A DNA stretch of 64,000 nt from Candidatus Amulumruptor caecigallinarius (GTDB taxonomy: Bacteria; Bacteroidota; Bacteroidia; Bacteroidales; Muribaculaceae): assembly GCA_023665605.1 (NCBI GenBank), contig JAMPDP010000003.1:1-64000 (forward strand), read 5' to 3'. The translations under genes were made by a program, and so were the position numbers. This document shows, piece after piece, positions 1 to 64,000 of the stretch (within the stretch, counting starts at the first letter, position 1; each line of letters opens with the position of its first letter). The notes under the pieces were generated by a model, which did not search any database, was not told the origin of the DNA, and saw nothing but the letters and a program-made list of their open reading frames with translations.

Positions 1-89
1 GGGAGATTCAGAAAAAGCTCAACAGCAGACCCATGAAAAAACTCGGATTCTCGACACCGCTCAGGGAATTCTTTGCACATTTTCCGTAA
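1..89 (+). mobile_element. 3' end of an IS30-family transposase (partial)
   Basis: The frame starting at base 3 stays open to a TAA at 87-89. It reads as about 28 residues ending in a pattern close to 'LNSRPMKKLGF' followed by 'TPLREFF'. The arrangement N-x-R-P-x-K-x-L-G-F then TP is the characteristic C-terminus of IS30-family transposases, which catalyse cut-and-paste or copy transposition of the element. The rest of the gene lies before the window, so intactness cannot be judged. The terminal inverted repeat probably lies within bases 90-120, but the other end is not visible to compare. Confidence 0.75.
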
Positions 90-138
90 ATTCGCACTTG
101 CTTGTTTAATCTGCGGATCTGCGCGAGGATTCCGTGGA

Positions 139-170
139 TTTTGTGCTTAGCGGGGAATTACATAATTTTG
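139..170 (+). promoter_or_regulatory. Bacteroidetes-type promoter for the wza-wzc pair
   Basis: TTTTG at 139-143 is followed after 19 nt by TAATTTTG at 163-170. This matches the -33 and -7 elements (TAnnTTTG) used by the Bacteroidetes primary sigma factor. Transcription would start near 177, leaving a leader of about 115 nt before the ATG at 293. It lies just downstream of the IS30 remnant. Confidence 0.65.
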
Positions 171-292
171 TGTCGTTTTTGGACAATAATGAACAATGAG
201 CTACGTTTAGTCCTTTAGTAGTATATCTATTCAGACACCGATAGTTCATCACGCTTCCACTACATCACTACAACACATCACCGGTGCAAAAT

Positions 293-1096
293 ATGAACCG
301 TTTTCACTTGATAGCCTTGCTCATCCTGCTGACCGTCACGGGATGCGCATCAAAGCAACGCAGCTCCCTCTCATACTTCGAGAACATCGACTCGATCAGC
401 CATGTTTCCATCCCTGCCGGGGACTTCAATGTGCAGATAGAGCCTGACGATGAGCTGTTTATATCCGTCAACTCACTTGTACCCGACGCTACCGCGCCCT
501 ACAACCTTCCACTTAGCAATCCTGCATCCGTCGGCTCGCTGAAACTCACAGAGCAACCCCGCCAGACCACCTACAAGGTGACTGAAGAGGGATACATCAC
601 CATGCCCGTGCTCGGAAAGCTGTATGTCAAGGGGCTCACCACAGTGGAGCTCGCCGACAAGCTCACCAAGCTGATAAGCAAGGATGTGCAGGATCCGGTG
701 GTGAAGGTGGAACTGCTAAACTTCCGCGTTAACGTGCTTGGTGAGGTCAATCATCCGGGGAGCCGCACCATCACCCGCGAGCGCTATTCAGTGCTTGATG
801 CCATAGCTGATGCCGGCGACCTTACTCCTTACGGCGAGCGTGACCGCGTTATTCTCATCCGCGAGGAGAATGGCAAGCGCACATACCACACGTTCAACCT
901 CAACGACGTGTCGACGCTCACTTCACCTTACTTCTATCTCCAGCAGAATGATGTGATATATGTGGAGCCTAATGCTATCCGCAAGGAGAACGCGCGTTAC
1001 AACCAGTACAGTGCTTACAAGATTTCGGTAATCTCCACCGTGGTAAGTGCCGTGTCGGTAATTGCCAGCCTTGTTATTGCTCTAACCGTGAAGTAA
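293..1096 (+). CDS. Wza-like polysaccharide export lipoprotein
   Basis: This is an outer-membrane polysaccharide biosynthesis/export protein of the Wza/Poly_export family, expected to form the channel through which capsule or exopolysaccharide leaves the cell. The ATG at 293 is preferred to the in-frame GTG at 284 because it begins directly with a lipoprotein signal: a basic Arg3, a hydrophobic run and the lipobox TVTGC with the lipidated Cys at residue 18. A Poly_export domain follows (about residues 48-125, starting near VQIEPDDELFISV). Next comes an SLBB beta-grasp domain (about 140-190, with VNVLGEVNHPGSR). A hydrophobic C-terminal helix spans about 242-265. At 267 aa it is short, as usual for Bacteroidetes versions compared with about 380 aa in E. 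coli Wza. The kinase/co-polymerase partner follows 102 nt downstream. Confidence 0.88.
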   Translation: MNRFHLIALLILLTVTGCASKQRSSLSYFENIDSISHVSIPAGDFNVQIEPDDELFISVNSLVPDATAPYNLPLSNPASVGSLKLTEQPRQTTYKVTEEGYITMPVLGKLYVKGLTTVELADKLTKLISKDVQDPVVKVELLNFRVNVLGEVNHPGSRTITRERYSVLDAIADAGDLTPYGERDRVILIREENGKRTYHTFNLNDVSTLTSPYFYLQQNDVIYVEPNAIRKENARYNQYSAYKISVISTVVSAVSVIASLVIALTVK

Positions 1097-1198
1097 TTAA
1101 CTTCCATTACCGCCACAGTTCCGCCCTACTCAATCCCGCTCTATCCCTGATGCCTTTTACGGCGTGTCACGATACCCCAAACCCAGCTTCATCGCGCA

Positions 1199-3553
1199 AT
1201 GTCTGACCATAACAACCGCAAATCATCCGAATCCTCCTTCACCCCCGAATCAGCCGGAGCCATTGACTATAAAGACCTGCTGAAGCTCTGCCGCAAACAC
1301 TGGTGGTGGTTTGTGGCCTCATTGCTGCTCTTTATCGGCATCGGGCTACTGCAAAAGTATCGCACGCTGCCCAAAGCCCTCGTGGAGGCCAACGTGATGG
1401 TACGTCCCGAGAAGAGTTCGCTGGGCAACATTGCATCGCAGATGGATGTGTCTGCTTTCGACCTCCAGTCACAGGAGGTGGATGATGAGCTGGCCATAAT
1501 AAGCTCATACTCTGTGATAAACAAGGTTGTGCATCTGATGAAGCTGAACAACCGCTACACAGTCCAGAAAAACATCCTCAAGAAAGTCCCCGCGCCGGAA
1601 AATTCGCCATTGGAGATATTCTATGACAGCAATATCCCCGACACACTCTCCTATGGCCTGACCTTCAAGGTGACCGTGCATGAGAACCAGCTGGCTGACA
1701 TCAAAGTGAAGTGCGGCAAGAAAGGCAAAATCAAGTTTGAGCTTGAGGATAAGAAGCTTCCTTGCACCATCAAGACCCCATTCGGGCTGTTCGCCATCAA
1801 CAAAACCCGCTTCTTCAAGGCCGGCGAGAAGCTGAAAGAGACCATACAGGTGCTCCCCTACGGCTTCACCACAGAGTCTCTAAAGGATGACCTCAGCATC
1901 AAGATACCGTCAAAACGCGCCAACTTGATCCGCATCACGTGCGAGTCTAACACCCCCGGATTTGCCGTAAAGGTAATAGACAACCTTATCAAGGAGTATC
2001 AGGCGCAGAACGTGGACGTGAAGCGAGCCTCACAGTCACGCACTCTGTCGTTCGTCAATGACCGACTTAACCGTCTGGCACAGGAGCTTTCAGTAAGCGA
2101 AGGTGACATCGAGAAGTTCAAGCGCGACAACAAGCTGACTGACATCAGCACCGACATTGCCTTCACCATGAACAAGATGGGTGAGATTCAGAGCAACCTC
2201 CTCAGTGCAGAGACTCACCTTGAGCTCGTGAACATGGCCCGCACGTTCCTTGCCAACCCCGATAACCGGCACTCGCTGATTCCCACCATGGGCGAAGCAA
2301 GTCAGGGCGTGAGCCTCCCCGGCGTGCACGAATACAACCAGCTGATACTTAAACGCATGGAGCTGGCCAATAATGCTAAAGGTGAAAACACCGTGCTCCG
2401 ACAGCTTGATGAGCGTATCGACGCGATGCGCACCAACGTACTGGCTTCGCTTGAACGTACTTACACTAACCAGCGGGCCGTTGTGGCAAATCTTCGCGAG
2501 AAAAACTCCGAGTCCCTCTCACGCATCAGCGACCTGCCCACCAGCGAACGTCAGTACATCACCATCAAGCGCCAGCAAGCCATCCAGGAGAAGATATTCC
2601 TCTACCTGCTCCAGCTGCGTGAAGAGACTGAACTCAACATCGCCAAAGCAGAGCCCCGCTCAGACATCATTGATCAGGCGTTCGTCTACTCCACTCCCCT
2701 CGGCATGGGTATGAAAAAGATGCTTGCCATTATGATAGTGCTCGGCCTGGGCCTCCCGTTTGCAGCAGTGTTCCTGCTCTACAAGTTCCGCACAAAGTTC
2801 TCCTCAAAGGCAGACGTGGAGAAGCTGACCAGTATACCCATCTATGGTGAGATGTGCACAGACTCCACCGGCGACAAGGTGGTAGTTACAGCCGAGGCAT
2901 CGTCAAGTACCGCCGAACTGTTCCGCGCCATCCGCACGGGCCTGAAATACTCTATGCAAGGCACCGACGACAAGGTGATACTTGTGACCTCCACCACCTC
3001 AGGCGAGGGCAAGAGCTTCATCTCAGTCAACCTGGCCTACACTATTGCCTTCAATGACAAGAAGACCCTGCTGCTCGGAGCTGACATCCGCAAGCCCCGT
3101 CTGCCGGAGTATCTTGGCATCCGCCCGCGCTTCGGCCTCACGGAATACTTGTCCAACTCCGAGCTCAGCCTCAGCCAGATTACCACCAAGGCTCCCGGAT
3201 GTCAGAATCTCGATGTCATTACCGCCGGGCCGATTCCCCCGAACCCCGCCGAGCTGCTCGACTCGCCCAAGTTCAAGGCCATGCTGACCGAGCTACGCAA
3301 GCAGTATGATGTGATTGTGATAGACTCAGCACCCGTAGGTATGGTGAGCGACACGTTTACCATCGCACCGTTGGCCGATATTACGCTCTACGTGTGTCGC
3401 GCCGAATACACACCCATTGATGACATCCGCTTCGCCTGTGAGGTGTATGACGAGCATCGCCTGCCCCGTATGGGTCTTGTGGTCAACGGCACCCACATAT
3501 CCAAGGGCTACGGCTACGGCTACGGCGAGAACCACACTCACAAGCGCCACTGA
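1199..3553 (+). CDS. Wzc-like chain-length determinant and tyrosine autokinase
   Basis: This inner-membrane polysaccharide co-polymerase with a cytoplasmic BY-kinase domain controls polymer length and couples synthesis to the Wza channel. The N-terminal Wzz region has a first membrane helix at about 36-52 (after a Trp-rich WWWF). A long periplasmic coiled-coil section follows, with a second helix near residues 505-525. The kinase half has Walker A TSGEGKS at about 600, Walker A' with GADIRKPRLP at about 625 and Walker B DVIVIDSAP near 703. The tail ends with an alternating Tyr-Gly cluster (GYGYGYGE), the likely autophosphorylation site, although it is shorter than the cluster in E. coli Wzc. 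At 784 aa it has the fused proteobacterial-style length. A strong hairpin terminator follows about 95 nt downstream. Confidence 0.92.
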   Translation: MSDHNNRKSSESSFTPESAGAIDYKDLLKLCRKHWWWFVASLLLFIGIGLLQKYRTLPKALVEANVMVRPEKSSLGNIASQMDVSAFDLQSQEVDDELAIISSYSVINKVVHLMKLNNRYTVQKNILKKVPAPENSPLEIFYDSNIPDTLSYGLTFKVTVHENQLADIKVKCGKKGKIKFELEDKKLPCTIKTPFGLFAINKTRFFKAGEKLKETIQVLPYGFTTESLKDDLSIKIPSKRANLIRITCESNTPGFAVKVIDNLIKEYQAQNVDVKRASQSRTLSFVNDRLNRLAQELSVSEGDIEKFKRDNKLTDISTDIAFTMNKMGEIQSNLLSAETHLELVNMARTFLANPDNRHSLIPTMGEASQGVSLPGVHEYNQLILKRMELANNAKGENTVLRQLDERIDAMRTNVLASLERTYTNQRAVVANLREKNSESLSRISDLPTSERQYITIKRQQAIQEKIFLYLLQLREETELNIAKAEPRSDIIDQAFVYSTPLGMGMKKMLAIMIVLGLGLPFAAVFLLYKFRTKFSSKADVEKLTSIPIYGEMCTDSTGDKVVVTAEASSSTAELFRAIRTGLKYSMQGTDDKVILVTSTTSGEGKSFISVNLAYTIAFNDKKTLLLGADIRKPRLPEYLGIRPRFGLTEYLSNSELSLSQITTKAPGCQNLDVITAGPIPPNPAELLDSPKFKAMLTELRKQYDVIVIDSAPVGMVSDTFTIAPLADITLYVCRAEYTPIDDIRFACEVYDEHRLPRMGLVVNGTHISKGYGYGYGENHTHKRH

Positions 3554-3648
3554 CGCAGCTCGGCATGGTGGCAGGTTGAGCTACCCCTGCGCCACCGGCG
3601 ACATATAGTTTTAGCTTTGAATTAGGAATCTATTGTAGCACAATAAAT

Positions 3649-3700
3649 ATCAACTCGCAGAGATGCAAACAGGCAGCCTCTGCGAGTTGATGATTTTTTG
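3649..3700 (+). terminator. Intrinsic terminator after wzc, possibly bidirectional
   Basis: A perfect 14-bp inverted repeat (ATCAACTCGCAGAG at 3649-3662 and its complement at 3678-3691) encloses a 15-nt loop and is followed by a T6 run at about 3694-3699. It closes the export operon. On the minus strand the same stem is followed by a weaker T-rich stretch, so it may also serve the convergent nspC gene. Confidence 0.85.
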
Positions 3701-3738
3701 GGGTGTCGTGAAATAAATTGGAGGGATGGCGGGACCGG

Positions 3739-4875
3739 TTAGTCCATGCGGTTTTTGTAGTCGGCGTAGGTGAACTCGCGGAGGAGGTGTATCTCGCCTT
3801 GCGCATCGGAGAGGACTATGGCGGGATGCTGGATGCCGTTGAACATGGTGGTTTTGACGGTGGTGTAATGATTCATGTCCTCGAGACGCAGACGGTCGCC
3901 GATGCGCAACGGGCGGACGAAGCTCCAATCGCCGATGAAGTCACCGCTCAGGCATGAATTGCCACCGAGACGATAGGTGGGCAGTGCGGGGTCTGTGGGC
4001 ACGCTTGATGATATGGCGGGCTTGTAGGGCATCTCCAGGCAGTCGGGCATATGGCAGGCGAATGAAGCGTCAATGATGGCGGTTTTAACGCCTTGGTTAT
4101 CCACGATGTCAACCACAGACACTATCAGGTCGCCGGTGCGCCACATGAAAGCACTTCCCGGTTCGAGGATTACGTGCACCCCCGGATGTCGCTCGCGGAA
4201 AGCGCGGAGTATGCTTACCAGATGGTCGGTGTCATATCCCTCGCGAGTCATCAGGTGGCCTCCACCCATGTTGACCCACTGTACGCGGTCAATCCAGAGG
4301 CCGAACTGACTCTCAAAGGCTTCCAGCACCTTCTCCAGGTCGTGACTTGTAGACTCACAGAGAGCATGGAAGTGAAGTCCGCGTATACCCTCGGGGAGGC
4401 CGCCGGCAGCCGCCAGTTCCTCGGCAGTGACTCCGAAACGGCTTCCGGGAAGAGCGGGATTGTAGATGTCTGTGTCGATTACCGAGCAAAGCGGATTGAC
4501 ACGGAGTCCCGGTGACACCGTGCGCCCCTCAAACAGGGGGGCAAACCGCTCCCACTGGTGCAGGGAGTTGAAAGTGATATGTGTGGAGCGGTCAAGGTAC
4601 TCCCCTATCGTCTCATCCGTGTAAGCCGGGCAGTAGCTGTGCGCCTCCCCGCGCATCTCCTCGCACCCGAGCCGCAGTTCGTTGAGCGAGCTGGCTGTGA
4701 AGTCGCGGCAATATTCCCGGACTATGGGGAAAGTCTTCCACAGCGCGTTGGCCTTGAAGGCCATGATTATCCGGGCACCACTGCGACGGCTCACACTCGT
4801 GATAAGCTCCAGATTGCGGCGTATTCGCTCCTCATAGACGATATAAAAAGGCGTGGCGAGTGAATGTTCATCCAT
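3739..4875 (-). CDS. nspC: Carboxynorspermidine/carboxyspermidine decarboxylase
   Basis: This PLP-dependent fold-III decarboxylase converts carboxy(nor)spermidine to (nor)spermidine, the last step of the alternative polyamine pathway common in Bacteroidetes. The N-terminal alanine-racemase-like barrel has the PLP lysine in AFKANALWK (Lys41). The conserved HxxxE-type barrel strands follow (GLHFHALCES, WVNMGGGH, ILEPGSA). The C-terminal GGNSCLSGDFIG supplies the Cys and Asp that complete the partner subunit's active site. The 378-aa length matches NspC rather than the longer LysA (about 400-450 aa). It starts 14 nt after uvrD and is probably co-transcribed with it. The carboxyspermidine dehydrogenase partner is not in the window. 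Confidence 0.9.
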   Translation of the reverse strand: MDEHSLATPFYIVYEERIRRNLELITSVSRRSGARIIMAFKANALWKTFPIVREYCRDFTASSLNELRLGCEEMRGEAHSYCPAYTDETIGEYLDRSTHITFNSLHQWERFAPLFEGRTVSPGLRVNPLCSVIDTDIYNPALPGSRFGVTAEELAAAGGLPEGIRGLHFHALCESTSHDLEKVLEAFESQFGLWIDRVQWVNMGGGHLMTREGYDTDHLVSILRAFRERHPGVHVILEPGSAFMWRTGDLIVSVVDIVDNQGVKTAIIDASFACHMPDCLEMPYKPAISSSVPTDPALPTYRLGGNSCLSGDFIGDWSFVRPLRIGDRLRLEDMNHYTTVKTTMFNGIQHPAIVLSDAQGEIHLLREFTYADYKNRMD

Positions 4876-4889
4876 AGCGGGAGTATGTG

Positions 4890-7250
4890 TTACAAGATAT
4901 TGAAACGGGCGAATTTAAGCATCAGAGTCTTGAAGCCGGAGTTGTCAAACTGCACCTTGATTTTATGGTCGGCAGTGTCCGTGACCACCTCCTCAATGAG
5001 GCCCTTGCCGAAGATGCCATGCTCGATGCGCATGCCGGCGGCAAGTTCGGAGGCCGTGTGAAGCGAGCCGTCAGCCTTGGAGCCGGATGCTCCGCGAGTG
5101 GAGGTAGCCGGCCGTGATGATGCGCCGCGACTGCCGGGGAAAGCGATGGTGTTAAGCGCGGCCTCCTGGCTGCGTCCGCGTGTCGTGTTGCGGTGACCTA
5201 CCGTTGAAGGGCTGTGAAAAGAGTCACGGTAACGCTCCACAGGATTCACCCGTGAGCGTCCCTCAACATCAGTACCACCCACGGGACGGAGATAGCGTCC
5301 GTCGATGTCGCGGATAAACCTCGAAGGCACGCACCGCTCCGTCACGCCGTTGCGGAACCGCGAAGCGGCATAGCTGATCATGCAGAATCGCTTGGCACGT
5401 GTGATGGCCACGTAGAGCAGACGTCGCTCTTCCTCAATGGCTGCGGGGTCATCCTTGGAACGCGAGCTTGGGAAGAGCTCCTCCTCCACGCCCACCACAA
5501 AAACATTGCCAAACTCAAGGCCCTTGGCGGCGTGAACAGTCATCAGCGTCACCTTGGCTCCGTCGGTATCGTCGTCAGAATCCTGGTCAGTAGCGAGCGA
5601 CACCTCCGTGAGAAACTGGGCCATGGAAAGACGGTCGGTCTCACCGGCCTCAATGTGGAGCTTGACAAACTGGCGTGCACCGTTGAGCAACTCCTGAAGG
5701 TTCTCGATGCGTGAGATGCTTTCGGGAGTGCGGTCATGCTGGAGCATGGAAATCATGCCGGTGTCAGTGATAATCTTTTCGGCAAGGTCAGCAGCCGTAG
5801 CCCCTTCACTGTTGGCGGCGATGAAGGGTTCCACCACAGCACGAAATCCATCAAGCTTGCCACGTGTGCCCCGGTTGATGCCGGTTTCATAGTCATCAAG
5901 ATGGGTAATGACATGCCAGAGCGACACGCCGCCACTGATGGCAGCTGCCGAAACACGTCCCAGAGTGGTTTCACCGATACCGCGGGCCGGGAAATTGATG
6001 ACGCGCCGCAGAGCCTCGTCATCATCAGGATTTACGGCCAGCCGGAAGTAGCCCACGGCATCCTTCACCTCCTTGCGCTGGTAGAATGACAGGCCACCGT
6101 ATATGCGGTATGGGATGCCCTGCTTGCGCAGGCTCTCCTCAAGCACACGGCTCTGGGCGTTGGTGCGGTAGAGGATGGCGAAGTCATCGTAGCTGTCATT
6201 GCTTACCCGCTTGAGACGGCTGATGCGGCTGGCGACGATGAAACTCTCCTCATAGTCGCTGTAAGCCTCCACCAGCTCGATACGCTCTCCGGGGGCGTTG
6301 AGCGAGAAGATGGTTTTGGGAATCTGGTCGCGATTCTTGTCTATCAGAGAGTTAGCGGCGTTGATGATAGTCTGGGTAGAGCGGTAGTTCTGCTCCAGCT
6401 TGAACACTCGCAACTTAGGATAGGTGCGATTGAGGTTGAGGATATTGGCGATGTTGGCACCGCGGAAACTGTAGATGCTCTGAGCATCATCGCCCACCAC
6501 CATAAGAGAGCCGTGCCCCTCGCACAGTTGCGACACTATGAGATGCTGAGCGAAGTTTGTGTCCTGATACTCATCCACAAGCACATAGCGGAAATACTCG
6601 GCGTAATGGTTGCGGATGTCGGGGTTGTCGCGCAGCAACAGGTTGGTGTAATATAGCAAGTCATCGAAATCCATGGCCTTAGCCACTCGGCAGCGTGAGC
6701 AATAGGCGGCATACACCTCTGCAATGCGCGGACGCCGTGCGCGGCGGTCAGCCTCCATCAGCTCTCTGTTGGCTGCGTAATCAGCGGGAGATATGAGCGA
6801 GTTTTTGGCCCAAGAGATAGCCGATGCCACCACGGCGGGCTTATAGAGCTTGTCATCGAGCTCCATATCCTTGATGATGAGCTTGATGAGGGCTTTGGAG
6901 TCAGCCGCGTCATAGATGGTGTAGTCGCTGCGGTAGCCGATGCGGTCAGCATGAATGCGCAGGATGCGCGCGAAGATGGAGTGGAAAGTACCCATCCATA
7001 GCTTAGACGCCGTTGTCGGGCCAACAAGGGCCTCAATGCGCTCACGCATCTCACGGGCAGCCTTGTTGGTGAACGTGAGGGCCAGGATTCGCCACGGCTC
7101 CACACCCTTGGCAAGGAGGTGGAGAATCTTGTAGGTGAGCACTCGCGTCTTGCCGGAGCCGGCACCGGCAATGACGAGCTGCGGGCCGTCAGTGTAAGTG
7201 ACGGCCTCGCGCTGCTGGTCATTGAGATGTGTGAGATACTCTTCAGTCAT
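4890..7250 (-). CDS. UvrD/PcrA-type superfamily 1 DNA helicase
   Basis: This ATP-dependent 3'-5' DNA helicase acts in nucleotide-excision and replication-associated repair. SF1 motifs appear in order: the Q-motif (LNDQQREAV), Walker A GAGSGKT at residues 29-35, motif II DEYQDTN near 230, QNYRST (motif IV region), LMTVHAAKGLEF (motif V) and YVAITRAK (motif VI). The tail ends in a PcrA-like C-terminal module (GIFGKGLIEEV then KVQFDNSGFKTLMLKFA), which in PcrA contacts RNA polymerase. ATG at 7250 is chosen. An upstream TTG at 7268 also keeps the frame, but would add residues inside prfB. The ATG overlaps the prfB stop by 8 nt, so translation is probably coupled. The 786-aa length is standard. 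Confidence 0.93.
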   Translation of the reverse strand: MTEEYLTHLNDQQREAVTYTDGPQLVIAGAGSGKTRVLTYKILHLLAKGVEPWRILALTFTNKAAREMRERIEALVGPTTASKLWMGTFHSIFARILRIHADRIGYRSDYTIYDAADSKALIKLIIKDMELDDKLYKPAVVASAISWAKNSLISPADYAANRELMEADRRARRPRIAEVYAAYCSRCRVAKAMDFDDLLYYTNLLLRDNPDIRNHYAEYFRYVLVDEYQDTNFAQHLIVSQLCEGHGSLMVVGDDAQSIYSFRGANIANILNLNRTYPKLRVFKLEQNYRSTQTIINAANSLIDKNRDQIPKTIFSLNAPGERIELVEAYSDYEESFIVASRISRLKRVSNDSYDDFAILYRTNAQSRVLEESLRKQGIPYRIYGGLSFYQRKEVKDAVGYFRLAVNPDDDEALRRVINFPARGIGETTLGRVSAAAISGGVSLWHVITHLDDYETGINRGTRGKLDGFRAVVEPFIAANSEGATAADLAEKIITDTGMISMLQHDRTPESISRIENLQELLNGARQFVKLHIEAGETDRLSMAQFLTEVSLATDQDSDDDTDGAKVTLMTVHAAKGLEFGNVFVVGVEEELFPSSRSKDDPAAIEEERRLLYVAITRAKRFCMISYAASRFRNGVTERCVPSRFIRDIDGRYLRPVGGTDVEGRSRVNPVERYRDSFHSPSTVGHRNTTRGRSQEAALNTIAFPGSRGASSRPATSTRGASGSKADGSLHTASELAAGMRIEHGIFGKGLIEEVVTDTADHKIKVQFDNSGFKTLMLKFARFNIL

Positions 7251-8365
7251 TGCCGGTGGTGGCTGCAAACTCCATCAGGTAAGCCTTGATGAACTCGTCG
7301 ATGTCGCCGTCCATCACCCCTCCGACATCACTTGTCTGGTGGTTGGTGCGGTGATCCTTAACGCGGCGATCATCGAACACGTAGCTCCTGATCTGGCTGC
7401 CCCACTCGATTTTCATCTTACCGGCTTCCACCTTGGCTTGCTCGGCCAGACGGTGCTGGAGCTCCTTTTCATAGAGGATGGAGCGGAGCTGACGCAGAGC
7501 GTTCTCCTTGTTCTTGGGTTGGTCACGGGTCTCGGTGTTCTCTATGAGAATCTCCTCTTGCTCACCGGTGTAGGGGTCTGTGAACTGGTAACGGAGGCGC
7601 ACACCGCTCTCCACCTTGTTTACGTTCTGGCCGCCGGCACCACCGGAACGGAAAGTGTCCCATGAGAGGAGAGCCGGCTTCACCTCAATCTCGATGGTAT
7701 CGTCAACCAGAGGGGTGACGAACACTGAGGCAAACGAGGTCATACGCTTGCCCTGAGCATTGTAAGGCGACACGCGTACCAGTCGGTGCACGCCGTTCTC
7801 GCTCTTGAGGTAGCCGTAGGCGAAAGCCCCCTCTACATTGATAGTACATGACTTGATGCCGGCCTCGTCGCCCTCCAGAAGGTTTGCGATAGAGGTCTTG
7901 TAACCGTTCTTCTCAGCCCAGCGCAGATACATACGCATGAGCATCTGAGCCCAGTCCTGACTCTCTGTGCCACCGGCTCCGGAGTTAATCTTGATGACGG
8001 CATCCATCTTGTCCTCCTCGCGGCGCAGCATATTGCGCAGCTCCAGAGCCTCGATTTTTGCCATCACATCGGCATACATGGCATCAAGCTCCGCCTCCTC
8101 CACCAAGCCTTCCTTGATGAAGTCATAGGCGAGCTTCAGCTCCTCGGTTGCCTTGTCTATCTCCTCGTAACCGTCGATCCAGGCCTGAATGTCCTTGATC
8201 TTCTTCATCTGCGCCTGTGCCTCCTTAGGGTGCTCCCAGAAGTCAGGCACGTGAGTGCGCAGTTCTTCTTCTTCGACTTCTATTTTCTTGCTGTCGATGT
8301 CAAAGATACCTCCTCAGCGCCAGCTTGCGCTCAAAAGTCTCTTTTAGCTGTTCGGGTGTAATCAT
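7243..8365 (-). CDS. prfB: Peptide chain release factor 2 with +1 programmed frameshift
   Basis: RF2 recognises UGA/UAA stops and triggers peptide release. Translation starts at ATG 8365 and runs 21 codons to an in-frame UGA at 8302-8300. The slippery CTT-TGA-C follows an internal Shine-Dalgarno-like AGGAGG at 8314-8309. Shifting +1 (reading GAC) joins the main frame to give about 373 residues. The main part has the peptide-anticodon region (HRLVRVSPYNAQ, SPY in place of the E. coli SPF) and the catalytic GGQ (GGAGGQNVNKVES). The frameshift is autoregulatory: low RF2 lets the UGA be bypassed. An annotation ignoring it would start falsely at GTG 8250. It sits between a fadD-like gene and uvrD, all on the minus strand. 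Confidence 0.95.
8299..8314 (-). promoter_or_regulatory. prfB programmed frameshift signal
   Basis: On the minus strand the sequence reads AGGAGG, three spacer bases, then CTTTGAC. The spacing and heptamer match the classical bacterial RF2 recoding site: a Shine-Dalgarno element pulls on the ribosome while a slow UGA in the A site promotes slippage at CTT. Confidence 0.95.
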
Positions 8366-8428
8366 CGTGATTGGTTTGATGCGAACGGGGTTAATATTTC
8401 GGATAGTTATCTCGTTAGGGAAAGTATT

Positions 8429-10246
8429 TCACTTATACATATTGTCAATCTGCCGGGCATAGCGCGAGGCCACCACCCGGCGACGAACCTTGAGGGTATT
8501 TGTAAGCTCACCGGCCTCCATGGTGAAGGGTTCCAGCAGGAGCGTGAACTTCTTGATGCGTTCAAATGAGGCCAAGCCTTGTTCGAGACGCTCTATGCGC
8601 TGACCGATGAGGTGATGCACACGTTCGTCAGCGAGAAGCGAGGCGAATGATGTGAACGGGATGCCATGCTTGCCGGCATACTCCAACAACGGCTTCTCGG
8701 CGGGTACTATCAGTGCTGTGACATACTTACGGTTATCACCTATCACCACTGCCTGTTCGATGAAGCGATCCTGAGCAAGCCGGCTTTCAAGCAACTGCGG
8801 GGCAATGTACTTGCCGTTGCTGGTCTTCAGCAGATCCTTGATGCGCTCGGTGAGCACCAAGGCTCCGTGAGCGTCGAAGAATCCGGCATCACCCGTACGG
8901 AACCATCCGTCAGCGGTAAAGGCCTCGGTGGTAGCCTCCGGCTTGTTGTAATAGCCTCGCATCACTGACGGTCCCTTGACAAGAATCTCATCATCGGAGC
9001 CGATTTTCACCTCCACATCGGGTAGCGGCGTGCCCACGCTCCCTATCACGAAGTCACGGTCAGGGAAGCAAGTTACGGTGGCTGTGGTCTCAGACAGTCC
9101 GTAACCTATCAGCACGTTGACACCCATAGAGTGAAAGAATGTCACTATGGCGGGGCTTAGTGGCGCACCGGCGGTGGGAAAAATATTGCCCCTGTCTATG
9201 CCCATGGCACGTCGCACCGGACCGAATATGCGACGGTCAAAGAACCGGTATTCGCGTTCGAGCAGCATCGGCACCTTCCGTCCGTGACGCACGTAGTCGA
9301 GATTGCGCCGGCGACCGGTTTTCAGAGCCCGGCGAATCAGAGCCCGTTTTACGGCTCCCATGCCGAGCATCTGCTCCTCTATGGCCATGAATGCTTTCTC
9401 CCAGAAGCGAGGCACGGCGCACATACAAGTGGGACGCACGCTTCGGAGGGCCTTCTGAATCTCCTTGGGGTCACGATTAACGGTGACGTGAATACCCATG
9501 TAGAGGCAGAAATATGTCCAAGCCTTCTCGAAGATGTGGCTCAGCGGCAGGAAGCAGAGCGATGTGTCAGCAGCGGAGAGCATATCAAGCCGCTCACGGT
9601 GCACCGGGAGGGCTGCATTGAAGCATGAATGAGGCAACACGGCGCCTTTGGGCTCACCGGTAGTGCCGGAGGTATAGATGATGGTTGCGATGTCGTCAGG
9701 TATAGCAGCCTGAGTGCGACGTTCCACCTCAGCGATAACTTTATCAGAGACCCCCGCCCCGCGTACGAGCAGGGCTTTAAAGTCGGTTGAGAGGTTGTCG
9801 GCAGGGTCTGGAGTCACCTTGCCGTAGCGCACAAGCATTTTCAGCGACTTACACTCACCCATCAGTCGTAGCCCGATGCGATACTGAGCATCATTGCCGA
9901 CGAAGAGCACCTTGGCGGCGGCATCATCAATGATGTAACGCGCCTGGTCGAAGCTGGAAGTGGCGTATATTGATACCGGTATCCCGCGGAGGGCAAACGC
10001 CGCGAAGTCGGTGATGATTACCTCCGGCAGATTGTCGGAGAATACCGTCAGAGTGTCGCCCTCGCCCAGACCGAGGTCGCAGAGTGCGCGTGCCAGCATG
10101 GTACGCTGATGCTCCAGCTCCCGCCATGTGAAAGGTGTTCTCGGGCATTCCGCGCCATCACAGCCGCTTAATGCCACAACGTCAGGCGAGCGGCGTACGC
10201 CCTCGTCAATGAGGTTGGTGAGTATGTTAGCTGACACGTGTGGCAT
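8429..10246 (-). CDS. AMP-forming long-chain fatty acid--CoA ligase
   Basis: This acyl-CoA synthetase of the ANL superfamily activates a fatty acid via an acyl-adenylate to acyl-CoA at the inner face of the membrane. Motifs in order are the P-loop TIIYTSGTTGEPKGA (about 190-205), IFPTAGAPLSP, YGLSETTATVT and GWFRTGDAGFF. The C-terminal subdomain has the hinge ERIKDLLKTSNGKYIAPQLLE. The length of 605 aa fits the FadD15/long-chain group of Bacteroidetes. The substrate cannot be fixed from sequence. It ends 63 nt before the prfB start on the same strand, so some read-through into prfB is possible. A candidate promoter lies at 10313-10320. Confidence 0.88.
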   Translation of the reverse strand: MPHVSANILTNLIDEGVRRSPDVVALSGCDGAECPRTPFTWRELEHQRTMLARALCDLGLGEGDTLTVFSDNLPEVIITDFAAFALRGIPVSIYATSSFDQARYIIDDAAAKVLFVGNDAQYRIGLRLMGECKSLKMLVRYGKVTPDPADNLSTDFKALLVRGAGVSDKVIAEVERRTQAAIPDDIATIIYTSGTTGEPKGAVLPHSCFNAALPVHRERLDMLSAADTSLCFLPLSHIFEKAWTYFCLYMGIHVTVNRDPKEIQKALRSVRPTCMCAVPRFWEKAFMAIEEQMLGMGAVKRALIRRALKTGRRRNLDYVRHGRKVPMLLEREYRFFDRRIFGPVRRAMGIDRGNIFPTAGAPLSPAIVTFFHSMGVNVLIGYGLSETTATVTCFPDRDFVIGSVGTPLPDVEVKIGSDDEILVKGPSVMRGYYNKPEATTEAFTADGWFRTGDAGFFDAHGALVLTERIKDLLKTSNGKYIAPQLLESRLAQDRFIEQAVVIGDNRKYVTALIVPAEKPLLEYAGKHGIPFTSFASLLADERVHHLIGQRIERLEQGLASFERIKKFTLLLEPFTMEAGELTNTLKVRRRVVASRYARQIDNMYK

Positions 10247-10312
10247 CGGTATGGATGGGTGGGATATCTGTATTCAGCGGCCATTCAGGAAACCTGACGG
10301 CCAAACGAATTG

Positions 10313-10320
10313 CAAAGTTA
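10313..10320 (-). promoter_or_regulatory. Probable -7 element for the fadD-like gene
   Basis: On the minus strand this is TAACTTTG, a perfect TAnnTTTG match located 67 nt upstream of the fadD-like ATG. No well-spaced TTTG is visible upstream (only a TTG at a 15-nt spacing), so the call rests on the -7 element alone. Confidence 0.4.
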
Positions 10321-10449
10321 GCGCATATCCTTTGTCAATAAAACAGCCGCGGGAGTAAAATACCCTCTCGCTTAACATTTATTCACGACTGGCAAGGCGT
10401 TTCGCCGAAGACGCTACAAGCAGAATCGATTGGAGAAATTTAGAGCTTG

Positions 10450-10482
10450 TTGAGGAATTTTAGACAAAAGTTATTAACTTTG
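10450..10482 (+). promoter_or_regulatory. Probable promoter for the DUF6377 gene
   Basis: TTG at 10450-10452 and TAACTTTG at 10475-10482 are separated by 22 nt, slightly longer than the usual 19-21. Transcription would begin near 10489, about 128 nt before the ATG. Confidence 0.5.
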
Positions 10483-10616
10483 CGCTACCTTAACGCTAAT
10501 CTACAATCTTTCAGACCCTCGCCTGTCTACCGTACACGCCTCAGGGGCATCTCAAGAACTGATGTACGAGTCAGCGGACTTTCAGGGTCATTGCATGACT
10601 TACCTCTTTTTCTTGC

Positions 10617-12242
10617 ATGAATTTTCACCATTGCTGCAAAACCGTAGCTCTCATCGCCGTTCTCGCCCTCACTATCGCCGGCTGTCGGCGAGTGATGTCA
10701 GACCACGAGCAGCCGCTGTCGGAACTTGACCGCCTTGACAGCGCCATCCGCGCCCACCCGCAGCGGCTGGCAGCCAAGCAGGTGAGCCTCGACAGCCTCA
10801 CACACATATATAATAATGCGCACGGCGAGGAGAAACTTGTAGCCGCTGACCGCCTGTACAGCGCCTACAACTCATTTGACCTTGACTCGGCGGCGCACTA
10901 TGCCATAGTCCGTGCGCGGCTGGCCACAGAATTAGGTCTGCGCAAACGCGCCTCAGAGGCGTGGCTCAACAATGCCATTGTCAACCTCTCGCAAGGACAT
11001 GAGGAAGCTGCCCGTGAGGGGATTGTCAAGGCCGCTCCCGACACTGTGTTCCCCGAGGTGCAACGCCTCTACTATGACGCGATGGAGAGCAACGCCCGAC
11101 TCCAGGGACAAGACCCGGCACAATGGATGGCCCGACTGAGCGAAACCCTTGACTCAACATCGACACGCTGGGTATATAACGAGAGTAACCTGCTACGCAC
11201 CACCGGCCGCTATCGCGAGGCTCTGCAGATGCTCGCCGACCATGACTCTCTTGTGACCTCCACCCCTCACCACCGTGCCATCACCGCATACCTGCGCGGA
11301 CAGCTGTTGCTGGCTTGCGGCGACAGCACGGCAGCCCTGAAGCAGCTCACCATGAGCGCCACCCATGACCTGACGGTGCCGGTGCGTGACTACAAGTCAT
11401 TCTACGAGCTTATCCAGCTGCTGCTTGCCAAAGGTGACGTGACCCGCGCGCACTCCTATATCAACTTTGCCATAGATGATGCCCGCTCCGCCCGAGTGCT
11501 TGACAATCTCTATGCCGTCAATGAGCTGATGCCCGCCATTGTGAAAGCCCGCGAGAAGGAGATTGCCGAGCAACGGCGTCATGCCTTGTGGTTCGGGATT
11601 GCCCTGGCAGCACTCGCAGTGGCTCTGGCATGCGCACTGATTATCGTATATCGCTCACGCACAGTGGCCGAAACTCAGAGACGCAAGGCCGTAGCCCTCA
11701 ACCGTCAGCTTGAGCTGAGCAATGACAACATGGAGGAGGCCAACGAGGGCCTTCGTCGCCTCAATTCAGAGCTCAAAGAGAGCAATGACGTGAAGAACGC
11801 CTACCTCATGCAGTATTTCAACCTCTGCTCGCAATACCTTGGACGCTCGGAACAGCTGACCTCAGCCATATCAGCTGCTGCCCGTTCCCGAGGCATAGAG
11901 GGGGTGGAGAAAGTGCTGGCACACATTGACTCCGAGCGTGATGTGCGGGAGTTTTACGCCAACTTCGACACCACATTCCTCCAGCTGTTTCCTCACTTTG
12001 TGAGCCGCTTCAACGAGCTTATAGAGCCCGCGAGTCACCTGAAGCTCCGCTCCGACGGGACGATGCCCAACGAGCTGCGTACATTTGCCCTGATACGTCT
12101 CGGTGTCACTGACTCGGCTCAGATAGCCACATTCCTGCGCCGCTCGGTGTCGACCATCTACAATTACCGCGTGAAGCTGCGCAACGCCGCCCTGGGTGAA
12201 CGGTCGACATTTGAATCTCGCGTGGCCGAGATACAGCCGTGA
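10617..12242 (+). CDS. DUF6377-type membrane protein with C-terminal HTH
   Basis: This is a Bacteroidetes envelope-anchored sensor/regulator of unknown signal. It starts with a lipoprotein-like signal ending TIAGC (Cys23). A helical repeat region resembling TPRs covers about 35-310. A single strong membrane helix lies near 324-347, followed by a basic patch and a coiled coil (about 350-395). The conserved C-terminal region ends in a helix-turn-helix-like segment at about 490-525 (TDSAQIATFLRRSVSTIYNYRVKLRN). This 'periplasmic repeats, one helix, cytoplasmic HTH' plan is typical of the DUF6377 group, which is thought to act as a one-component membrane regulator. The target is unknown; the RND permease 180 nt downstream is the obvious candidate by position. 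Confidence 0.78.
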   Translation: MNFHHCCKTVALIAVLALTIAGCRRVMSDHEQPLSELDRLDSAIRAHPQRLAAKQVSLDSLTHIYNNAHGEEKLVAADRLYSAYNSFDLDSAAHYAIVRARLATELGLRKRASEAWLNNAIVNLSQGHEEAAREGIVKAAPDTVFPEVQRLYYDAMESNARLQGQDPAQWMARLSETLDSTSTRWVYNESNLLRTTGRYREALQMLADHDSLVTSTPHHRAITAYLRGQLLLACGDSTAALKQLTMSATHDLTVPVRDYKSFYELIQLLLAKGDVTRAHSYINFAIDDARSARVLDNLYAVNELMPAIVKAREKEIAEQRRHALWFGIALAALAVALACALIIVYRSRTVAETQRRKAVALNRQLELSNDNMEEANEGLRRLNSELKESNDVKNAYLMQYFNLCSQYLGRSEQLTSAISAAARSRGIEGVEKVLAHIDSERDVREFYANFDTTFLQLFPHFVSRFNELIEPASHLKLRSDGTMPNELRTFALIRLGVTDSAQIATFLRRSVSTIYNYRVKLRNAALGERSTFESRVAEIQP

Positions 12243-12252
12243 TGGTAGCTGT

Positions 12253-12275
12253 TTAGCGTAACGGAGTTGCGCTAA
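12253..12275 (+). terminator. Hairpin after the DUF6377 gene (possible terminator)
   Basis: TTAGCGTAAC and GTTGCGCTAA pair over 10 bp (one G-U) around a GGA loop, 10 nt after the stop codon. Only a short TTTT follows some 13 nt later, so termination efficiency is doubtful. Confidence 0.35.
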
Positions 12276-12306
12276 GAGACTCAAAATTTTCAGCGGGCCA
12301 AAAAAA

Positions 12307-12340
12307 TTTGTGGCTTGTGACTGCGGGTGCTAAACTTTTT
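12307..12340 (+). promoter_or_regulatory. Weak promoter candidate for the RND permease
   Basis: TTTG at 12307-12310 is followed after 20 nt by TAAACTTT at 12331-12338, an imperfect version of the -7 element. A second imperfect candidate, TAACTTCG, lies at 12342-12349. Either would give a leader of roughly 70 nt. Confidence 0.35.
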
Positions 12341-12421
12341 GTAACTTCGTTAGTCCAAAATGCAGCATAGCTGCGGGCACCGTCACGCCCTGCCGCTCAA
12401 TGCGCACCCTCCACCCGTCAC

Positions 12422-15400
12422 ATGAACGCCCGCCTGTTTATTGACCGCCCCATTCTGGCCGCCGTGCTCTCGGTAGCCATAGTGCTTCTGGGCATCATCG
12501 GCCTTACACAGCTCCCCGTAGAGCAATTTCCCGAAATAGCACCACCCACCGTCAGCGTAAGCACCAACTATCCGGGAGCGAACGCCGAGACCGTACAGAA
12601 GAGCGTGATTGTGCCGTTGGAGGAGGCCATAAACGGTGTGGAGGATATGATCTACATGACCTCCACTGCCACCAACAGCGGCAACGCCAACATACAGATT
12701 TATTTCAAGCAAGGCACCGACGGCGACATCGCCATGGTGAATGTGCAGAACCGTATAGCCTCTGCCCAAGGCCTGCTCCCAGGCGAAGTGACCCGCAGCG
12801 GTGTTAACGTGCGCAAGCGTCAGACGAGCCGCATCAAGACCATAGCAGTCTACTCGCCCGATGACTCTTACGACGAGCGGTTCATCAACAACTACATGAA
12901 AATCAATGTCGAGCCGCGTCTGTCACGTGTGCCCGGTGTAGGCGAGGTGGATGTGCGCGGTGCCGACTACTCTATGCGCATATGGCTCAATCCGGCCAAG
13001 ATGGCGGCCTACGGGCTTGTGCCCTCCGACATAAGCAATGTGCTTGACGAGCAGAATATTGAGAAGGCCACCGGAACCCTCGGCGCCGACTCCGACAACA
13101 CATTCCGCTACGTGCTCAAGTATCGAGGCCGTTACGAAGACCCCGAGGAATTCAAGGATATGGTAATCCGGTCCAACCCCGACGGCACCCTGCTGCGCAT
13201 TCGCGATGTGGCCGAAGTGGAGCTCGGTCAGCGCGGGTACGACTACATAGGCATGGTTAACGGGCACCCCGGCACCGTAGCCTCCATCTCTCAGACCTCC
13301 GGAAGCAACGCCAACGAGATTATCGAGCAGGTAGATAAGGTGATGGCCGAAATCAGCGAGACGCTCCCCCGCGGCCTCAAGATGGTAGACCTGATGAGCA
13401 CCAAGGACTTCCTTGATGCCTCCATCAGCAACGTGGTGAAGACACTCCTTGAAGCATTCATCCTGGTGGTGCTTGTGGTGTACATATTCCTCCAGAGCTT
13501 CCGCGCCACGCTTGTGCCTACGGTAGGCATCGTAGTGTCACTTGTGGGCACCTTTGCCTTTCTCCACATAGCCGGGTTCAGCATCAACCTTATCACCCTC
13601 TTTGCCTTAGTGCTTGTGATAGGCACCGTGGTTGATGATGCGATAGTGGTGGTGGAGGCAGTGCAGGCCCAGTTTGATGCCGGCGAGCGCTCCCCTTACC
13701 GCGCCACCATCAAGGCCATGCAAGGTATCGCCTCGGCTCTGGTGACCACCACCTTCGTTTTTATGGCAGTGTTCATCCCCGTGAGCTTCATGGGTGGCAC
13801 CACGGGTATCTTCTACAAGCAGTTCGGCCTGACGATGGCTGCCGCCGTGGGCATCTCGCTGATCAATGCCATGACCCTCTCCCCTGCCCTATGCGCCCTT
13901 ATCCTCACTCCCCACGGGAGCGACCATGGGCAAGAGAAGCGAAAGGAGAGCTTCTCGACGCGCTTTCACCGCGGGTTTGACAAGGTTTACAGCGCTGTCA
14001 GCAAAGTGTATCTGCGTGGTGTCACGGCCATGCTTCGCCACAAGTGGGTGACGGCAGTGCTCATCCTGATTGCCTCCGGCGGCGTGATATGGCTTCTTGT
14101 CCATACCAAGACCGGCCTGGTGCCCTCAGAGGATATAAGCTCCATCAACATTGACGTGCAGATGCCCCCGGCCACCAACCTGCTCGAAACCAAGGCGATG
14201 ATGGACCACATAGACTCGCTGGTGCGTGACATCCCGCAGATAGAGATATACTCCCGTACGACCGGTTTCGGCATGATCAGCGGCCAGAGCGTCACTGCCG
14301 GCACATTTGACATACGCTTGAAGAACTGGAATGAACGTACAGGCAAAGGTGACGACATTGACAGCATCATCAAGGAGATATACCGCCGCACCGCCGACAT
14401 CAAGTCTGCCAAGATACAGGTGTTCACCAGAGGGATGATACCGGGCTACGGCATGACCAACGGCTTTGAAATCTATGTGCAGGACTTCAACGGCGGCGAC
14501 ATCGAAAGCCTGAAAAACGTCACCTTCCACTTCCTTGACGAGTTGGCGAAGCGTCCGGAGATAGCGCGCGCCACCACGGCGTTTGACACCAAGTATCCAC
14601 AGTACCTCGTGGAAGTCGATGCCGCCAAGTGCAAGCGCAACGGTGTGAGCCCGGATGACGTGCTTGATGTGCTCTCGGGCTATATAGGTGGCTCATACGC
14701 GTCAAACTTCAACAAGTTCTCCAAGCTCTACCGCGTCATGGTGCAGGCATCGCCCGAATATCGTCTGGACACCCAGGCTCTCTCCAACCTGTTTGTGCGC
14801 AACTCTGCGGGTGAGATGTCGCCCGTTAACCAGTATCTGACAGTGACGCGCGTGTTCGGCACAGAGTCGCTCACTCGCTTCAACCTTTTTCCGGCCATCC
14901 GCGTCAACGGCACTCCTGCCCCGGGCTACAGCTCTGGCGAAGCAATCAAGGCAGTGCGTGAGGTAGCGCACGACGTAATGCCATTAGGTTATGGCTACGA
15001 ATTTGCCGGTATGTCGCGCGAGGAGGCCTCAACCGGAGCCGGTACGGTAACGATTTTCGTGGTATGCGTGGTGTTTATCTACCTGATACTCTGTGCGCTC
15101 TATGAGAGCCTGTTCATCCCCATCGCCATCATTGTATCGCTACCCTTCGGCATTGCAGGGAGCTTGCTGTTCGCCAACCTCTCAGGGCTGGAGAACAACA
15201 TCTATCTGCAAGTGGGTCTGCTGATGCTCATCGGCATCATGGCCAAGAGCGCCATTCTGCTCACCGAATACGCCTCCGAGCGTCGTCGTGCCGGCATGAG
15301 CATCACCGCCGCAGCCGTCTCAGCCGCCAAGGTGCGTCTGCGCCCCATTCTGATGACATCGCTCACCATGATTGTGGGTATGCTTCCGATGGCCTTCGCC

Positions 15401-15556
15401 TCCGGTGTCGGTGCCAACGGCAATCGCTCCATCGGCATAGGCACCTGCGGAGGTATGCTCGTTGGTGTCATAGCACTACTCTATCTGGTTCCCGTGCTCT
15501 TCGTGGCCTTCCAGTGGCTCGAAGAAAAAATCATGCCCCGCCGCCAACTCCGCTGA
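12422..15556 (+). CDS. RND-family multidrug efflux permease (HAE1/AcrB-like)
   Basis: This inner-membrane, proton-driven trimeric pump exports hydrophobic compounds through a tripartite complex. The 1044-aa length, twelve helices and two large periplasmic loops are those of AcrB/MexB. The N-terminus begins with the conserved FIDRPILAAVLS. TM4 carries the paired aspartates of the proton relay (GTVVDDAIVVVE), and the second half has the repeat LIGIMAKSAILLTEYA. These features point to the hydrophobe-exporting HAE1 class rather than the metal-exporting CusA class. No periplasmic adaptor or TolC-like gene is adjacent, although such permeases usually sit in a three-gene operon, so its partners must be encoded elsewhere. 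The DUF6377 regulator upstream could control it. Confidence 0.93.
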   Translation: MNARLFIDRPILAAVLSVAIVLLGIIGLTQLPVEQFPEIAPPTVSVSTNYPGANAETVQKSVIVPLEEAINGVEDMIYMTSTATNSGNANIQIYFKQGTDGDIAMVNVQNRIASAQGLLPGEVTRSGVNVRKRQTSRIKTIAVYSPDDSYDERFINNYMKINVEPRLSRVPGVGEVDVRGADYSMRIWLNPAKMAAYGLVPSDISNVLDEQNIEKATGTLGADSDNTFRYVLKYRGRYEDPEEFKDMVIRSNPDGTLLRIRDVAEVELGQRGYDYIGMVNGHPGTVASISQTSGSNANEIIEQVDKVMAEISETLPRGLKMVDLMSTKDFLDASISNVVKTLLEAFILVVLVVYIFLQSFRATLVPTVGIVVSLVGTFAFLHIAGFSINLITLFALVLVIGTVVDDAIVVVEAVQAQFDAGERSPYRATIKAMQGIASALVTTTFVFMAVFIPVSFMGGTTGIFYKQFGLTMAAAVGISLINAMTLSPALCALILTPHGSDHGQEKRKESFSTRFHRGFDKVYSAVSKVYLRGVTAMLRHKWVTAVLILIASGGVIWLLVHTKTGLVPSEDISSINIDVQMPPATNLLETKAMMDHIDSLVRDIPQIEIYSRTTGFGMISGQSVTAGTFDIRLKNWNERTGKGDDIDSIIKEIYRRTADIKSAKIQVFTRGMIPGYGMTNGFEIYVQDFNGGDIESLKNVTFHFLDELAKRPEIARATTAFDTKYPQYLVEVDAAKCKRNGVSPDDVLDVLSGYIGGSYASNFNKFSKLYRVMVQASPEYRLDTQALSNLFVRNSAGEMSPVNQYLTVTRVFGTESLTRFNLFPAIRVNGTPAPGYSSGEAIKAVREVAHDVMPLGYGYEFAGMSREEASTGAGTVTIFVVCVVFIYLILCALYESLFIPIAIIVSLPFGIAGSLLFANLSGLENNIYLQVGLLMLIGIMAKSAILLTEYASERRRAGMSITAAAVSAAKVRLRPILMTSLTMIVGMLPMAFASGVGANGNRSIGIGTCGGMLVGVIALLYLVPVLFVAFQWLEEKIMPRRQLR

Positions 15557-15571
15557 TACCCTATGGGTACT

Positions 15572-15646
15572 CCGGAATGATTACAGTTTGTAGTGTCCCC
15601 TCCTAAGAACCTGACTATTAAACTATCAGGGGGACAATCATTCCGG
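15572..15646. terminator. Nested inverted repeat spanning the AspT-like stop codon
   Basis: CCGGAATGATT (15572-15582) pairs perfectly with 15636-15646, and inside it GTCCCC (15595-15600) pairs with 15630-15635. The structure lies between the convergent RND and AspT-like genes and includes the last codons of the latter. There is no clear T-run on either strand, so it may be a transcript-end stabiliser or a weak bidirectional terminator. Confidence 0.4.
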
Positions 15647-17315
15647 CAAAGATGAGTGTAATGCTGCCTACGGCGTAGGTGACGGTGTAGCTCATGGCGG
15701 GGAGGGTGCTTTCCAAGTTGTCTTGGATGGCACCGAGGGCAGCTACGGCATTGCGGCTGCCGGCCACGCATCCGAGTGTGACGGCTGCCGGAAAGTGAAA
15801 CAGCCGTGAACCGATGATGATTGAGAGCACCAGAGGCACAGTGGTGCAAACGACACCGGCGAGGAAAATTTCAAGGCCTGCTTGATGTAGTCCGGATATA
15901 AATGTCGGTCCGGCTGCAAGGCCAACCACAGCGATAAAGAGGTTGAGCCCCAGATTGTTCATAAACCACAGCACCGGTGCGGGGATACGTCCGAACGTTG
16001 GGCGGCGACTGCGCCACCACCCGAGGACGAGGCCTGCTAGGATAGTGCCGCCGCTTGTGCTCAACGAGATGGGGATACCCTTGAAGTAGATGGTTATCGC
16101 ACCGATAAGGCAACCTATGGCTATGCCCAGTCCGGTGAATACCATGTCAGTGACCTCTGTTGGACGGTCAGGATAGCCAATCTCAGACACCGCAGCAGCC
16201 ACGTCCTGCGGCAAGCCGACAAGCGTCACTACATCGCCGGCATGCAATCGTGTGCGTGCACGCATGGGAATGGGCACCTCATCGCGAACCAGCTTGCGCA
16301 CCATCACACCGCGCATATAGTCCTGCTTTCGCAGCTCTCCGAGAGTCAGTCCCGATGCTCCCGACTTGGCCACGGTAACGGGAAGGTTCTCAGCCTCAAA
16401 GTTGAGCAGCTCATGGTCAGTGACCTCAGAGCCAATCCATCCGGCATCGTCAATCACCGACTCACGACGCCCTGAGATAACGAGGATGTCACCTTTGCGC
16501 ACCTTCAGCTCCGGCTGGGGGTCCATCACCTCACCATTGATTCGTAGCCGCTCAATGAAGTGCCGTAATCCAAGAGAAGCAATGTGCTGCTCAATCTCGC
16601 GCACCGTGCGCGGACGGAAGAAGTAGTCGCTCTCAGCGCGGTATGCTCTGAATGAGATAGGCCGGTTGGCCACAAAGGTGCCGGGCCCGGGGTCGGTGTC
16701 GCCGGTGTCCATCTCCTCCTCGAGCCGGGCGGTCTGTTCACGCACTTTGGCAAGTCCGCCGAGCAGCCGCGGACCGAGATTGGCAATCACCCATGCCGAA
16801 CCGATGGTGCCAAACACGTAGCACACTGCGTAGCAGGCAGGGATGATGTCGAGATACGCCTTTTGAGTCTCCGGTGGAAGCCCGAGGGAACGGATGGTGC
16901 CGGTACCCACACCTATCACAGCCGAGAACGCCTGGGACCCGGAGAACAGGCCGACGGCCATACCCTTGTTATAGCCCATCACTAAGCAAACCACAACTAC
17001 TGTGGCAATGCAAAGCACCACTTCAACCAGTGCGAACCCTATCTGCTTGAGGCCGTCGCCCTTGAGCGAGCGGAAGAACTGCGGGCCCACACTGTAACCG
17101 ATAGCAAACAGGAAAAGCATGAAAGCCACCGACTTAAGAGTCTCCGACATGGGGATGTCAAGCTGACCGATGATGACACCGACTATCAGCGTGGCAGTGA
17201 CGGGTCCGAGCGAGAAGGTCTTGAAACGCAGGTTGCCGAGCCAGAAGCCCAGGCCTATGGTAAGGAAAATAGGGATTACCGGGTTGGCGCGAAATATCTC
17301 AGTAAGCCATTCCAT
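15618..17315 (-). CDS. AspT/YidE-type putative transporter with two RCK_C domains
   Basis: This inner-membrane protein of the AspT (aspartate:alanine exchanger) / YidE-YbjL family has an unknown substrate. It has two hydrophobic blocks of about five to six helices each, the 'YidE/YbjL duplication' (roughly residues 1-170 and 375-565). A cytoplasmic middle holds two TrkA-C-like regulatory domains (about 205-285 and 290-370; for example LKVRKGDILVISGRRE and ARTRLHAGDVVTLVG). The ATG at 17315 (MEWLTEIFRANP) is chosen because the first membrane helix begins there. An upstream in-frame start at 17426 would add 37 basic, non-conserved residues. At 565 aa it has normal family length. Its terminal codons form part of an inverted repeat. 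Confidence 0.85.
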   Translation of the reverse strand: MEWLTEIFRANPVIPIFLTIGLGFWLGNLRFKTFSLGPVTATLIVGVIIGQLDIPMSETLKSVAFMLFLFAIGYSVGPQFFRSLKGDGLKQIGFALVEVVLCIATVVVVCLVMGYNKGMAVGLFSGSQAFSAVIGVGTGTIRSLGLPPETQKAYLDIIPACYAVCYVFGTIGSAWVIANLGPRLLGGLAKVREQTARLEEEMDTGDTDPGPGTFVANRPISFRAYRAESDYFFRPRTVREIEQHIASLGLRHFIERLRINGEVMDPQPELKVRKGDILVISGRRESVIDDAGWIGSEVTDHELLNFEAENLPVTVAKSGASGLTLGELRKQDYMRGVMVRKLVRDEVPIPMRARTRLHAGDVVTLVGLPQDVAAAVSEIGYPDRPTEVTDMVFTGLGIAIGCLIGAITIYFKGIPISLSTSGGTILAGLVLGWWRSRRPTFGRIPAPVLWFMNNLGLNLFIAVVGLAAGPTFISGLHQAGLEIFLAGVVCTTVPLVLSIIIGSRLFHFPAAVTLGCVAGSRNAVAALGAIQDNLESTLPAMSYTVTYAVGSITLIFAGMIVPLIV

Positions 17316-17432
17316 AGAAGTGAAGTATGTAATGCGGTGTTGAGAGTGACGCGGTGATGAAACGTGTCGCAGTTCCCTCTTGCGGAACCTCAACTGAGAA
17401 ACACGGTGCATAGCCGTGGGGTTCAAAAAGTG

Positions 17433-17464
17433 TTTCGCTGATTGGCGGGAAGTTGTTATATTTG
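17433..17464 (+). promoter_or_regulatory. Promoter for the DUF5106-mnmA operon
   Basis: TTTC at 17433-17436, 20 nt, then TATATTTG at 17457-17464. The -7 element matches TAnnTTTG exactly. The start of transcription would fall near 17471, 43 nt before the ATG at 17514. Confidence 0.6.
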
Positions 17465-17513
17465 CAATTGATAATCCTTAGTGCTCTGCTGGGCACTTCA
17501 CCCATCTGATTAC

Positions 17514-18497
17514 ATGCAACAGATCCGATATATCATCACGCACACAGCCGCATGGGCACTTATAGCCATAGCCTGTTTGCTCATGCCTGTAAGCGTTGCC
17601 GCCCAGACACCGGCCAAGACAGCCTTTCCCTACCCCACCGTGCCTGACACCATCAGCACCTTCAACGGGCGCGCCAACTACTTTGTGACGCATTTCTGGG
17701 ACTTTGCAGACCTCAAGCGCGTGTTCTCCAACAAGGCCGCCCTGAAGGCCTCGTTCGGCGACTACCTGGCCATGATGCCCCACACTGACGGGCGCGTGGC
17801 GCAACAGTCAGTGACGGCACTCCTTGACAAGCTGAAGAAGCAACCTGATGACCTTACATTTGTGGCACTCTGTGCCAAGGAGATGCTCTACGGCGACTCA
17901 GCGAGCTTCTGGAGCGATGAGCTGATGATACCCTTTGCGGAAGCCGTAGCCACCAATAAGAAGTCTCCCGCCGCGGAGCGTGTGCGCATGGAGCAGCTGG
18001 CACGCATCCTCAACACCAACCGCCGCGGCGAGAGCGCACCGGCACCTATGATGACCATGGCCGACGGCACACAGCGTGCCGTGTATCTCCCTGACGACTC
18101 GGTGACATTCAACGTGCTCTTCTTCAACGACCCCTCCTGCGATGCCTGCGATTTGGCCCGCATCAAGCTCGACGCAGATTATCTGGTGAGCCGTCTGGTA
18201 AACACCGGACATGTGAAGATCACCTCAATATATCCCGGTGAGGCGTCGGATGAGGAGTTCGGCCGGATGGTGAAGCGCCTTCCGGCAGGATGGACTGCCG
18301 GAGCGCTCCCGGAGGCAGATCTGATATATGACCTGCGCACGCAGCCCTGCTTCTACGTGCTCACCGGTCAGGGCTTCATCGTTGAGAAAAATCTTGGTGT
18401 GGACGATACCATGGCTATCCTTTATCGGTTGCGCCGACTGAAGGATGTTAATCAGGCAGCCGGGGCCACTCAGGTGGAGACGGCAACTGAACAGTAA
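17514..18497 (+). CDS. DUF5106-like secreted thioredoxin-fold protein
   Basis: This is a probable periplasmic protein. It starts at ATG 17514 with a signal peptide (basic start, hydrophobic core, cleavage after SVAAQ around residue 29). An upstream in-frame TTG at 17481 would only place extra residues before the signal. The N-terminal half (about 35-150, with YPTVPDTISTFNGRANYFV and HFWDF) resembles DUF5106. The C-terminal half looks like a thioredoxin-fold domain with a CDAC motif (around residues 209-212, in NDPSCDACDL). The CxxC suggests a redox or disulfide role in the envelope, but no substrate is evident. It ends 14 nt before mnmA and is likely co-transcribed with it. Confidence 0.75.
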   Translation: MQQIRYIITHTAAWALIAIACLLMPVSVAAQTPAKTAFPYPTVPDTISTFNGRANYFVTHFWDFADLKRVFSNKAALKASFGDYLAMMPHTDGRVAQQSVTALLDKLKKQPDDLTFVALCAKEMLYGDSASFWSDELMIPFAEAVATNKKSPAAERVRMEQLARILNTNRRGESAPAPMMTMADGTQRAVYLPDDSVTFNVLFFNDPSCDACDLARIKLDADYLVSRLVNTGHVKITSIYPGEASDEEFGRMVKRLPAGWTAGALPEADLIYDLRTQPCFYVLTGQGFIVEKNLGVDDTMAILYRLRRLKDVNQAAGATQVETATEQ

Positions 18498-18511
18498 GCC
18501 AATCAAGTTCT

Positions 18512-19594
18512 ATGAGGATAGCGATGTTGATTTCCGGCGGTGTCGACTCCGCAGTGGCAACGCACCTGCTTCATGAGCAGGGGCATGACCTGACACTGTT
18601 CTACATCCGCATCCAGGGTGAGAATGGCGAGGGTGACTGTGCCGCTGAGGAAGACCTCGAGATGTGCCGGCTCACCGCGCGCCGCTACGGGTTGCCGCTT
18701 GAAGAAGTGTCGTTGCATCAGGAGTATTGGGATCACGTGATGCAATATGCGCTTGACACCGTCAAGGCCGGTCTGACGCCCAACCCCGACATAATGTGCA
18801 ACCGCGTGATTAAGTTCGGTTACTTCGAGCAGCGCTGGGGGCATGAGTTTGACATGACGGCCACCGGCCACTACGCCTCTACGACCGTGGTGGACGGGTT
18901 GAAATATCTTGCCACTGCCGTTGACCCCGTCAAGGATCAGACAGACTTTCTGGCCCGCATCACCTATCCGCAACTGGAGCACGTCACCTTCCCGCTCGGA
19001 GAGTTGCCCAAAGCCCGCGTGCGTGAGATAGCCATAGAGCAGCGGCTGCCTAACGCGCTGCGGCCTGACAGTCAAGGTATCTGCTTCCTTGGGAAGATAG
19101 ACTATAACGACTTCATACTTCGTCACTTGGGTGAGCGCCGCGGCCCCATCATCGACATTGCCGACGGGCGCAAGATTGGAGAACACCGTGGATACTGGTT
19201 CCACACCATCGGACAGCGCAAGGGTCTTGGACTGAGCGGAGGCCCGTGGTATGTGGTGAAGAAGAACGTCAGAGACAACGTGGTGTATGTGAGCCGAGGC
19301 TATGACACTCCGCGGCAATATGGCAAGCGGCTTCACCTTGACGAGATGCACTGGATTACCCGTGACCCGATGGCCGACGGGACAGAGCGGATGGCGATAA
19401 CATTCAAAAACCGGCACACTCCGCAGTTCATCGCCGCAGAGCTTGTGCGCCATGCCGACGACAGTTTCATCATAGAGAGCGAAGAGCCGGTACAAGGCAT
19501 TGCCCCAGGACAGTTTGCGGTGATCTATGACCGTTACTCGCATCTGTGTTACGGCAGCGGCGTGATAACCGGTCAACCTTCCAAACGACATTGA
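18512..19594 (+). CDS. mnmA: tRNA-specific 2-thiouridylase
   Basis: MnmA adenylates and thiolates U34 in the anticodons of tRNA Lys, Glu and Gln, using sulfur relayed to a catalytic cysteine. The PP-loop SGGVDSAVA lies at residues 8-16. The first conserved Cys is in PNPDIMCNRVIKF (about residue 95), and the second, persulfide-forming Cys is in DSQGICFLG (about 190). The central GHYAS and HxxGQRKGLG signatures and the C-terminal beta-barrel are present. Length is 360 aa, normal. Bacteroidetes often carry a second MnmA-like copy, so this may be one of two. Downstream, a bifunctional-nuclease protein follows after 40 nt in the same direction. Confidence 0.92.
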   Translation: MRIAMLISGGVDSAVATHLLHEQGHDLTLFYIRIQGENGEGDCAAEEDLEMCRLTARRYGLPLEEVSLHQEYWDHVMQYALDTVKAGLTPNPDIMCNRVIKFGYFEQRWGHEFDMTATGHYASTTVVDGLKYLATAVDPVKDQTDFLARITYPQLEHVTFPLGELPKARVREIAIEQRLPNALRPDSQGICFLGKIDYNDFILRHLGERRGPIIDIADGRKIGEHRGYWFHTIGQRKGLGLSGGPWYVVKKNVRDNVVYVSRGYDTPRQYGKRLHLDEMHWITRDPMADGTERMAITFKNRHTPQFIAAELVRHADDSFIIESEEPVQGIAPGQFAVIYDRYSHLCYGSGVITGQPSKRH

Positions 19595-19634
19595 CACACC
19601 ACCTCAACAGCTATTCAGCCTGATATAAAAACAA

Positions 19635-20267
19635 ATGAGCAATCGCGTACAGATGAGAGTCATGGGACTCTCCTACAGCCAGATACAGCATGGGGCCTAT
19701 GCACTGATTCTCACTGAGGTCGACGGCCCCGTGAAGATGCCTATCATCATAGGGGCTCCCGAGGCGCAGTCCGTGGCCATGCGCATGGAGGGGGTGACAC
19801 CCCCGCGGCCATTCACACATGACCTCTTCGTGAGCTTTGCCCATGGCTTCGGCGTGACCCTCAAGGAGGTGTTTATCAACAAGTTTGAGGACGGACTGTT
19901 CTTCTGCGAACTGACCTTCACCGATGGTGAGCGCGAGATAGTGCTCGAAGCGCGCACATCGGATGCCATAGCCATAGCCATGCGAACCAAGAGTCCCATC
20001 TACACCACCCGTGAGATACTTGAAGAAACGGGATTTGTAATGGAGAACGATCCCTCGCAGACGCAAGCCGACTCAGAGGATGAATCCGATGATACCGACA
20101 CCATAGTGGCTGAGGACTCACCGCTCACCCACCCCACCAATCCGAAGCTCGAAAACTACGCCATCGAGGAGCTTGAGAAGCTGCTTGCAGACCTCATTGC
20201 CAAAGAGCAGTATGAGGAGGCCGCCCGAGTTTCAGACATCATACGCCGCAAGCGCGACAGCAAGTAA
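19635..20267 (+). CDS. Bifunctional nuclease (BFN/DUF151) domain plus UVR motif protein
   Basis: The N-terminal DUF151 domain (about residues 5-135) has the family signature VKMPIIIGAPEAQSVAMRM and, further on, VLEARTSDAIAIAMR. Plant and bacterial members show nuclease activity on DNA and RNA. An acidic linker (SEDESDDTDT region) leads to a C-terminal UvrB/UvrC-like helical hairpin (about 178-208, EKLLADLIAKEQYEEAARV). The BFN-UVR combination is standard in Bacteroidetes. The cellular role is not established. It is placed between mnmA and a nucleoside transporter on the same strand. Confidence 0.88.
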   Translation: MSNRVQMRVMGLSYSQIQHGAYALILTEVDGPVKMPIIIGAPEAQSVAMRMEGVTPPRPFTHDLFVSFAHGFGVTLKEVFINKFEDGLFFCELTFTDGEREIVLEARTSDAIAIAMRTKSPIYTTREILEETGFVMENDPSQTQADSEDESDDTDTIVAEDSPLTHPTNPKLENYAIEELEKLLADLIAKEQYEEAARVSDIIRRKRDSK

Positions 20268-20336
20268 TGCTGCGGCATTAGAATATCACGCTATCCGCTT
20301 CCACAGACCAATCATATCACATCCACACACATACAC

Positions 20337-21731
20337 ATGAAAAACATCAAGCTGCGCCTGATAGTGATGAACTTCCTGCAGTTCGCCATCTGGGGCGCCT
20401 ACCTCACGAGCATCGGCAACTACCTGGGAAGCGCCGGGATGGGCCATCTCATCGCCTGGTTCTATGCCATACAGGGTATAGTGTCAATATTCATGCCCAC
20501 GCTGATGGGCATAGTGGCTGACCGCTGGATGCAGCCACAGCGCGTGCTGTCGCTATGTCATCTGGTCGCCGGCTCGTTCATGCTTCTACTGTGTTGGCTC
20601 GGCCACAGTGCCGCCATGGGAGGTGTCAACCCCAACGCTGCGCTGTTCGTCACTATCTACACAATATCCGTGGCTTTCTATATGCCCACCATCGCACTGA
20701 GCAACACCGTGGCGTTCACGCTGCTGCGCCGTGCCGGACTTGACACAGTACAGGCCTTCCCGCCCATCCGCGTATTCGGCACCGTGGGCTTCATTGCCGC
20801 AATGTGGTTCGTGAATGGAGCCACGCTTGACGGCGACCGCTTCTTCTTTACGCTTGATCATAATCCCGGGCGCTTCCAGTACACTTATATGCAGCTGCTC
20901 GTGTCAGGCTGCCTCGGCATCCTGCTGGCTCTATACTGCCTGCTGCTGCCGCAATGCCCCCTCACCAAGGGAGTCAAGGCCAAGTCTCTCGGCGAGGCAC
21001 TGGGGCTGAATGCTTTCAAGCTCTTCAAGCAGAAGCGCATGGCCATATTCTTCATCTTCTCTATGCTACTGGGCATGTGCCTGCAGGTAACCAACGGTTA
21101 TGCCGGGCCCTTCATCACAAGCTTCAAGGGTGCAGGCTTCATCCACTCATTCGCCGCAAACAATGCAACGCTTCTCACCTCTCTGTCGCAGGTGAGTGAG
21201 GCTCTTTGTATTCTCCTCATCCCATTCTGTCTTAGCCGCTTCGGCATCAAGAAAGTAATGCTCATCGCGATGTTTGCGTGGGTGTTCCGCTTCGGGTTCT
21301 TCGGCATCGGGTCGCCTGAGATGCCCGGCGTGATACTGTTCATCCTCTCGATGATAGTTTACGGCGTGGCGTTTGACTTCTTCAACGTCTCCGGCGCTCT
21401 CTACGTGGAGACGCAGACAGACAAGAGCATCCAGGCATCTGCACAGGGCCTGTTCATGCTGATGACCAACGGCATCGGAGCCACCGTAGGTACACTTTCC
21501 GCCGGTGCCGTGGTTGACCATTTCTGCCACTGGCAAGAGGTTGCCGGCGGCAGCTATCTGCTCGGCAACTGGAGGGCGACATGGCTGATTTTCGCCGGTT
21601 TCGCCCTTGTGGTGACTGTGGCGTTTATCTTCGCGTTCAAGGATAGCGGCAAGGGCGTGAGTGATGCTGCCGGAAAGCGCGATGTCAAGCTATCCGAGAG
21701 TGCTCCTGAAGGGTTTGTTGAGACTGCTTGA
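20337..21731 (+). CDS. NupG-like nucleoside:H+ symporter (MFS)
   Basis: A twelve-helix inner-membrane transporter of 464 aa. The N-terminus (LRLIVMNFLQFAIWGAYLTSIGNYL) is the hallmark of the NupG/XapB nucleoside permease branch of the major facilitator superfamily. The loop after helix 2 reads GIVADRWMQPQRVL, matching the family G-x-x-x-D-R-x motif. The substrate is inferred to be nucleosides from family membership. The stop overlaps the rsmE ATG by one base (TGATG), so both are likely in one transcript and coupled. Confidence 0.86.
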   Translation: MKNIKLRLIVMNFLQFAIWGAYLTSIGNYLGSAGMGHLIAWFYAIQGIVSIFMPTLMGIVADRWMQPQRVLSLCHLVAGSFMLLLCWLGHSAAMGGVNPNAALFVTIYTISVAFYMPTIALSNTVAFTLLRRAGLDTVQAFPPIRVFGTVGFIAAMWFVNGATLDGDRFFFTLDHNPGRFQYTYMQLLVSGCLGILLALYCLLLPQCPLTKGVKAKSLGEALGLNAFKLFKQKRMAIFFIFSMLLGMCLQVTNGYAGPFITSFKGAGFIHSFAANNATLLTSLSQVSEALCILLIPFCLSRFGIKKVMLIAMFAWVFRFGFFGIGSPEMPGVILFILSMIVYGVAFDFFNVSGALYVETQTDKSIQASAQGLFMLMTNGIGATVGTLSAGAVVDHFCHWQEVAGGSYLLGNWRATWLIFAGFALVVTVAFIFAFKDSGKGVSDAAGKRDVKLSESAPEGFVETA

Positions 21732-22462
21732 TGATACAGTTCTATTGTCCTGACATAAACGAGCGCTGCGTGCTTCCCGAGAGCGATTCGGGGCACGCAG
21801 TGCGTGTGTTGCGGATGCGCGAAGGCGATCCGCTGCAAGTGATTGACGGGAGCGGAGGGGTGTATGACTGCGTGCTGACCGCCGCTCACCCCAAGCGCGC
21901 GACCTTTGAGGTGACAGCCCGCCGTGAGCAGCCAAATCCGTGGCAGGGGAAGATTACCATATGCGTGGCCCCGACCAAAAACATGGACCGCATGGAGTGG
22001 CTCACGGAGAAGCTGACAGAGATAGGCGTGGACCGCATCATCCCCGTGCGCTGTGATCGCTCCGAGCGTAAGGAGCTGAAACGTGAGCGCCTGGAGAAAG
22101 TGGCCGTCGCCGCAATGAAACAGTCACTGAAAGCCGTACTCCCGGAGGTCACCGAAATGATGCCGCTGCGCGATGCCCTTGCACTAATAGAGAGAGAGGG
22201 TGTGGCAGAACGCTTCGTGGCATATTGCGATGACTACTATCCACGCGTAGAGTTGGCTGCTCGCTGCGTGCCCGGGGCAGACACCGCTATCCTCATCGGC
22301 CCCGAAGGAGACTTCTCTCCGGCTGAAATAAAAATGGCCGTGGATGCGGGCTTCACGCCCGTCACCCTCGGCCTGAACAGGCTTCGCACCGAAACCGCCG
22401 CCTTAGTAGCAGTCGACACCCTTCACATCATAGCGCAAGCTCAGTGCACCCGCACAAAATAG
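21731..22462 (+). CDS. rsmE: 16S rRNA (uracil-1498-N3)-methyltransferase
   Basis: RsmE methylates U1498 of 16S rRNA in the 30S subunit using S-adenosylmethionine. The N-terminal PUA-like domain (about 1-75) is followed by a SPOUT-fold methyltransferase domain with the knotted SAM-binding segment AILIGPEGDFSPAEI and LGLNRLRTETAALVA at the C-terminus. ATG at 21731 is used; the in-frame TTG at 21728 would only add one residue. Length 243 aa is normal. Its end overlaps the convergent lipoprotein gene by 22 bp. Confidence 0.92.
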   Translation: MIQFYCPDINERCVLPESDSGHAVRVLRMREGDPLQVIDGSGGVYDCVLTAAHPKRATFEVTARREQPNPWQGKITICVAPTKNMDRMEWLTEKLTEIGVDRIIPVRCDRSERKELKRERLEKVAVAAMKQSLKAVLPEVTEMMPLRDALALIEREGVAERFVAYCDDYYPRVELAARCVPGADTAILIGPEGDFSPAEIKMAVDAGFTPVTLGLNRLRTETAALVAVDTLHIIAQAQCTRTK

Positions 22463-22857
22463 ATATCAGAGGTATAGGTCTGGAGGTTGTCTGACATCTT
22501 GAACTCGAAGACGATGTCAAGGGTCGGATCGTCTTCACGATTTACCTTAGTGCGAAACGTGAGGGGGGCGCCTGTCCATGGCTTCTCCTCGGTGAACAGC
22601 TTCTCGCCACGCGCACAGAACACTACGTCCTTGACATATGGCGCGGGGCTACGCTCCGCTTCCACAGTAATCGAGAGCAGCTTCACCTCGATGGTCTCTC
22701 CCGCTTGGCAAGATTGCGGATACTCAACATCACACGTCACCTTGCATCTCACAATCCCGGAGGGCTCAGGCGTAGGCTCGTCTTTGTCACTGCATGACAC
22801 CAATGAAACGCAGAGAGCTATTAAAGCAATGATTAGCTTTTGTTGTAAAATTGTCAT
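22441..22857 (-). CDS. Small hypothetical lipoprotein
   Basis: I do not recognise a family. The 138-aa product begins with a lipoprotein signal peptide and the lipobox SLVSC (Cys22), followed by an Asp/Glu/Pro-rich spacer (SDKDEPTPEP). The rest is beta-rich and Ig-like in appearance, with regular strands and two cysteines. ATG at 22857 is the sensible start; the TTG at 22863 would merely add two residues. It lies two bases after a tiny membrane-protein ORF on the same strand and overlaps the rsmE 3' end by 22 bp. Surface or outer-membrane localisation is inferred from the lipobox. Confidence 0.7.
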   Translation of the reverse strand: MTILQQKLIIALIALCVSLVSCSDKDEPTPEPSGIVRCKVTCDVEYPQSCQAGETIEVKLLSITVEAERSPAPYVKDVVFCARGEKLFTEEKPWTGAPLTFRTKVNREDDPTLDIVFEFKMSDNLQTYTSDIYFVRVH

Positions 22858-22859
22858 TG

Positions 22860-23024
22860 TCAATCAGGGTTAATATAAAGCGACAGGCAGATCAGCAGCA
22901 CGCCAAGAGCGACACACCCCACACTAAGGATCCGAGTCGCTTTCTTCTGTATTTGCTTTTTCTCTGCATATAAGCCACAACCGATTGCGATTACGGCGCA
23001 TCCTATTATCGCATATACATTCAT
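22860..23024 (-). CDS. Small two-helix membrane protein (54 aa)
   Basis: A 54-codon ORF starts at ATG 23024 and stops at TGA 22860. It encodes two hydrophobic helices (about residues 2-19, with VYAIIGCAVIAIGCG, and 33-50, with ILSVGCVALGVLLICLSLY). A strongly basic loop (EKKQIQKKATR) joins them, which suggests both ends face outward. It is followed after 2 nt by the lipoprotein gene and preceded by a good -7 element 59 nt upstream. No family recognised. The tight spacing and clean topology make a real gene likely, but codon statistics are not available. Confidence 0.5.
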   Translation of the reverse strand: MNVYAIIGCAVIAIGCGLYAEKKQIQKKATRILSVGCVALGVLLICLSLYINPD

Positions 23025-23082
23025 AGTTGGATAGTCTGTAACGAGTATGGTTAAACCGATGATGCGAGCAAATGATTACGTG

Positions 23083-23090
23083 CAAAGCTA
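23083..23090 (-). promoter_or_regulatory. Probable -7 element for the small-protein/lipoprotein pair
   Basis: On the minus strand this reads TAGCTTTG (TAnnTTTG) 59 nt before the small ORF and 60 nt after the LytTR regulator's stop. A matching -33 element is not obvious. Confidence 0.4.
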
Positions 23091-23150
23091 CAGCTTTATG
23101 ATGCAGGGATTGGGAAAATGAGATGAGATGCCTGAATTAAGAGACAAATA

Positions 23151-23855
23151 CTACTTTTTCAGGAGTGCAGCCATCACGGAGTCGCGGTATGTTGCGCCAA
23201 TCGGGATTTCAGTGGCCCCGACGGTGATGTCATTACTGTCAAATGCATCAATCCTTTCCTTATTTACGATATAAGACCTGCTGACGCGCAAAAACATATT
23301 CTTCGGCAGAAGGTCCTCCATCTGCTTGACAATCATGCGAGTAACAATCCGTCGTTCTGTGAGACGAATAATCACGTAATCTTTGAGTCCCTCCAAATAA
23401 AGTACGTCGTGAAGCCTGATGCGCACATATTTACGCTCAGACCTGACAATGATAAAATCATGTCCATCAGACGCTTCATCAGTCTTGGCCGCAGAGTCTA
23501 TCAGCTCACGATGGGCGATGGCGCGATTGACTGCGCGGTCAAATCGCTCCTTCCTTATGGGCTTCACAAGGTAGCCAATGGCATCCACATCATAACTGTC
23601 GATGGCATAGTCATGATATGCCGTGGTGAATATGACCATGCTTTTAGCGGGAAGAACGGAAGCCAGCTCCAGGCCGCTCATGCCCGGCATCTCTATGTCG
23701 AGAAAAATCAGGTCGACATCGTGAGCGGAAAGCCACTGCACAGCACCCTCCCCCGAGTCAAGCGCCGCCTCCAGATGAAGATTGGGATGACTGTCAATCA
23801 GCCGCTTCATGCCCTTACGGGCTATCGGTTCGTCATCAACAATGATACATTTCAT
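23151..23855 (-). CDS. LytTR-type response regulator
   Basis: A DNA-binding response regulator paired with the upstream kinase. The receiver domain (about 1-120) has the acidic pocket VDDEP, the phosphoacceptor Asp53 (LIFLDIEMPGMSG) and the conserved Lys in GYLVKPIRKERF. The C-terminal LytTR domain (about 135-230) has the typical strands, including VRIRLHDVLYLEGLKDYVII and LRVSRSYIVNKERIDAF. LytTR domains bind promoter direct repeats rather than using a helix-turn-helix. It overlaps the kinase gene by 20 bp. No lyt/autolysin genes are near, so the regulon is unknown. Confidence 0.92.
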   Translation of the reverse strand: MKCIIVDDEPIARKGMKRLIDSHPNLHLEAALDSGEGAVQWLSAHDVDLIFLDIEMPGMSGLELASVLPAKSMVIFTTAYHDYAIDSYDVDAIGYLVKPIRKERFDRAVNRAIAHRELIDSAAKTDEASDGHDFIIVRSERKYVRIRLHDVLYLEGLKDYVIIRLTERRIVTRMIVKQMEDLLPKNMFLRVSRSYIVNKERIDAFDSNDITVGATEIPIGATYRDSVMAALLKK

Positions 23856-25581
23856 AATCTCGGATAGAGTGTAATGGGATGGTCAACTTGACGCTGTATA
23901 TGTGGTGGTCACTAATGATAACAAGCGAAGCTCGACCCTCGTAAAGTATATTGAGGCGTCGGCGGACATTTTCTATACCGATGGCATTGTGACGAGCCAA
24001 GGCTACGCGCCTGGGATCATAGTGATTGTGACACTCAAATAGCAACATTCCGCTGTCATCAATACTAAAGGTTGCTCTCACATTCATCCCTTCATGGTCA
24101 GGAGAGGAATACTTGGCGGCATTTTCAATGAATGTGATGTAGAGCATCGTGGGAATACGGACTGTTGCTGATGCCACATCCATCTCTATGACGTAACCGA
24201 AACGCTCACGGCGCGAGCCTTCAAGCTCAAGATAACTGTTAAGGAAGTCAACCTCTTCACGTACTGTGACGGCCTCAGCCACACTCTCGGCAAACTGATA
24301 CTGCAACAGGTTATCAATATCAGCGAGCAGTTGACAGGCATAGGCGAGACTATCGCATGCAGAAATCTCAACATTGTTGAGCACGTTGAAGAGGAAATGA
24401 GGATTGACCTGCCTCCGCAAAAACAGATATTCCTGACGTAACACCTCAGTCTGCAACGCCGAGCTCCGACGGTTCACTTTTATCCAGTTCACGAAGAAAA
24501 GAAACGCCGAGATACCATACTCATACAGCAGTAATGATACAATCCCGGCGGCAAACACCAGTGTCTGGACTATCAGCGAGGCGATGGGAGTGTCGGTAGG
24601 TGCTTTGATATAGTACATTGGTATCGAAGCCAGCATCGGGGAAATAAGCACCGCAAGAAAGATGCACACACTTCGGGTATAGTGTCGCAAATTCAGAGTG
24701 GCCCGGAAACGGCGATAGAACCAAAAGTAGATTACGTAAGGGATCACCAATAATTCAGTGAAGACCAGTATCCCAACCCCGATTTTTCGTCCGGTATCAT
24801 TGTTTAGGTCAAAAGCTGCCGTGAAGACAGTGACCATGATCAGCGTTACAACCACGCCGGCATGACGGAAGCCCCTGTATCGCGGCTCCACCATAAGGTC
24901 AAGTAGCGGAGTAAACAGTTTGCTGCCGGAGGGTCTCGTTACGGCCATCGGAGTATCAGGCATCAGCGACAGCTGCTGCCTGAGCCAATCAGAGAAGTTG
25001 GAAATTAAATCAGAGGCCGAGACGGCATCTTGATGGATAAGGCTCTGTATTTCCTGTAGTCTCCGAGAAATATATGCAGGATCGAGGAGACTCTTCACCC
25101 TGTTGATATATCGGGTCAAACTTTCTGCCATCGCCTTCTGCTCTCGGACATCGCTGCGGAGCTTATCATAGAGTTGGATGAGAGCATCACCTAATAATAT
25201 GAGTGACAGCCACAGACTGTTTGCCAAGCCCTCTGATAGGATCGATGGAATAACGCCGAATGGGGCGCGGTATGGCAAGTTAAGCCACAGAGCGAGCATA
25301 CCCTCTATCGCTGAGGCTAAAGTTGCTGCCGCGAATGAAAGTAAAAATGACGCAATGACATATTGACTGAAGTTCCCTTTGCGCAGGAGGGGATTGACAA
25401 TCCATCGGTCATTAATGACTAATGCCAACAGGAAAATGATCGGGGAAGGAAAATACATCCACAATCCCGACCAGTAATCGCAGCGGGCATCCAAGAGAGC
25501 GGTCACAGTCCAGTTGCCCGGTGACATCAGGAGGAATGTCAACGTGAGGATCAGGTATCTAAGCTTCTTATTCAGCGTCAT
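23836..25581 (-). CDS. LytS/YehU-family sensor histidine kinase
   Basis: A membrane histidine kinase (581 aa). Hydrophobic helices occur in two groups, about 8-165 and 235-365, separated by a soluble stretch rich in helices. The His_kinase domain (PF06580 type) carries the phosphorylated His in RRQVNPHFLFNVLNN near residue 393. The HATPase domain follows with the N-box FIENAAKYS and the G-box region GIENVRRRLNILY. This arrangement is normal for the LytS/AlgZ group, which signals to LytTR regulators. Its regulator follows with a 20-bp overlap. Confidence 0.9.
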   Translation of the reverse strand: MTLNKKLRYLILTLTFLLMSPGNWTVTALLDARCDYWSGLWMYFPSPIIFLLALVINDRWIVNPLLRKGNFSQYVIASFLLSFAAATLASAIEGMLALWLNLPYRAPFGVIPSILSEGLANSLWLSLILLGDALIQLYDKLRSDVREQKAMAESLTRYINRVKSLLDPAYISRRLQEIQSLIHQDAVSASDLISNFSDWLRQQLSLMPDTPMAVTRPSGSKLFTPLLDLMVEPRYRGFRHAGVVVTLIMVTVFTAAFDLNNDTGRKIGVGILVFTELLVIPYVIYFWFYRRFRATLNLRHYTRSVCIFLAVLISPMLASIPMYYIKAPTDTPIASLIVQTLVFAAGIVSLLLYEYGISAFLFFVNWIKVNRRSSALQTEVLRQEYLFLRRQVNPHFLFNVLNNVEISACDSLAYACQLLADIDNLLQYQFAESVAEAVTVREEVDFLNSYLELEGSRRERFGYVIEMDVASATVRIPTMLYITFIENAAKYSSPDHEGMNVRATFSIDDSGMLLFECHNHYDPRRVALARHNAIGIENVRRRLNILYEGRASLVIISDHHIYSVKLTIPLHSIRDYEMYHC

Positions 25582-25664
25582 TATGCATAGTTAGTGCTTT
25601 TCATCTCCACATCCCCAATTAATGCGACCAATCGTCGGATAAATGAGACGAAAGGCATCAAAAA

Positions 25665-25713
25665 GCTGAAAAAGGAGAGGGTGCGTCGGACTTGATGATC
25701 GACACACCCTCCC
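25665..25713 (-). terminator. Intrinsic terminator of the glycan operon
   Basis: On the minus strand, GAGGGTGTGTCG (25711-25700) pairs over 12 bp, with one G-U, with CGACGCACCCTC (25688-25677) around an 11-nt loop. A T-run (25673-25669) follows. It lies 66 nt after the stop of the last glycosyltransferase and upstream of the histidine kinase, so it marks the end of the 23.7-kb operon. The surrounding 197-bp gap has no other supported feature. Confidence 0.85.
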
Positions 25714-25778
25714 GCAGCCGGATGATATGAATTGAGAATTATCACGTTTTCGTAGCTTTCGTCGGCTTGAGTCAATAG

Positions 25779-26888
25779 CTATTTACACGTGGATGAGGTG
25801 ACTTGGCGGAAAAGGTCGGTGTATTGGCGCGAGATTTCGCGCCAGGTGTAACGGCGTCGGGCTATCTCGCGTAAAGCCACACCGGCCTTAGCGGGGATAC
25901 TTCTGACGATAGCTCGTAGTGAGCTTGCATCGCTGAAATATGCAGCTGCTTCGGCAGTGGTATATCGGTTATAGTTCACGTCGAACGCCGCGACAGGTAC
26001 TCCGGAGTGCATCGCCTCCACAAGCGAGGGGTTAGTGCCTCCGGCGCAATGGCCGTGGACATATAGTGCCGCGTTGGAACGTAGTGCCCACAAGCGGTCA
26101 AGATCGTACTCCGCATTGGCGAGGATGAGAGACCTCTTGCTTGCGAACTTCTGCCTCAGCGACCGTGAGTAGTCAGAGTGCTCCCAGTTACCTACCATAA
26201 CGAGAGGCATATCGCCACCGGCAAAGGCCTCCAGCACTACATGGCAATTGTTTTCCGGCTCGATGCGACATACGCCCATGGCATACCCACCACGTGTGAC
26301 GCCATAAGAGGCCAGCGTAGCATCGGCATCAGCATCAGAAACTGTGCGAACAGCCTGGTCGCCACCATAAGCTATCACTACGGGGTCTGTACGATACGTT
26401 GTGCGGACATACTCGGCAATTCCCTCATTGTCGGCCACTACTACATCGGCAGCCCTCACGGCAGTGCGCTCTGAGGCGAGGAGAATGCGCCGGGCAGCAT
26501 TGCCCCATTTGTCGCGCTTATGCTCCAGACCGTCGATGTTCACAATAATCTTGGCTTGGGTGAAGCGTCGTAATAGAGGCAGAGCCAGGCATCCTGACAC
26601 GCCGAGCACGAGAATGACATCGTAGCCGCGCAGGCAGCGTGCCATCGAGAGCATATCGTAAGGGATGGACTGAATTCCGTTGGCGCGCAGGGGCACGTAG
26701 CGGAGTTCCGCCCCCTTGTAGGTAGCCGGATGCGAGGTCTGATCCGGACGACTGCAAAACACAGTGTAGCGGATATCATCGGGACAGTTTTCGCCCAGTA
26801 GATTTTCCACCATGGACTCGAAACCGCCATAAGCCGCCGGAACACCCCGTGTGCCAATCACAGCCACGCGGATTAGCTTGTCACTCAT
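25779..26888 (-). CDS. GT4 glycosyltransferase with DUF1972 N-terminus
   Basis: This adds a sugar to the growing repeat unit at the cytoplasmic face, probably as a rhamnosyl/galactosyl-type GT-B transferase. The N-terminal DUF1972 region starts with VAVIGTRGVPAAYGGFE, a signature of the WbiE/WcaI-like group. The C-terminal GT-B domain has GGTNPSLVEAMHSGVPVA, where the Glu belongs to the E-x7-E nucleotide-sugar site. ATG at 26888 is chosen: the in-frame extension to 27029 lies inside the upstream gene and lacks similarity. It overlaps that gene's end by 8 nt. Last gene of the operon; 369 aa. Confidence 0.85.
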   Translation of the reverse strand: MSDKLIRVAVIGTRGVPAAYGGFESMVENLLGENCPDDIRYTVFCSRPDQTSHPATYKGAELRYVPLRANGIQSIPYDMLSMARCLRGYDVILVLGVSGCLALPLLRRFTQAKIIVNIDGLEHKRDKWGNAARRILLASERTAVRAADVVVADNEGIAEYVRTTYRTDPVVIAYGGDQAVRTVSDADADATLASYGVTRGGYAMGVCRIEPENNCHVVLEAFAGGDMPLVMVGNWEHSDYSRSLRQKFASKRSLILANAEYDLDRLWALRSNAALYVHGHCAGGTNPSLVEAMHSGVPVAAFDVNYNRYTTAEAAAYFSDASSLRAIVRSIPAKAGVALREIARRRYTWREISRQYTDLFRQVTSSTCK

Positions 26889-27978
26889 TGTCAGTGGGAT
26901 GTGAGAAGATTTCAGCAATTGAATCAGCGAAACACCTTTCTTCAAACTCAGGGGCTTTAGCCAATGCCCCCTGTGCAAGACGAAGATAAAGGGCCTTGTC
27001 GCTGAGTATCGTGCGGATGGTCTCAGCAATCTTGGGCAGCTGCTTCACATCAATCCGATAGCCGTTGACGCCATCTTCTACGAGGTCGGCAATGCCGCCT
27101 GTCACGGGAACGATGCAGGGGAGCCCGGCTGTCATGGCCTCAGCGGCTGTGAGACCGAAGGTCTCAACAAACTCGTCAGCCTTGGTTAAGCTTACCATTA
27201 TAGATGCTTTACTATAATGCTCGGCAATGTCGCGTGTTTGAGCAAACACCTCAAGATTACTTGGAGAAATTAGTTCATTGCGGGACATCCAGTCTTGGAT
27301 ATTAGCCTCAGAGTCATTGATGACTACCTCAAAGTTGACATCGGGGAGCATCCCGGCCAACTCGAAGAGTTCACGGGTGCCTTTATACTCTTTCAAAGAG
27401 GAAAGCATCAGCACCCGACGGCGTGAGAACGCCGCTTCCGGATCCGGACGCAATTGAGCGGCAAGAGCAGCTGAAACGGAATTGGGAATTACAATCACGC
27501 CTCTTCTGCGGGCAATCCGCGAAGCTTGAAAGTCACTGACACAGATTATATCGTGCGCCAAACGCTGCATCAACGCTGCCAAAGCACTGTAAACACGCCC
27601 TTTTGCATAGGCATTCTCATGATAGTGGTATATGAGTCGGCGACCCGATAGCCTTGCTGCCAGGGCGGCGCCAAACGGGAGGATAGTGTTGACATACACC
27701 ACATCATCATCATGTCGGGGTAGTGTCAGGAGCTTGCCAAATGCCACAGCTTGCGCCCGAAGCAAGCGCGCGATAGTGACAATCCCACGCTCCGAAAAGC
27801 GATACTTGACAGGATGGAAAGTGACACCGGGAAGTGTGGCGACCTCATCAAGAATACCTCCCTCGGATGTGAACAGCTCAATATCCGCACCTGCCCCATG
27901 TAAAGCCGTCAGGGCCGAGGTTAGTACCCTCGGGCTCCCGGAGTAGTCATTGAAGAGATGAAAAGCAAGGATGCGCAT
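26881..27978 (-). CDS. GT4 family glycosyltransferase
   Basis: A GT-B fold retaining glycosyltransferase of the repeat-unit assembly line. The N-terminal half resembles Glyco_trans_4 (AFHLFNDYSGSPRVLTSAL at the start). The C-terminal half is Glycos_transf_1 with GLTAAEAMTAGLPCIVP followed by GGIADLVEDGVNGYRI, carrying the E-x7-E motif. The 365-aa length is typical. Donor and acceptor cannot be deduced. The stop overlaps the next gene's ATG by 8 nt, and the gap to the APH-fold gene upstream is 33 nt. Confidence 0.87.
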   Translation of the reverse strand: MRILAFHLFNDYSGSPRVLTSALTALHGAGADIELFTSEGGILDEVATLPGVTFHPVKYRFSERGIVTIARLLRAQAVAFGKLLTLPRHDDDVVYVNTILPFGAALAARLSGRRLIYHYHENAYAKGRVYSALAALMQRLAHDIICVSDFQASRIARRRGVIVIPNSVSAALAAQLRPDPEAAFSRRRVLMLSSLKEYKGTRELFELAGMLPDVNFEVVINDSEANIQDWMSRNELISPSNLEVFAQTRDIAEHYSKASIMVSLTKADEFVETFGLTAAEAMTAGLPCIVPVTGGIADLVEDGVNGYRIDVKQLPKIAETIRTILSDKALYLRLAQGALAKAPEFEERCFADSIAEIFSHPTDNE

Positions 27979-28011
27979 GGCGTTGTAAGAAGAGACTGGT
28001 GCCGGACTTGT

Positions 28012-29103
28012 TCAGATGTGACGTTCAAGAAGAGCGACCCATGTGTCGGCCAATGGATTTGGTTTGGTACCCCAGTTCTCAGGCTCCCGTGCTGAAAATC
28101 GTGAGAGTATGTCAAGGAGATAGATGCGCAGAGTGGTTGCATCGGTGTTGGCCATGTTCAGCTCCTCGACGATGGAGTCAATGTCCAGATGCCGCTCGAA
28201 GATGGCGCTTTGCACCAGAAAATGACACTTGTCCATTCCGCGAATACCTGCCTCAGAGGCGTATTCCCAATCGAATACAAAAAGATTGCCATCCTGGGTA
28301 AGCACCGAATTCCATGGTGTGAAATCGCCATGCACCGTCACAGCCTCTACCTGCCGACCTTGCATATGTGCCATTATGTCAGAGAGATGACGCTTCACCG
28401 GTTCGCGGTGGTGTGGTGCAATGCGTCCGATGTCGTTGCCAAGCATCGTTAGAGAGCGGTAAGTATCAGTATCCTCCCATAGTATCCTCTGAAGAGATGC
28501 CGCTTCAAGAGTAGCAATGAAACGGTCGTGAGCCGAAGTCCAGATATGTGGAGACTTCGCACGAATGGTCTTTTCGGTGGACTGGGCAAAAAAGAACAGT
28601 CCGTCGGAAAGCTGTCGACAAGCTCTGACTTCAGGGATATGCACCATGCCCCGTTCAGCGAGATGTGAGAGGATGGATGCCTCATGGATAAAGAGTGCGT
28701 CGTAAAGTTCCCGAGAGTCAGTGAATTTGCAGTAACCGAGCAATCGGTCATCATGCCACACCTGCAGCGTAGGTTTGGAGTGCGGAGAGGGAGTCCCGCC
28801 GAAAGCAGCCCACGAAAACGAGTCATTGCCGAAGGCTTCGGATATTGCCGCGTGAGCTGAGGGTGTAAGGTCAAGTGAACGGATCCTTCCGCCGATACGT
28901 CGCAATATGGCGCGAGTAGTGAACCCGGTTGCAGCGAGTGTCGGCAGACACTGTTTCAGCAATTTCCCCTTGGTACTTCCGGGCTGATAGAGGCACAATG
29001 CCGTGCGTATGTCATGCGCAGGCAACAACCAGCACTTGCCGTCAGAGTTGGCAAGCTCTATCATCGGGGTCATACCCTTGACTATCAACGTATCAAGGTT
29101 CAT
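28012..29103 (-). CDS. APH/choline-kinase-fold phosphotransferase
   Basis: A predicted small-molecule kinase of the aminoglycoside phosphotransferase superfamily in the middle of glycosyltransferase genes. The ATP-site Lys/Glu pair is likely Lys126 (GYCKFTDS) and Glu141. The catalytic loop HGDFTPWN is at residues 258-265 (Asp260, Asn265) and the metal-binding segment FVFDWEY at 276-281 (Asp278). All catalytic residues are therefore present. About 110 residues precede the kinase fold and match nothing I know. In this context it may phosphorylate a glycan, a lipid-linked intermediate or a sugar. Antibiotic resistance is unlikely given the operon. Its ATG overlaps the upstream gene's stop (ATGA). 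Confidence 0.78.
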   Translation of the reverse strand: MNLDTLIVKGMTPMIELANSDGKCWLLPAHDIRTALCLYQPGSTKGKLLKQCLPTLAATGFTTRAILRRIGGRIRSLDLTPSAHAAISEAFGNDSFSWAAFGGTPSPHSKPTLQVWHDDRLLGYCKFTDSRELYDALFIHEASILSHLAERGMVHIPEVRACRQLSDGLFFFAQSTEKTIRAKSPHIWTSAHDRFIATLEAASLQRILWEDTDTYRSLTMLGNDIGRIAPHHREPVKRHLSDIMAHMQGRQVEAVTVHGDFTPWNSVLTQDGNLFVFDWEYASEAGIRGMDKCHFLVQSAIFERHLDIDSIVEELNMANTDATTLRIYLLDILSRFSAREPENWGTKPNPLADTWVALLERHI

Positions 29104-30353
29104 ATCAGTACAGAATCAAAGAGAGCCCGGATTGCCTCGCCATGGCGGGACCACGACACCTCGGAGGCGTGGCGAAGAGCAGCCGCTCCCATACGATGGC
29201 GTACGGCAGGCACACGCAGACGACCCAGCGCGTCAGCCAATCCCAACACTGTGTCGCGACGCGTACCCTGCGGCAGGATGATACAGTGGTCAGAGCTGAA
29301 GTTTCGCGTGTAGCCGCGAGTGTCAATGGCCACCAGCGGTTTCCCGGCGGCAATGGCATCGTATGCCACGGTCACAGCACCTTCGCGCAGAGCAGGGTTG
29401 AGCACGACATCGGCCTTCGCCATCTCGTCCTGATACTGCTCCATGGACAGGTGCCCATGGAATGTAACATAGTCAGCGATGCCCAACCGGTCAGTGAGCT
29501 TGCGCAGACGAGCCTTGTCAGCGCCATTGCCGAGAATGGACAACGTAACTTCCACACCCTTGCTACGAGCCATCGCCACCGCCTCGATTGCGAGGTCAAA
29601 GCCTCGCCAGGCGTCCATCTTGCCCACCATCAGAGCATGGATGGCCTCGGTGTCATTTGGTTTTCCTATTGCTTTGCCCCTATTAGTCGTATCAGCTGCA
29701 ACATCAGTCATCACAACAGATTTTTCCCGACAAGAAGACGGGAGCTTATCGCGCGTAATCTCTGTCTTGCAGATAATCAGACGGGCTGCTTTGCAACGCC
29801 TCTTGAATGCGGGGGTGTGCGGCACAAAGCGGGCAGCTACACGGCGTATAGCTTCGGTAATGCGTGAGCGCAATGAGTAACGGCGGGAGTATTCGCCGGA
29901 TATAGTCTCCAAACCACCCAACGGACCCCAAATGAAGTTGGCTTTAGCCCCGACAGCACTGACCGGCCAAAGAGCGTTGCCATAGGTGAGGTGAAGGAAG
30001 TTGGGGATGTCATTGTCAGCCATCACCCGGGCTATCACAGCGTCAGCTTTTCGCGTCCACTTCAAGTAGTAGCGGTGTACACCCCGGATGCCATGTTTAC
30101 GCCGCAAGTCACGCTCCGGCAAGTCGAAATACACGAAGTGAATGTGTTTGTAGTCTGGGTGTGAAGTAACCCACTCATGGATGGGGGGGCGATTGTTGGC
30201 TCGCGTAAGCACCCAAAGGTCAAAAGCTCGTGACAGTTCGAGCACCCAGTGCCATCCCACCCCAATCTCGCTCCCCTTACCGGGCTCGCAGGCGTAAGCC
30301 GATACCATCAGACGCTTGCGCCGAGGCCGCTCTGTGTCTTTCTGCTCTGTCAT
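29100..30353 (-). CDS. GT4 family glycosyltransferase
   Basis: A 417-aa GT-B glycosyltransferase. The start has the common GT4 pattern SAYACEPGKGSEIGVGW, seen in Bacteroidetes capsule clusters. The C-terminal domain has HALMVGKMDAWRGFDLAI, ILGNGADKARLRKL and the nucleotide-sugar site LREGAVTVAYDAIAAGKP. The usual second Glu region is replaced by AYDAIAAGKP, a variation found in this subgroup. It is coupled by ATGA overlaps at both ends, with the kinase-like fusion upstream and the APH-fold gene downstream. Substrate unknown. Confidence 0.86.
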   Translation of the reverse strand: MTEQKDTERPRRKRLMVSAYACEPGKGSEIGVGWHWVLELSRAFDLWVLTRANNRPPIHEWVTSHPDYKHIHFVYFDLPERDLRRKHGIRGVHRYYLKWTRKADAVIARVMADNDIPNFLHLTYGNALWPVSAVGAKANFIWGPLGGLETISGEYSRRYSLRSRITEAIRRVAARFVPHTPAFKRRCKAARLIICKTEITRDKLPSSCREKSVVMTDVAADTTNRGKAIGKPNDTEAIHALMVGKMDAWRGFDLAIEAVAMARSKGVEVTLSILGNGADKARLRKLTDRLGIADYVTFHGHLSMEQYQDEMAKADVVLNPALREGAVTVAYDAIAAGKPLVAIDTRGYTRNFSSDHCIILPQGTRRDTVLGLADALGRLRVPAVRHRMGAAALRHASEVSWSRHGEAIRALFDSVLI

Positions 30354-31675
30354 TTCTTAAATTTTAGACGCCGGAGGTTACGTCGATGACGATCATCAAA
30401 CACATGAGCCACGATGGCGTCAACGGCTTCATCTGCAGTGGTATCATTCATCACCTTGAGGTAGCCGGGCTGCATGGCGAGACTGTCTATGCGGGCATTT
30501 ATAGCGTCGATATCCGCGCGTGAGAGTTCCTGCTTGCGCTGCAGAATCACATCAGGAGAGGCTGTGAGAAGTACGTTGTAATTGAGTCTCGGAATGAGGA
30601 GCCGTCGCCATGCGTTAAGGAGCTTGTAAGGAAGATAGATACGTGAGCGACGCGGATCACAGATGATGTCCGTGAAGTAGCGGTCAAAGATTACCAGCCG
30701 TGTGATACGGGTGATCCGCTTGGTACGCAGCCAATGACCAAGGATATAATCGGCTGTATAGTAGCTCAGTCGCACCAGAGAATTAAGTGCTGAGGTGCGA
30801 CCACCGCGATGAGGGTCAGAGTAGTTGCGGTCCACCTCCTTTTTCACTCCGGCTTTCTGTGCCACATCGCCAAGGTTGCCAAAGAGGGCCGGACGGAAAT
30901 GGAGATAGACGTGAGCCTTGCGGAAGACATCGCCCGTACGACCGATAACCTGCTCTATGACTGTGGTTTTGCCGGCTCCGTCCGGGCCTGTGAATGAAAT
31001 GGAAAGACCTGTGGCCGATGTGAAATAGTTGCGAACATAGCTCCATGCCCAGCGGCTCATCTCCGCAGCAAGCGGTAAGGGTCGGTGCAGCAGATTATGA
31101 CGGAAAGCCCGACTTATGAGGCGAAGGCGGCTCTTGGTGTCACACTCAGCAGCCGTAGAACAACCGAATATGCGGCGCAACTTGCCATGCACCGCCGGAA
31201 GATGCTCGGCAGCTTCGCGTGACGCGCGGTAACGATCGGGATATGCAGCTCCGACGGCTCGGTCGTAGAGATATTTGTCAAGGAAGCGCGAAGCCGGGAG
31301 TGAATGCCAGAGGAAACCGTTAAACTCCTTGTCTGACAGAAACTCATCGGCACTCATAAGGCGTATTCCCCACACAGATGTGTCAAAGAAGAAGTCCCAC
31401 TGCACCATGTCAGTTGCGCCGGGGGAATTGTGACCACACACAAACGTGACAAGCCGGTCGGAGTTAAGATAGTTAACGATGCGCCAACCCATGGCATCGA
31501 TCAGAGCGACAAGCTCACGGCGCACCCCCATGAAGTCGCGGCGGCGGATGATGATGTCTATATCACGGGCATCATTGCCTGTGGGCAGCTGTTCGTAATT
31601 GCGCAGCACGGCATAGCTCACCCTCTCGTTGAGAAGGGATATGACGGCCCGGATAAGTGATTCTTTGGCGTTCAT
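30350..31675 (-). CDS. Nucleotidyltransferase-like / thymidylate-kinase-like fusion
   Basis: Two domains are visible in 441 aa. The N-terminal part (about 1-200) resembles the NTP_transf_5 nucleotidyltransferase fold, with LRNYEQLP and the acidic pair in NDARDIDIII (Asp38, Asp40). The C-terminal part (about 225-430) is a P-loop kinase like thymidylate kinase: Walker A GPDGAGKTT at 230-238, a DR-Y motif (FDRYFTDI, 330-337) and a LID-like LQRKQEL at 378-384. True thymidylate kinases are about 210 aa and have no such N-terminal domain, so dTMP kinase activity is unlikely. The setting between a GT2 and a GT4, with ATGA overlaps on both sides, implies a role in modifying the glycan or its precursor. 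Function not established. Confidence 0.75.
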   Translation of the reverse strand: MNAKESLIRAVISLLNERVSYAVLRNYEQLPTGNDARDIDIIIRRRDFMGVRRELVALIDAMGWRIVNYLNSDRLVTFVCGHNSPGATDMVQWDFFFDTSVWGIRLMSADEFLSDKEFNGFLWHSLPASRFLDKYLYDRAVGAAYPDRYRASREAAEHLPAVHGKLRRIFGCSTAAECDTKSRLRLISRAFRHNLLHRPLPLAAEMSRWAWSYVRNYFTSATGLSISFTGPDGAGKTTVIEQVIGRTGDVFRKAHVYLHFRPALFGNLGDVAQKAGVKKEVDRNYSDPHRGGRTSALNSLVRLSYYTADYILGHWLRTKRITRITRLVIFDRYFTDIICDPRRSRIYLPYKLLNAWRRLLIPRLNYNVLLTASPDVILQRKQELSRADIDAINARIDSLAMQPGYLKVMNDTTADEAVDAIVAHVFDDRHRRNLRRLKFKK

Positions 31676-32643
31676 TTCTTCTTTTTGCCGAGCAGATTGT
31701 GACTCACTTTATCAATCAGATATGATGGACGGATACAAAAAGACTGCAACACATTGATGACGCCTAATGGATTGTGCCGGTGCAGACGGTATGCCCCGAG
31801 ACGGAGCTTGTCGGTAGCACGCGCTTCGCGGTCAATGGAGCGCAAGTAATCGGGAGCGAGGCCGTCAAGCCATGCGGTGAAAGTTGGTGGCACACGCTTT
31901 TCACGCCGCTCAATGAGGCAATGCTTCACCCAGCGCATTTTCAGCAGCATCTCGCGGGTGTGACCCGATAGCCCTGAACCGGCCTTTCGATAAAGCGCGA
32001 GCACCTCGGGCACCACCACAATGGCTCGTCCCTCCGTGTATAGGTCACTCATGCGGGTCCAGAGGTCAAGGTCCTCACAGAAGTCCTGATAGCGGGGTCT
32101 CCCATCCGGGAAGCCATCAATGGCAAAGCCCCCCACGCGAAGGGAGGCCTGTCGGTCATAGATGGCGACAATAGGAAGAAAAAACAGCTTTCGTGCCTCA
32201 GCTTTTCTGAGTGCAGCCTCTCTGGAGGTCTCACCAAGATAAATTCCCCCGCCAATTCGCCTTGTCCTTTCATCAACAAAATCCATATAGCAACCCACGG
32301 CGGCAAGAGTCGGATCAGTCTGCATGGTATTCCAAAGACGCTCAACTGCGTTTGGAAGCAACACATCATCAGCATCAAGAAACATGATGTAACGAGTGGT
32401 GGCTTCTCTTTCTGCAATATGTCGACAATACCCAATTCCACTATTCTTATCAAGTGCTTTTACATCAATTATCTGAGATGTCCCCTTGAAAAACTTTCTG
32501 ATAACTTCTATTGAACGGTCTGTCGAACAATCGTCAACGAACAATAGTTTAAAGCCCTGCTTGGTCTGTGCTGCGACTGACTGCAAGGTTTCTTCTATCC
32601 ACTGTTCTTTATTGTATACGCAAATCGCGATAGTTAAATCCAT
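31672..32643 (-). CDS. GT2 family glycosyltransferase
   Basis: A GT-A fold inverting glycosyltransferase of 323 aa. The nucleotide-binding start MDLTIAICVYNKEQWIEETL and the metal-binding MFLDADDVLLPNAVERLW (DxD, about residues 95-97) are present, with the acceptor-side ED in YQDFCEDLDLWTRM. It adds a sugar to a lipid-linked intermediate in the cytoplasm, by family inference. Its stop overlaps the ATG of the downstream fusion gene. Upstream, six bases separate it from the frameshifted acetyltransferase. Confidence 0.9.
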   Translation of the reverse strand: MDLTIAICVYNKEQWIEETLQSVAAQTKQGFKLLFVDDCSTDRSIEVIRKFFKGTSQIIDVKALDKNSGIGYCRHIAEREATTRYIMFLDADDVLLPNAVERLWNTMQTDPTLAAVGCYMDFVDERTRRIGGGIYLGETSREAALRKAEARKLFFLPIVAIYDRQASLRVGGFAIDGFPDGRPRYQDFCEDLDLWTRMSDLYTEGRAIVVVPEVLALYRKAGSGLSGHTREMLLKMRWVKHCLIERREKRVPPTFTAWLDGLAPDYLRSIDREARATDKLRLGAYRLHRHNPLGVINVLQSFCIRPSYLIDKVSHNLLGKKKK

Positions 32644-32649
32644 AACAGC

Positions 32650-33173
32650 TTACTTTCTCATTTTTATAACTTTAGCAGGAGCTCCTCCAATGACTGCATA
32701 TTGCGGCACATCCTTTGTAATCACGCTACAAGCACCCACCACCGAGTGCGCTCCAATTTTGCGACAGGGCAGAATGTGGCATCCGCGACCTATCCACACA
32801 TCATCGTCATCTCCATTCGTCCGGCCACACGTTTCACACCCTGATCTATCATAGGGATGTCAGTGCGTGTGAACACGTGAGTCACAGGCTCAAAGAAATA
32901 GTTGCAAGGCCCCATCATTACATCGCGCCCGATGCGGATATCGGACGGGACATGGCAATATGCTCCGATGTTACTGCGTGTTCCAAGCTCCACGCCTGCT
33001 CCTTTGCCAAAATAAGCCATTCGGCCGATATTCACCTGTCCTCCACAAGCCTTGAAAAGCCGACGGCAGCAAGCCACACGCAGAGCATTACTCACTCGCC
33101 CGAAAGGCCGTGAAAAGCTGTCCGGCAGAAATCTTGCGAATCCGTAATACAAACAGAGCCAAAATAAGCGCAT
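32650..33173 (-). pseudogene. Hexapeptide-repeat acetyltransferase with a frameshift
   Basis: This is a WcaF/CysE-like left-handed beta-helix acyltransferase, expected to O-acetylate a sugar with acetyl-CoA. From ATG 33173 the frame runs through hexapeptide repeats (VNIGRMAYFGKGAGVELG, then SNIGAYCHVPSDIRIGRDVMMG) to a premature TAG at 32790. The rest of the family's C-terminus (DDVWIGRGCHILP, then GAHSVVGACSVITKDVPQYA and GGAPAKVIKMRK) continues in another frame to TAA at 32650. The switch lies near 32815-32830 and equals one missing base. Restoring it gives a normal 174-aa protein. Either the gene is recently inactivated or the consensus lost a base. No slippery site is visible. Confidence 0.82.
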
Positions 33174-33201
33174 AGACAATGTAGTGAACTTGCGTGAACG
33201 A

Positions 33202-34143
33202 TCAATCCGGTATATCAATAAACGGGCGAGGCTCCCCTTTGGCGGCATAGTGGGCATTGATGGCATCGACGCACTGCTGATTGCGCACATAATTGCCTGA
33301 GATGAGTGTCTCGTTGTTCCGGATATGCACCGGGAGGTGATTGTAACGATAATGCGTGTAGAAGATAGGTGTTCCTTGCCGTATAGCCATTGCCGAGAGC
33401 CAAACATCGTCGGCTGTTAGTGACAGAGCTTTGATGTTTTCCACATTAAATGTGTCGGGATGCAGCGAATAAGGCGGATAAAGAACCCCACTTACACCCA
33501 GCAGCAAAAAACGATTGGACGCTTGCGGCCTGTCAGTCACGTCAGGCCACCATGCATATCTGTCTGTGTCGCTGTTAATCCGCTTCACCCAGTTGGCAAT
33601 GATATGGCCGGGATGCTCCTTGTGATGTTTCAATAAGGACTCCACAAGGTCGCTCCGGTAAAACAGGTCATCATCTACCGTGATGACAATGTCTTCCGGA
33701 AATTCTTGCATGGCATAGTAATACTTGGTGTGGGAACGTATCTCATCAGGGCACAATCGTATCTCTAAACCGCGTTTACGCAACGCAAGCAACTTGTGAG
33801 GTAACTTCTCGACATCGGGCACCTGACTTTGAGTTAAATAAAGTACAATTTTGTCCGGTTTTACCGATTGTCGCAGCAATCCTTCAATAACGAGATGTAA
33901 AGTGGGTAGCCTGCGGGGAAAGGACGTAAGCGATACAATGATGTTCGGACGCAGAGAATGATGAGAATATTCTGATAGGCGAAACCGCTCTGAAGAATGT
34001 GACGCTCTGAATGTCAACGACAGAATAAGATTAGCACAAATTGAGACGAATGAATTAATCATCCCATAAAAGTGTAATCTATTGAGAATCATAATTCTTT
34101 TGCCTTGCCAGAATCGCAAACGATCAAAGAAATCAATCAGCAT
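33202..34143 (-). CDS. Probable GT-A glycosyltransferase
   Basis: A 313-aa protein of the 'SLTSFPRR' glycosyltransferase group: IIVSLTSFPRRLPTLHLVIE near residue 70, a substrate-loop KIVLYLTQSQ and the metal-binding DxD in IVITVDDDLFYRSDLVE (about 155-160). A later segment, LTADDVWLSAMA, supplies a second acidic cluster like those acting as catalytic base. The N-terminal about 50 residues are hydrophobic and may anchor it to the membrane. The ATG overlaps the stop of the upstream acyltransferase by one base. Function as a glycosyltransferase is an inference from these motifs. Confidence 0.68.
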   Translation of the reverse strand: MLIDFFDRLRFWQGKRIMILNRLHFYGMINSFVSICANLILSLTFRASHSSERFRLSEYSHHSLRPNIIVSLTSFPRRLPTLHLVIEGLLRQSVKPDKIVLYLTQSQVPDVEKLPHKLLALRKRGLEIRLCPDEIRSHTKYYYAMQEFPEDIVITVDDDLFYRSDLVESLLKHHKEHPGHIIANWVKRINSDTDRYAWWPDVTDRPQASNRFLLLGVSGVLYPPYSLHPDTFNVENIKALSLTADDVWLSAMAIRQGTPIFYTHYRYNHLPVHIRNNETLISGNYVRNQQCVDAINAHYAAKGEPRPFIDIPD

Positions 34144-35126
34144 TATTTTAATAAGTTTTTTTTCCCGACAAAATACGGTATAAATTTATTACATATAGGA
34201 ATTAATATTGCAGTAATCGCGATTGTTAAAATAGTAATAACATAATCTTTGTGGCTAACATAATCCGGAATTAAAACAAATAACGGCCGATACACCAAAT
34301 GGTGAGTTGCTAACGGGATCATAGAAAAACGACCGTAAAATACCAGAAAGGGTATTGTTTTTATACTTTTACATAGCAATAACACCGACATAACTCCACA
34401 GAGTGTGACCAAAAGAATAATATAATAATTACCAATGATACGATTATCTCTGAACCCGACATGAATATCGCCGGCATATATCAATGTCAAGTATAGAATC
34501 GTATATAACACGATTGCTATTGGAAGATTGTATTTGTCATATTTATTGGGTTTTAAGATTGATGATTTTTTTAGAAGTGTCCCAACATAAAAGAAAGGTA
34601 AAGCTGTTAATGAAGTATCAAGCATACACGGTACAAAAAGATTGTTAACACCCAGATATGCGCCAAGAGATCCTATGGCTACAACTATAATTGCTCGAAA
34701 GAGTTCATGCTTGACAACCAAAGAGATTAAATGGAATATCAAGGTACACCAAAAAAGACTAAGCACAAACCAAATTGGGCCATTAAAATATTGACGTTGT
34801 GTGAAAATATCCATTATCCCTGTCGCACCTGCCTGAATTAATCCCGGAATGGCATAATTGCATAAGTAAAAAAAGAGATATGCAGAGATATAGAAAAATA
34901 AAAATGGGATAAGAAGTCTATTAATCTTATCTTTTGTGAACAAGATTGTCCGATCTGACTCTTTATAGAACATCCCTGAAATCAGATAATACAAAGGAAG
35001 CATATAAACGCCAAAACCAGGTATGGGTATATTCACCCCTATATGTCCGCAAATGATTAAAAGTATGCAGATTCCTTTGGCAAGATCGATGAATTCAATC
35101 CTATGTTTTGTTATAGCTTTAGTCAT
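34143..35126 (-). CDS. Membrane acyltransferase (acyltransferase 3 family)
   Basis: A roughly ten-helix membrane O-acyltransferase (327 aa). The family signature at the start, RIEFIDLAKGICILLIICGHIG, includes the conserved His. It would acetylate or otherwise acylate a sugar of the repeat unit from the cytoplasmic side. The gene is clearly AT-rich compared with its neighbours (A/T-filled codons throughout), which suggests later acquisition. It lies 5 nt after the Wzy-like gene. Confidence 0.85.
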   Translation of the reverse strand: MTKAITKHRIEFIDLAKGICILLIICGHIGVNIPIPGFGVYMLPLYYLISGMFYKESDRTILFTKDKINRLLIPFLFFYISAYLFFYLCNYAIPGLIQAGATGIMDIFTQRQYFNGPIWFVLSLFWCTLIFHLISLVVKHELFRAIIVVAIGSLGAYLGVNNLFVPCMLDTSLTALPFFYVGTLLKKSSILKPNKYDKYNLPIAIVLYTILYLTLIYAGDIHVGFRDNRIIGNYYIILLVTLCGVMSVLLLCKSIKTIPFLVFYGRFSMIPLATHHLVYRPLFVLIPDYVSHKDYVITILTIAITAILIPICNKFIPYFVGKKNLLK

Positions 35127-35131
35127 AGGAA

Positions 35132-36448
35132 TTAGTCAACCATTTGTTGCTGTCTCAGCCCTTGTTGTGCATCAGGTTCTTCTCCAGAATACTTATTATA
35201 GTCATCCGACAGAATCTGATACTTTGAGAAATATCTTGTAGCCATCAGAATAAAGAGTAAGCCCCAACTGTATGCAATATTACCTAATCCGCCACCAACA
35301 CCGAGAAGAAACATTATGGTGGCAATTGAAAAGAAACGGATACAACAACAGAACACTATCAAAAAACCCAAAAGGCAAGCAATAAAACCGTAATCATCGA
35401 TTTCCCCATATTGTCTTAATTGGGGTGCATATGCGAATTGCCGACTATAATCACATCCATGCCCAACCCAAAAGACTTCTTTGTTTAGGTTTTCGGAAAA
35501 GTTTGCTATTGTGTTTATGGTAGGTGCAACGCGCACAGCTGCAGACGTGTCAGCGTCTTTCACCTCTTTAGGGTCAAGGGTGGTAACGGCTTCTGCTGTT
35601 GCTTGCATTCTTTGAAAAGCCTCAATCTCACTATCACGGAGAATAATAAAAGCCACAACTAACAGAGGAGCTGTGAGCAAAGTCCAATAACCCTTGAGAA
35701 AATACAATGACACCAATGCTATCACAACAAAGGCTGTGCCTGAACCAATGGTAGCCAAGCTCCATAAAGCAGCAATTGTCACCCATCGGTGCTCCTGATT
35801 GAACACGGTAGCGATACTAAGTTTCTGCCCTGTTAGATATTCGTTACATTTAAGGTAGGCATAGTAAAGTACTCCGACGGACCGTGCGAATGAGGATGGC
35901 TCGTAACTAAGTGAGTTTACTCTGAACTGCGAGCCTTCAGTAAACAACCATTGAACCATGTTCAATGGAGGGAAATACCAGACACCTAATACCAGCAATA
36001 TTTGTTGAGCTACGCAAAATCCCGCTAACACCCATATAAATCGTCTGAGAAATACAATGAACCAATCAATGGTGAATATATGTCGGTCATAGATCAGGGT
36101 GTACAGAGTCATGAATGTTATAACAAACATTGCGTTGTAGAACACTGTAGAAGCTCTGAACGTCATTGGATGAAGCACATAGGAAGTAAAGAACACCCAA
36201 AGCCAATACAGCGATCCACATATCACTGACGGGTTAAGGTGGAAATTGGCGATTAAGAACAAAGGCAAGATTGCCATGGTAGCTACCTTGACGGGACTCA
36301 CCCCTGCACGAGACTCAAGTGGGATATACTGGATGACCATAATCACCAGAACATATGCCGCGAAGTTTCGCAGATTGTAGTTTCGCGCCTGGAAAAATCC
36401 GCCTATAAAGCGTAATATCGAACAAAATATTTCAGGAATGCTTGGCAT
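35132..36448 (-). CDS. Wzy-like O-antigen/capsule polymerase
   Basis: A 438-aa polytopic membrane protein with about ten helices and a large periplasmic loop. The motif SLSYEPSSFARSVGVLYYA (about 180-200) resembles the EPS/REPS segment found in Bacteroidetes and Streptococcus polymerases. Wzy joins flipped repeat units in the periplasm, using undecaprenyl-PP-linked chains. ATG at 36448 is chosen; the upstream ATG at 36490 would place 14 more residues inside the previous gene. Either way it overlaps that gene (17 nt). Wzy sequences are poorly conserved, so the call rests on topology, the EPS motif and the presence of a Wzx flippase. Confidence 0.75.
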   Translation of the reverse strand: MPSIPEIFCSILRFIGGFFQARNYNLRNFAAYVLVIMVIQYIPLESRAGVSPVKVATMAILPLFLIANFHLNPSVICGSLYWLWVFFTSYVLHPMTFRASTVFYNAMFVITFMTLYTLIYDRHIFTIDWFIVFLRRFIWVLAGFCVAQQILLVLGVWYFPPLNMVQWLFTEGSQFRVNSLSYEPSSFARSVGVLYYAYLKCNEYLTGQKLSIATVFNQEHRWVTIAALWSLATIGSGTAFVVIALVSLYFLKGYWTLLTAPLLVVAFIILRDSEIEAFQRMQATAEAVTTLDPKEVKDADTSAAVRVAPTINTIANFSENLNKEVFWVGHGCDYSRQFAYAPQLRQYGEIDDYGFIACLLGFLIVFCCCIRFFSIATIMFLLGVGGGLGNIAYSWGLLFILMATRYFSKYQILSDDYNKYSGEEPDAQQGLRQQQMVD

Positions 36449-37523
36449 CGTTGGTTTCTGTAATTGTAGATTTAGAATGTTTGGTGACAATGCCGAGAGA
36501 GAGAGGGAAGCGATGACGCAACCATTCTGCTACGAAATATTCTACAGCCATGATAACACAGAACGTAGCAAATGAGAGCCATCCGCTACCGGTGGCTATG
36601 TGGCCCGTAATTCTGAGTGCTATGATATTTGCAATTACAATAAGGATACTATAATGTGTCACCATAAGAGCCATGCTGTTACGGCCCCAGTAATCAAGCA
36701 AGCGAAGAACCGGTGATGTTTCAAGAGTCATGAAAAGAACGATGAAGCCGGCAGGGATCACATTAGGAGCCAACCAGTTCCAAAGAAATCCCGCATTAAA
36801 GGGGAGCAAGAAAGTAAAGAACCAGCCGAGCCACAGCCCCAGAAGTCCAAGGACGATAAGGAGCCAGCGCGAACGATTCGGTAATTTCCACATTGAACTC
36901 ATCCGCCCATATGCGAAACCGCACACCAGTCCAACATAAGCATTTATAACCGAACCAATCAGCGAATTAGCGGTGTGCATCATGTGCCGTGCCTCTGCGT
37001 CCATGCCGGAAGTTATGTGGTTGATTAGCTTAGCATCAACAATTATAACGTAATAGAGCAAAACCAGAGACAGTCCAACAACCCACCAACGCCGAGAACC
37101 GCGAATCCACCACCACAGAATCTGTCCACCGAACAGTGCCGGAAGGAACCACAGCGTGCCAATACCTCTAAGACAAAGGCTCTTGAAGATGTCTCGCATT
37201 ATGATATACGAATCATAATGGCCAATCGCCCAAAACATCACGTCAAACGCCAGTATTATTATGGTCCACACAACATATGGCACGCCCAGTTGATGCCACA
37301 GACGTTTTATTCGTGCTCTAAATGACGGCTGGCGCGGCTTCATCGAGTCTACCCACCCTGCCGTCACATAGAACGTGGTAATCATGAACGTGCCTATGTA
37401 CACGTTGATTAGACCCGGTATAAGGCCTGTGCCGAAATGCAGCAGCACGATGCAAATGATGGCAAGCCCCTTGGTAATGTCAAGGTAGCGAGCCCGTTTA
37501 TGTAGAGCCGGAGTGGGGGTCAT
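36432..37523 (-). CDS. Membrane acyltransferase (acyltransferase 3 family)
   Basis: A second acyltransferase-3 protein in the operon (363 aa, about ten helices). The conserved opening RARYLDITKGLAIICIVLLHFG carries the catalytic-type His. It is not a close copy of the one at 34143: base composition differs and only the family motif is shared. ATG at 37523 overlaps the upstream GT2 stop (ATGA). The extension to 37619 lies within that GT2. It probably acylates another position of the repeat unit. Confidence 0.85.
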   Translation of the reverse strand: MTPTPALHKRARYLDITKGLAIICIVLLHFGTGLIPGLINVYIGTFMITTFYVTAGWVDSMKPRQPSFRARIKRLWHQLGVPYVVWTIIILAFDVMFWAIGHYDSYIIMRDIFKSLCLRGIGTLWFLPALFGGQILWWWIRGSRRWWVVGLSLVLLYYVIIVDAKLINHITSGMDAEARHMMHTANSLIGSVINAYVGLVCGFAYGRMSSMWKLPNRSRWLLIVLGLLGLWLGWFFTFLLPFNAGFLWNWLAPNVIPAGFIVLFMTLETSPVLRLLDYWGRNSMALMVTHYSILIVIANIIALRITGHIATGSGWLSFATFCVIMAVEYFVAEWLRHRFPLSLGIVTKHSKSTITETNDAKHS

Positions 37524-38374
37524 CGGTGAAGCAAACGTCTGAAGGTTACTCCGTAAGTTAGCAATGCTGTGTAAGTACGCATGGACAAAGTTGCGGCAAT
37601 GCGTCCGGCAAGTGGCCAACCGCTATAGTGCTTTATGAAATATATGCGTGAACTGCACCAATGTCGGAAGCGAGGCCGGGGATCGCCCTTTGCGGAGGGG
37701 ATGTGGCGATGGATGGCTGTGAGAGTGGCATCGTAACGCATCTTAAACCTGATGTGCTCAACTTGCTTTGAAAGTATGGCCTCTTCACAATAGAGGAACG
37801 GCACCGGGTCAAACATCCCTATTGACCGCAGGAAGTCAGCGCGTAGCATCAGGCATGAACCGCTCACTTTGTGGCAATCATGGCTCTGGGCAGGCTGGTC
37901 TATGAAATTTGTTCTCCTTCGAAAGAAGAGCTCTCCAATCCATGACAATGATGATGTCCAGTTTCCATCAGGCCTCATCGGATTCTGGTCATGCCCGTCA
38001 GGGCCGACTATGCGCGAAGCTGCCACAGCATATTCCGGTGATGAGAACAGCACCTTCCTCAACGTCGCTACATAGTCCTTATCAGGAAACTCCATGTCCG
38101 GATTGGCTATCATAACAGCATCGCAGCCCAGCTCCAGCGCGGCTTGGATGCCGATATTGTTTCCTGCATTATAGCCTCGGTTTTGGGCAGACGCTATCAT
38201 CCGGACTCCCTCACACTTACAGAGCTCTTCAAGAGCAGCCTTGTCAGACTGTTCTGAAGCATTGTCAACGACAATTATAATCGAATTTGCCGCATCACTC
38301 TGTGCTTTTAGCATAGGAAGGCACTTGGCCACGTCTGTGGACGAGTTATAGTTGAGGATTACAATTCCGGTCAT
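37520..38374 (-). CDS. GT2 family glycosyltransferase (rhamnosyltransferase-like)
   Basis: A 284-aa GT-A transferase. It begins TGIVILNYNSSTDVAKCL, carries the DxD-like NPDMEFPDKDYVATL (about 90-95), and later has SCLMLRADFLRSIGMFD followed by PFLYCEEAILS, a combination typical of WbbL/rhamnosyltransferase-like GT2 enzymes. Donor sugar not proven. It lies 8 nt after the HAD-type gene and overlaps the acyltransferase downstream by 4 nt. Confidence 0.87.
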   Translation of the reverse strand: MTGIVILNYNSSTDVAKCLPMLKAQSDAANSIIIVVDNASEQSDKAALEELCKCEGVRMIASAQNRGYNAGNNIGIQAALELGCDAVMIANPDMEFPDKDYVATLRKVLFSSPEYAVAASRIVGPDGHDQNPMRPDGNWTSSLSWIGELFFRRRTNFIDQPAQSHDCHKVSGSCLMLRADFLRSIGMFDPVPFLYCEEAILSKQVEHIRFKMRYDATLTAIHRHIPSAKGDPRPRFRHWCSSRIYFIKHYSGWPLAGRIAATLSMRTYTALLTYGVTFRRLLHR

Positions 38375-38382
38375 GGCTGCAA

Positions 38383-40266
38383 TCAGCGTAGGTCGCGGTA
38401 GATGCGGTATAACTTGGCTCGCAAGGCAAATGCACGGCGATGCATACTCCAGAGCGAAGATGCAATCCTGCGAGGTGCGGAGATGTGGAGTGAGGCCTTG
38501 TCAAAGCCCGTCACGTCATGCTTACCTGTGAGGCACATCATAATCGTTTCGCCTGCTGAGAGCCGGCGCACTATCTGGCGATCATCAAAACCGCCGAGCG
38601 AAGCCAAGGGTGAGATGTCAATGTCAGCATACTCTATCATGAAAAGCGAACGCAGCGAACGCATCATCCAACTAAAGAAAGCGGCTTCGGATGGCAAACC
38701 CTGAGCGGCCAGCGTATGGCAGATGTGGCTGCACACTGCCGCATTAATATCTGCCACGTCAGTAACGCGCTGAGACACCGGCTTGCCGTTTCCCACCGGC
38801 TCCACGATGCCATTGGATGCCATTTTGTATGATGCGGTGGACTCCAACGGACATGCGCAGAAATAGGCTTCAATGGAGGCTGTGGCCGAAACACCCGGGG
38901 CTATGTCCATTCGCTCTACATAAGTGTCATATGCTCCGGCTGAAGGTGGCAGCATATCAGGACGTGCCCCGAAGTAATAGGTAAACACCTGCGGCAATCC
39001 CATTCGTGAAAGTATTGCATTTAGCATCAATCGAGAAGATCCGAACCATCCCACATCGACCATTGCGGCAGGTTCGCCGTCATCAAAACCCTCCTGCCTC
39101 AGATACTGTTGAAACAGTCGGGATTGTTCGTCAAACTCACTGAAGATAGCATGGTGCACCTCTGAGTCGACGAACAGCAAATCGAGCCATTTTTCAGCCT
39201 CAGCATCCGTGCGGATCACGGCATTGGTCAAGCCAAGCGCAAACCGCTGATTGAGCTGCGAACAGGATGTGCCTAAATATGCAAGGATATCGTCGGGGCG
39301 CCGGCCGCGAAGGGTGTGACCATCTATGATGCGGAGAAGGTCTTGTTTGGTAGCACCGGCAAGGAATGGGGGAAGTAACGACTTGCGTGATGCGTAAAGA
39401 TATCGGAGTTCGAGTCCGGGATGCGGGAGTGCCTCTGCGATACGACTGAGTAACCATCCGTCACGATTGATGAAGTATAGGCGTCGCAAGCCTCGACGGC
39501 TTGCAGACTCAATGACGTGAGCTACATATGCAATCATCGCAGGTGCCACAAAATCAGCCGCAAAACGTACATCGGGGGTATCGCCCAACTTCAAACGCGC
39601 CAAACGTGATGCCGCTGCAAGCAGGCTGAGCTCTGTGGCATGAGCTTCCGTTTTGGCGGATGTGACAATCGCTTGTTCTGTAGACGTGAAACTTGAGCTA
39701 ACGAGTTTGGCTTTGGCACCGGCTGCCCTTGCCATATGCACGTCGCTGTGCGGATTGTCTCCATAGTGAACTACGATCTTCACATCTTTGCCAAATACCT
39801 TCTTAAAGAGCGCACCCCCGACATCTTTGCGCGCCCCCTCTTCACAAGAGACATACAACGCGTCTCCCGGCATCATAAGTCCCTCGCGTGTGAGAATCTC
39901 ACGGAGGAGTGTCGATGGAAGATACATATCGCTTACGAAAGCAATCGCATCTCCGGCAGCGCGGTGACTAGCTATGATGTCGGCCACTGACGGGTTAGCG
40001 GTGAGCTGAGCACCCTCCTCTGCCATTTCAGCCTTAGCAAGGGTATCTGCATTGTAGGGATAGAAGGAATCCGCACCTTCAGCGGTATATATATCTGCTA
40101 TCGTAGGGCCAGAATGAGCATCGGCATAGCGGCGCCAGATAACGAATGCTCGTTGCATTGCCGTGTCATCGGGCCACAGGCGTTTCGCCATCATACGCCA
40201 GACATTAACAGGCTCACCGCACCGACGCAGCAAAGCAGTGTCGAATATGTCGAAACTCGCTGTCAT
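38383..40266 (-). CDS. HAD-superfamily protein with large uncharacterised C-terminus
   Basis: The N-terminal about 205 residues form a HAD-like hydrolase domain: motif I SFDIFDTALLRR (Asp6, Asp9), motif II AFVSDMYLPSTLL and motif III/IV VHYGDNPHSDVHMARAAGA. The following about 420 residues match no domain I can name. They include recurring segments such as RRLYFINRDGWLLSRI and AAMVDVGWFGSSR. The plan resembles COG5610-type proteins of polysaccharide clusters. It may dephosphorylate a sugar or glycan and transfer a group through the second domain, which is speculative. It overlaps the upstream GT4 stop (TAATG). Confidence 0.7.
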   Translation of the reverse strand: MTASFDIFDTALLRRCGEPVNVWRMMAKRLWPDDTAMQRAFVIWRRYADAHSGPTIADIYTAEGADSFYPYNADTLAKAEMAEEGAQLTANPSVADIIASHRAAGDAIAFVSDMYLPSTLLREILTREGLMMPGDALYVSCEEGARKDVGGALFKKVFGKDVKIVVHYGDNPHSDVHMARAAGAKAKLVSSSFTSTEQAIVTSAKTEAHATELSLLAAASRLARLKLGDTPDVRFAADFVAPAMIAYVAHVIESASRRGLRRLYFINRDGWLLSRIAEALPHPGLELRYLYASRKSLLPPFLAGATKQDLLRIIDGHTLRGRRPDDILAYLGTSCSQLNQRFALGLTNAVIRTDAEAEKWLDLLFVDSEVHHAIFSEFDEQSRLFQQYLRQEGFDDGEPAAMVDVGWFGSSRLMLNAILSRMGLPQVFTYYFGARPDMLPPSAGAYDTYVERMDIAPGVSATASIEAYFCACPLESTASYKMASNGIVEPVGNGKPVSQRVTDVADINAAVCSHICHTLAAQGLPSEAAFFSWMMRSLRSLFMIEYADIDISPLASLGGFDDRQIVRRLSAGETIMMCLTGKHDVTGFDKASLHISAPRRIASSLWSMHRRAFALRAKLYRIYRDLR

Positions 40267-41369
40267 TAGTTTATGCCAAGTGCCTCCTTGAAGAGTTGGT
40301 ATGAGCGGTCAGGACTGAACCTGCGAATATCGTCAGAGGCACGTTTTGCCAACGTGATTCGCAATTCCGAGTCGGTTAGAAGCCTGACGATGTTAGTGGC
40401 AAGAGCCTTGGAGTCACCCACGGGGCTGACAAGAGCATTTATGCCGGGACGCGCCATCTCCAGATAACCTTTGCAATCGGTGCACGCCACCGCTGCCCCA
40501 CATATCATAGCTTCGCCTACTGTAAGCCCCCATCCCTCGGTACGGCTCGTGCCGATAAACACTGTGGCTCGGTTGAGAATGTCACAGACCTGAGCACGTG
40601 TGGCATTGCGTGTATAGTTTACGCGTGTCGCAAGGTCAGAACCGAGAGATGCAATGATATCATCGGGACGAGATGGTGCTCCGAACAGCTCAATCTGTAA
40701 GTTAGGAACCTGTTGAGCAACCAGGCGCAGAGCCTCCATGCCGGTTGAACAATCCTTTCGCGGCATCTGATGCCAGAGCATTGCTACCACCGGAACAGAA
40801 CGTGCTGCGGGCGGGTTAACCAATTGCAAATTAGCGAAGTCGAAGCTGTTAGGCACCAGTTCTGACATCTCGCCATACTGAAAGCGGAGCATATCCTGCA
40901 ACCAGTGTGACACTGTCACTTTATTCAGACACATATGATATGTGTCATCAACAATTTCACGCAAACCGGTACCCCAATCCTCACGATCCTGGATGAAGTA
41001 ATACTTCAGCGCAGGCTCCAGAGGATACTTTTCAAGGTAATCAGCAGTATAAGGTGATGTGGCTATGTAGCGGTCGGCACCTTTAGGCACATGCCGGTAA
41101 TTAAGCGACAGTGTGTGCCGCTCTTTCAGTTTTCGGCTCAGAGTTGGAAGCCAACGGCGGCACGAATACCCTTGAATCAGACGCTGCGCCATGCGTAAAA
41201 TGCCTGTAACCTTGTATTTGGGTGTCTTACGGGCAAAGTAGATGCTGCCTGCGTAACATGCCGTCACATCATGTCCTTCATCAGCCAACTGTGAGAGATA
41301 CTCCAAGAGAACCTTGTAGCCTCCTACAGGACCATCGGCAACGCCTGGGAACAGCGCAACAATCTTCAT
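40266..41369 (-). CDS. GT4 family glycosyltransferase
   Basis: A 367-aa GT-B fold enzyme. Key segments are the glycine-rich acceptor loop DGPVGGYKVLLEYL at the N-terminus, and TSRTEGWGLTVGEAMICGAAV with the E-x7-E motif near 275-285, followed by LVSPVGDSKALATNIV. This is typical of capsule repeat-unit assembly. It overlaps the GT2 gene upstream by ATGA and the HAD gene by TAATG. Confidence 0.88.
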   Translation of the reverse strand: MKIVALFPGVADGPVGGYKVLLEYLSQLADEGHDVTACYAGSIYFARKTPKYKVTGILRMAQRLIQGYSCRRWLPTLSRKLKERHTLSLNYRHVPKGADRYIATSPYTADYLEKYPLEPALKYYFIQDREDWGTGLREIVDDTYHMCLNKVTVSHWLQDMLRFQYGEMSELVPNSFDFANLQLVNPPAARSVPVVAMLWHQMPRKDCSTGMEALRLVAQQVPNLQIELFGAPSRPDDIIASLGSDLATRVNYTRNATRAQVCDILNRATVFIGTSRTEGWGLTVGEAMICGAAVACTDCKGYLEMARPGINALVSPVGDSKALATNIVRLLTDSELRITLAKRASDDIRRFSPDRSYQLFKEALGIN

Positions 41370-42409
41370 CGTAATGTCATCAGCTTAATGGCTACCGATA
41401 TCAGACCCAGTCCGACAAGATGGCCGAGCAAAGCAACTGAACGATACGGGTAATTCACCTTCAAGAATTGGCTTCCGTAGAGCCTGCGTGCTTTTCGGAG
41501 CATTTCACGCGCTGCAACCGTGTCACCCGCAGTCGCAAGGGCCTTGGACTCTACTACCGAGCGGATTATCGGACTACACCGTCCATCGCCATATAGACGG
41601 GTGATTGTTGCGCCGGGAGTGTAGCGAGAAAAAAGTTTCAGGTATTCAACCCCATTGAGGAACGCCCGCTCCAACGGATATAGTGATAGCGTGATGTTAA
41701 TGTCACGTGATATATCAAACTTCACCCCAAAGCGTCTCTCCAGAGCGCCATATCCTCGGCGCAATGCTTCTATCTTATTTTCTATCTCACTTTTATTGAG
41801 CTGATACCGTCGGGTTCCATCATTGTAATAATGATAACCGTCGAAGGGGAGGTCAACAATCTCGCGAGCGTGTGCCCACACTGCAAGATTAAACTCTGTG
41901 TCTTCACCAAAGCGTACTCCCGGAGGGAACCTCAAGCCGCCCTCCTTAATCATATACGCTCGGTATATCTTACCCCAGATTGCAGTGCCTTGGAGGGAAC
42001 GCCCCACGGTGTCTGCATATTCAGCAATTTCACTGTCAATCCAACGGTGTGCCCGGCCGGAAGGAGAACACTCAATGATGTCAGCTGCCCCTGCGGCATT
42101 AACAAGCGTGGAGATGAAGTCAGAATCTATCGTGTCATCGGCATCAATGAAACAGAGGTATTCGCCTGCTGCATGTTCTATGCCGGCATTACGTGCCATG
42201 CTGACTCCCTGGTTTGGTTGAGTCAACACACATACCCGGTCATCGCTTGCGACATATTCTTCCAGAACCTGCGCTGAGCCATCGGTGGAGCCGTCATTAA
42301 CGCATATCAGCTCAAAGTCTCTGAAACTTTGTGCAAGGATGGAGTCAAGGCACTCGCGAAGACGCTCCTGCTTGTTGTAAACAGGGACAATGACGGAAAC
42401 CTTCGTCAT
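41366..42409 (-). CDS. GT2 family glycosyltransferase
   Basis: A 347-aa GT-A enzyme of the EpsJ/WaaE-like group. It starts MTKVSVIVPVYNKQERLREC, with the nucleotide-site Asp in LICVNDGSTDGS and the metal-site CFIDADDTIDSDF (about 88-93). ATG at 42409 fits; an in-frame start at 42451 would lie in the upstream GT8. The C-terminal about 100 residues are basic and amphipathic and probably membrane-associated. Overlaps both neighbours by 4 nt. Confidence 0.9.
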   Translation of the reverse strand: MTKVSVIVPVYNKQERLRECLDSILAQSFRDFELICVNDGSTDGSAQVLEEYVASDDRVCVLTQPNQGVSMARNAGIEHAAGEYLCFIDADDTIDSDFISTLVNAAGAADIIECSPSGRAHRWIDSEIAEYADTVGRSLQGTAIWGKIYRAYMIKEGGLRFPPGVRFGEDTEFNLAVWAHAREIVDLPFDGYHYYNDGTRRYQLNKSEIENKIEALRRGYGALERRFGVKFDISRDINITLSLYPLERAFLNGVEYLKLFSRYTPGATITRLYGDGRCSPIIRSVVESKALATAGDTVAAREMLRKARRLYGSQFLKVNYPYRSVALLGHLVGLGLISVAIKLMTLR

Positions 42410-43353
42410 ACGATATAATATTGCGGACGTTTTTTCAGTCCGATGCTCCACAATGCATTAAGAGTTAGGATGCGGAGCTTCAGACTCAGTGGCACCTTAC
42501 GGTCTATCGGTGCATCCGCCCACAACGAACGGTGTCGCACCTCATGCCAGAGATTATAGAATGGGTGCCGGATCATCACCCAAGGCTGCCACGGCTTGGG
42601 CAGGTATTCGTAATGGATAATGAGCCTTTCGGGATGAGCAGCCTCGGCTGCTATCTCAGCTTCCATCTCCGGCGCAATGTATTGTTCGGCATGGTCCGTG
42701 CGCAAAAAGGCAGTGAGCATATTCCAGCGCAACGGCAATCTCTTGACCTTGTCACCAACCACAATATTGAGCAGATCTTGATCATGAAACTTGATGCGCT
42801 CAGGTTCTTCACGCATCAGCTTAAAACACTTCCGCGCAACATCCTGACGTCGGAATGCCTCAACATCAATCAGCATCATGCCGGAATTAAAGTAACTGGT
42901 AGAGATTCCAAGCCGTTCACTGCCTTCAACATAGAAACTATCAGTCACCACACCGCAAAAAGCTCCATCTAAAGGCGTATCCCATAACTCTCGGAGGTCT
43001 GTATTAACGATAATGTCACAATCAAGGTATATGACTCTCTCCACGTAATTAGGTAACAATTCCGCACATGCAACCCTATAATAGGCTGCCGTGGTCACAT
43101 GATCACCATCTCTTACTATACAATGGCGGAATACATTCTGTGACGGTGTGATGAGTGAAATTTCACATCCATATGTATCTGACAGAAGGCGAAATCTATT
43201 TTGGGTTGCCCCACTAAGACCGTCGGTAAGCAGATAAACTGCTATTTGATTCTGCCTGTTAGACTCCAGTAGGGATGTAAGCATTATCCCACAATAAGCG
43301 GAATATCGTTCATCACAGGCACAAAGTATGTTAATACACTCGGCCTTTTTCAT
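42406..43353 (-). CDS. GT8 family glycosyltransferase
   Basis: A retaining GT-A transferase like lipopolysaccharide galactosyl/glucosyltransferases (RfaI/RfaJ, 315 aa). The opening INILCACDERYSAYCGIML and the metal-binding DxD in RVIYLDCDIIVNTDLRELWD (about 100-105) are diagnostic, with HxxxxxD-type NSGMMLIDVEAFR and KFHDQDLLN later. It usually transfers Glc or Gal from UDP-sugar. ATG at 43353 overlaps the upstream GT2 stop by 4 nt. Confidence 0.9.
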   Translation of the reverse strand: MKKAECINILCACDERYSAYCGIMLTSLLESNRQNQIAVYLLTDGLSGATQNRFRLLSDTYGCEISLITPSQNVFRHCIVRDGDHVTTAAYYRVACAELLPNYVERVIYLDCDIIVNTDLRELWDTPLDGAFCGVVTDSFYVEGSERLGISTSYFNSGMMLIDVEAFRRQDVARKCFKLMREEPERIKFHDQDLLNIVVGDKVKRLPLRWNMLTAFLRTDHAEQYIAPEMEAEIAAEAAHPERLIIHYEYLPKPWQPWVMIRHPFYNLWHEVRHRSLWADAPIDRKVPLSLKLRILTLNALWSIGLKKRPQYYIV

Positions 43354-44264
43354 CGTGGGAAGACTCGTTTTACATCTGTGAGCATTAATAGCTTGCGTAT
43401 GATATTCCATCCGACTCCGCAATCGGGCCATCTGATTAGCCGAGTTTGCACGTAAGCATGCCACCAATCAAGAGGCCTGTGATCACGCGCTGCAATCTTC
43501 ATGCGCCAGTCATTAACTGAGCCGTACCAACATTTCCAAAACCTCTTATATCTCGGATTTCCTTCCTTTGACACACTCTGATGCTCACGATACTCTACTA
43601 AAGGGAAATCCACAGGCTCAATTCTGTAGCCATTATACACGAATTTCATCGCAGTAGGCCAGTCTTCCACCAAAGGGTATTTCTCATCATATCCGCCCAA
43701 GGCTTCCAAGGTTGGTTTATGAATGAATAAGGTAGGACCTTCAATGAGATAGGGTATGCCGGCAAGTGCTGACTCCTGTTCGCGGGCATCAGCATCCTTG
43801 AAGTACTCGCGGCAACGCAGGCGCGGTTTCTGAAAACCGTTTTGGTCAAAAGGCACAATTTCACATATGAAGAACTTATCGCTGCTCCTTTTGGTAGCTT
43901 CAACGAACTTGCTGATGCAATCAGGGCGCAAACGGTCATCTCCGGCGATATACTTCACCCACTCCCCTTTCACATGTCTGAGAGCAAAATTATAGTTGCC
44001 CACTATGCCCAAATTGTGTGGAGTCTTAATTACAGCTACCTCGGAAAATCGGTCGACTTCAATGTCAGCCCAACTGCGAGCAACAGCCAAAGTATCATCC
44101 GTAGAACCATCGTCACTCACTATCACCTGCAGCGGACCTTCATAATCTTGCGCAGAGATGCTTGCAAGTGTCTCATTCACAAACTCGGCAGAGTTGTAAG
44201 TCACCACAACTATTGTGACAAGCGGCAATGTTCCTTCGGCAGAGGTATGTGCGTATGGATTCAT
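43350..44264 (-). CDS. GT2 family glycosyltransferase
   Basis: A 304-aa GT-A transferase. It begins after about 14 residues with LPLVTIVVVTYNSAEFVNETL, followed by VIVSDDGSTDDTL and the metal-site YIAGDDRLRPDCISKF (about 95-100). Later residues PLVEDWPTAMKFVYNG supply the likely catalytic acid pair. ATG at 44264 is used, 2 nt after the upstream stop; the longer frame to 44306 would overlap the DUF6625 gene. Confidence 0.9.
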   Translation of the reverse strand: MNPYAHTSAEGTLPLVTIVVVTYNSAEFVNETLASISAQDYEGPLQVIVSDDGSTDDTLAVARSWADIEVDRFSEVAVIKTPHNLGIVGNYNFALRHVKGEWVKYIAGDDRLRPDCISKFVEATKRSSDKFFICEIVPFDQNGFQKPRLRCREYFKDADAREQESALAGIPYLIEGPTLFIHKPTLEALGGYDEKYPLVEDWPTAMKFVYNGYRIEPVDFPLVEYREHQSVSKEGNPRYKRFWKCWYGSVNDWRMKIAARDHRPLDWWHAYVQTRLIRWPDCGVGWNIIRKLLMLTDVKRVFPR

Positions 44265-44266
44265 CG

Positions 44267-45229
44267 TTATTTCAGGCGGATGTGGGAAGTGGTGAACTCC
44301 ACGCACTCATCACCTCGCCACTGATAGCCGGCAGGTATGCGATAAAAACCCGGGGTCCAGAAGTTACCTGTATGATTGTAACTGATCTTCTTGAACATCA
44401 GGAAATGGAGGTATGGCAGCGTCTCTTCGGGCAATATATTTTCCGGAAACTCTCCATTACCCATCTGCCATCTTAGAGTTTTGAGGTCAAGGATATATTT
44501 CTCTCGCGGATAAGGTGTGAACGTTGTGCCGGGCTCACAATAGTACTGTCGTCCGGTGCCATTCGGCAATAAGCGTCCGACCGTGTGATATAATCGATTA
44601 CGATTAATCCCGGTCTTTCGTCCAAAACTATACCACAGACAGTCAATAATGCGCATACCGCGTGGTCTTACCGTCTCGGAATATTGCCTCTCATCCACCC
44701 AACCCGGGGGCTCTGCTTCGATTATTTCCTTGAGCGAGGATTCCAGCGGGAACATAATCCGGTTGAGAGAAGAATCTGTGCGTATCAATGTGAAATGCCC
44801 GGACACGCACTTGATGTGTGTAGTGATGAGCTCAAGTTGTTTGCGTGAGGTAAGCCTTGTAAGAGGCGTAAGGTCTCCATAAGCCACATCAATATCGCCA
44901 AATCCCCACCATGTGTATTTGCCCTCGGCAAGCAAATCACTGTGCATCAGCCCGTAGAAAGGCTTCACGTCACAGAGCTTGGAAGCTATCTTTGGAAGAC
45001 GCACCCCAACCACCTGCTCCACCAGCACCAAATATTCATCAAAAGATGTTGAGTGGAAGAAAGTGTTGGGATAGGTCACCTCCGGCTCGCCGCAGTCGGT
45101 AAAATAGTGGAAATCAATCTGCGGATTACGCGAGCAGGTATAGAGATACAGCGGCATCCACTCCGGCCACTTGCCGAAATAAGGTATCAGCATCGCTATT
45201 CTCTCAGTGGATAGTGAATCTATCGCCAT
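44267..45229 (-). CDS. DUF6625-type protein, paralogue A
   Basis: A 320-aa protein of a family seen in Bacteroidetes glycan clusters (DUF6625-like). It starts with ERIAMLIPYFGKWPEWMPLY and has the diagnostic CSRNPQIDFHYFTDC. It also has an acidic loop WWGFGDIDVAYGD near residue 115 that looks like a GT-A metal site. No proven activity. I infer a glycosyltransferase or sugar-modifying enzyme. It is a full-length tandem paralogue of the next gene upstream: both carry the same start, FGDIDVAYGD, EKYILDL and PYLHFL segments. ATG at 45229 is chosen over a TTG at 45250. Confidence 0.78.
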   Translation of the reverse strand: MAIDSLSTERIAMLIPYFGKWPEWMPLYLYTCSRNPQIDFHYFTDCGEPEVTYPNTFFHSTSFDEYLVLVEQVVGVRLPKIASKLCDVKPFYGLMHSDLLAEGKYTWWGFGDIDVAYGDLTPLTRLTSRKQLELITTHIKCVSGHFTLIRTDSSLNRIMFPLESSLKEIIEAEPPGWVDERQYSETVRPRGMRIIDCLWYSFGRKTGINRNRLYHTVGRLLPNGTGRQYYCEPGTTFTPYPREKYILDLKTLRWQMGNGEFPENILPEETLPYLHFLMFKKISYNHTGNFWTPGFYRIPAGYQWRGDECVEFTTSHIRLK

Positions 45230-45264
45230 TGCATACACTCGCTTTCGCAAAAGTCAAAGGGACA

Positions 45265-46218
45265 TTACACCAACTTAATGTGCTCGAGGGTAATTTCTAC
45301 TTTTTCATTCCCTTGCCACTGGTGGTTGGCCGGTATCTTGTAATAGTCCTGTGGCCAGTGGAAATCTGTTTTGTTATTGGCGCACTTTTTGAACTTCAAG
45401 AAGTGAAGATATGGCATATTGGACCGAGGACGCAGACATCCTTGAAAATGTCCTTTACCCATAGTCCAGCGCATTGTGGAGAGGTCAAGGATATATTTCT
45501 CACCGGGTATCGGATCAAAAGTAGTGGAAGGGTCGCAATAATACGCATTGAGGCGCTTTCCCGGTAGGATGCGGTCCATTAATCGGTAAAAAGAATTTCG
45601 CTCCCACTTTACGCGAAGTCCTATGGCGAACCACAATTTGTCTATCAAACACATACGCCTTGGGCGTATAGCGCGACTATAGTGCACCTCATCAATAAAA
45701 CCCGCCGGATCTGCTTCGATAATCCGCCTCATTTCGTCTGTAGGCTGAAAGTTGTCAAATGCAACTGAGCCACACTTGATGATGCAAAAGTGACCTGCCA
45801 ACTGATAAATGTGAGACGTCACCAATTCAATGTGTGGATTTCTCGTCGGGTTCACCAGCTGTGCACAATCGCCATAAGCTACATCTATATCACCAAAACC
45901 CCACCATTGGTAACTACCTGCGTCAATGACGTCTCTGTGAATACGTCCGAAGAACGGTCTAAGGTCACATAACTTATCGGTATGTCCGGGAATGTCAAGT
46001 CCTGTCAACGCTTTGGCCTTTGCCCGATACTCATCAAAGGTCATGCCATGGAAAAAGGTATTGACATAAGTTTGTTGGGGGATACTGCAATCAGTGAAGA
46101 AATGGAAGTCAATCTGCGGATTGCGGCTGCAGGTATACAGATAAAGTGACATCCATTCGGGCCATTTCCCAAAATATGGTATCAGCATCGCTATCCTTGG
46201 GGTCTTTGTCACTTTCAT
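45265..46218 (-). CDS. DUF6625-type protein, paralogue B
   Basis: 317 aa, clearly homologous end to end with paralogue A: IAMLIPYFGKWPEWMSLYLY, CSRNPQIDFHFFTDC, WWGFGDIDVAYGDC, GEKYILDLSTMRWTMGKG and PYLHFLKFKKC. The alignment shows conserved blocks joined by variable surface segments, so the copies have diverged substantially. ATG at 46218 is used (the TTG at 46227 adds three residues). The duplicate pair lies in the same orientation, 35 nt apart, which fits local tandem duplication followed by change of acceptor or donor preference. Confidence 0.78.
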   Translation of the reverse strand: MKVTKTPRIAMLIPYFGKWPEWMSLYLYTCSRNPQIDFHFFTDCSIPQQTYVNTFFHGMTFDEYRAKAKALTGLDIPGHTDKLCDLRPFFGRIHRDVIDAGSYQWWGFGDIDVAYGDCAQLVNPTRNPHIELVTSHIYQLAGHFCIIKCGSVAFDNFQPTDEMRRIIEADPAGFIDEVHYSRAIRPRRMCLIDKLWFAIGLRVKWERNSFYRLMDRILPGKRLNAYYCDPSTTFDPIPGEKYILDLSTMRWTMGKGHFQGCLRPRSNMPYLHFLKFKKCANNKTDFHWPQDYYKIPANHQWQGNEKVEITLEHIKLV

Positions 46219-46241
46219 TCCTATCAATAAATTTTACTTGT

Positions 46242-47180
46242 CTATCTCAACTTTAAAATCCAGGCTGCAACCGGCCCTCCATTCATCAGTAGACAATACG
46301 GCCACTTCTTGCGTCCCAAACAGGAAAAATGTGCCGGCTTACCATTCACCCATCGCTCCATGCGCTGAGCTTGCCTGACAAGACCGATGCGCGTTAGGTA
46401 CACCTTGATGGGTATAACCATTGCTGCATAATCTGCACGATATGCATCAAACATACCTTTAATACGCAGTAACTGTCCAATAAACTCTATATTGGGAATA
46501 GACCGCCCCACAATATCATGGCTGCGAGAGTAACCGGTGAGCGACTCAGTATTGCCTCTATTGTAATTATAGCCTATGACATCAACTTTGCCGATTCGTG
46601 GTTGTGCCATAAGCAATTGCAAACAGATTACGGTATCTTCCATCACCCAGCAATCTGCTATTACCTTGATATCTGCAGTTTGCCAGAAATCACGGCGCAC
46701 GAGCTTTGACCACAACCATCCCTGCAGTCGATATTGAAGAAGAAGCGATATCATGCGCTTGGGGTCGGGGCTGAAGGGTTCGTCCATCACAGCTATTCTC
46801 TTGCCGTCTGCTTCGGTGGCCACTTTGAACCATACGATATCCAACTTCCCGGCATCAGCCGTATGGACGGTTGTGGCAAGCAGCTCCGGCTCGATGGTGT
46901 CGTCGCTGTCAACGAACAGAAGGTATTCACCCGTTGCTTCGCTGATGGCTCGCGACCTGGCAACAACCGGGCCGGAATTGCGTTGCGTCAGTACTTTGAA
47001 GCGGGAATCACGGGCGACATATTCGCTCAGTATTTGCGAAGACCCGTCATTGGAGCCGTCATCTACGGCCACGCATTCCCAGTCGGTAAGTGTCTGGCTG
47101 ACAATGCTGTCAAGGCATCGCCGCAAATATTTGGCGGTGTTATAGACCGGCATGATAATCGACACCTTCACGTCTGACAT
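46242..47180 (-). CDS. GT2 family glycosyltransferase
   Basis: A 312-aa GT-A transferase, the first enzyme after the flippase. Motifs: VSIIMPVYNTAKYLRRCLDS, CVAVDDGSNDGSSQIL and the metal-site LLFVDSDDTIEPEL (about 88-93). The length and C-terminal basic tail are standard for Bacteroidetes capsule GT2 enzymes. 40 nt separate it from the flippase stop. Confidence 0.9.
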   Translation of the reverse strand: MSDVKVSIIMPVYNTAKYLRRCLDSIVSQTLTDWECVAVDDGSNDGSSQILSEYVARDSRFKVLTQRNSGPVVARSRAISEATGEYLLFVDSDDTIEPELLATTVHTADAGKLDIVWFKVATEADGKRIAVMDEPFSPDPKRMISLLLQYRLQGWLWSKLVRRDFWQTADIKVIADCWVMEDTVICLQLLMAQPRIGKVDVIGYNYNRGNTESLTGYSRSHDIVGRSIPNIEFIGQLLRIKGMFDAYRADYAAMVIPIKVYLTRIGLVRQAQRMERWVNGKPAHFSCLGRKKWPYCLLMNGGPVAAWILKLR

Positions 47181-47220
47181 ACAATAATCTGTCTAAGAAT
47201 ATTGCCGACTGTCTTAATAC

Positions 47221-48834
47221 TTAGGCTGCTTGCTTCTTTTTACGTTTGAAGATTGCGCCCCACAGACGCACCAATATAGCGTGGAACTGGGGCACAAACA
47301 GCCACATACCAGGTGTGGCTACTGCTACAAATGGTATGCCGAAGCAGAAGGTACGTACTATAAACGATGTCCACAGGTTTGTGAAGTGGAAATAGTGGTT
47401 CATCAATGTCTCGGCCACCAGATAACCCACTCCATAGGCAATCAGGATTGGCACCGAGCACCGGAAGAAGAGGTACCAATAGTGCCAAACGCTGCGCTTC
47501 ATCCCGCGTGAGAAGAGCCAGTAAGGCTTCCACAGATAGATGAAGATAAACGTGGAAATCAGCGGCCCGAGTACCACCCCAAGAAGCCCCCATATGGAAC
47601 CCAGACCAATGGTGATAAGCAGGAATACAGCGCTTTCAGCCAAAGGGGACCAAACATCAGCAAACAGGCCGAAGCCGCCGATAAAGTTCTCATTGATGCC
47701 TCGCATCATCCCGAGGAAATAGCTGAATATCACCACCGTGACCACCCCACGGTCAAGCACGCACTCCGGACCGAGCCACGCGGCTACAAAGGGTGAAATC
47801 AGGTACATAAATCCGGCTGCCATACCTCCCGCGATGTAGAAACGACCGGAAAATAGCTGCTGGTATACGCGGAATATTTTTTCGCGATCTCCCTCAGCTA
47901 TCATGTTACCTACACCGGCACCCACACTGTTTATCACACCGTTGACAAAACTGGAACAACGAGTCGTAATGGTGGTGTAGTTGTTATACAGAGTCACAAC
48001 CGGCAAAGAGACATAGCCATAGATAATCAACGGGAGTGTCTGCCACTGTACGAATGAGCCGACATTATGAATGAATATCTGACTCATGTATTTCTTCACC
48101 TCTGGATATTTCTTGAGCAGCTTGCGCCCTTGTTTAAGCTCGGTCTTGAGCCATGGATAAGTCTTGCGGATCTTCCAGTTGATGAGCAGCGTGTTGATTA
48201 TGGCAAACACGACCTCAATTATCACAAACAGATAGAAGTTTGCCCAAAGCATCGCAAACACCATCTGAGCAATCAGTCGCGCCGACGTAGTCGCTTGGAA
48301 ATACCCCGTGATAAGATAGTTGCGCTGATCGGCACTCATGATGGCCATCTTGTAGTTGAAGAAATAACCCCACATCGAGTTGGCCATGAAGCAGAAGAAC
48401 ACGAAGTAGATGAGCTTCAGTGAGAAGCCCGTGTCAGGGAATATAAGCGGGAAGAACAGCGACAGGATGATGCCGGCAGAGATGATGATGATGCCTATCC
48501 AACGGTAAAGATACCCCATCACCGATATCAGCTCGTTGACCTTGAAGCGGTCGCGGTCATGCACCGGCTTGTAGAGGAGGAACGCTATTGACCCGCCGAT
48601 GCCCAGTTCGGCCAGATTCAGAAAGCTGAGTAGAGATGCAATAGAGCCGGTGAGTCCCATAAAGTCGAGGCCAAGATAGTCAATAAAAGTACGCCGAGTG
48701 AAGAAAGATGTCAACAACGACACGAAGTAACATATCATGTTAATTCGTGCATTGAGTATTGACTTCTTCACGCGCGAGTCTGTCGTAGCATAGTCGCTCG
48801 TCACCTTCTCGCTTCCTGACTGTGTTTCCGTCAT
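47221..48834 (-). CDS. Wzx-like oligosaccharide flippase
   Basis: A MATE/MVF-fold inner-membrane protein of about 14 helices (537 aa) that moves undecaprenyl-PP-linked repeat units from the cytoplasmic to the periplasmic face. The start has VKKSILNARINMICYFVSLL and a conserved FIDYLGLDFMGLTG loop, with AELGIGGSIAFLLY in helix 2, which is the signature of Bacteroidetes polysaccharide transporters. The long cytoplasmic C-terminus is Lys-rich. It pairs with the Wzy-like polymerase at 35132 to make this a Wzx/Wzy-dependent locus. Confidence 0.85.
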   Translation of the reverse strand: MTETQSGSEKVTSDYATTDSRVKKSILNARINMICYFVSLLTSFFTRRTFIDYLGLDFMGLTGSIASLLSFLNLAELGIGGSIAFLLYKPVHDRDRFKVNELISVMGYLYRWIGIIIISAGIILSLFFPLIFPDTGFSLKLIYFVFFCFMANSMWGYFFNYKMAIMSADQRNYLITGYFQATTSARLIAQMVFAMLWANFYLFVIIEVVFAIINTLLINWKIRKTYPWLKTELKQGRKLLKKYPEVKKYMSQIFIHNVGSFVQWQTLPLIIYGYVSLPVVTLYNNYTTITTRCSSFVNGVINSVGAGVGNMIAEGDREKIFRVYQQLFSGRFYIAGGMAAGFMYLISPFVAAWLGPECVLDRGVVTVVIFSYFLGMMRGINENFIGGFGLFADVWSPLAESAVFLLITIGLGSIWGLLGVVLGPLISTFIFIYLWKPYWLFSRGMKRSVWHYWYLFFRCSVPILIAYGVGYLVAETLMNHYFHFTNLWTSFIVRTFCFGIPFVAVATPGMWLFVPQFHAILVRLWGAIFKRKKKQAA

Positions 48835-48886
48835 TGCTTATGACTAATCAATATCGAACGGCTGCCAGAGGGCTACTGCCCTCGTA

Positions 48887-49447
48887 TCAACGGATTACCT
48901 CCACCAGGTCAGGCCTCACTTCGGCCGACACCGCCCCGAGGCCGGGAAGTTCCACCACGAGGCGCCGGTTACGGTGTCCCTTGACGCGCTTGAAAGTTCC
49001 GATGACTCCGTCAAATGGACCGCCGAGAATACGCACTTGTGTACCCTCCGATGGCATACTCTCGTCGGGCAACAGAAATTCCACGCTATCTATATCAGCC
49101 GCACGAGATGCTACTGCAATAAAACTCTCCATCTGCCTCTCGGGGACGGTAAGCGGCATTGGCGGGGTGACGGACTGGTCCATGATATATTGCAGCCTGG
49201 GCATACCTATCTTAATTTGCGAAACCTCTGCTTTGGTAGCCTTGATAAACAGTACGCTCGGAATCGCAGGCACCAGATAACGTCCTTTCCGGCCATGATA
49301 CTCCCTGACTGCCCATTGCTTTGGCAAAAAATAACGTTTTTTGTGAGCGTCAAGCCACTCCTCAGCGGCTTTCTCGGCCTTGTATGCTCTCATCGCATAC
49401 CATCGGGGAGTATCGTCTTGAATGGACGCCACAGCGGATACAGGCAA
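48887..49447 (-). CDS. UpxY/NusG-like transcription antitermination factor
   Basis: A specialised NusG paralogue that binds RNA polymerase at the 5' leader of its own operon and stops premature termination in long capsule operons. The NGN domain starts WYAMRAYKAEKAAEEWL (residue 16 on) and contains YLVPAIPSVLFIKATKAEV; the C-terminal KOW domain reads EGTQVRILGGPFDGVIGTFKRVKGH (shortened here to its core GGPFDGVIG). The start is a TTG at 49447 or a GTG at 49432; no ATG precedes the conserved Trp, and an in-frame stop lies 4 codons upstream of the TTG. No UpxZ-like partner follows. 186 aa. Confidence 0.88.
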   Translation of the reverse strand: MPVSAVASIQDDTPRWYAMRAYKAEKAAEEWLDAHKKRYFLPKQWAVREYHGRKGRYLVPAIPSVLFIKATKAEVSQIKIGMPRLQYIMDQSVTPPMPLTVPERQMESFIAVASRAADIDSVEFLLPDESMPSEGTQVRILGGPFDGVIGTFKRVKGHRNRRLVVELPGLGAVSAEVRPDLVEVIR

Positions 49448-49569
49448 TTCTTTGGTTCACCCCAGATATTGCAACGCACTCATTCCCAGTAAATTGAACA
49501 AGATGTGACAATAATTGGAGCGATCAGCAGATGAATGTTTGAGGCAATCAGAATGTGCCATCTATGCCA

Positions 49570-49600
49570 CAAAGATAGCAAAAGGGCATGACGCTGGCAA
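49570..49600 (-). promoter_or_regulatory. Promoter of the glycan operon
   Basis: On the minus strand TTG (49600-49598) is followed after 20 nt by TATCTTTG (49577-49570), a perfect TAnnTTTG. Transcription would begin near 49563. It is not flanked by visible invertible repeats, so phase variation of this promoter is not indicated. Confidence 0.7.
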
Positions 49601-49659
49601 GAGGCCTGCCATCTCAGGGGCCCCCAAGAGGTTAATTTATGATAATTCGGAGCGGGTAA

Positions 49660-49690
49660 TTGGTGGTTACGAGCGGAAGTGTTAAATTTG
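49660..49690 (+). promoter_or_regulatory. Promoter of tig
   Basis: TTGG at 49660-49663 and TAAATTTG at 49683-49690, 19 nt apart, match the -33 and -7 consensus of Bacteroidetes. The start site would fall near 49697, 63 nt before the tig ATG. Confidence 0.7.
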
Positions 49691-49759
49691 CACTTTGGTT
49701 ATAGAACCGTAAGAATATAAGAATAACAGAGATACACAAGACATATTTAGATATTCCCC

Positions 49760-51148
49760 ATGAACTTATCATTCGAGAAACAGGGCGCAGACAAGGCTCT
49801 TCTGAAAGTCGACATCGTGGAGAGCGACTACGCCGGCAAGGTAAAGGACCAGCTCAAGAAGCTCGGCCAGACACAGACCATCCCCGGCTTCCGCAAGGGT
49901 CATGTGCCCTTCGGTATGCTTGAGAAGCGCTTCGGCAAGGACATGGCCTCCGACGTCATCAACGAGACCGTATACACTGCTGTCACCGACTATCTGCGTG
50001 AAAACAAGATTGACATCCTCGGTGCTCCCGTGCCCGTTGATGTGATAGCCCTTGACCTTGACAAGACCAAGGACTACACCTTCAGCTACGAACTCTGCCT
50101 GGTGCCTGAACTCAACATTACAGTTGACAAGAGCGTCACCCTCCCCTACTACACCATCAAGGTCTCCGACGAGATGATTGACGAGCAGGACAAGGCTCTC
50201 TGCAAGCGTTTCGGCGCACAGGTACCCGGTGAGGAGGTTGAGCCTGACGCACTGGTGAAGGGTTCCATCTTTGAGCTCAATGAAGATGGCTCAGTAAAGG
50301 ACACTGAGGACGCAATCCAGGTGACATCCGGCATTGTCGCTCCCATGTACTTCAAGGACAAGGCCGAGGCTGACAAGTTTGCCGGCAAGAAGGTTGACGA
50401 CAAGGTTCGTTTCAACCCCGCAGCAGCAGCCGGTGGCGACATGGCTGAACTCTCCTCAATGCTCCAGATTGACAAGGAGAAGGCCGCCGATGTCAAGGCT
50501 GACTTCGAGATGACTATCTCTGAAATCATTGTGCTCCGCCCCGCAGAGCACGGCGAGGAGTTCTACACCAACGTCTTCGGCAAGGACAAGGTAAAGGACG
50601 AGGAGGGCTACCGCGCAGCACTCAAGGATATGATTGCCCAGCAACTTGACGGCAACTCCAAACAGGTGTTCCAGGGCGACACCTACCGCTACTTCACCGA
50701 CACCTACGGCAAGGACATCGTAGTTGCCGAGGATGTGCTCAAGAAATGGTATATGAGCGTCAATCGCGATGTCAACGAGAGCAACATTGACGAGGTTTTC
50801 GCCTCACTGATGCCCGACCTCCGTTGGCAGCTTATCCGCGACAATATCGCCGAGAAGCTCGGAGTAAAGGTCGAGGAGGCCGATATGCTGCACTATGCTG
50901 CAATGATGGCACGCCAGCAGTTCGCTCAGTATGGCATGAGCAATCTCACCGATGACGTTTATGAGGATTACGCCAAGCGTATGCTTGCCGACAAGCAGAC
51001 AGCCCAGCGTCTTCATCAGGACGTTTTCATGGCCAAGCTGTTCGGCGCCATCGAGCAGGCTGTCACCCTCGACAAGAAGGAACTCACCCTCGACGAGTTC
51101 AAGGCGATGCTCGACAAGAAGAGCGAGCAGACCAACGCTGAGGCGTAA
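49760..51148 (+). CDS. tig: Trigger factor (ribosome-associated chaperone)
   Basis: Trigger factor docks on the ribosomal exit tunnel (via L23) and shields nascent chains. The N-terminal ribosome-binding domain (about 1-115) has the signature PGFRKGHVPFGMLEKRFGKD at about 42-60. A short PPIase-like segment (about 150-245) lacks much of the canonical FKBP active site, as usual in Bacteroidetes. The C-terminal chaperone arms follow (about 250-440). At 462 aa it is slightly longer than E. coli Tig (432 aa). Single gene, bounded by its own promoter and a downstream hairpin. Confidence 0.93.
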   Translation: MNLSFEKQGADKALLKVDIVESDYAGKVKDQLKKLGQTQTIPGFRKGHVPFGMLEKRFGKDMASDVINETVYTAVTDYLRENKIDILGAPVPVDVIALDLDKTKDYTFSYELCLVPELNITVDKSVTLPYYTIKVSDEMIDEQDKALCKRFGAQVPGEEVEPDALVKGSIFELNEDGSVKDTEDAIQVTSGIVAPMYFKDKAEADKFAGKKVDDKVRFNPAAAAGGDMAELSSMLQIDKEKAADVKADFEMTISEIIVLRPAEHGEEFYTNVFGKDKVKDEEGYRAALKDMIAQQLDGNSKQVFQGDTYRYFTDTYGKDIVVAEDVLKKWYMSVNRDVNESNIDEVFASLMPDLRWQLIRDNIAEKLGVKVEEADMLHYAAMMARQQFAQYGMSNLTDDVYEDYAKRMLADKQTAQRLHQDVFMAKLFGAIEQAVTLDKKELTLDEFKAMLDKKSEQTNAEA

Positions 51149-51260
51149 GACAACAATCCACATATACCGAGAGGTTGCAGAACTGCCAAGGAGCGTTCGC
51201 AGGACGCTGATGTACAACGTCAACTAATCATCAGTAAATTCTGCCCCGGAATAAACAACC

Positions 51261-51300
51261 ACTGTGCCGACAGGAGATTTCCTCTCCCTGTCGGCACAGT
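51261..51300 (+). terminator. Hairpin terminator downstream of tig
   Basis: ACTGTGCCGACAGG (51261-51274) pairs perfectly with 51287-51300 over 14 bp around a 12-nt loop. A moderately T-rich TTGCTTCTC follows. It sits 112 nt after the tig stop. The reverse strand also has a T-rich tail, so it may work both ways. Confidence 0.7.
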
Positions 51301-51320
51301 TGCTTCTCTCACGAGTATAT

Positions 51321-51652
51321 ACTTAGAGCTTGTTTAATAATAAATGTGAACATCTCGGTCGAAAATCTTGGAGCAGATTTCATCCTGAGACGAAGGAGCA
51401 TAGCGAGCTATGTGACTGAGTTGAAGGATGGAAGATGCCCAAGATTTTCGCATGAGGGTATTCTTTGATAATTAACGTGTTGTTATGAGAGCTTGAATAT
51501 TTGTGAAATTACTTCCGCCTCGGTGTCTCTTTGGCTAAATTTCTGTTATTCGTCAGTCACGATGCCCGCATCGCTCCTTCCTCGTAACGAGAAATTTATC
51601 TCAAAGATACACCGCCGAGATGTTCACAATAATTATTAAACACGCTCTTAGT
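51321..51652. repeat. 332-bp MITE-like element with 38-bp terminal inverted repeats
   Basis: The left end (51321-51358) and the reverse complement of the right end (51615-51652) match at 34 of 38 positions. Inside lie two further palindromes. In the left one CGAAAATCTTGG (51360-51371) pairs with CCAAGATTTTCG near 51439-51450, enclosing a nearly complete arm with CATCCT/AGGATG and CATAGCGAGCTATG at the tip. In the right one GGTGTCTCTTTG pairs with the complement of CAAAGATACACC, along with CTAAATTTCT and AGAAATTTA. No ORF of substance exists. No target-site duplication is obvious. It fills most of the 651-bp gap between tig and tsf; the rest holds the two terminators listed. Confidence 0.75.
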
Positions 51653-51717
51653 TTGAAGCAGGTTATGTAGTTTACATCCGGGCTGAACGCTGATTCTTCA
51701 GTTACGAAATAAAGCGA

Positions 51718-51753
51718 CTCCGCCGCATTATCCAAATGGATAACGCGGCGGAG
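51718..51753 (-). terminator. Intrinsic terminator downstream of tsf
   Basis: On the minus strand CTCCGCCGCGTTATCC pairs over 16 bp (one G-U) with its partner around the loop ATTT. A T-rich CGCTTTATTTCG follows. It lies 47 nt after the tsf stop and closes the rplM-rpsI-rpsB-tsf cluster. Confidence 0.8.
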
Positions 51754-51799
51754 CATATCGTATTCAGATTAAAATATACAGGCTTATGTACGTGCTGTA

Positions 51800-52792
51800 T
51801 TAGTCCTCGTTGAGGTTAACACGCTTGAACTCAACGGCCACAAGACCCTTCTGAGCCTGCTCAAGGAACTTGCCGATGGTGAGAGAGCCGTCTTTGACAT
51901 ACTCCTGCTCCATGAGGCATGACTCCTTGAAGAACTTATTGAGACGACCGGTGGCGATGTTCTCAATCATCTGCTCGGGGAGGTTGGCAGCCTTGGCCTC
52001 GGCGGTCTCCTTGGCAATCTTGCGTGCCTTGTCAGCCTCCTCAGCAGTGAGCCATCCCTTAGCGATGTTGCTCTCGATGTGAGCCTCTGAGTCACAGAGA
52101 TTGGGGTTGATGCCGGCCTTCTTCAGAGCAGCCTCAACAGCCTTCTTCACCTGTTCCTCCTTGGTCTTCTCAACAGCCACGTTGCGCTCGCTCTCGATGA
52201 TGTGAGCGGGAACGCTCTCGCGGTTTACAGCCACGGGGTTCATTGAGGCAACCTGCATGGCTACGTCGCGGCCTACCTGATAATCAACGCCTTCGAGGTT
52301 AAAGCCAACGATTGTGGAGAGCTTGTTGCCTTGGTGATTATAAGAGGTGACAGAGGGAGCTTCGATAAACTCATAAGCACCGATCTCCATCTTCTCGCCG
52401 GTCTTGCCGACCTCCTCAACGATGAGGGCCTCAACGGTGCGACCGTCAAGGGTGAGAGCCTTGAGCTCATCGATGGTCTTAACCTTATTGGCAACGGCGG
52501 CATCGAGGAGCTTCTGAGTGAGAGCCACAAAGCCGGCGTTCTTTGCCACGAAGTCAGTCTCGCACTTGAGAGCGACGATGGCGGCGAAGTTGCCTTCATT
52601 CTTGGCGAGGACGCAGCCTTCTGAGGCCTGACGGTCCTCACGCTTGGCAGCTACGGCCTGACCCTTCTTGCGGAGAATCTCCACGGCGGCCTCAATGTCG
52701 CCGTTGGTCTCTGCGAGAGCCTTCTTGCAGTCCATCAGGCCGGCACTTGTGATGTGGCGCAGCTTGGTGATTTCTGCCATTGTTACAGCCAT
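51800..52792 (-). CDS. tsf: Elongation factor Ts
   Basis: EF-Ts is the guanine-nucleotide exchange factor that regenerates EF-Tu-GTP. The N-terminal UBA-like domain has ITKLRHITSAGLMDCKKAL and the core helix has KCETDFVAKNAGF (the TDFV signature contacting EF-Tu, about 80-84). The two-subdomain core and coiled-coil segment are present, and it ends KGLVAVEFKRVNLNED. Length 330 aa fits the longer Bacteroidetes form. An internal Met5 could also be the start. It follows rpsB, as in most bacteria. Confidence 0.95.
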   Translation of the reverse strand: MAVTMAEITKLRHITSAGLMDCKKALAETNGDIEAAVEILRKKGQAVAAKREDRQASEGCVLAKNEGNFAAIVALKCETDFVAKNAGFVALTQKLLDAAVANKVKTIDELKALTLDGRTVEALIVEEVGKTGEKMEIGAYEFIEAPSVTSYNHQGNKLSTIVGFNLEGVDYQVGRDVAMQVASMNPVAVNRESVPAHIIESERNVAVEKTKEEQVKKAVEAALKKAGINPNLCDSEAHIESNIAKGWLTAEEADKARKIAKETAEAKAANLPEQMIENIATGRLNKFFKESCLMEQEYVKDGSLTIGKFLEQAQKGLVAVEFKRVNLNED

Positions 52793-52858
52793 AATCTTAT
52801 GTGTATGTAAGAGTTAGGGATGATTGAAGTTAGATAAACAGTTGTGCCGATGCCGGAA

Positions 52859-53727
52859 TTACTCGGCAGCGGGAGCGTCAGCAGCGGGAGCAGCCTCATC
52901 GGCGGGAGCCTCAGCAGGAGCAGCCTGAGCTACAGGAGCCTCTGACTCATCGCGACGGCTGACGTGCGACGCTCGCGGCGGGGAGCAGCCTGCTCGGCAT
53001 CATCCTGCTCAGCAGCAGCTGCAGAGTCAGCCTTCTCAACCTTACGCTCCTCCAGACCCTCGTTGATGGCGCTGCATACGGTGTCGAGAATAAGCTCGAT
53101 GCTCTTGGAAGCGTCATCGTTGGCGGGGATTACGAAATCGATGTTGGAGGGGTCAGAGTTGGTGTCCACCATTGCAAAGACGGGGATACCGAGACGGTTA
53201 GCCTCGTTGACGGCGATGTGCTCCTTGCAAACGTCTACCACGAACAGAGCCGAGGGGAGACGGTTGAGGTCAGCAATAGAGCCGAGGTTCTTCTCGAGCT
53301 TGGCGCGCTGACGTGTGATCTGGAGCTTCTCGCGCTTGGAGAGGTTATCGAAAGTGCCATCCTTGCTCATCTTGTCGATGGAGGCCATCTTCTTGACAGC
53401 CTTGCGGATGGTGGGGAAGTTGGTGAGCATGCCGCCGGGCCATCGCTCGATGACATAGGGCATACCTACGGCAGCAGCCTTGTCGGCGACCACCTGCTTG
53501 GCCTGTTTCTTAGTGGCTACGAAGAGCACCTTCTTGCCACTCTTGACGATATTCTTCAGAGCTGCGGCAGCCTCGTCGAGCTTAGCAGCGGTCTTATAGA
53601 GGTCGATAATGTGGATACCGTTGCGCTCCATGAAGATGTAGGGCGCCATGGCAGGGTTCCACTTGCGCTTGAGGTGGCCGAAGTGGCATCCTGCTTCGAG
53701 GAGTTGGTCAAAATTGGGAGTTGCCAT
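52859..53727 (-). CDS. rpsB: Ribosomal protein S2 with a C-terminal frameshift
   Basis: S2 is part of the small ribosomal subunit. The conserved body (residues 1-225: EAGCHFGHLKRKWNPAMAPY, IHIIDLYKTA, RWPGGMLTNFPTIRK, VDTNSDPSNIDFVIPANDDA) is intact. After RRERRT the frame ends with a short odd tail at TAG 52930-52932. In the other frame an Ala/Glu/Pro-rich tail of about 33 residues, beginning SRRDESEAPVAQAA, continues to TAA at 52859. Such a tail is usual for Bacteroidales S2, and the two frames differ by one missing base near 52958-52970. Restored length is 289 aa. The rRNA-binding core is unaffected, so function should survive even if real. Confidence 0.88.
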
Positions 53728-53883
53728 TTTGTGGGTTGTTCGGAGGTTGGTTTACGTTCTTTGGTTAATGACAATCCGGGAGTAGGGAACGTAAGGGTCC
53801 ATCTCGGGGATTTAGATGCTAAACACACTCGCAGAAGCGAGCATACCTTGTGACAGGTGAGTTCAGGCAGCAGAAAACACTTG

Positions 53884-54270
53884 TTAACGCTTGCTGAACT
53901 GGAAGCGCTTGCGTGCCTTGGGGCGACCGGGCTTCTTACGCTCGACAGCGCGGGGGTCGCGGGTCATGAAGCCTTCGGCGCGGAGAGCGGGCTTGTCCTC
54001 GGGGTTGATCTTGACGAGGGCGCGGGCGATGGCGAGGCGGAGTGCTTCGGCCTGTCCCTTGTAACCACCACCGTCGAGATTCACGCGGATGTCATACTTC
54101 TCGGCCACGTCAAGCTTGTTGAGGGGCTGCTTGACGATGTACTGAAGGATGGGTGAGGGGAAGTAAACGTCCAGGGGGCGCTTGTTGATGGTGATGGTGC
54201 CGTTGCCCTCCTTAACGATGACACGGGCCACGGCGGCCTTGCGGCGTCCGATTGCGTTGATTGATTCCAT
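53884..54270 (-). CDS. rpsI: Ribosomal protein S9
   Basis: S9 sits in the 30S head, and its C-terminal tail reaches the P-site tRNA. The start ESINAIGRRKAAVARV, the central DIRVNLDGGGYKGQAEALRL, and the end DPRAVERKKPGRPKARKRF followed by QFSKR (universal K-R terminus) are all standard. 128 aa. Six nt after rplM; followed by 156 nt before rpsB with no supported feature. Confidence 0.97.
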   Translation of the reverse strand: MESINAIGRRKAAVARVIVKEGNGTITINKRPLDVYFPSPILQYIVKQPLNKLDVAEKYDIRVNLDGGGYKGQAEALRLAIARALVKINPEDKPALRAEGFMTRDPRAVERKKPGRPKARKRFQFSKR

Positions 54271-54276
54271 GCCTGT

Positions 54277-54756
54277 TTATTTGATGGTGTTGATGTCGAT
54301 GACTTTAGGGTTCTGAGCAGCGTGGGGATGCTCGGCGCCCATGTAGACGTGCATATTGCCGATGAGGGCACGACCGATGCGGTTCTTGGGAAGCATTCCC
54401 TTCATCACCTTGATAAACAGGGGGTTGTAACCGGGCTTAAGGTGCTTGTTGTGAGCCTTCTTCATGAGCACCTCGGGGGTGGTGACGCGCTGGCCACCGG
54501 GATAGCCGGTGTAACTGAGGTACTCACGGTCGGTCATCTTCTTGCCGGTCAGGAGCACCTTCTCGGCATTGATGATGATGACGTTGTCGCCACACTCCAC
54601 GTTGGGAGAATAGCAAGGCTTGTTTTTGCCGCGAAGAATCTTAGCGACCTTCGAGCAAAGGCGGCCGAGCACCTGATCGGTGGCATCGATTACCACCCAT
54701 TCCTTCTCAATGCTCTGCGCATTGGGGCAGGTAGTTCTGAGACTAAGGGTATCCAC
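54277..54756 (-). CDS. rplM: Ribosomal protein L13
   Basis: An early-assembly protein of the large subunit. The family segments KEWVVIDATDQVLGRLCSKV, LRGKNKPCYSPNVECGDNV, YTGYPGGQR and KGMLPKNRIGRALIGNMHVY are present. The start is a GTG at 54756 that gives MDTLSLRTT, matching the MDTLS opening of Bacteroidales L13. 159 aa. The leader between the promoter and the start is about 115 nt and contains a GGCC/GGCC hairpin near 54818-54831, possibly a regulatory leader. Confidence 0.95.
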   Translation of the reverse strand: MDTLSLRTTCPNAQSIEKEWVVIDATDQVLGRLCSKVAKILRGKNKPCYSPNVECGDNVIIINAEKVLLTGKKMTDREYLSYTGYPGGQRVTTPEVLMKKAHNKHLKPGYNPLFIKVMKGMLPKNRIGRALIGNMHVYMGAEHPHAAQNPKVIDINTIK

Positions 54757-54877
54757 TTTAGGATTTGGTTAAATGTTTAATTAATAAAGTGTTGCGGACG
54801 GTTTCTCAGCATAAGGCCAGGCCAAAGGCCCACACGTTGACGCGCCCAAAAGATATTAATTGGACATAATCGGACTG

Positions 54878-54909
54878 CAAAGGTAGTGAAAATCCGCCCC
54901 AAAAGCAAA
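54878..54909 (-). promoter_or_regulatory. Promoter of the rplM-rpsI cluster
   Basis: On the minus strand TTTG (54909-54906), 20 nt, then TACCTTTG (54885-54878): both elements match the Bacteroidetes consensus exactly. Transcription would start near 54871. Confidence 0.75.
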
Positions 54910-54945
54910 TATTTAACACCCTAAGTTATTAACCCAAGCCCAAGT

Positions 54946-55797
54946 TCAAAACTTGGCGACACACATCAGGTAAATCAGCGTCGCGGGAGCCACGAACAGC
55001 AGAGAGTCGATGCGGTCCATGATGCCCCCATGTCCGGGGATGAGATGCCCGGAGTCCTTCACCTCAGCTGTACGCTTGAGAAGCGACTCAAAGAGATCGC
55101 CCCACGTGGCCATCACGGCAACCAGAGCACCCAGGCCCAGCGATGTCCACAGCCCCAACCCGGGGAGCCACGCGGGCAGGAATTGCCATATCAGCCAGGC
55201 TGCGGCAACACAGAAAGCAAGCCCCCCGAAGAAGCCCTCCCAGGACTTCTTGGGCGATAGCCGCTCGAACAGTTTGTGTCGTCCCATCAGCGAACCCACA
55301 ACAAACGCGCCGGTATCATTGAGCCATATCATCACGAACATGGCAAGAATGAGCAGCGGCGATCCGGCTATATAATAAATGTACGGAAGCGTTGACAGGG
55401 ATCCCGCCACATAGAGAAGCGTCGCTCCCGATACCGACACACACAGCAGCCCGTTGCAGTCACGCAGGTACAGCTGGACTATGCCGCGCACAAGCAGGCA
55501 CAACACCACAGGCATTGCGGTCAACACCGGGTCGAAGCTGCTGCCCCCTACGTATGAAAAGCCCTGGGCCATGAGCATATTGACAATGACTATCACGACA
55601 GCAGTCACGCGATCCACCCCCATAGCCACAAAAGGCATACGCGTAAGGTGACGGGCCATGCTCTCTGTCTCAGCAAGGCCAAGCAGAGCAAGGATGGCAA
55701 GCAGAAGCATGAACCACACATCACCGCATAACAGGGCGGCGACAATCAGGGCAATATAGACGATACCGGCGATGGTGCGGGTGACGAGTTTTTTCAT
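54946..55797 (-). CDS. cdsA: Phosphatidate cytidylyltransferase
   Basis: CdsA makes CDP-diacylglycerol from phosphatidate and CTP, the branch point to all phospholipids. It has about eight membrane helices. The family signature is at the C-terminal end: LSPKKSWEGFFGG, GDLFESLLKRTAEVKDSGHL and IPGHGGIMDRIDSL, with the metal-binding Asp residues. ATG at 55797 gives a 283-aa protein that starts at the first helix; the open frame up to 55968 contains no similarity. It has its own promoter. Confidence 0.92.
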   Translation of the reverse strand: MKKLVTRTIAGIVYIALIVAALLCGDVWFMLLLAILALLGLAETESMARHLTRMPFVAMGVDRVTAVVIVIVNMLMAQGFSYVGGSSFDPVLTAMPVVLCLLVRGIVQLYLRDCNGLLCVSVSGATLLYVAGSLSTLPYIYYIAGSPLLILAMFVMIWLNDTGAFVVGSLMGRHKLFERLSPKKSWEGFFGGLAFCVAAAWLIWQFLPAWLPGLGLWTSLGLGALVAVMATWGDLFESLLKRTAEVKDSGHLIPGHGGIMDRIDSLLFVAPATLIYLMCVAKF

Positions 55798-55902
55798 AGT
55801 GAGGTCAGATTGCGGTAACTGAAAGGGTGCATAGGATAATATGCTGAGGAGTGCGCGAACTGAGGGTGACTCGCAAAAGCGCTCATCCCCCATGCGGCCA
55901 CA

Positions 55903-55933
55903 CAAATGTAAGAACTTTTGCCGAACCACCCAA
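55903..55933 (-). promoter_or_regulatory. Promoter of cdsA
   Basis: On the minus strand TTG (55933-55931), 20 nt, then TACATTTG (55910-55903). The start site would be near 55896, about 100 nt before the ATG. Confidence 0.65.
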
Positions 55934-56182
55934 CCCTCCCCGATAACCAACCAAGGCAACCGCATCAAAATATCATTACTAATAATAAAACGGCTGCGCC
56001 GGGCCAGAACCTTTAAGAACTATCTTTAACCATTTATCAACCAGCAATATTTCAGTAATCAATGCTTTCTCCTCTCTATTTAATGCAATATACTGTCCGG
56101 TAAAATAGACCATGCTCGACCATCTTTATCCTCGCTTCACTCGGACTCTGCCCGGAGGCTCCAGTAGAGAATGGTGCGTTAG

Positions 56183-56207
56183 CCGTCCGAGCGAAGCAAG
56201 GACGAAG
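56183..56207 (+). repeat. Direct repeat copy 1 (GAGCGAAGCAA motif)
   Basis: A 25-nt block containing GAGCGAAGCAA, matching 21 of 25 positions with 56432-56456. It is part of the inner arm of the large palindrome, so the second copy shows the sequence has spread or been duplicated locally. Confidence 0.6.
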
Positions 56208-56233
56208 ATGGTCGAAGATGGTCGAGGATGGTT
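56204..56233 (+). repeat. Three tandem 10-bp repeats (GAAGATGGTC)
   Basis: Units at 56204-56213, 56214-56223 and 56224-56233 differ at one or two positions in the third (GAGGATGGTT). A partial complementary copy lies in the left inner arm (56110-56146). Confidence 0.75.
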
Positions 56234-56431
56234 GAGTATAGATAGCTTGAAAGGCAATATTCAATGATAGTTGATAGATGGTTAATGATAGTTCTTGATG
56301 GTTCCGGCCCGGCGCAGCCGTACCGACAGAGGCTTATCCGCACAATTTGATGCGGTTGCCCTGGATTTCCCGCCCCGCTATCCGACCGGAGCAATGGCAT
56401 CAATCAGTAGCGAATATCAGGAACATATCAA

Positions 56432-56456
56432 CCGTCAGAGCGAAGCAAAGACAAGG
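56432..56456 (+). repeat. Direct repeat copy 2 (GAGCGAAGCAA motif)
   Basis: The second copy of the 25-nt block at 56183-56207 (21 of 25 identical), lying outside the palindrome toward the tRNA gene. Confidence 0.6.
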
Positions 56457-56578
56457 CTACATAAGAATCAACCGTAATGACGTTATGTGATTGTCCCACT
56501 TTCTTTAAAATCAGCACTGGTCAACGAGCCGGGAAGAAGCCAAACCGCAAAACGGATACAGAAGTGTACACATATAAG

Positions 56579-56610
56579 AAAGCGGACTCCCATGAAAGGA
56601 AATCCGCTTT
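56579..56610 (-). terminator. Terminator of tRNA-Glu
   Basis: On the minus strand AAAGCGGA (56610-56603) pairs with TCCGCTTT (56586-56579) around a 16-nt loop that can extend the stem. Pyrimidine-rich CTTAT follows. It begins 8 nt after the tRNA 3' end. Confidence 0.7.
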
Positions 56611-56617
56611 TGTCGTG

Positions 56618-56690
56618 TAGCGAATCCGGGATTCGAACCCGGGTTTCCGCCGTGAGAGGGCGGCGTGCTAGGCCTCTACACTAAATCGCC
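56618..56690 (-). tRNA. tRNA-Glu (anticodon CTC)
   Basis: On the minus strand a full cloverleaf of 73 nt folds by eye. The D stem is GTGT/GCAC, the anticodon stem CCGCC/GGCGG with loop CTCTCAC (anticodon CTC at 34-36, reading GAG), and the T arm CCGGG-TTCGAAT-CCCGG. The discriminator base is A. CCA is not encoded. The acceptor stem is GGCGATT/ATTCGCT, which has a G-U at the first pair and one T-T mismatch at pair 6, slightly unusual. The gltX gene, whose enzyme charges this tRNA, lies divergently 286 nt away. Confidence 0.92.
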
Positions 56691-56909
56691 ATTCGTTGCA
56701 CGGTCGAAATTTCTTTGACTTGCGGTGTCTCAGCGTCTCTTCGCTGTGCCGTTTGTCTTTCGACACTGCAAAGGTACGCAAAATATTTTACCCACCAAAT
56801 TTTTCTGCAACTTTTTTTATCTTTTCATCAAAAAATCTCTCCTCGGATCTTTGCCTATACGTTTATTGGTTGTAAATCAGGCATTTCATTTACACCTCGG
56901 ATGTGTATG

Positions 56910-56940
56910 TTGACAGCCTACTATATTTTGGTTAACTTTG
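56910..56940 (+). promoter_or_regulatory. Promoter of gltX
   Basis: TTG at 56910-56912, 20 nt, then TAACTTTG at 56933-56940, a perfect -7 element. The start site near 56947 gives a leader of about 30 nt. Confidence 0.75.
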
Positions 56941-56976
56941 CGGGGCAATTTGACACACATAATATATAGCTAACTA

Positions 56977-58509
56977 ATGGACCGCAAAGTCAGAGTGCGC
57001 TTCGCACCTTCGCCCACCGGACCGCTGCACATTGGCGGAGTCAGGACTGCCTTGTTTAACTATCTGTTTGCACGCCGTCACGGCGGCGACATGGTACTTC
57101 GCATCGAGGATACTGACAGCCAGCGTTTTGTGCCGGGTGCCGAGGATTATATCAACGAGGCCTTGGCCTGGCTCGGCATAGGCATTGACGAAGGTGTGCG
57201 TGAGGGCGGCCCCCACGGGCCGTACCGACAGAGCGAGCGCCGTGACATATATCGCCGGTACGTCAAGCAGCTGCTTGATGATGGAAAGGCGTACATAGCC
57301 TTTGACACTCCCGCCGAGCTGGAGGCTGCGCGTGCCGCCACTCCCAACTTCCAGTACGATGCCACAACCCGCATGAAGATGCGCAACTCGCTCACCCTTG
57401 GTGCTGAGGAAACGCAACGACTCATTGATGCCGGCGAGAAATATGTGGTACGCTTCCTTATAGAGCCTGACCGCGATGTGGAAGTCAACGACCTACTCCG
57501 CGGTAAAGTGGTGATAAGCAGCAACGTACTTGATGACAAGGTGCTCTACAAGAGTGCCGACGACCTGCCCACCTATCATCTGGCCAACATCGTCGATGAT
57601 CATCTGATGGAAATCAGCCACGTGATACGCGGCGAGGAGTGGCTGCCTTCGGCACCGCTGCACGTACTTCTTTATGAGGCTCTCGGTTGGGCTGACACGC
57701 GTCCCGACTTCGTGCACCTGCCGCTCCTGCTCAAGCCTGACGGCAAAGGCAAGCTCTCAAAGCGCGACGGCGACCGGCTGGGCTTCCCTGTATTTCCACT
57801 TGACTGGCGCGACCCCAAGACCGGCGACCTTTCGTCAGGCTACCGCGAGGCCGGCTACCTCCCGGAGACGGTGGTCAACTTCCTGGCCCTCCTGGGATGG
57901 AACCCCGGCGACGACACCGAAATCATGTCTATGGATGAGCTGGTGAGTCGCTTCGGCTTCGACCGCTGCTCCAAGGCTGGTGCAAAGTTTGACTTCGAGA
58001 AGGGCAAGTGGTTCAACCACAAGTATATCCAAGCTATGGATGATGCCTCACTCGCTGCCATGCTCAAACCCGAGATGACAAAAGAGGGCATTGACCCCGA
58101 GGCTTTTGGCGACGATTACATAACTCGCGTTGTTGGCCTGGTCAAGGATCGCGCCAACTTCGTGAAGGATATACTCGCGCAGGGGGGCTTCTTCTTCAAA
58201 GCTCCCGAAGAGTATGCTCCCAAAGATGTGAAGAAGCGCTGGAGCGAGGAGATGCCCCGCATACTCGGCGAGCTGCGCGACTTTCTGGCTACTCTGCCGG
58301 CTTGGGACTCGGCGAGTGCCGAACAGCCGGTGCTCGACTGGATTGCTGAGAAAGGCTACCATCGCGGCAACGTCATGAACGCATTGCGCCTGGCAGTGGT
58401 GGGCGAGTGCCGCGGGCCACAGATGTTTGACATCATCGACCTGCTTGGCCGCGACGAGACCTTCGCCCGCATTGACCGCGCGATAGCCAACATCACCCCC
58501 ACCCTCTGA
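56977..58509 (+). CDS. gltX: Glutamyl-tRNA synthetase
   Basis: A class I synthetase that charges tRNA-Glu. The HIGH signature is [20 protein letters not shown] (residues 7-26) and the KMSKS counterpart is [13 protein letters not shown] (about 263). The catalytic domain with [15 protein letters not shown] is followed by an all-helical anticodon-binding domain ending in [13 protein letters not shown]. The 510-aa length is typical of Bacteroidetes. The discriminating type (Glu-only versus Glu/Gln) cannot be read from this. It heads a run of same-strand genes: waaA follows after 10 nt. Confidence 0.95.
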
Positions 58510-58519
58510 CTCATCCGCA

Positions 58520-59785
58520 TTGAACCCGCTCTATAACTTAGGCATCAGGGCCTATGCAGCAGCAGTGAGGCTCGCTGCCATCTCCAACTCTAAAGCCGCC
58601 AAGCTCACTGCCGGCCAGCGCAACACCTTGGCGCGACTCCGCGATGGGCTTGCTGCCGGCAACGGCCCTGTGGTGTGGGTGCACGCCGCATCGCTTGGCG
58701 AGTTTGAGCAGGGGCGTCCGCTTATTGAGCGTTTGCGGCGCGAACAACCCGGAGTGCGCATTGTGCTCTCATTCTTCTCACCTTCGGGTTACGAAGTGCG
58801 CAAGGATTATCCGCTGGCTGATGCGGTGGTCTACCTGCCGTTTGACACCCCACGGCGTGTACGTAAGTTTATAGACGCGGTAAATCCTCGCGAGGTCTAC
58901 TTCATAAAATATGAGTTCTGGGGCAACTACCTGCAGGAACTGTCACGCAGGAAGATACCGGTATATCTTGTGTCGGCAATCTTCCGCCCCACACAGAGCT
59001 TCTTCAAGCCCTGGGGTGGCACGTTCCGCGATATGCTGCGGAGTTTACGTCACATCTTCGTGCAGGACGAAGAGTCCCGCCGACTGCTTGCCGGCATTGG
59101 TGTGACTGCGGTCACTGTGGCCGGTGACACACGCTTTGACCGCGTGGCAGCCGTCCGCTCCACTCCTTGCAAAGTGGAAGGCATAGAGCGCGTGATGACT
59201 CCGGATTGTTTTCGCTTCGTGGCCGGCAGCTCCTGGCCGGAGGATGAACGGATTTACTTGCCCTGGCTCGACTCGCAACCCGGTATGAAGTTCATCATTG
59301 CCCCACATGAGTTTGACGCTGTACGTCTTGACCGTCTCGTCGCTGCTCTGCCTCATCGCCGAGTCATGCTTATGAGCAGGTGGATAGACGCCGGAAAACC
59401 CGCTGACATTGACGGGCTTGTGGTTGACTCTTTCGGCTTGCTGTCATCACTCTATCGCTACGGTGACGTGGCCTACATAGGTGGTGGCTTTGGCGCCGGC
59501 ATCCACAACATCAACGAGGCCGCTGTCTACGGTATGCCCGTAATATTCGGCCCTGAACATCACAAATTCCGCGAGGCCCGCGGACTCATGGAGTGCGGAG
59601 GCGGCTACGAAGTGGCCGGCCCCGAAAGTTTCACCGGTGTCGTCACCCGTCTTCAGTCAAATCCGCAGGCACTCGCTGCCGCCGGCCAAGCCGCCGGAGA
59701 TTATATCCGCGACAACCTCGGAGCCACCGACCGAGTATATGAGAGTGTCTACGGCACACCCGATACCGTGCACACATCCCGCTGA
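58520..59785 (+). CDS. waaA: 3-deoxy-D-manno-octulosonic acid (Kdo) transferase
   Basis: WaaA adds Kdo from CMP-Kdo to lipid A precursors at the inner face of the cytoplasmic membrane. It is a GT-B enzyme (GT30). The N-terminal helix (YNLGIRAYAAAVRLAAI) anchors it. The catalytic base lies in VHAASLGEFEQGRPLIE (about residue 60), and the CMP-Kdo pocket contains AYIGGGFGAGIHNINEAAVYG and PVIFGPEHHKF at the C-terminal half. The start is a TTG at 58520; no ATG is available before the conserved helix. 421 aa, normal. The gap to argC-like is 49 nt. Confidence 0.92.
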   Translation: MNPLYNLGIRAYAAAVRLAAISNSKAAKLTAGQRNTLARLRDGLAAGNGPVVWVHAASLGEFEQGRPLIERLRREQPGVRIVLSFFSPSGYEVRKDYPLADAVVYLPFDTPRRVRKFIDAVNPREVYFIKYEFWGNYLQELSRRKIPVYLVSAIFRPTQSFFKPWGGTFRDMLRSLRHIFVQDEESRRLLAGIGVTAVTVAGDTRFDRVAAVRSTPCKVEGIERVMTPDCFRFVAGSSWPEDERIYLPWLDSQPGMKFIIAPHEFDAVRLDRLVAALPHRRVMLMSRWIDAGKPADIDGLVVDSFGLLSSLYRYGDVAYIGGGFGAGIHNINEAAVYGMPVIFGPEHHKFREARGLMECGGGYEVAGPESFTGVVTRLQSNPQALAAAGQAAGDYIRDNLGATDRVYESVYGTPDTVHTSR

Positions 59786-59834
59786 ACATCCATTGCACAT
59801 CATAACCACAACATATTAACTCCCCTCAACATCC

Positions 59835-60803
59835 ATGATTAAAGCAGGCATCATCGAGGGAACCGGCTACAAGGCCGGTGAGCTCATCCGCCTTTTGCTG
59901 AACCATCCCGACGTAGAGATAACATGGGTCACCTCTCGTGACCACGCAGGCATGCCGCTGTCAAGTTGCCATCGCGGCCTCACCGGCGAGACAGACATTT
60001 GCTTCACCGACACCGCAGACACCGGGGCGATTAATGCTCTGTTCGTATGCGGCGATGCCGGCTCGGCACTGGCTGACCTGCCTGCTGATGTAAAGGTGAT
60101 AGACCTCCGATGCGAGGCTCGTACCACAGCGTCGATTGACTCGGAAGCTACCGAAGGTACCGTCTACGGTCTCCCTGAGCACGCCCGCAAAGCACTTGTT
60201 CGCGGGGCAACCCGCGCGGTGGTGCCGGGAGAACTTGCCACAGCCCTGGAACTGTCGCTGCTTCCGTTGGCACGACACCTGCTGCTCAACAGCGACATCC
60301 ACGCCACTGCCGTGATTGGCTCCAGCGAAGCTGACGGCTCGCTCAACGAGGCCATCCACACCCGCCGCGCCGAAAACGTCACTCCCTCCGCTCTGCTTGC
60401 TCACGCCGATGTGGCCGAGGTGACACGCCTCCTCTCGGGCGTGCAGTCAAGTTGTCGATCCAAGGTGAATGTAGTCGGGCTGGACGGCCCATTTGCCCGA
60501 GGACTTATCACCGTCACTTATCTCGACTGTCCCGTAGCCACGGATGAGCTGGTGAAGCTCTACACAGATTTCTACGACGACCATAATTTCACTTTCGTCA
60601 GCCCCGACGTTCCTGATCTGAAAGAGGTAGTTAACACCAACAAGTGCCTGCTCCACCTGCGCAAGAGTGACGGGATGCTTGTGATAGTGGCCGTGATTGA
60701 TAACCTCCTCAAAGGCTCGGCCGGCACCGCTGTCCATGACATGAACCTGCTCTTCGGGCTGCACGAGCGCACGGGGCTCAACCTCAAGGCCTCGGCATTC
60801 TGA
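59835..60803 (+). CDS. ArgC-like protein lacking the catalytic cysteine
   Basis: It is homologous over its full 322 aa to N-acetyl-gamma-glutamyl-phosphate reductase (arginine pathway), with GYKAGELIRLLLNHPDVEITW at the start and a family C-terminus (VNTNKCLLHL, then NLLKGSAGTAVHDMNLLFGL). But the active-site motif NPGCxAT is VPGELAT: Glu133 (GAA, 60231-60233) replaces the essential Cys. The Rossmann GxxGxxG is GIIEGTG (the middle Gly is Glu8), the DLSxDFR motif is DLRCEAR, and the HRHTPEI-type motif is AHADVAEV, losing one His. Several independent catalytic and cofactor positions are therefore changed while the ORF stays intact. It is likely a pseudoenzyme with another role, or a decaying copy. 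It sits between waaA and an M16 peptidase, not in an arginine cluster. Confidence 0.85.
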   Translation: MIKAGIIEGTGYKAGELIRLLLNHPDVEITWVTSRDHAGMPLSSCHRGLTGETDICFTDTADTGAINALFVCGDAGSALADLPADVKVIDLRCEARTTASIDSEATEGTVYGLPEHARKALVRGATRAVVPGELATALELSLLPLARHLLLNSDIHATAVIGSSEADGSLNEAIHTRRAENVTPSALLAHADVAEVTRLLSGVQSSCRSKVNVVGLDGPFARGLITVTYLDCPVATDELVKLYTDFYDDHNFTFVSPDVPDLKEVVNTNKCLLHLRKSDGMLVIVAVIDNLLKGSAGTAVHDMNLLFGLHERTGLNLKASAF

Positions 60804-60832
60804 CATCAGCCCCCTCCACCCATCTACCCTCC

Positions 60833-62074
60833 ATGAAAAGCTCGGATCCTGCTCAAAAAGACCCACCGGTGACCCTCGTCACGCTCGCCAACGGCCTTCG
60901 AGTGGCTGCCATGCAGCTCCCCCGAAGCCGCGTGGACTACTTCGGCGTGAACGTCAACGCCGGTTCCCGCGACGATCCGGAAGATGCTTTCGGCATGGCT
61001 CACATGGTGGAACACACCATATTCAAGGGCACTGACAGACACCGTTCGTCATATATCATCAACCGCATGGAGGCTGTGGGCGGCGAGCTCAACGCATACA
61101 CCACCAAGGAGGAGACCGTGGTATACACCATAGCTCCCGCCGGCAACCTGCGACGGTCAGCCGGACTTATCGCGGAGCTGATAGCCTGCTCGGTATTCCC
61201 CCCCGACGAAGTGGAACGCGAGCGAGAGGTGGTGGTTGACGAAATCAGCTCATATCTTGACACCCCCGCCGATGCCGTGATTGATGACTTCGAGGAACTC
61301 TCCTTCCGCCATCCAGCACTGGCTCACAACATTCTTGGTAGTGCGGAGAGCGTCAGAGACATCACTTCCAATCGGCTGCGGGAGTTTTTGAAGACGCACT
61401 ATGTGCCGGAACGGATGGTGGTGTTCTATTGCGGTCCGCAAGCACCCGAATATGTGGTGCGCGAAGTTGACCGCCATTTCGGCTCTCTGAGACACCACTC
61501 TCCTGCCGTCACCCGACAAGTAGCAGAGTTCAACCCGCAGTTTGACACTGTGCATAACCTTGACCTTCACCAGACTCACACCATCATCGGTTCTCCAACG
61601 TGCAATGCCCTGTCCCCTGACCGACATGCACTGCTCTTGATGACCAATATATTGGGCGGTCCGGGCATGAACTCGATGCTCAACGTGGAGCTGCGCGAGA
61701 AGCGGGGACTTGTGTATTCCGTCGACGCGTCTGCCACACTGCTGAGTGACTGCGGAATGCTCCAGATTTATTTTGGGTGTGACAAGAGCGACCTCGGCAA
61801 GTGCATCCACCATGTGCATGGTGCCATCCGCCGGCTTGCTGACGGCTATATCTCCCCCACGCGCCTTGAACGCGCCAAGTGCCAGTACCTCGGCCAGCTC
61901 ACCGTTGCTGCCGAAAATGCCGAAGGCCGCGCACTCGGCCTTGGCCGCAGCGTACAGCTATATGGCACCCCGCCATCTCCCGACGCTGTGACCAAAGCTA
62001 TCCACGCCGTCACCGCCGCCGACATAGAACGTGCCGCAGCAACCCTCACCCTCTCGCGTCTCACCCTGGCCTGA
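60833..62074 (+). CDS. M16-family zinc metallopeptidase
   Basis: A 413-aa processing-peptidase-like protein. The inverted zinc motif HMVEH (His57, Glu60, His61, in FGMAHMVEHTIFKGT) is intact, and the third ligand is a Glu in EREREVVVDEISSY (about residue 131-140). A two-lobe fold is expected: the second half contains HTIIGSPTCNAL and the conserved LREKRGLVYSV. No signal peptide, so a cytoplasmic location is likely. Substrate unknown. Its closest relatives are PqqL/YmxG-type peptidases. It follows the ArgC-like gene by 29 nt and is probably co-transcribed with it. Confidence 0.88.
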   Translation: MKSSDPAQKDPPVTLVTLANGLRVAAMQLPRSRVDYFGVNVNAGSRDDPEDAFGMAHMVEHTIFKGTDRHRSSYIINRMEAVGGELNAYTTKEETVVYTIAPAGNLRRSAGLIAELIACSVFPPDEVEREREVVVDEISSYLDTPADAVIDDFEELSFRHPALAHNILGSAESVRDITSNRLREFLKTHYVPERMVVFYCGPQAPEYVVREVDRHFGSLRHHSPAVTRQVAEFNPQFDTVHNLDLHQTHTIIGSPTCNALSPDRHALLLMTNILGGPGMNSMLNVELREKRGLVYSVDASATLLSDCGMLQIYFGCDKSDLGKCIHHVHGAIRRLADGYISPTRLERAKCQYLGQLTVAAENAEGRALGLGRSVQLYGTPPSPDAVTKAIHAVTAADIERAAATLTLSRLTLA

Positions 62075-62144
62075 GCCTTGGCACTTTATGGATATGTGTA
62101 AGAAAATCAGTTAAAAGAATTATAAGATATTTAGTGAAAATCCT

Positions 62145-62152
62145 TAACTTTG
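62145..62152 (+). promoter_or_regulatory. -7 element directly before the Fur-family gene
   Basis: TAACTTTG at 62145-62152 ends only five bases before the GTG start at 62157. No good TTTG is seen at the usual spacing. If used, it would give a leaderless mRNA or force use of the ATG at 62223. Confidence 0.5.
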
Positions 62153-62156
62153 TGAT

Positions 62157-62648
62157 GTGAAACAGAAGTCAACCACCATCACCCCGAAACGTCAGTTGCT
62201 GTCACACCTCTACCGTAACAACATGAGGTGCACTGACGAGCGTATGCACATCCTTGATGCTGCTCTGGAGCTCGGCAGCGGCTTCGTGCCCGCCGACGTA
62301 GTTAACCAACTCGAAGAGAACGGCTTCCATGTGTGCCTCCCCACCGTGTACAACAATCTTGCCCTCCTCTGTGACGCCGGCATCCTCACCAAGAGCGTCA
62401 ACATCGACGGCAAAGCCTGCTACGTGGTAGTGGGGGCCTCGGGCCCGCGAGTGAAGCTCGTATGCACATCCTGCGGCAAAGTAAAAGCCGTGGAAGTGCC
62501 CGAGATAGCCTCCACCGTGCTCAAGCGCCGCTACCGAGGGTTCACCGCCAACGGTTTCCAGCTCCGCGTGGAAGGCATATGCACCAAGTGCCGCAACCGC
62601 ATTGCCTCCGAGGAGGCCGGTGAGGCTGTTATTCCGGGGCTTGACTGA
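62157..62648 (+). CDS. Fur-family transcriptional regulator
   Basis: A metal- or peroxide-responsive DNA-binding repressor. The winged helix covers about 14-90 (MRCTDERMHILDAAL, then HVCLPTVYNNLALLCDAGIL, the DNA-recognition region). The dimerisation part has the structural zinc pairs CTSCGK and CTKCRNR, two CxxC motifs about 40 residues apart, as in PerR/Fur proteins. Whether it is Fur-, Zur- or PerR-like cannot be settled. The start used is GTG 62157 (163 aa). ATG at 62223 would still preserve the winged helix (141 aa). Confidence 0.87.
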   Translation: MKQKSTTITPKRQLLSHLYRNNMRCTDERMHILDAALELGSGFVPADVVNQLEENGFHVCLPTVYNNLALLCDAGILTKSVNIDGKACYVVVGASGPRVKLVCTSCGKVKAVEVPEIASTVLKRRYRGFTANGFQLRVEGICTKCRNRIASEEAGEAVIPGLD

Positions 62649-62771
62649 GGTCCTGCGGACTCACAACCTCATCCACTGACACACGCTGTCAAACTCACAT
62701 CCATCACATCATAATGACACACCGGCACCGGCGACCATGACTCGGCGCGTGTCGGCCACTGACATCACGAC

Positions 62772-64000
62772 ATGAACAAATCAAAAGTCGACGTGCTCCT
62801 TGGTCTGCAATGGGGCGACGAGGGCAAAGGCAAGGTTGTAGACGTGCTCACGCCTGACTATGACGCTGTTGCCCGCTTTCAGGGAGGTCCGAATGCCGGT
62901 CACACCCTTGAATTTGAGGGTAAGAAATATGTGCTCCGTTCCATCCCCTCCGGTATCTTTCAGGATGGCCAGACCAATATCATAGGCAACGGTGTGGTGC
63001 TCGACCCCGTGCTCTTCCGCGAAGAGGCCGAAGCCCTCGAAGCCAGCGGCACTGACCTGAAGAAGGTACTGAAAATCTCCAAGAAGGCCCACCTGATTCT
63101 CCCCACACACCGACTGCTTGATGCCGCCAACGAGAAAGCCAAGGGTGACGCCAAAATCGGCACCACCGGCAAGGGCATCGGCCCCACATATACTGACAAG
63201 GTGAGCCGCAACGGACTGCGTGTCGGCGATACTCTCCATGACTTCGAAGCCAAGTATGCCGCTGCAAAAGCCCGTCATCTTGACCGACTCCGCTCCATGG
63301 GTGCCGAGCCTGACCAGGCACAGCTTGATGCCCTCGAAGCCAAGTGGCTGGATGCCATCAACTATCTGAAGGAATATGACCTGATAGACTCCGAACATGT
63401 CATCAACAAGATGCTCTCCGAGGGTAAGAAGGTGCTCTGCGAAGGCGCTCAGGGCACACTGCTCGACGTGGACTTCGGCAGCTACCCCTTTGTGACATCA
63501 AGCAACACCGTATGTGCCGGCGCATGTACCGGCCTCGGTGTGGCTCCCCGCAACATCGGCAAGGTCTATGGTATATTCAAAGCATACTGCACCCGCGTGG
63601 GCAGCGGTCCCTTCCCCACCGAGCTCCACGACGAGACCGGCAAGCGCATCCGTGACCTCGGGCACGAATATGGTGCCGTGACAGGCCGTGAGCGTCGCTG
63701 CGGATGGATTGACCTCGTGGCTCTTCGCTACGCTATAATGATTAATGGCGTCACCAACCTCATTATGATGAAGAGCGACGTGCTCGACGGATTCGACGAA
63801 ATCAAGGCTTGCGTGGCCTATGAGATTGACGGCGAGCGCGTTGAGGAATTCCCCTACTCCATTGAGTCCGAGAGCCTCAAGCCCGTCTACGTCACCCTGC
63901 CCGGGTGGAAGACCGACATGACAGCCATGAAGAGCGAGGATGAATTTCCCGCCGCATTCAGCCGTTACATCAACTTCCTGGAGGCTGAGCTGGGCACTCC
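62772..64000 (+). CDS. purA: Adenylosuccinate synthetase (partial, cut by window end)
   Basis: PurA converts IMP and aspartate to adenylosuccinate using GTP, the first committed step to AMP. ATG at 62772 leads to KVDVLLGLQWGDEGKGKVVD, the GDEGKGK signature with the catalytic Asp at about residue 15. NAGHTLEFEGKK follows. The IMP-site IGTTGKGIGPTYTDKVSR and the CEGAQGTLLDVDFG motif are clear. The GTP-binding region with GVTNLIMMKSDVLDG (the NKxD-like loop) is present. About 410 residues are in the window and the frame is open at base 64000; the last few tens of residues are missing. Confidence 0.96.
   Translation, partial: MNKSKVDVLLGLQWGDEGKGKVVDVLTPDYDAVARFQGGPNAGHTLEFEGKKYVLRSIPSGIFQDGQTNIIGNGVVLDPVLFREEAEALEASGTDLKKVLKISKKAHLILPTHRLLDAANEKAKGDAKIGTTGKGIGPTYTDKVSRNGLRVGDTLHDFEAKYAAAKARHLDRLRSMGAEPDQAQLDALEAKWLDAINYLKEYDLIDSEHVINKMLSEGKKVLCEGAQGTLLDVDFGSYPFVTSSNTVCAGACTGLGVAPRNIGKVYGIFKAYCTRVGSGPFPTELHDETGKRIRDLGHEYGAVTGRERRCGWIDLVALRYAIMINGVTNLIMMKSDVLDGFDEIKACVAYEIDGERVEEFPYSIESESLKPVYVTLPGWKTDMTAMKSEDEFPAAFSRYINFLEAELGT

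Follow-up and report, generated by a model that had tools for sequence, protein, structure and literature searches.

The window, i.e., the whole stretch of 64,000 nucleotides that was analysed, contains at positions 59835..60803 of the forward strand an intact open reading frame of 322 amino acids, coding for an ArgC homologue that lacks the catalytic cysteine and is termed here pArgC; the assignment comes from the profile match, an ArgC-like structural model and the best PDB match, ArgC 1vkn. All the genes described around it lie on the same strand. Two conserved neighbours are located upstream, gltX for glutamyl-tRNA synthetase (56977..58509; TIGR00464, 450 bits) and a homologue of the Kdo transferase gene waaA/kdtA (58520..59785), the latter 49 bp from pArgC. 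After a gap of about 30 bases pArgC is followed by a gene for an M16 peptidase with the motif HMVEH (HxxEH; 60833..62074) and then by a gene for a Fur-family regulator (62157..62648). Judging by the spacing, gltX-waaA-pArgC-M16 looks like a single transcription unit, and the M16 peptidase directly adjoining pArgC is common only to the window species and its sister species. The initial annotation had named the waaA, M16 peptidase and Fur-like neighbours correctly, and the locus indeed lies outside any arginine cluster.

The TIGR01850 (argC) profile matches the window protein with 181.6 bits over profile positions 1-341 of 345, which is below the equivalog cut-off of 233.6 bits, and both Pfam semialdehyde-dehydrogenase domains pass their threshold. 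Residues 130-133 read VPGE instead of NPGC, so that the codon GAA for Glu133 (60231..60233) occupies the place of the catalytic Cys codon; the sequence and the TIGR01850 match bear out what had been proposed at the outset, an intact, full-length ArgC homologue with this substitution. The Rossmann glycine motif is GIIEGTG (59847..59867) where the canonical form is GIIGGAG, and thus departs from the GxxGxxG of the NADP loop; the HQH (HxH) motif is changed to HAD at residues 190-192, with the first His retained, and residues 161-180 are altered. The early claim that several motifs had changed holds for all of these in the window protein, but the replacement of the second Rossmann glycine (G8) by Glu was seen in the window genus, whereas most other Cys-less copies retain G8, present in 86% of the set, and lose G11 more commonly. 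Since many genomes of the family are metagenome assemblies, one may ask if the missing cysteine results from sequencing or assembly error or from contamination. The probability of this is practically nil, because the same locus and the loss of Cys recur in the sister species, which has CPGE at the site of VPGE, and in many independent assemblies, and the window genome is 99.99% complete and 0.03% contaminated.

Origin of the two ArgC copies

The initial annotation suggested looking for a second, canonical ArgC, and such a copy was found inside an arginine cluster of the window genome (C11:1531936): it carries NPGC, scores 275.6 bits and is flanked by argG and argD, after which argB and argH come next. 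The key genes of arginine synthesis are therefore present without counting the window gene. In the tree the window pArgC nests within the ArgC clade of the family, while the canonical ArgC of the same genome is placed outside this clade (99/98 support), and a constraint grouping the two copies of the window genus was rejected (p-AU 0.0023). Recent duplication within the genome as the origin of pArgC is ruled out by the trees and the AU test; pArgC descends from the family's own ArgC, and it is the canonical copy that has a foreign origin. The foreign ArgC copies, which come from eight genera, group together close to those of other families, which suggests that the arginine cluster spread horizontally. 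Such a foreign-type argG-argC-argD cluster is present in 21 of 74 family genomes, again from eight genera (L001, L171, L176 and second copies among L124-L146), and from its sequences it looks to have been spread horizontally, restoring arginine prototrophy. By parsimony the Cys state changed three times, a minimum only, as the tree is poorly resolved, and the deep order of the Cys-less lineages is unsure in it because of long branches.

Native ArgC in Muribaculaceae and in other families

The survey covered 74 near-complete Muribaculaceae genomes from 19 genera, which were searched with profiles, after which the loci were fetched and their motifs and neighbours read. The family assignment rests on named relatives that were recovered by sequence (Muribaculaceae, Muribaculum sp.). 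A descendant of native ArgC was found by the profile search in every one of them (74/74), and the catalytic Cys is replaced in 43 of the 73 native copies that were read at the site. The genomes fall into three classes. In 23 of them a single canonical ArgC stands behind argG, mostly with argR upstream. Another 21 possess the foreign-type argG-argC-argD cluster in addition to the native copy, which has no Cys in 15 cases and has it in six (genus g7). The remaining 30 have neither argG nor argH and keep the native copy alone, with 28 copies being Cys-less, one having Cys (G072) and one unread at the site (G080). Thus, 44 of the 74 genomes possess argG and argH together with a strong argB, while argR occurs in 46 and is absent from 28, including the window genome. 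From 23 of the 30 genomes devoid of argG and argH also argB is absent, so that the substrate of ArgC could not be made there by the known route; the other seven, which all belong to genus g17, possess an ArgB homologue with a low score. In the g17 auxotrophs G059, G094, G121, G039 and G145 (L177, L178, L179, L180 and L183) this ArgB (NAGK) homologue falls under the TIGR00761 cut-off and its glycine motifs are altered, the canonical VKVGGK/HGGGRSAT being replaced by VNVEGI/HGEGTMVS, VKVSGK/HSGANLAG and others, so it is likely a second pseudoenzyme of the arginine pathway. As for the copy that was expected to be conserved in relatives, related species do retain Cys-less copies at this locus, but the exact VPGE is variable and what is conserved is the absence of Cys.

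For comparison, 118 near-complete genomes from other families of the same order were taken, 60 of which are without argG (an argG truncated at a contig end and another that is split were scored as present). ArgC above 100 bits was found in only three of these 60, although with this threshold highly eroded copies could be missed and the outside group thus undercounted. When argG-less genomes possessing ArgC are compared, 30/30 in the family against 3/60 outside it, Fisher's test gives p = 8e-21, a value that ignores relatedness and treats non-independent species as independent. Two of the three outside keepers have intact NPGC. The third, G417, encodes a Cys-less ArgC (L172:2337-3272) with IPDV, in the order argR-pArgC-proC and with no argG elsewhere in the genome; as G417 belongs to another family, the pattern extends beyond Muribaculaceae.

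Around the Cys-less copies the old neighbourhood, gltX-waaA and/or argR, is often still present. The order gltX-waaA-argR-argG-argC found in G033 is taken as ancestral; gltX and waaA at the pArgC locus would be a legacy of it and need not imply any functional link. Clustering of neighbourhoods revealed no downstream partner gene common to several genera, and the downstream neighbours vary. In genus g30 the order argR-pArgC-(ssb-like)-speA recurs (L155, L156, L157, L159 and L161), where speA is presumably the arginine decarboxylase gene, named by recognition of its sequence. Could pArgC then be a regulatory subunit of the arginine pathway, e.g., in a heteromer with canonical ArgC or as a co-regulator with ArgR? 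The position of argR directly upstream at 19 loci and the g30 order would fit such a role, and 15 of the genomes with a Cys-less copy have a canonical ArgC as a possible partner. However, a canonical ArgC is lacking in the auxotrophs, which rules out this partner for them, and ArgR as an obligatory partner is ruled out by the 28 of 74 genomes, the window's included, which have pArgC and no ArgR. We regard a regulatory subunit as quite improbable.

Erosion and selection in the Cys-less copies

Residue 133 is occupied by nine different amino acids in the 43 Cys-less copies (Ala in 15, Pro in 14, Ser in six, Glu and Thr in two each, and Gly, Asp, Met and Gln in one each). The most eroded part across the set is the substrate-side region, residues 157-200 (60303..60434 in the window), which retains 0.24 of native conservation; many copies have lost the substrate loop altogether, and in others it is eroded. 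The best-kept segments retain 0.71-0.81 and comprise the N-terminal strand-helix, residues 108-127 and the C-terminal core, which in the window protein corresponds to residues 285-322 (60687..60800; VIDNLLKGSAGTAVHDMNLLFGLHERTGL). These data bear on the possibility that the ArgC fold now runs another NAD(P)-linked reaction without Cys. The cofactor side partly survives, namely G5, G8 in the same 86% of copies, D289, K293-G294 and N304, and there is an ArgC reductase engineered for another phosphate (8afv). On the other hand, such a reaction is difficult to reconcile with the variety at residue 133 and the frequent deletion of the substrate loop; moreover, His190 is kept in only 17 of 43 copies, G11 and N290 are mostly lost, and G8 is missing in the window genus itself. 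No new conserved residue in place of the lost ones was found among the 43 Cys-less copies, which argues against a new active site. A changed enzyme is thus considered unlikely, and pArgC would have no catalytic activity.

One of the elements that Cys-less copies retain is a helix motif of the family's native ArgC, which reads RKALVRG in the window protein (residues 118-124; 60186..60206). The form RKxxV[RH] is present in 40 of 43 Cys-less copies and in 24 of 30 native copies with Cys (7/7 in genus g7 and 17/23 in the others), and it was found in none of 21 foreign ArgC proteins and none of 25 ArgC proteins of other families. Genus g25 is without it, with IIRG in both its Cys and Cys-less forms, and in g23 the motif is altered. 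In the model RKxxV[RH] lies in and just past the helix 114-122, ahead of the strand that leads toward the old catalytic residue.

The AlphaFold model of the window protein has a pLDDT of 90.2 and a pTM of 0.90 and is weak only near residues 161-180; a very eroded copy about 30% identical to it is predicted with a pLDDT of 92.2 and a shortened 161-180 loop. The best PDB matches of both models are ArgC and LysY enzymes, i.e., the predicted fold is that of ArgC. Selection was estimated as pairwise Nei-Gojobori dN/dS, with dS of about 1.2-1.5, near saturation, so that the values are approximate: 0.219 for the window gene against that of the sister species, 0.140 for the canonical ArgC of the same two species, and 0.037, 0.081 and 0.102 for other congeneric Cys-less pairs. 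The dN/dS calculation proposed for the VPGE clade, carried out here on Cys-less pairs, thus gave ratios well below 1 (0.04-0.22), dS being high. A decaying remnant, in which the gene is inactive and its deletion merely pending, would account for the fast and variable sequence with its eroded active site, and for the window pair having a higher dN/dS than the canonical pair (0.22 against 0.14). Decay is nevertheless very unlikely: the open reading frames are full-length in 43 of 43 Cys-less copies (289-364 aa), the dN/dS values stay well below 1, the fold is predicted confidently even at about 30% identity, and the native copy persists in all 74 genomes though argG, argH, argB and argR were lost from many of them.

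A putative ArgC pseudoenzyme with a second function

Catalytic residues are lost from an intact homologue with a predicted ArgC fold, and this homologue is retained and appears to be under purifying selection, as far as dS near saturation allows. The pseudoenzyme with a retained use that the initial annotation had in mind is supported by the canonical second copy, by the conserved Cys-less relatives and by dN/dS below 1, and since pArgC is present also in genomes without the arginine genes, the evidence reaches past that idea. The protein was kept through loss of the pathway and its re-gain, whether or not ArgR is present and with varying genes downstream, which implies that it is wanted for itself. 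The window open reading frame is therefore probably a copy of a family-wide, maintained ArgC pseudoenzyme. Its role would not depend on arginine synthesis; most likely it consists in binding and continues a second function of native ArgC. That function is probably older than the loss of catalysis, because Cys-bearing native copies of genus g7 persist beside the foreign ArgC; the g7 native copies, including that of the auxotroph G072, may have residual ArgC activity, as they keep the Cys.

The following course of events may be proposed. Muribaculaceae would have started with a single arginine locus, gltX-waaA-argR-x-argG-argC, from which several lineages lost the arginine genes and retained the argC gene. 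Freed from catalytic duty, argC could then lose the substrate loop along with the Cys, whereas purifying selection would hold the scaffold and the basic helix RKxxVRG that precedes the former active site. Some lineages, including that of the window, would later have gained the foreign argG-argC-argD-argB-argH and become prototrophic again, still keeping the old protein. As our best guess, pArgC would be an ArgC-fold binding protein, probably an oligomer like ArgC, which contacts a protein or nucleic-acid partner via the conserved helix and the scaffold. A stronger version, put forward only tentatively, would have the second function indispensable already in native ArgC before catalysis was lost, carried by the RKxxVRG helix and the scaffold, and obligatory through the loss of arginine synthesis and its horizontal re-gain throughout a family that is dominant in the gut. 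If true, this would be the first essential non-enzyme derived from ArgC.

Pseudoenzymes as a class are known, and they are often discussed alongside an active twin. We found no publication that describes an ArgC pseudoenzyme or this pattern across Muribaculaceae, in a search that covered mostly open-access papers and no preprints. The loss of the chemistry in many lineages, with the protein persisting after the pathway is gone, argues strongly, though indirectly, for a second, hidden function. It also concerns annotation, since single Cys-less copies from genomes G016, G020, G025, G060, G079, G094 and G095 exceed the TIGR01850 cut-off, and Cys-less copies of this kind would be named ArgC, suggesting that arginine is made in genomes that have neither argG nor argH. 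The arginine-pathway variants tabulated for gut genomes comprise the full pathway, ArgG and ArgH only, ArgA-F without G/H, and none, with no ArgC-only class among these listed variants (PMC9026213). According to PMC6381624, Muribaculaceae are a dominant family of the mouse gut.

Among known systems the closest is ArgC itself (TIGR01850; 1vkn, 1xyg, 2i3a), which pArgC resembles in full-length homology, in the C-terminal core and in the predicted fold (TM 0.85-0.90 to 1vkn). Unlike ArgC, pArgC has no catalytic Cys, its HQH and Rossmann motifs are altered, it stays under the curated cut-off, it is encoded outside the arginine cluster, and relatives keep it even without the pathway. Homologues of aspartate-semialdehyde dehydrogenase of the USG-1 type also belong to the semialdehyde-dehydrogenase family, have lost catalysis and are kept in a conserved operon, but they derive from Asd of Proteobacteria and represent a separate lineage. 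Yeast Arg5,6, a fusion of NAGK and ArgC with a reported gene-regulatory, non-metabolic role, differs from pArgC in being catalytically active, fused to NAGK and eukaryotic.
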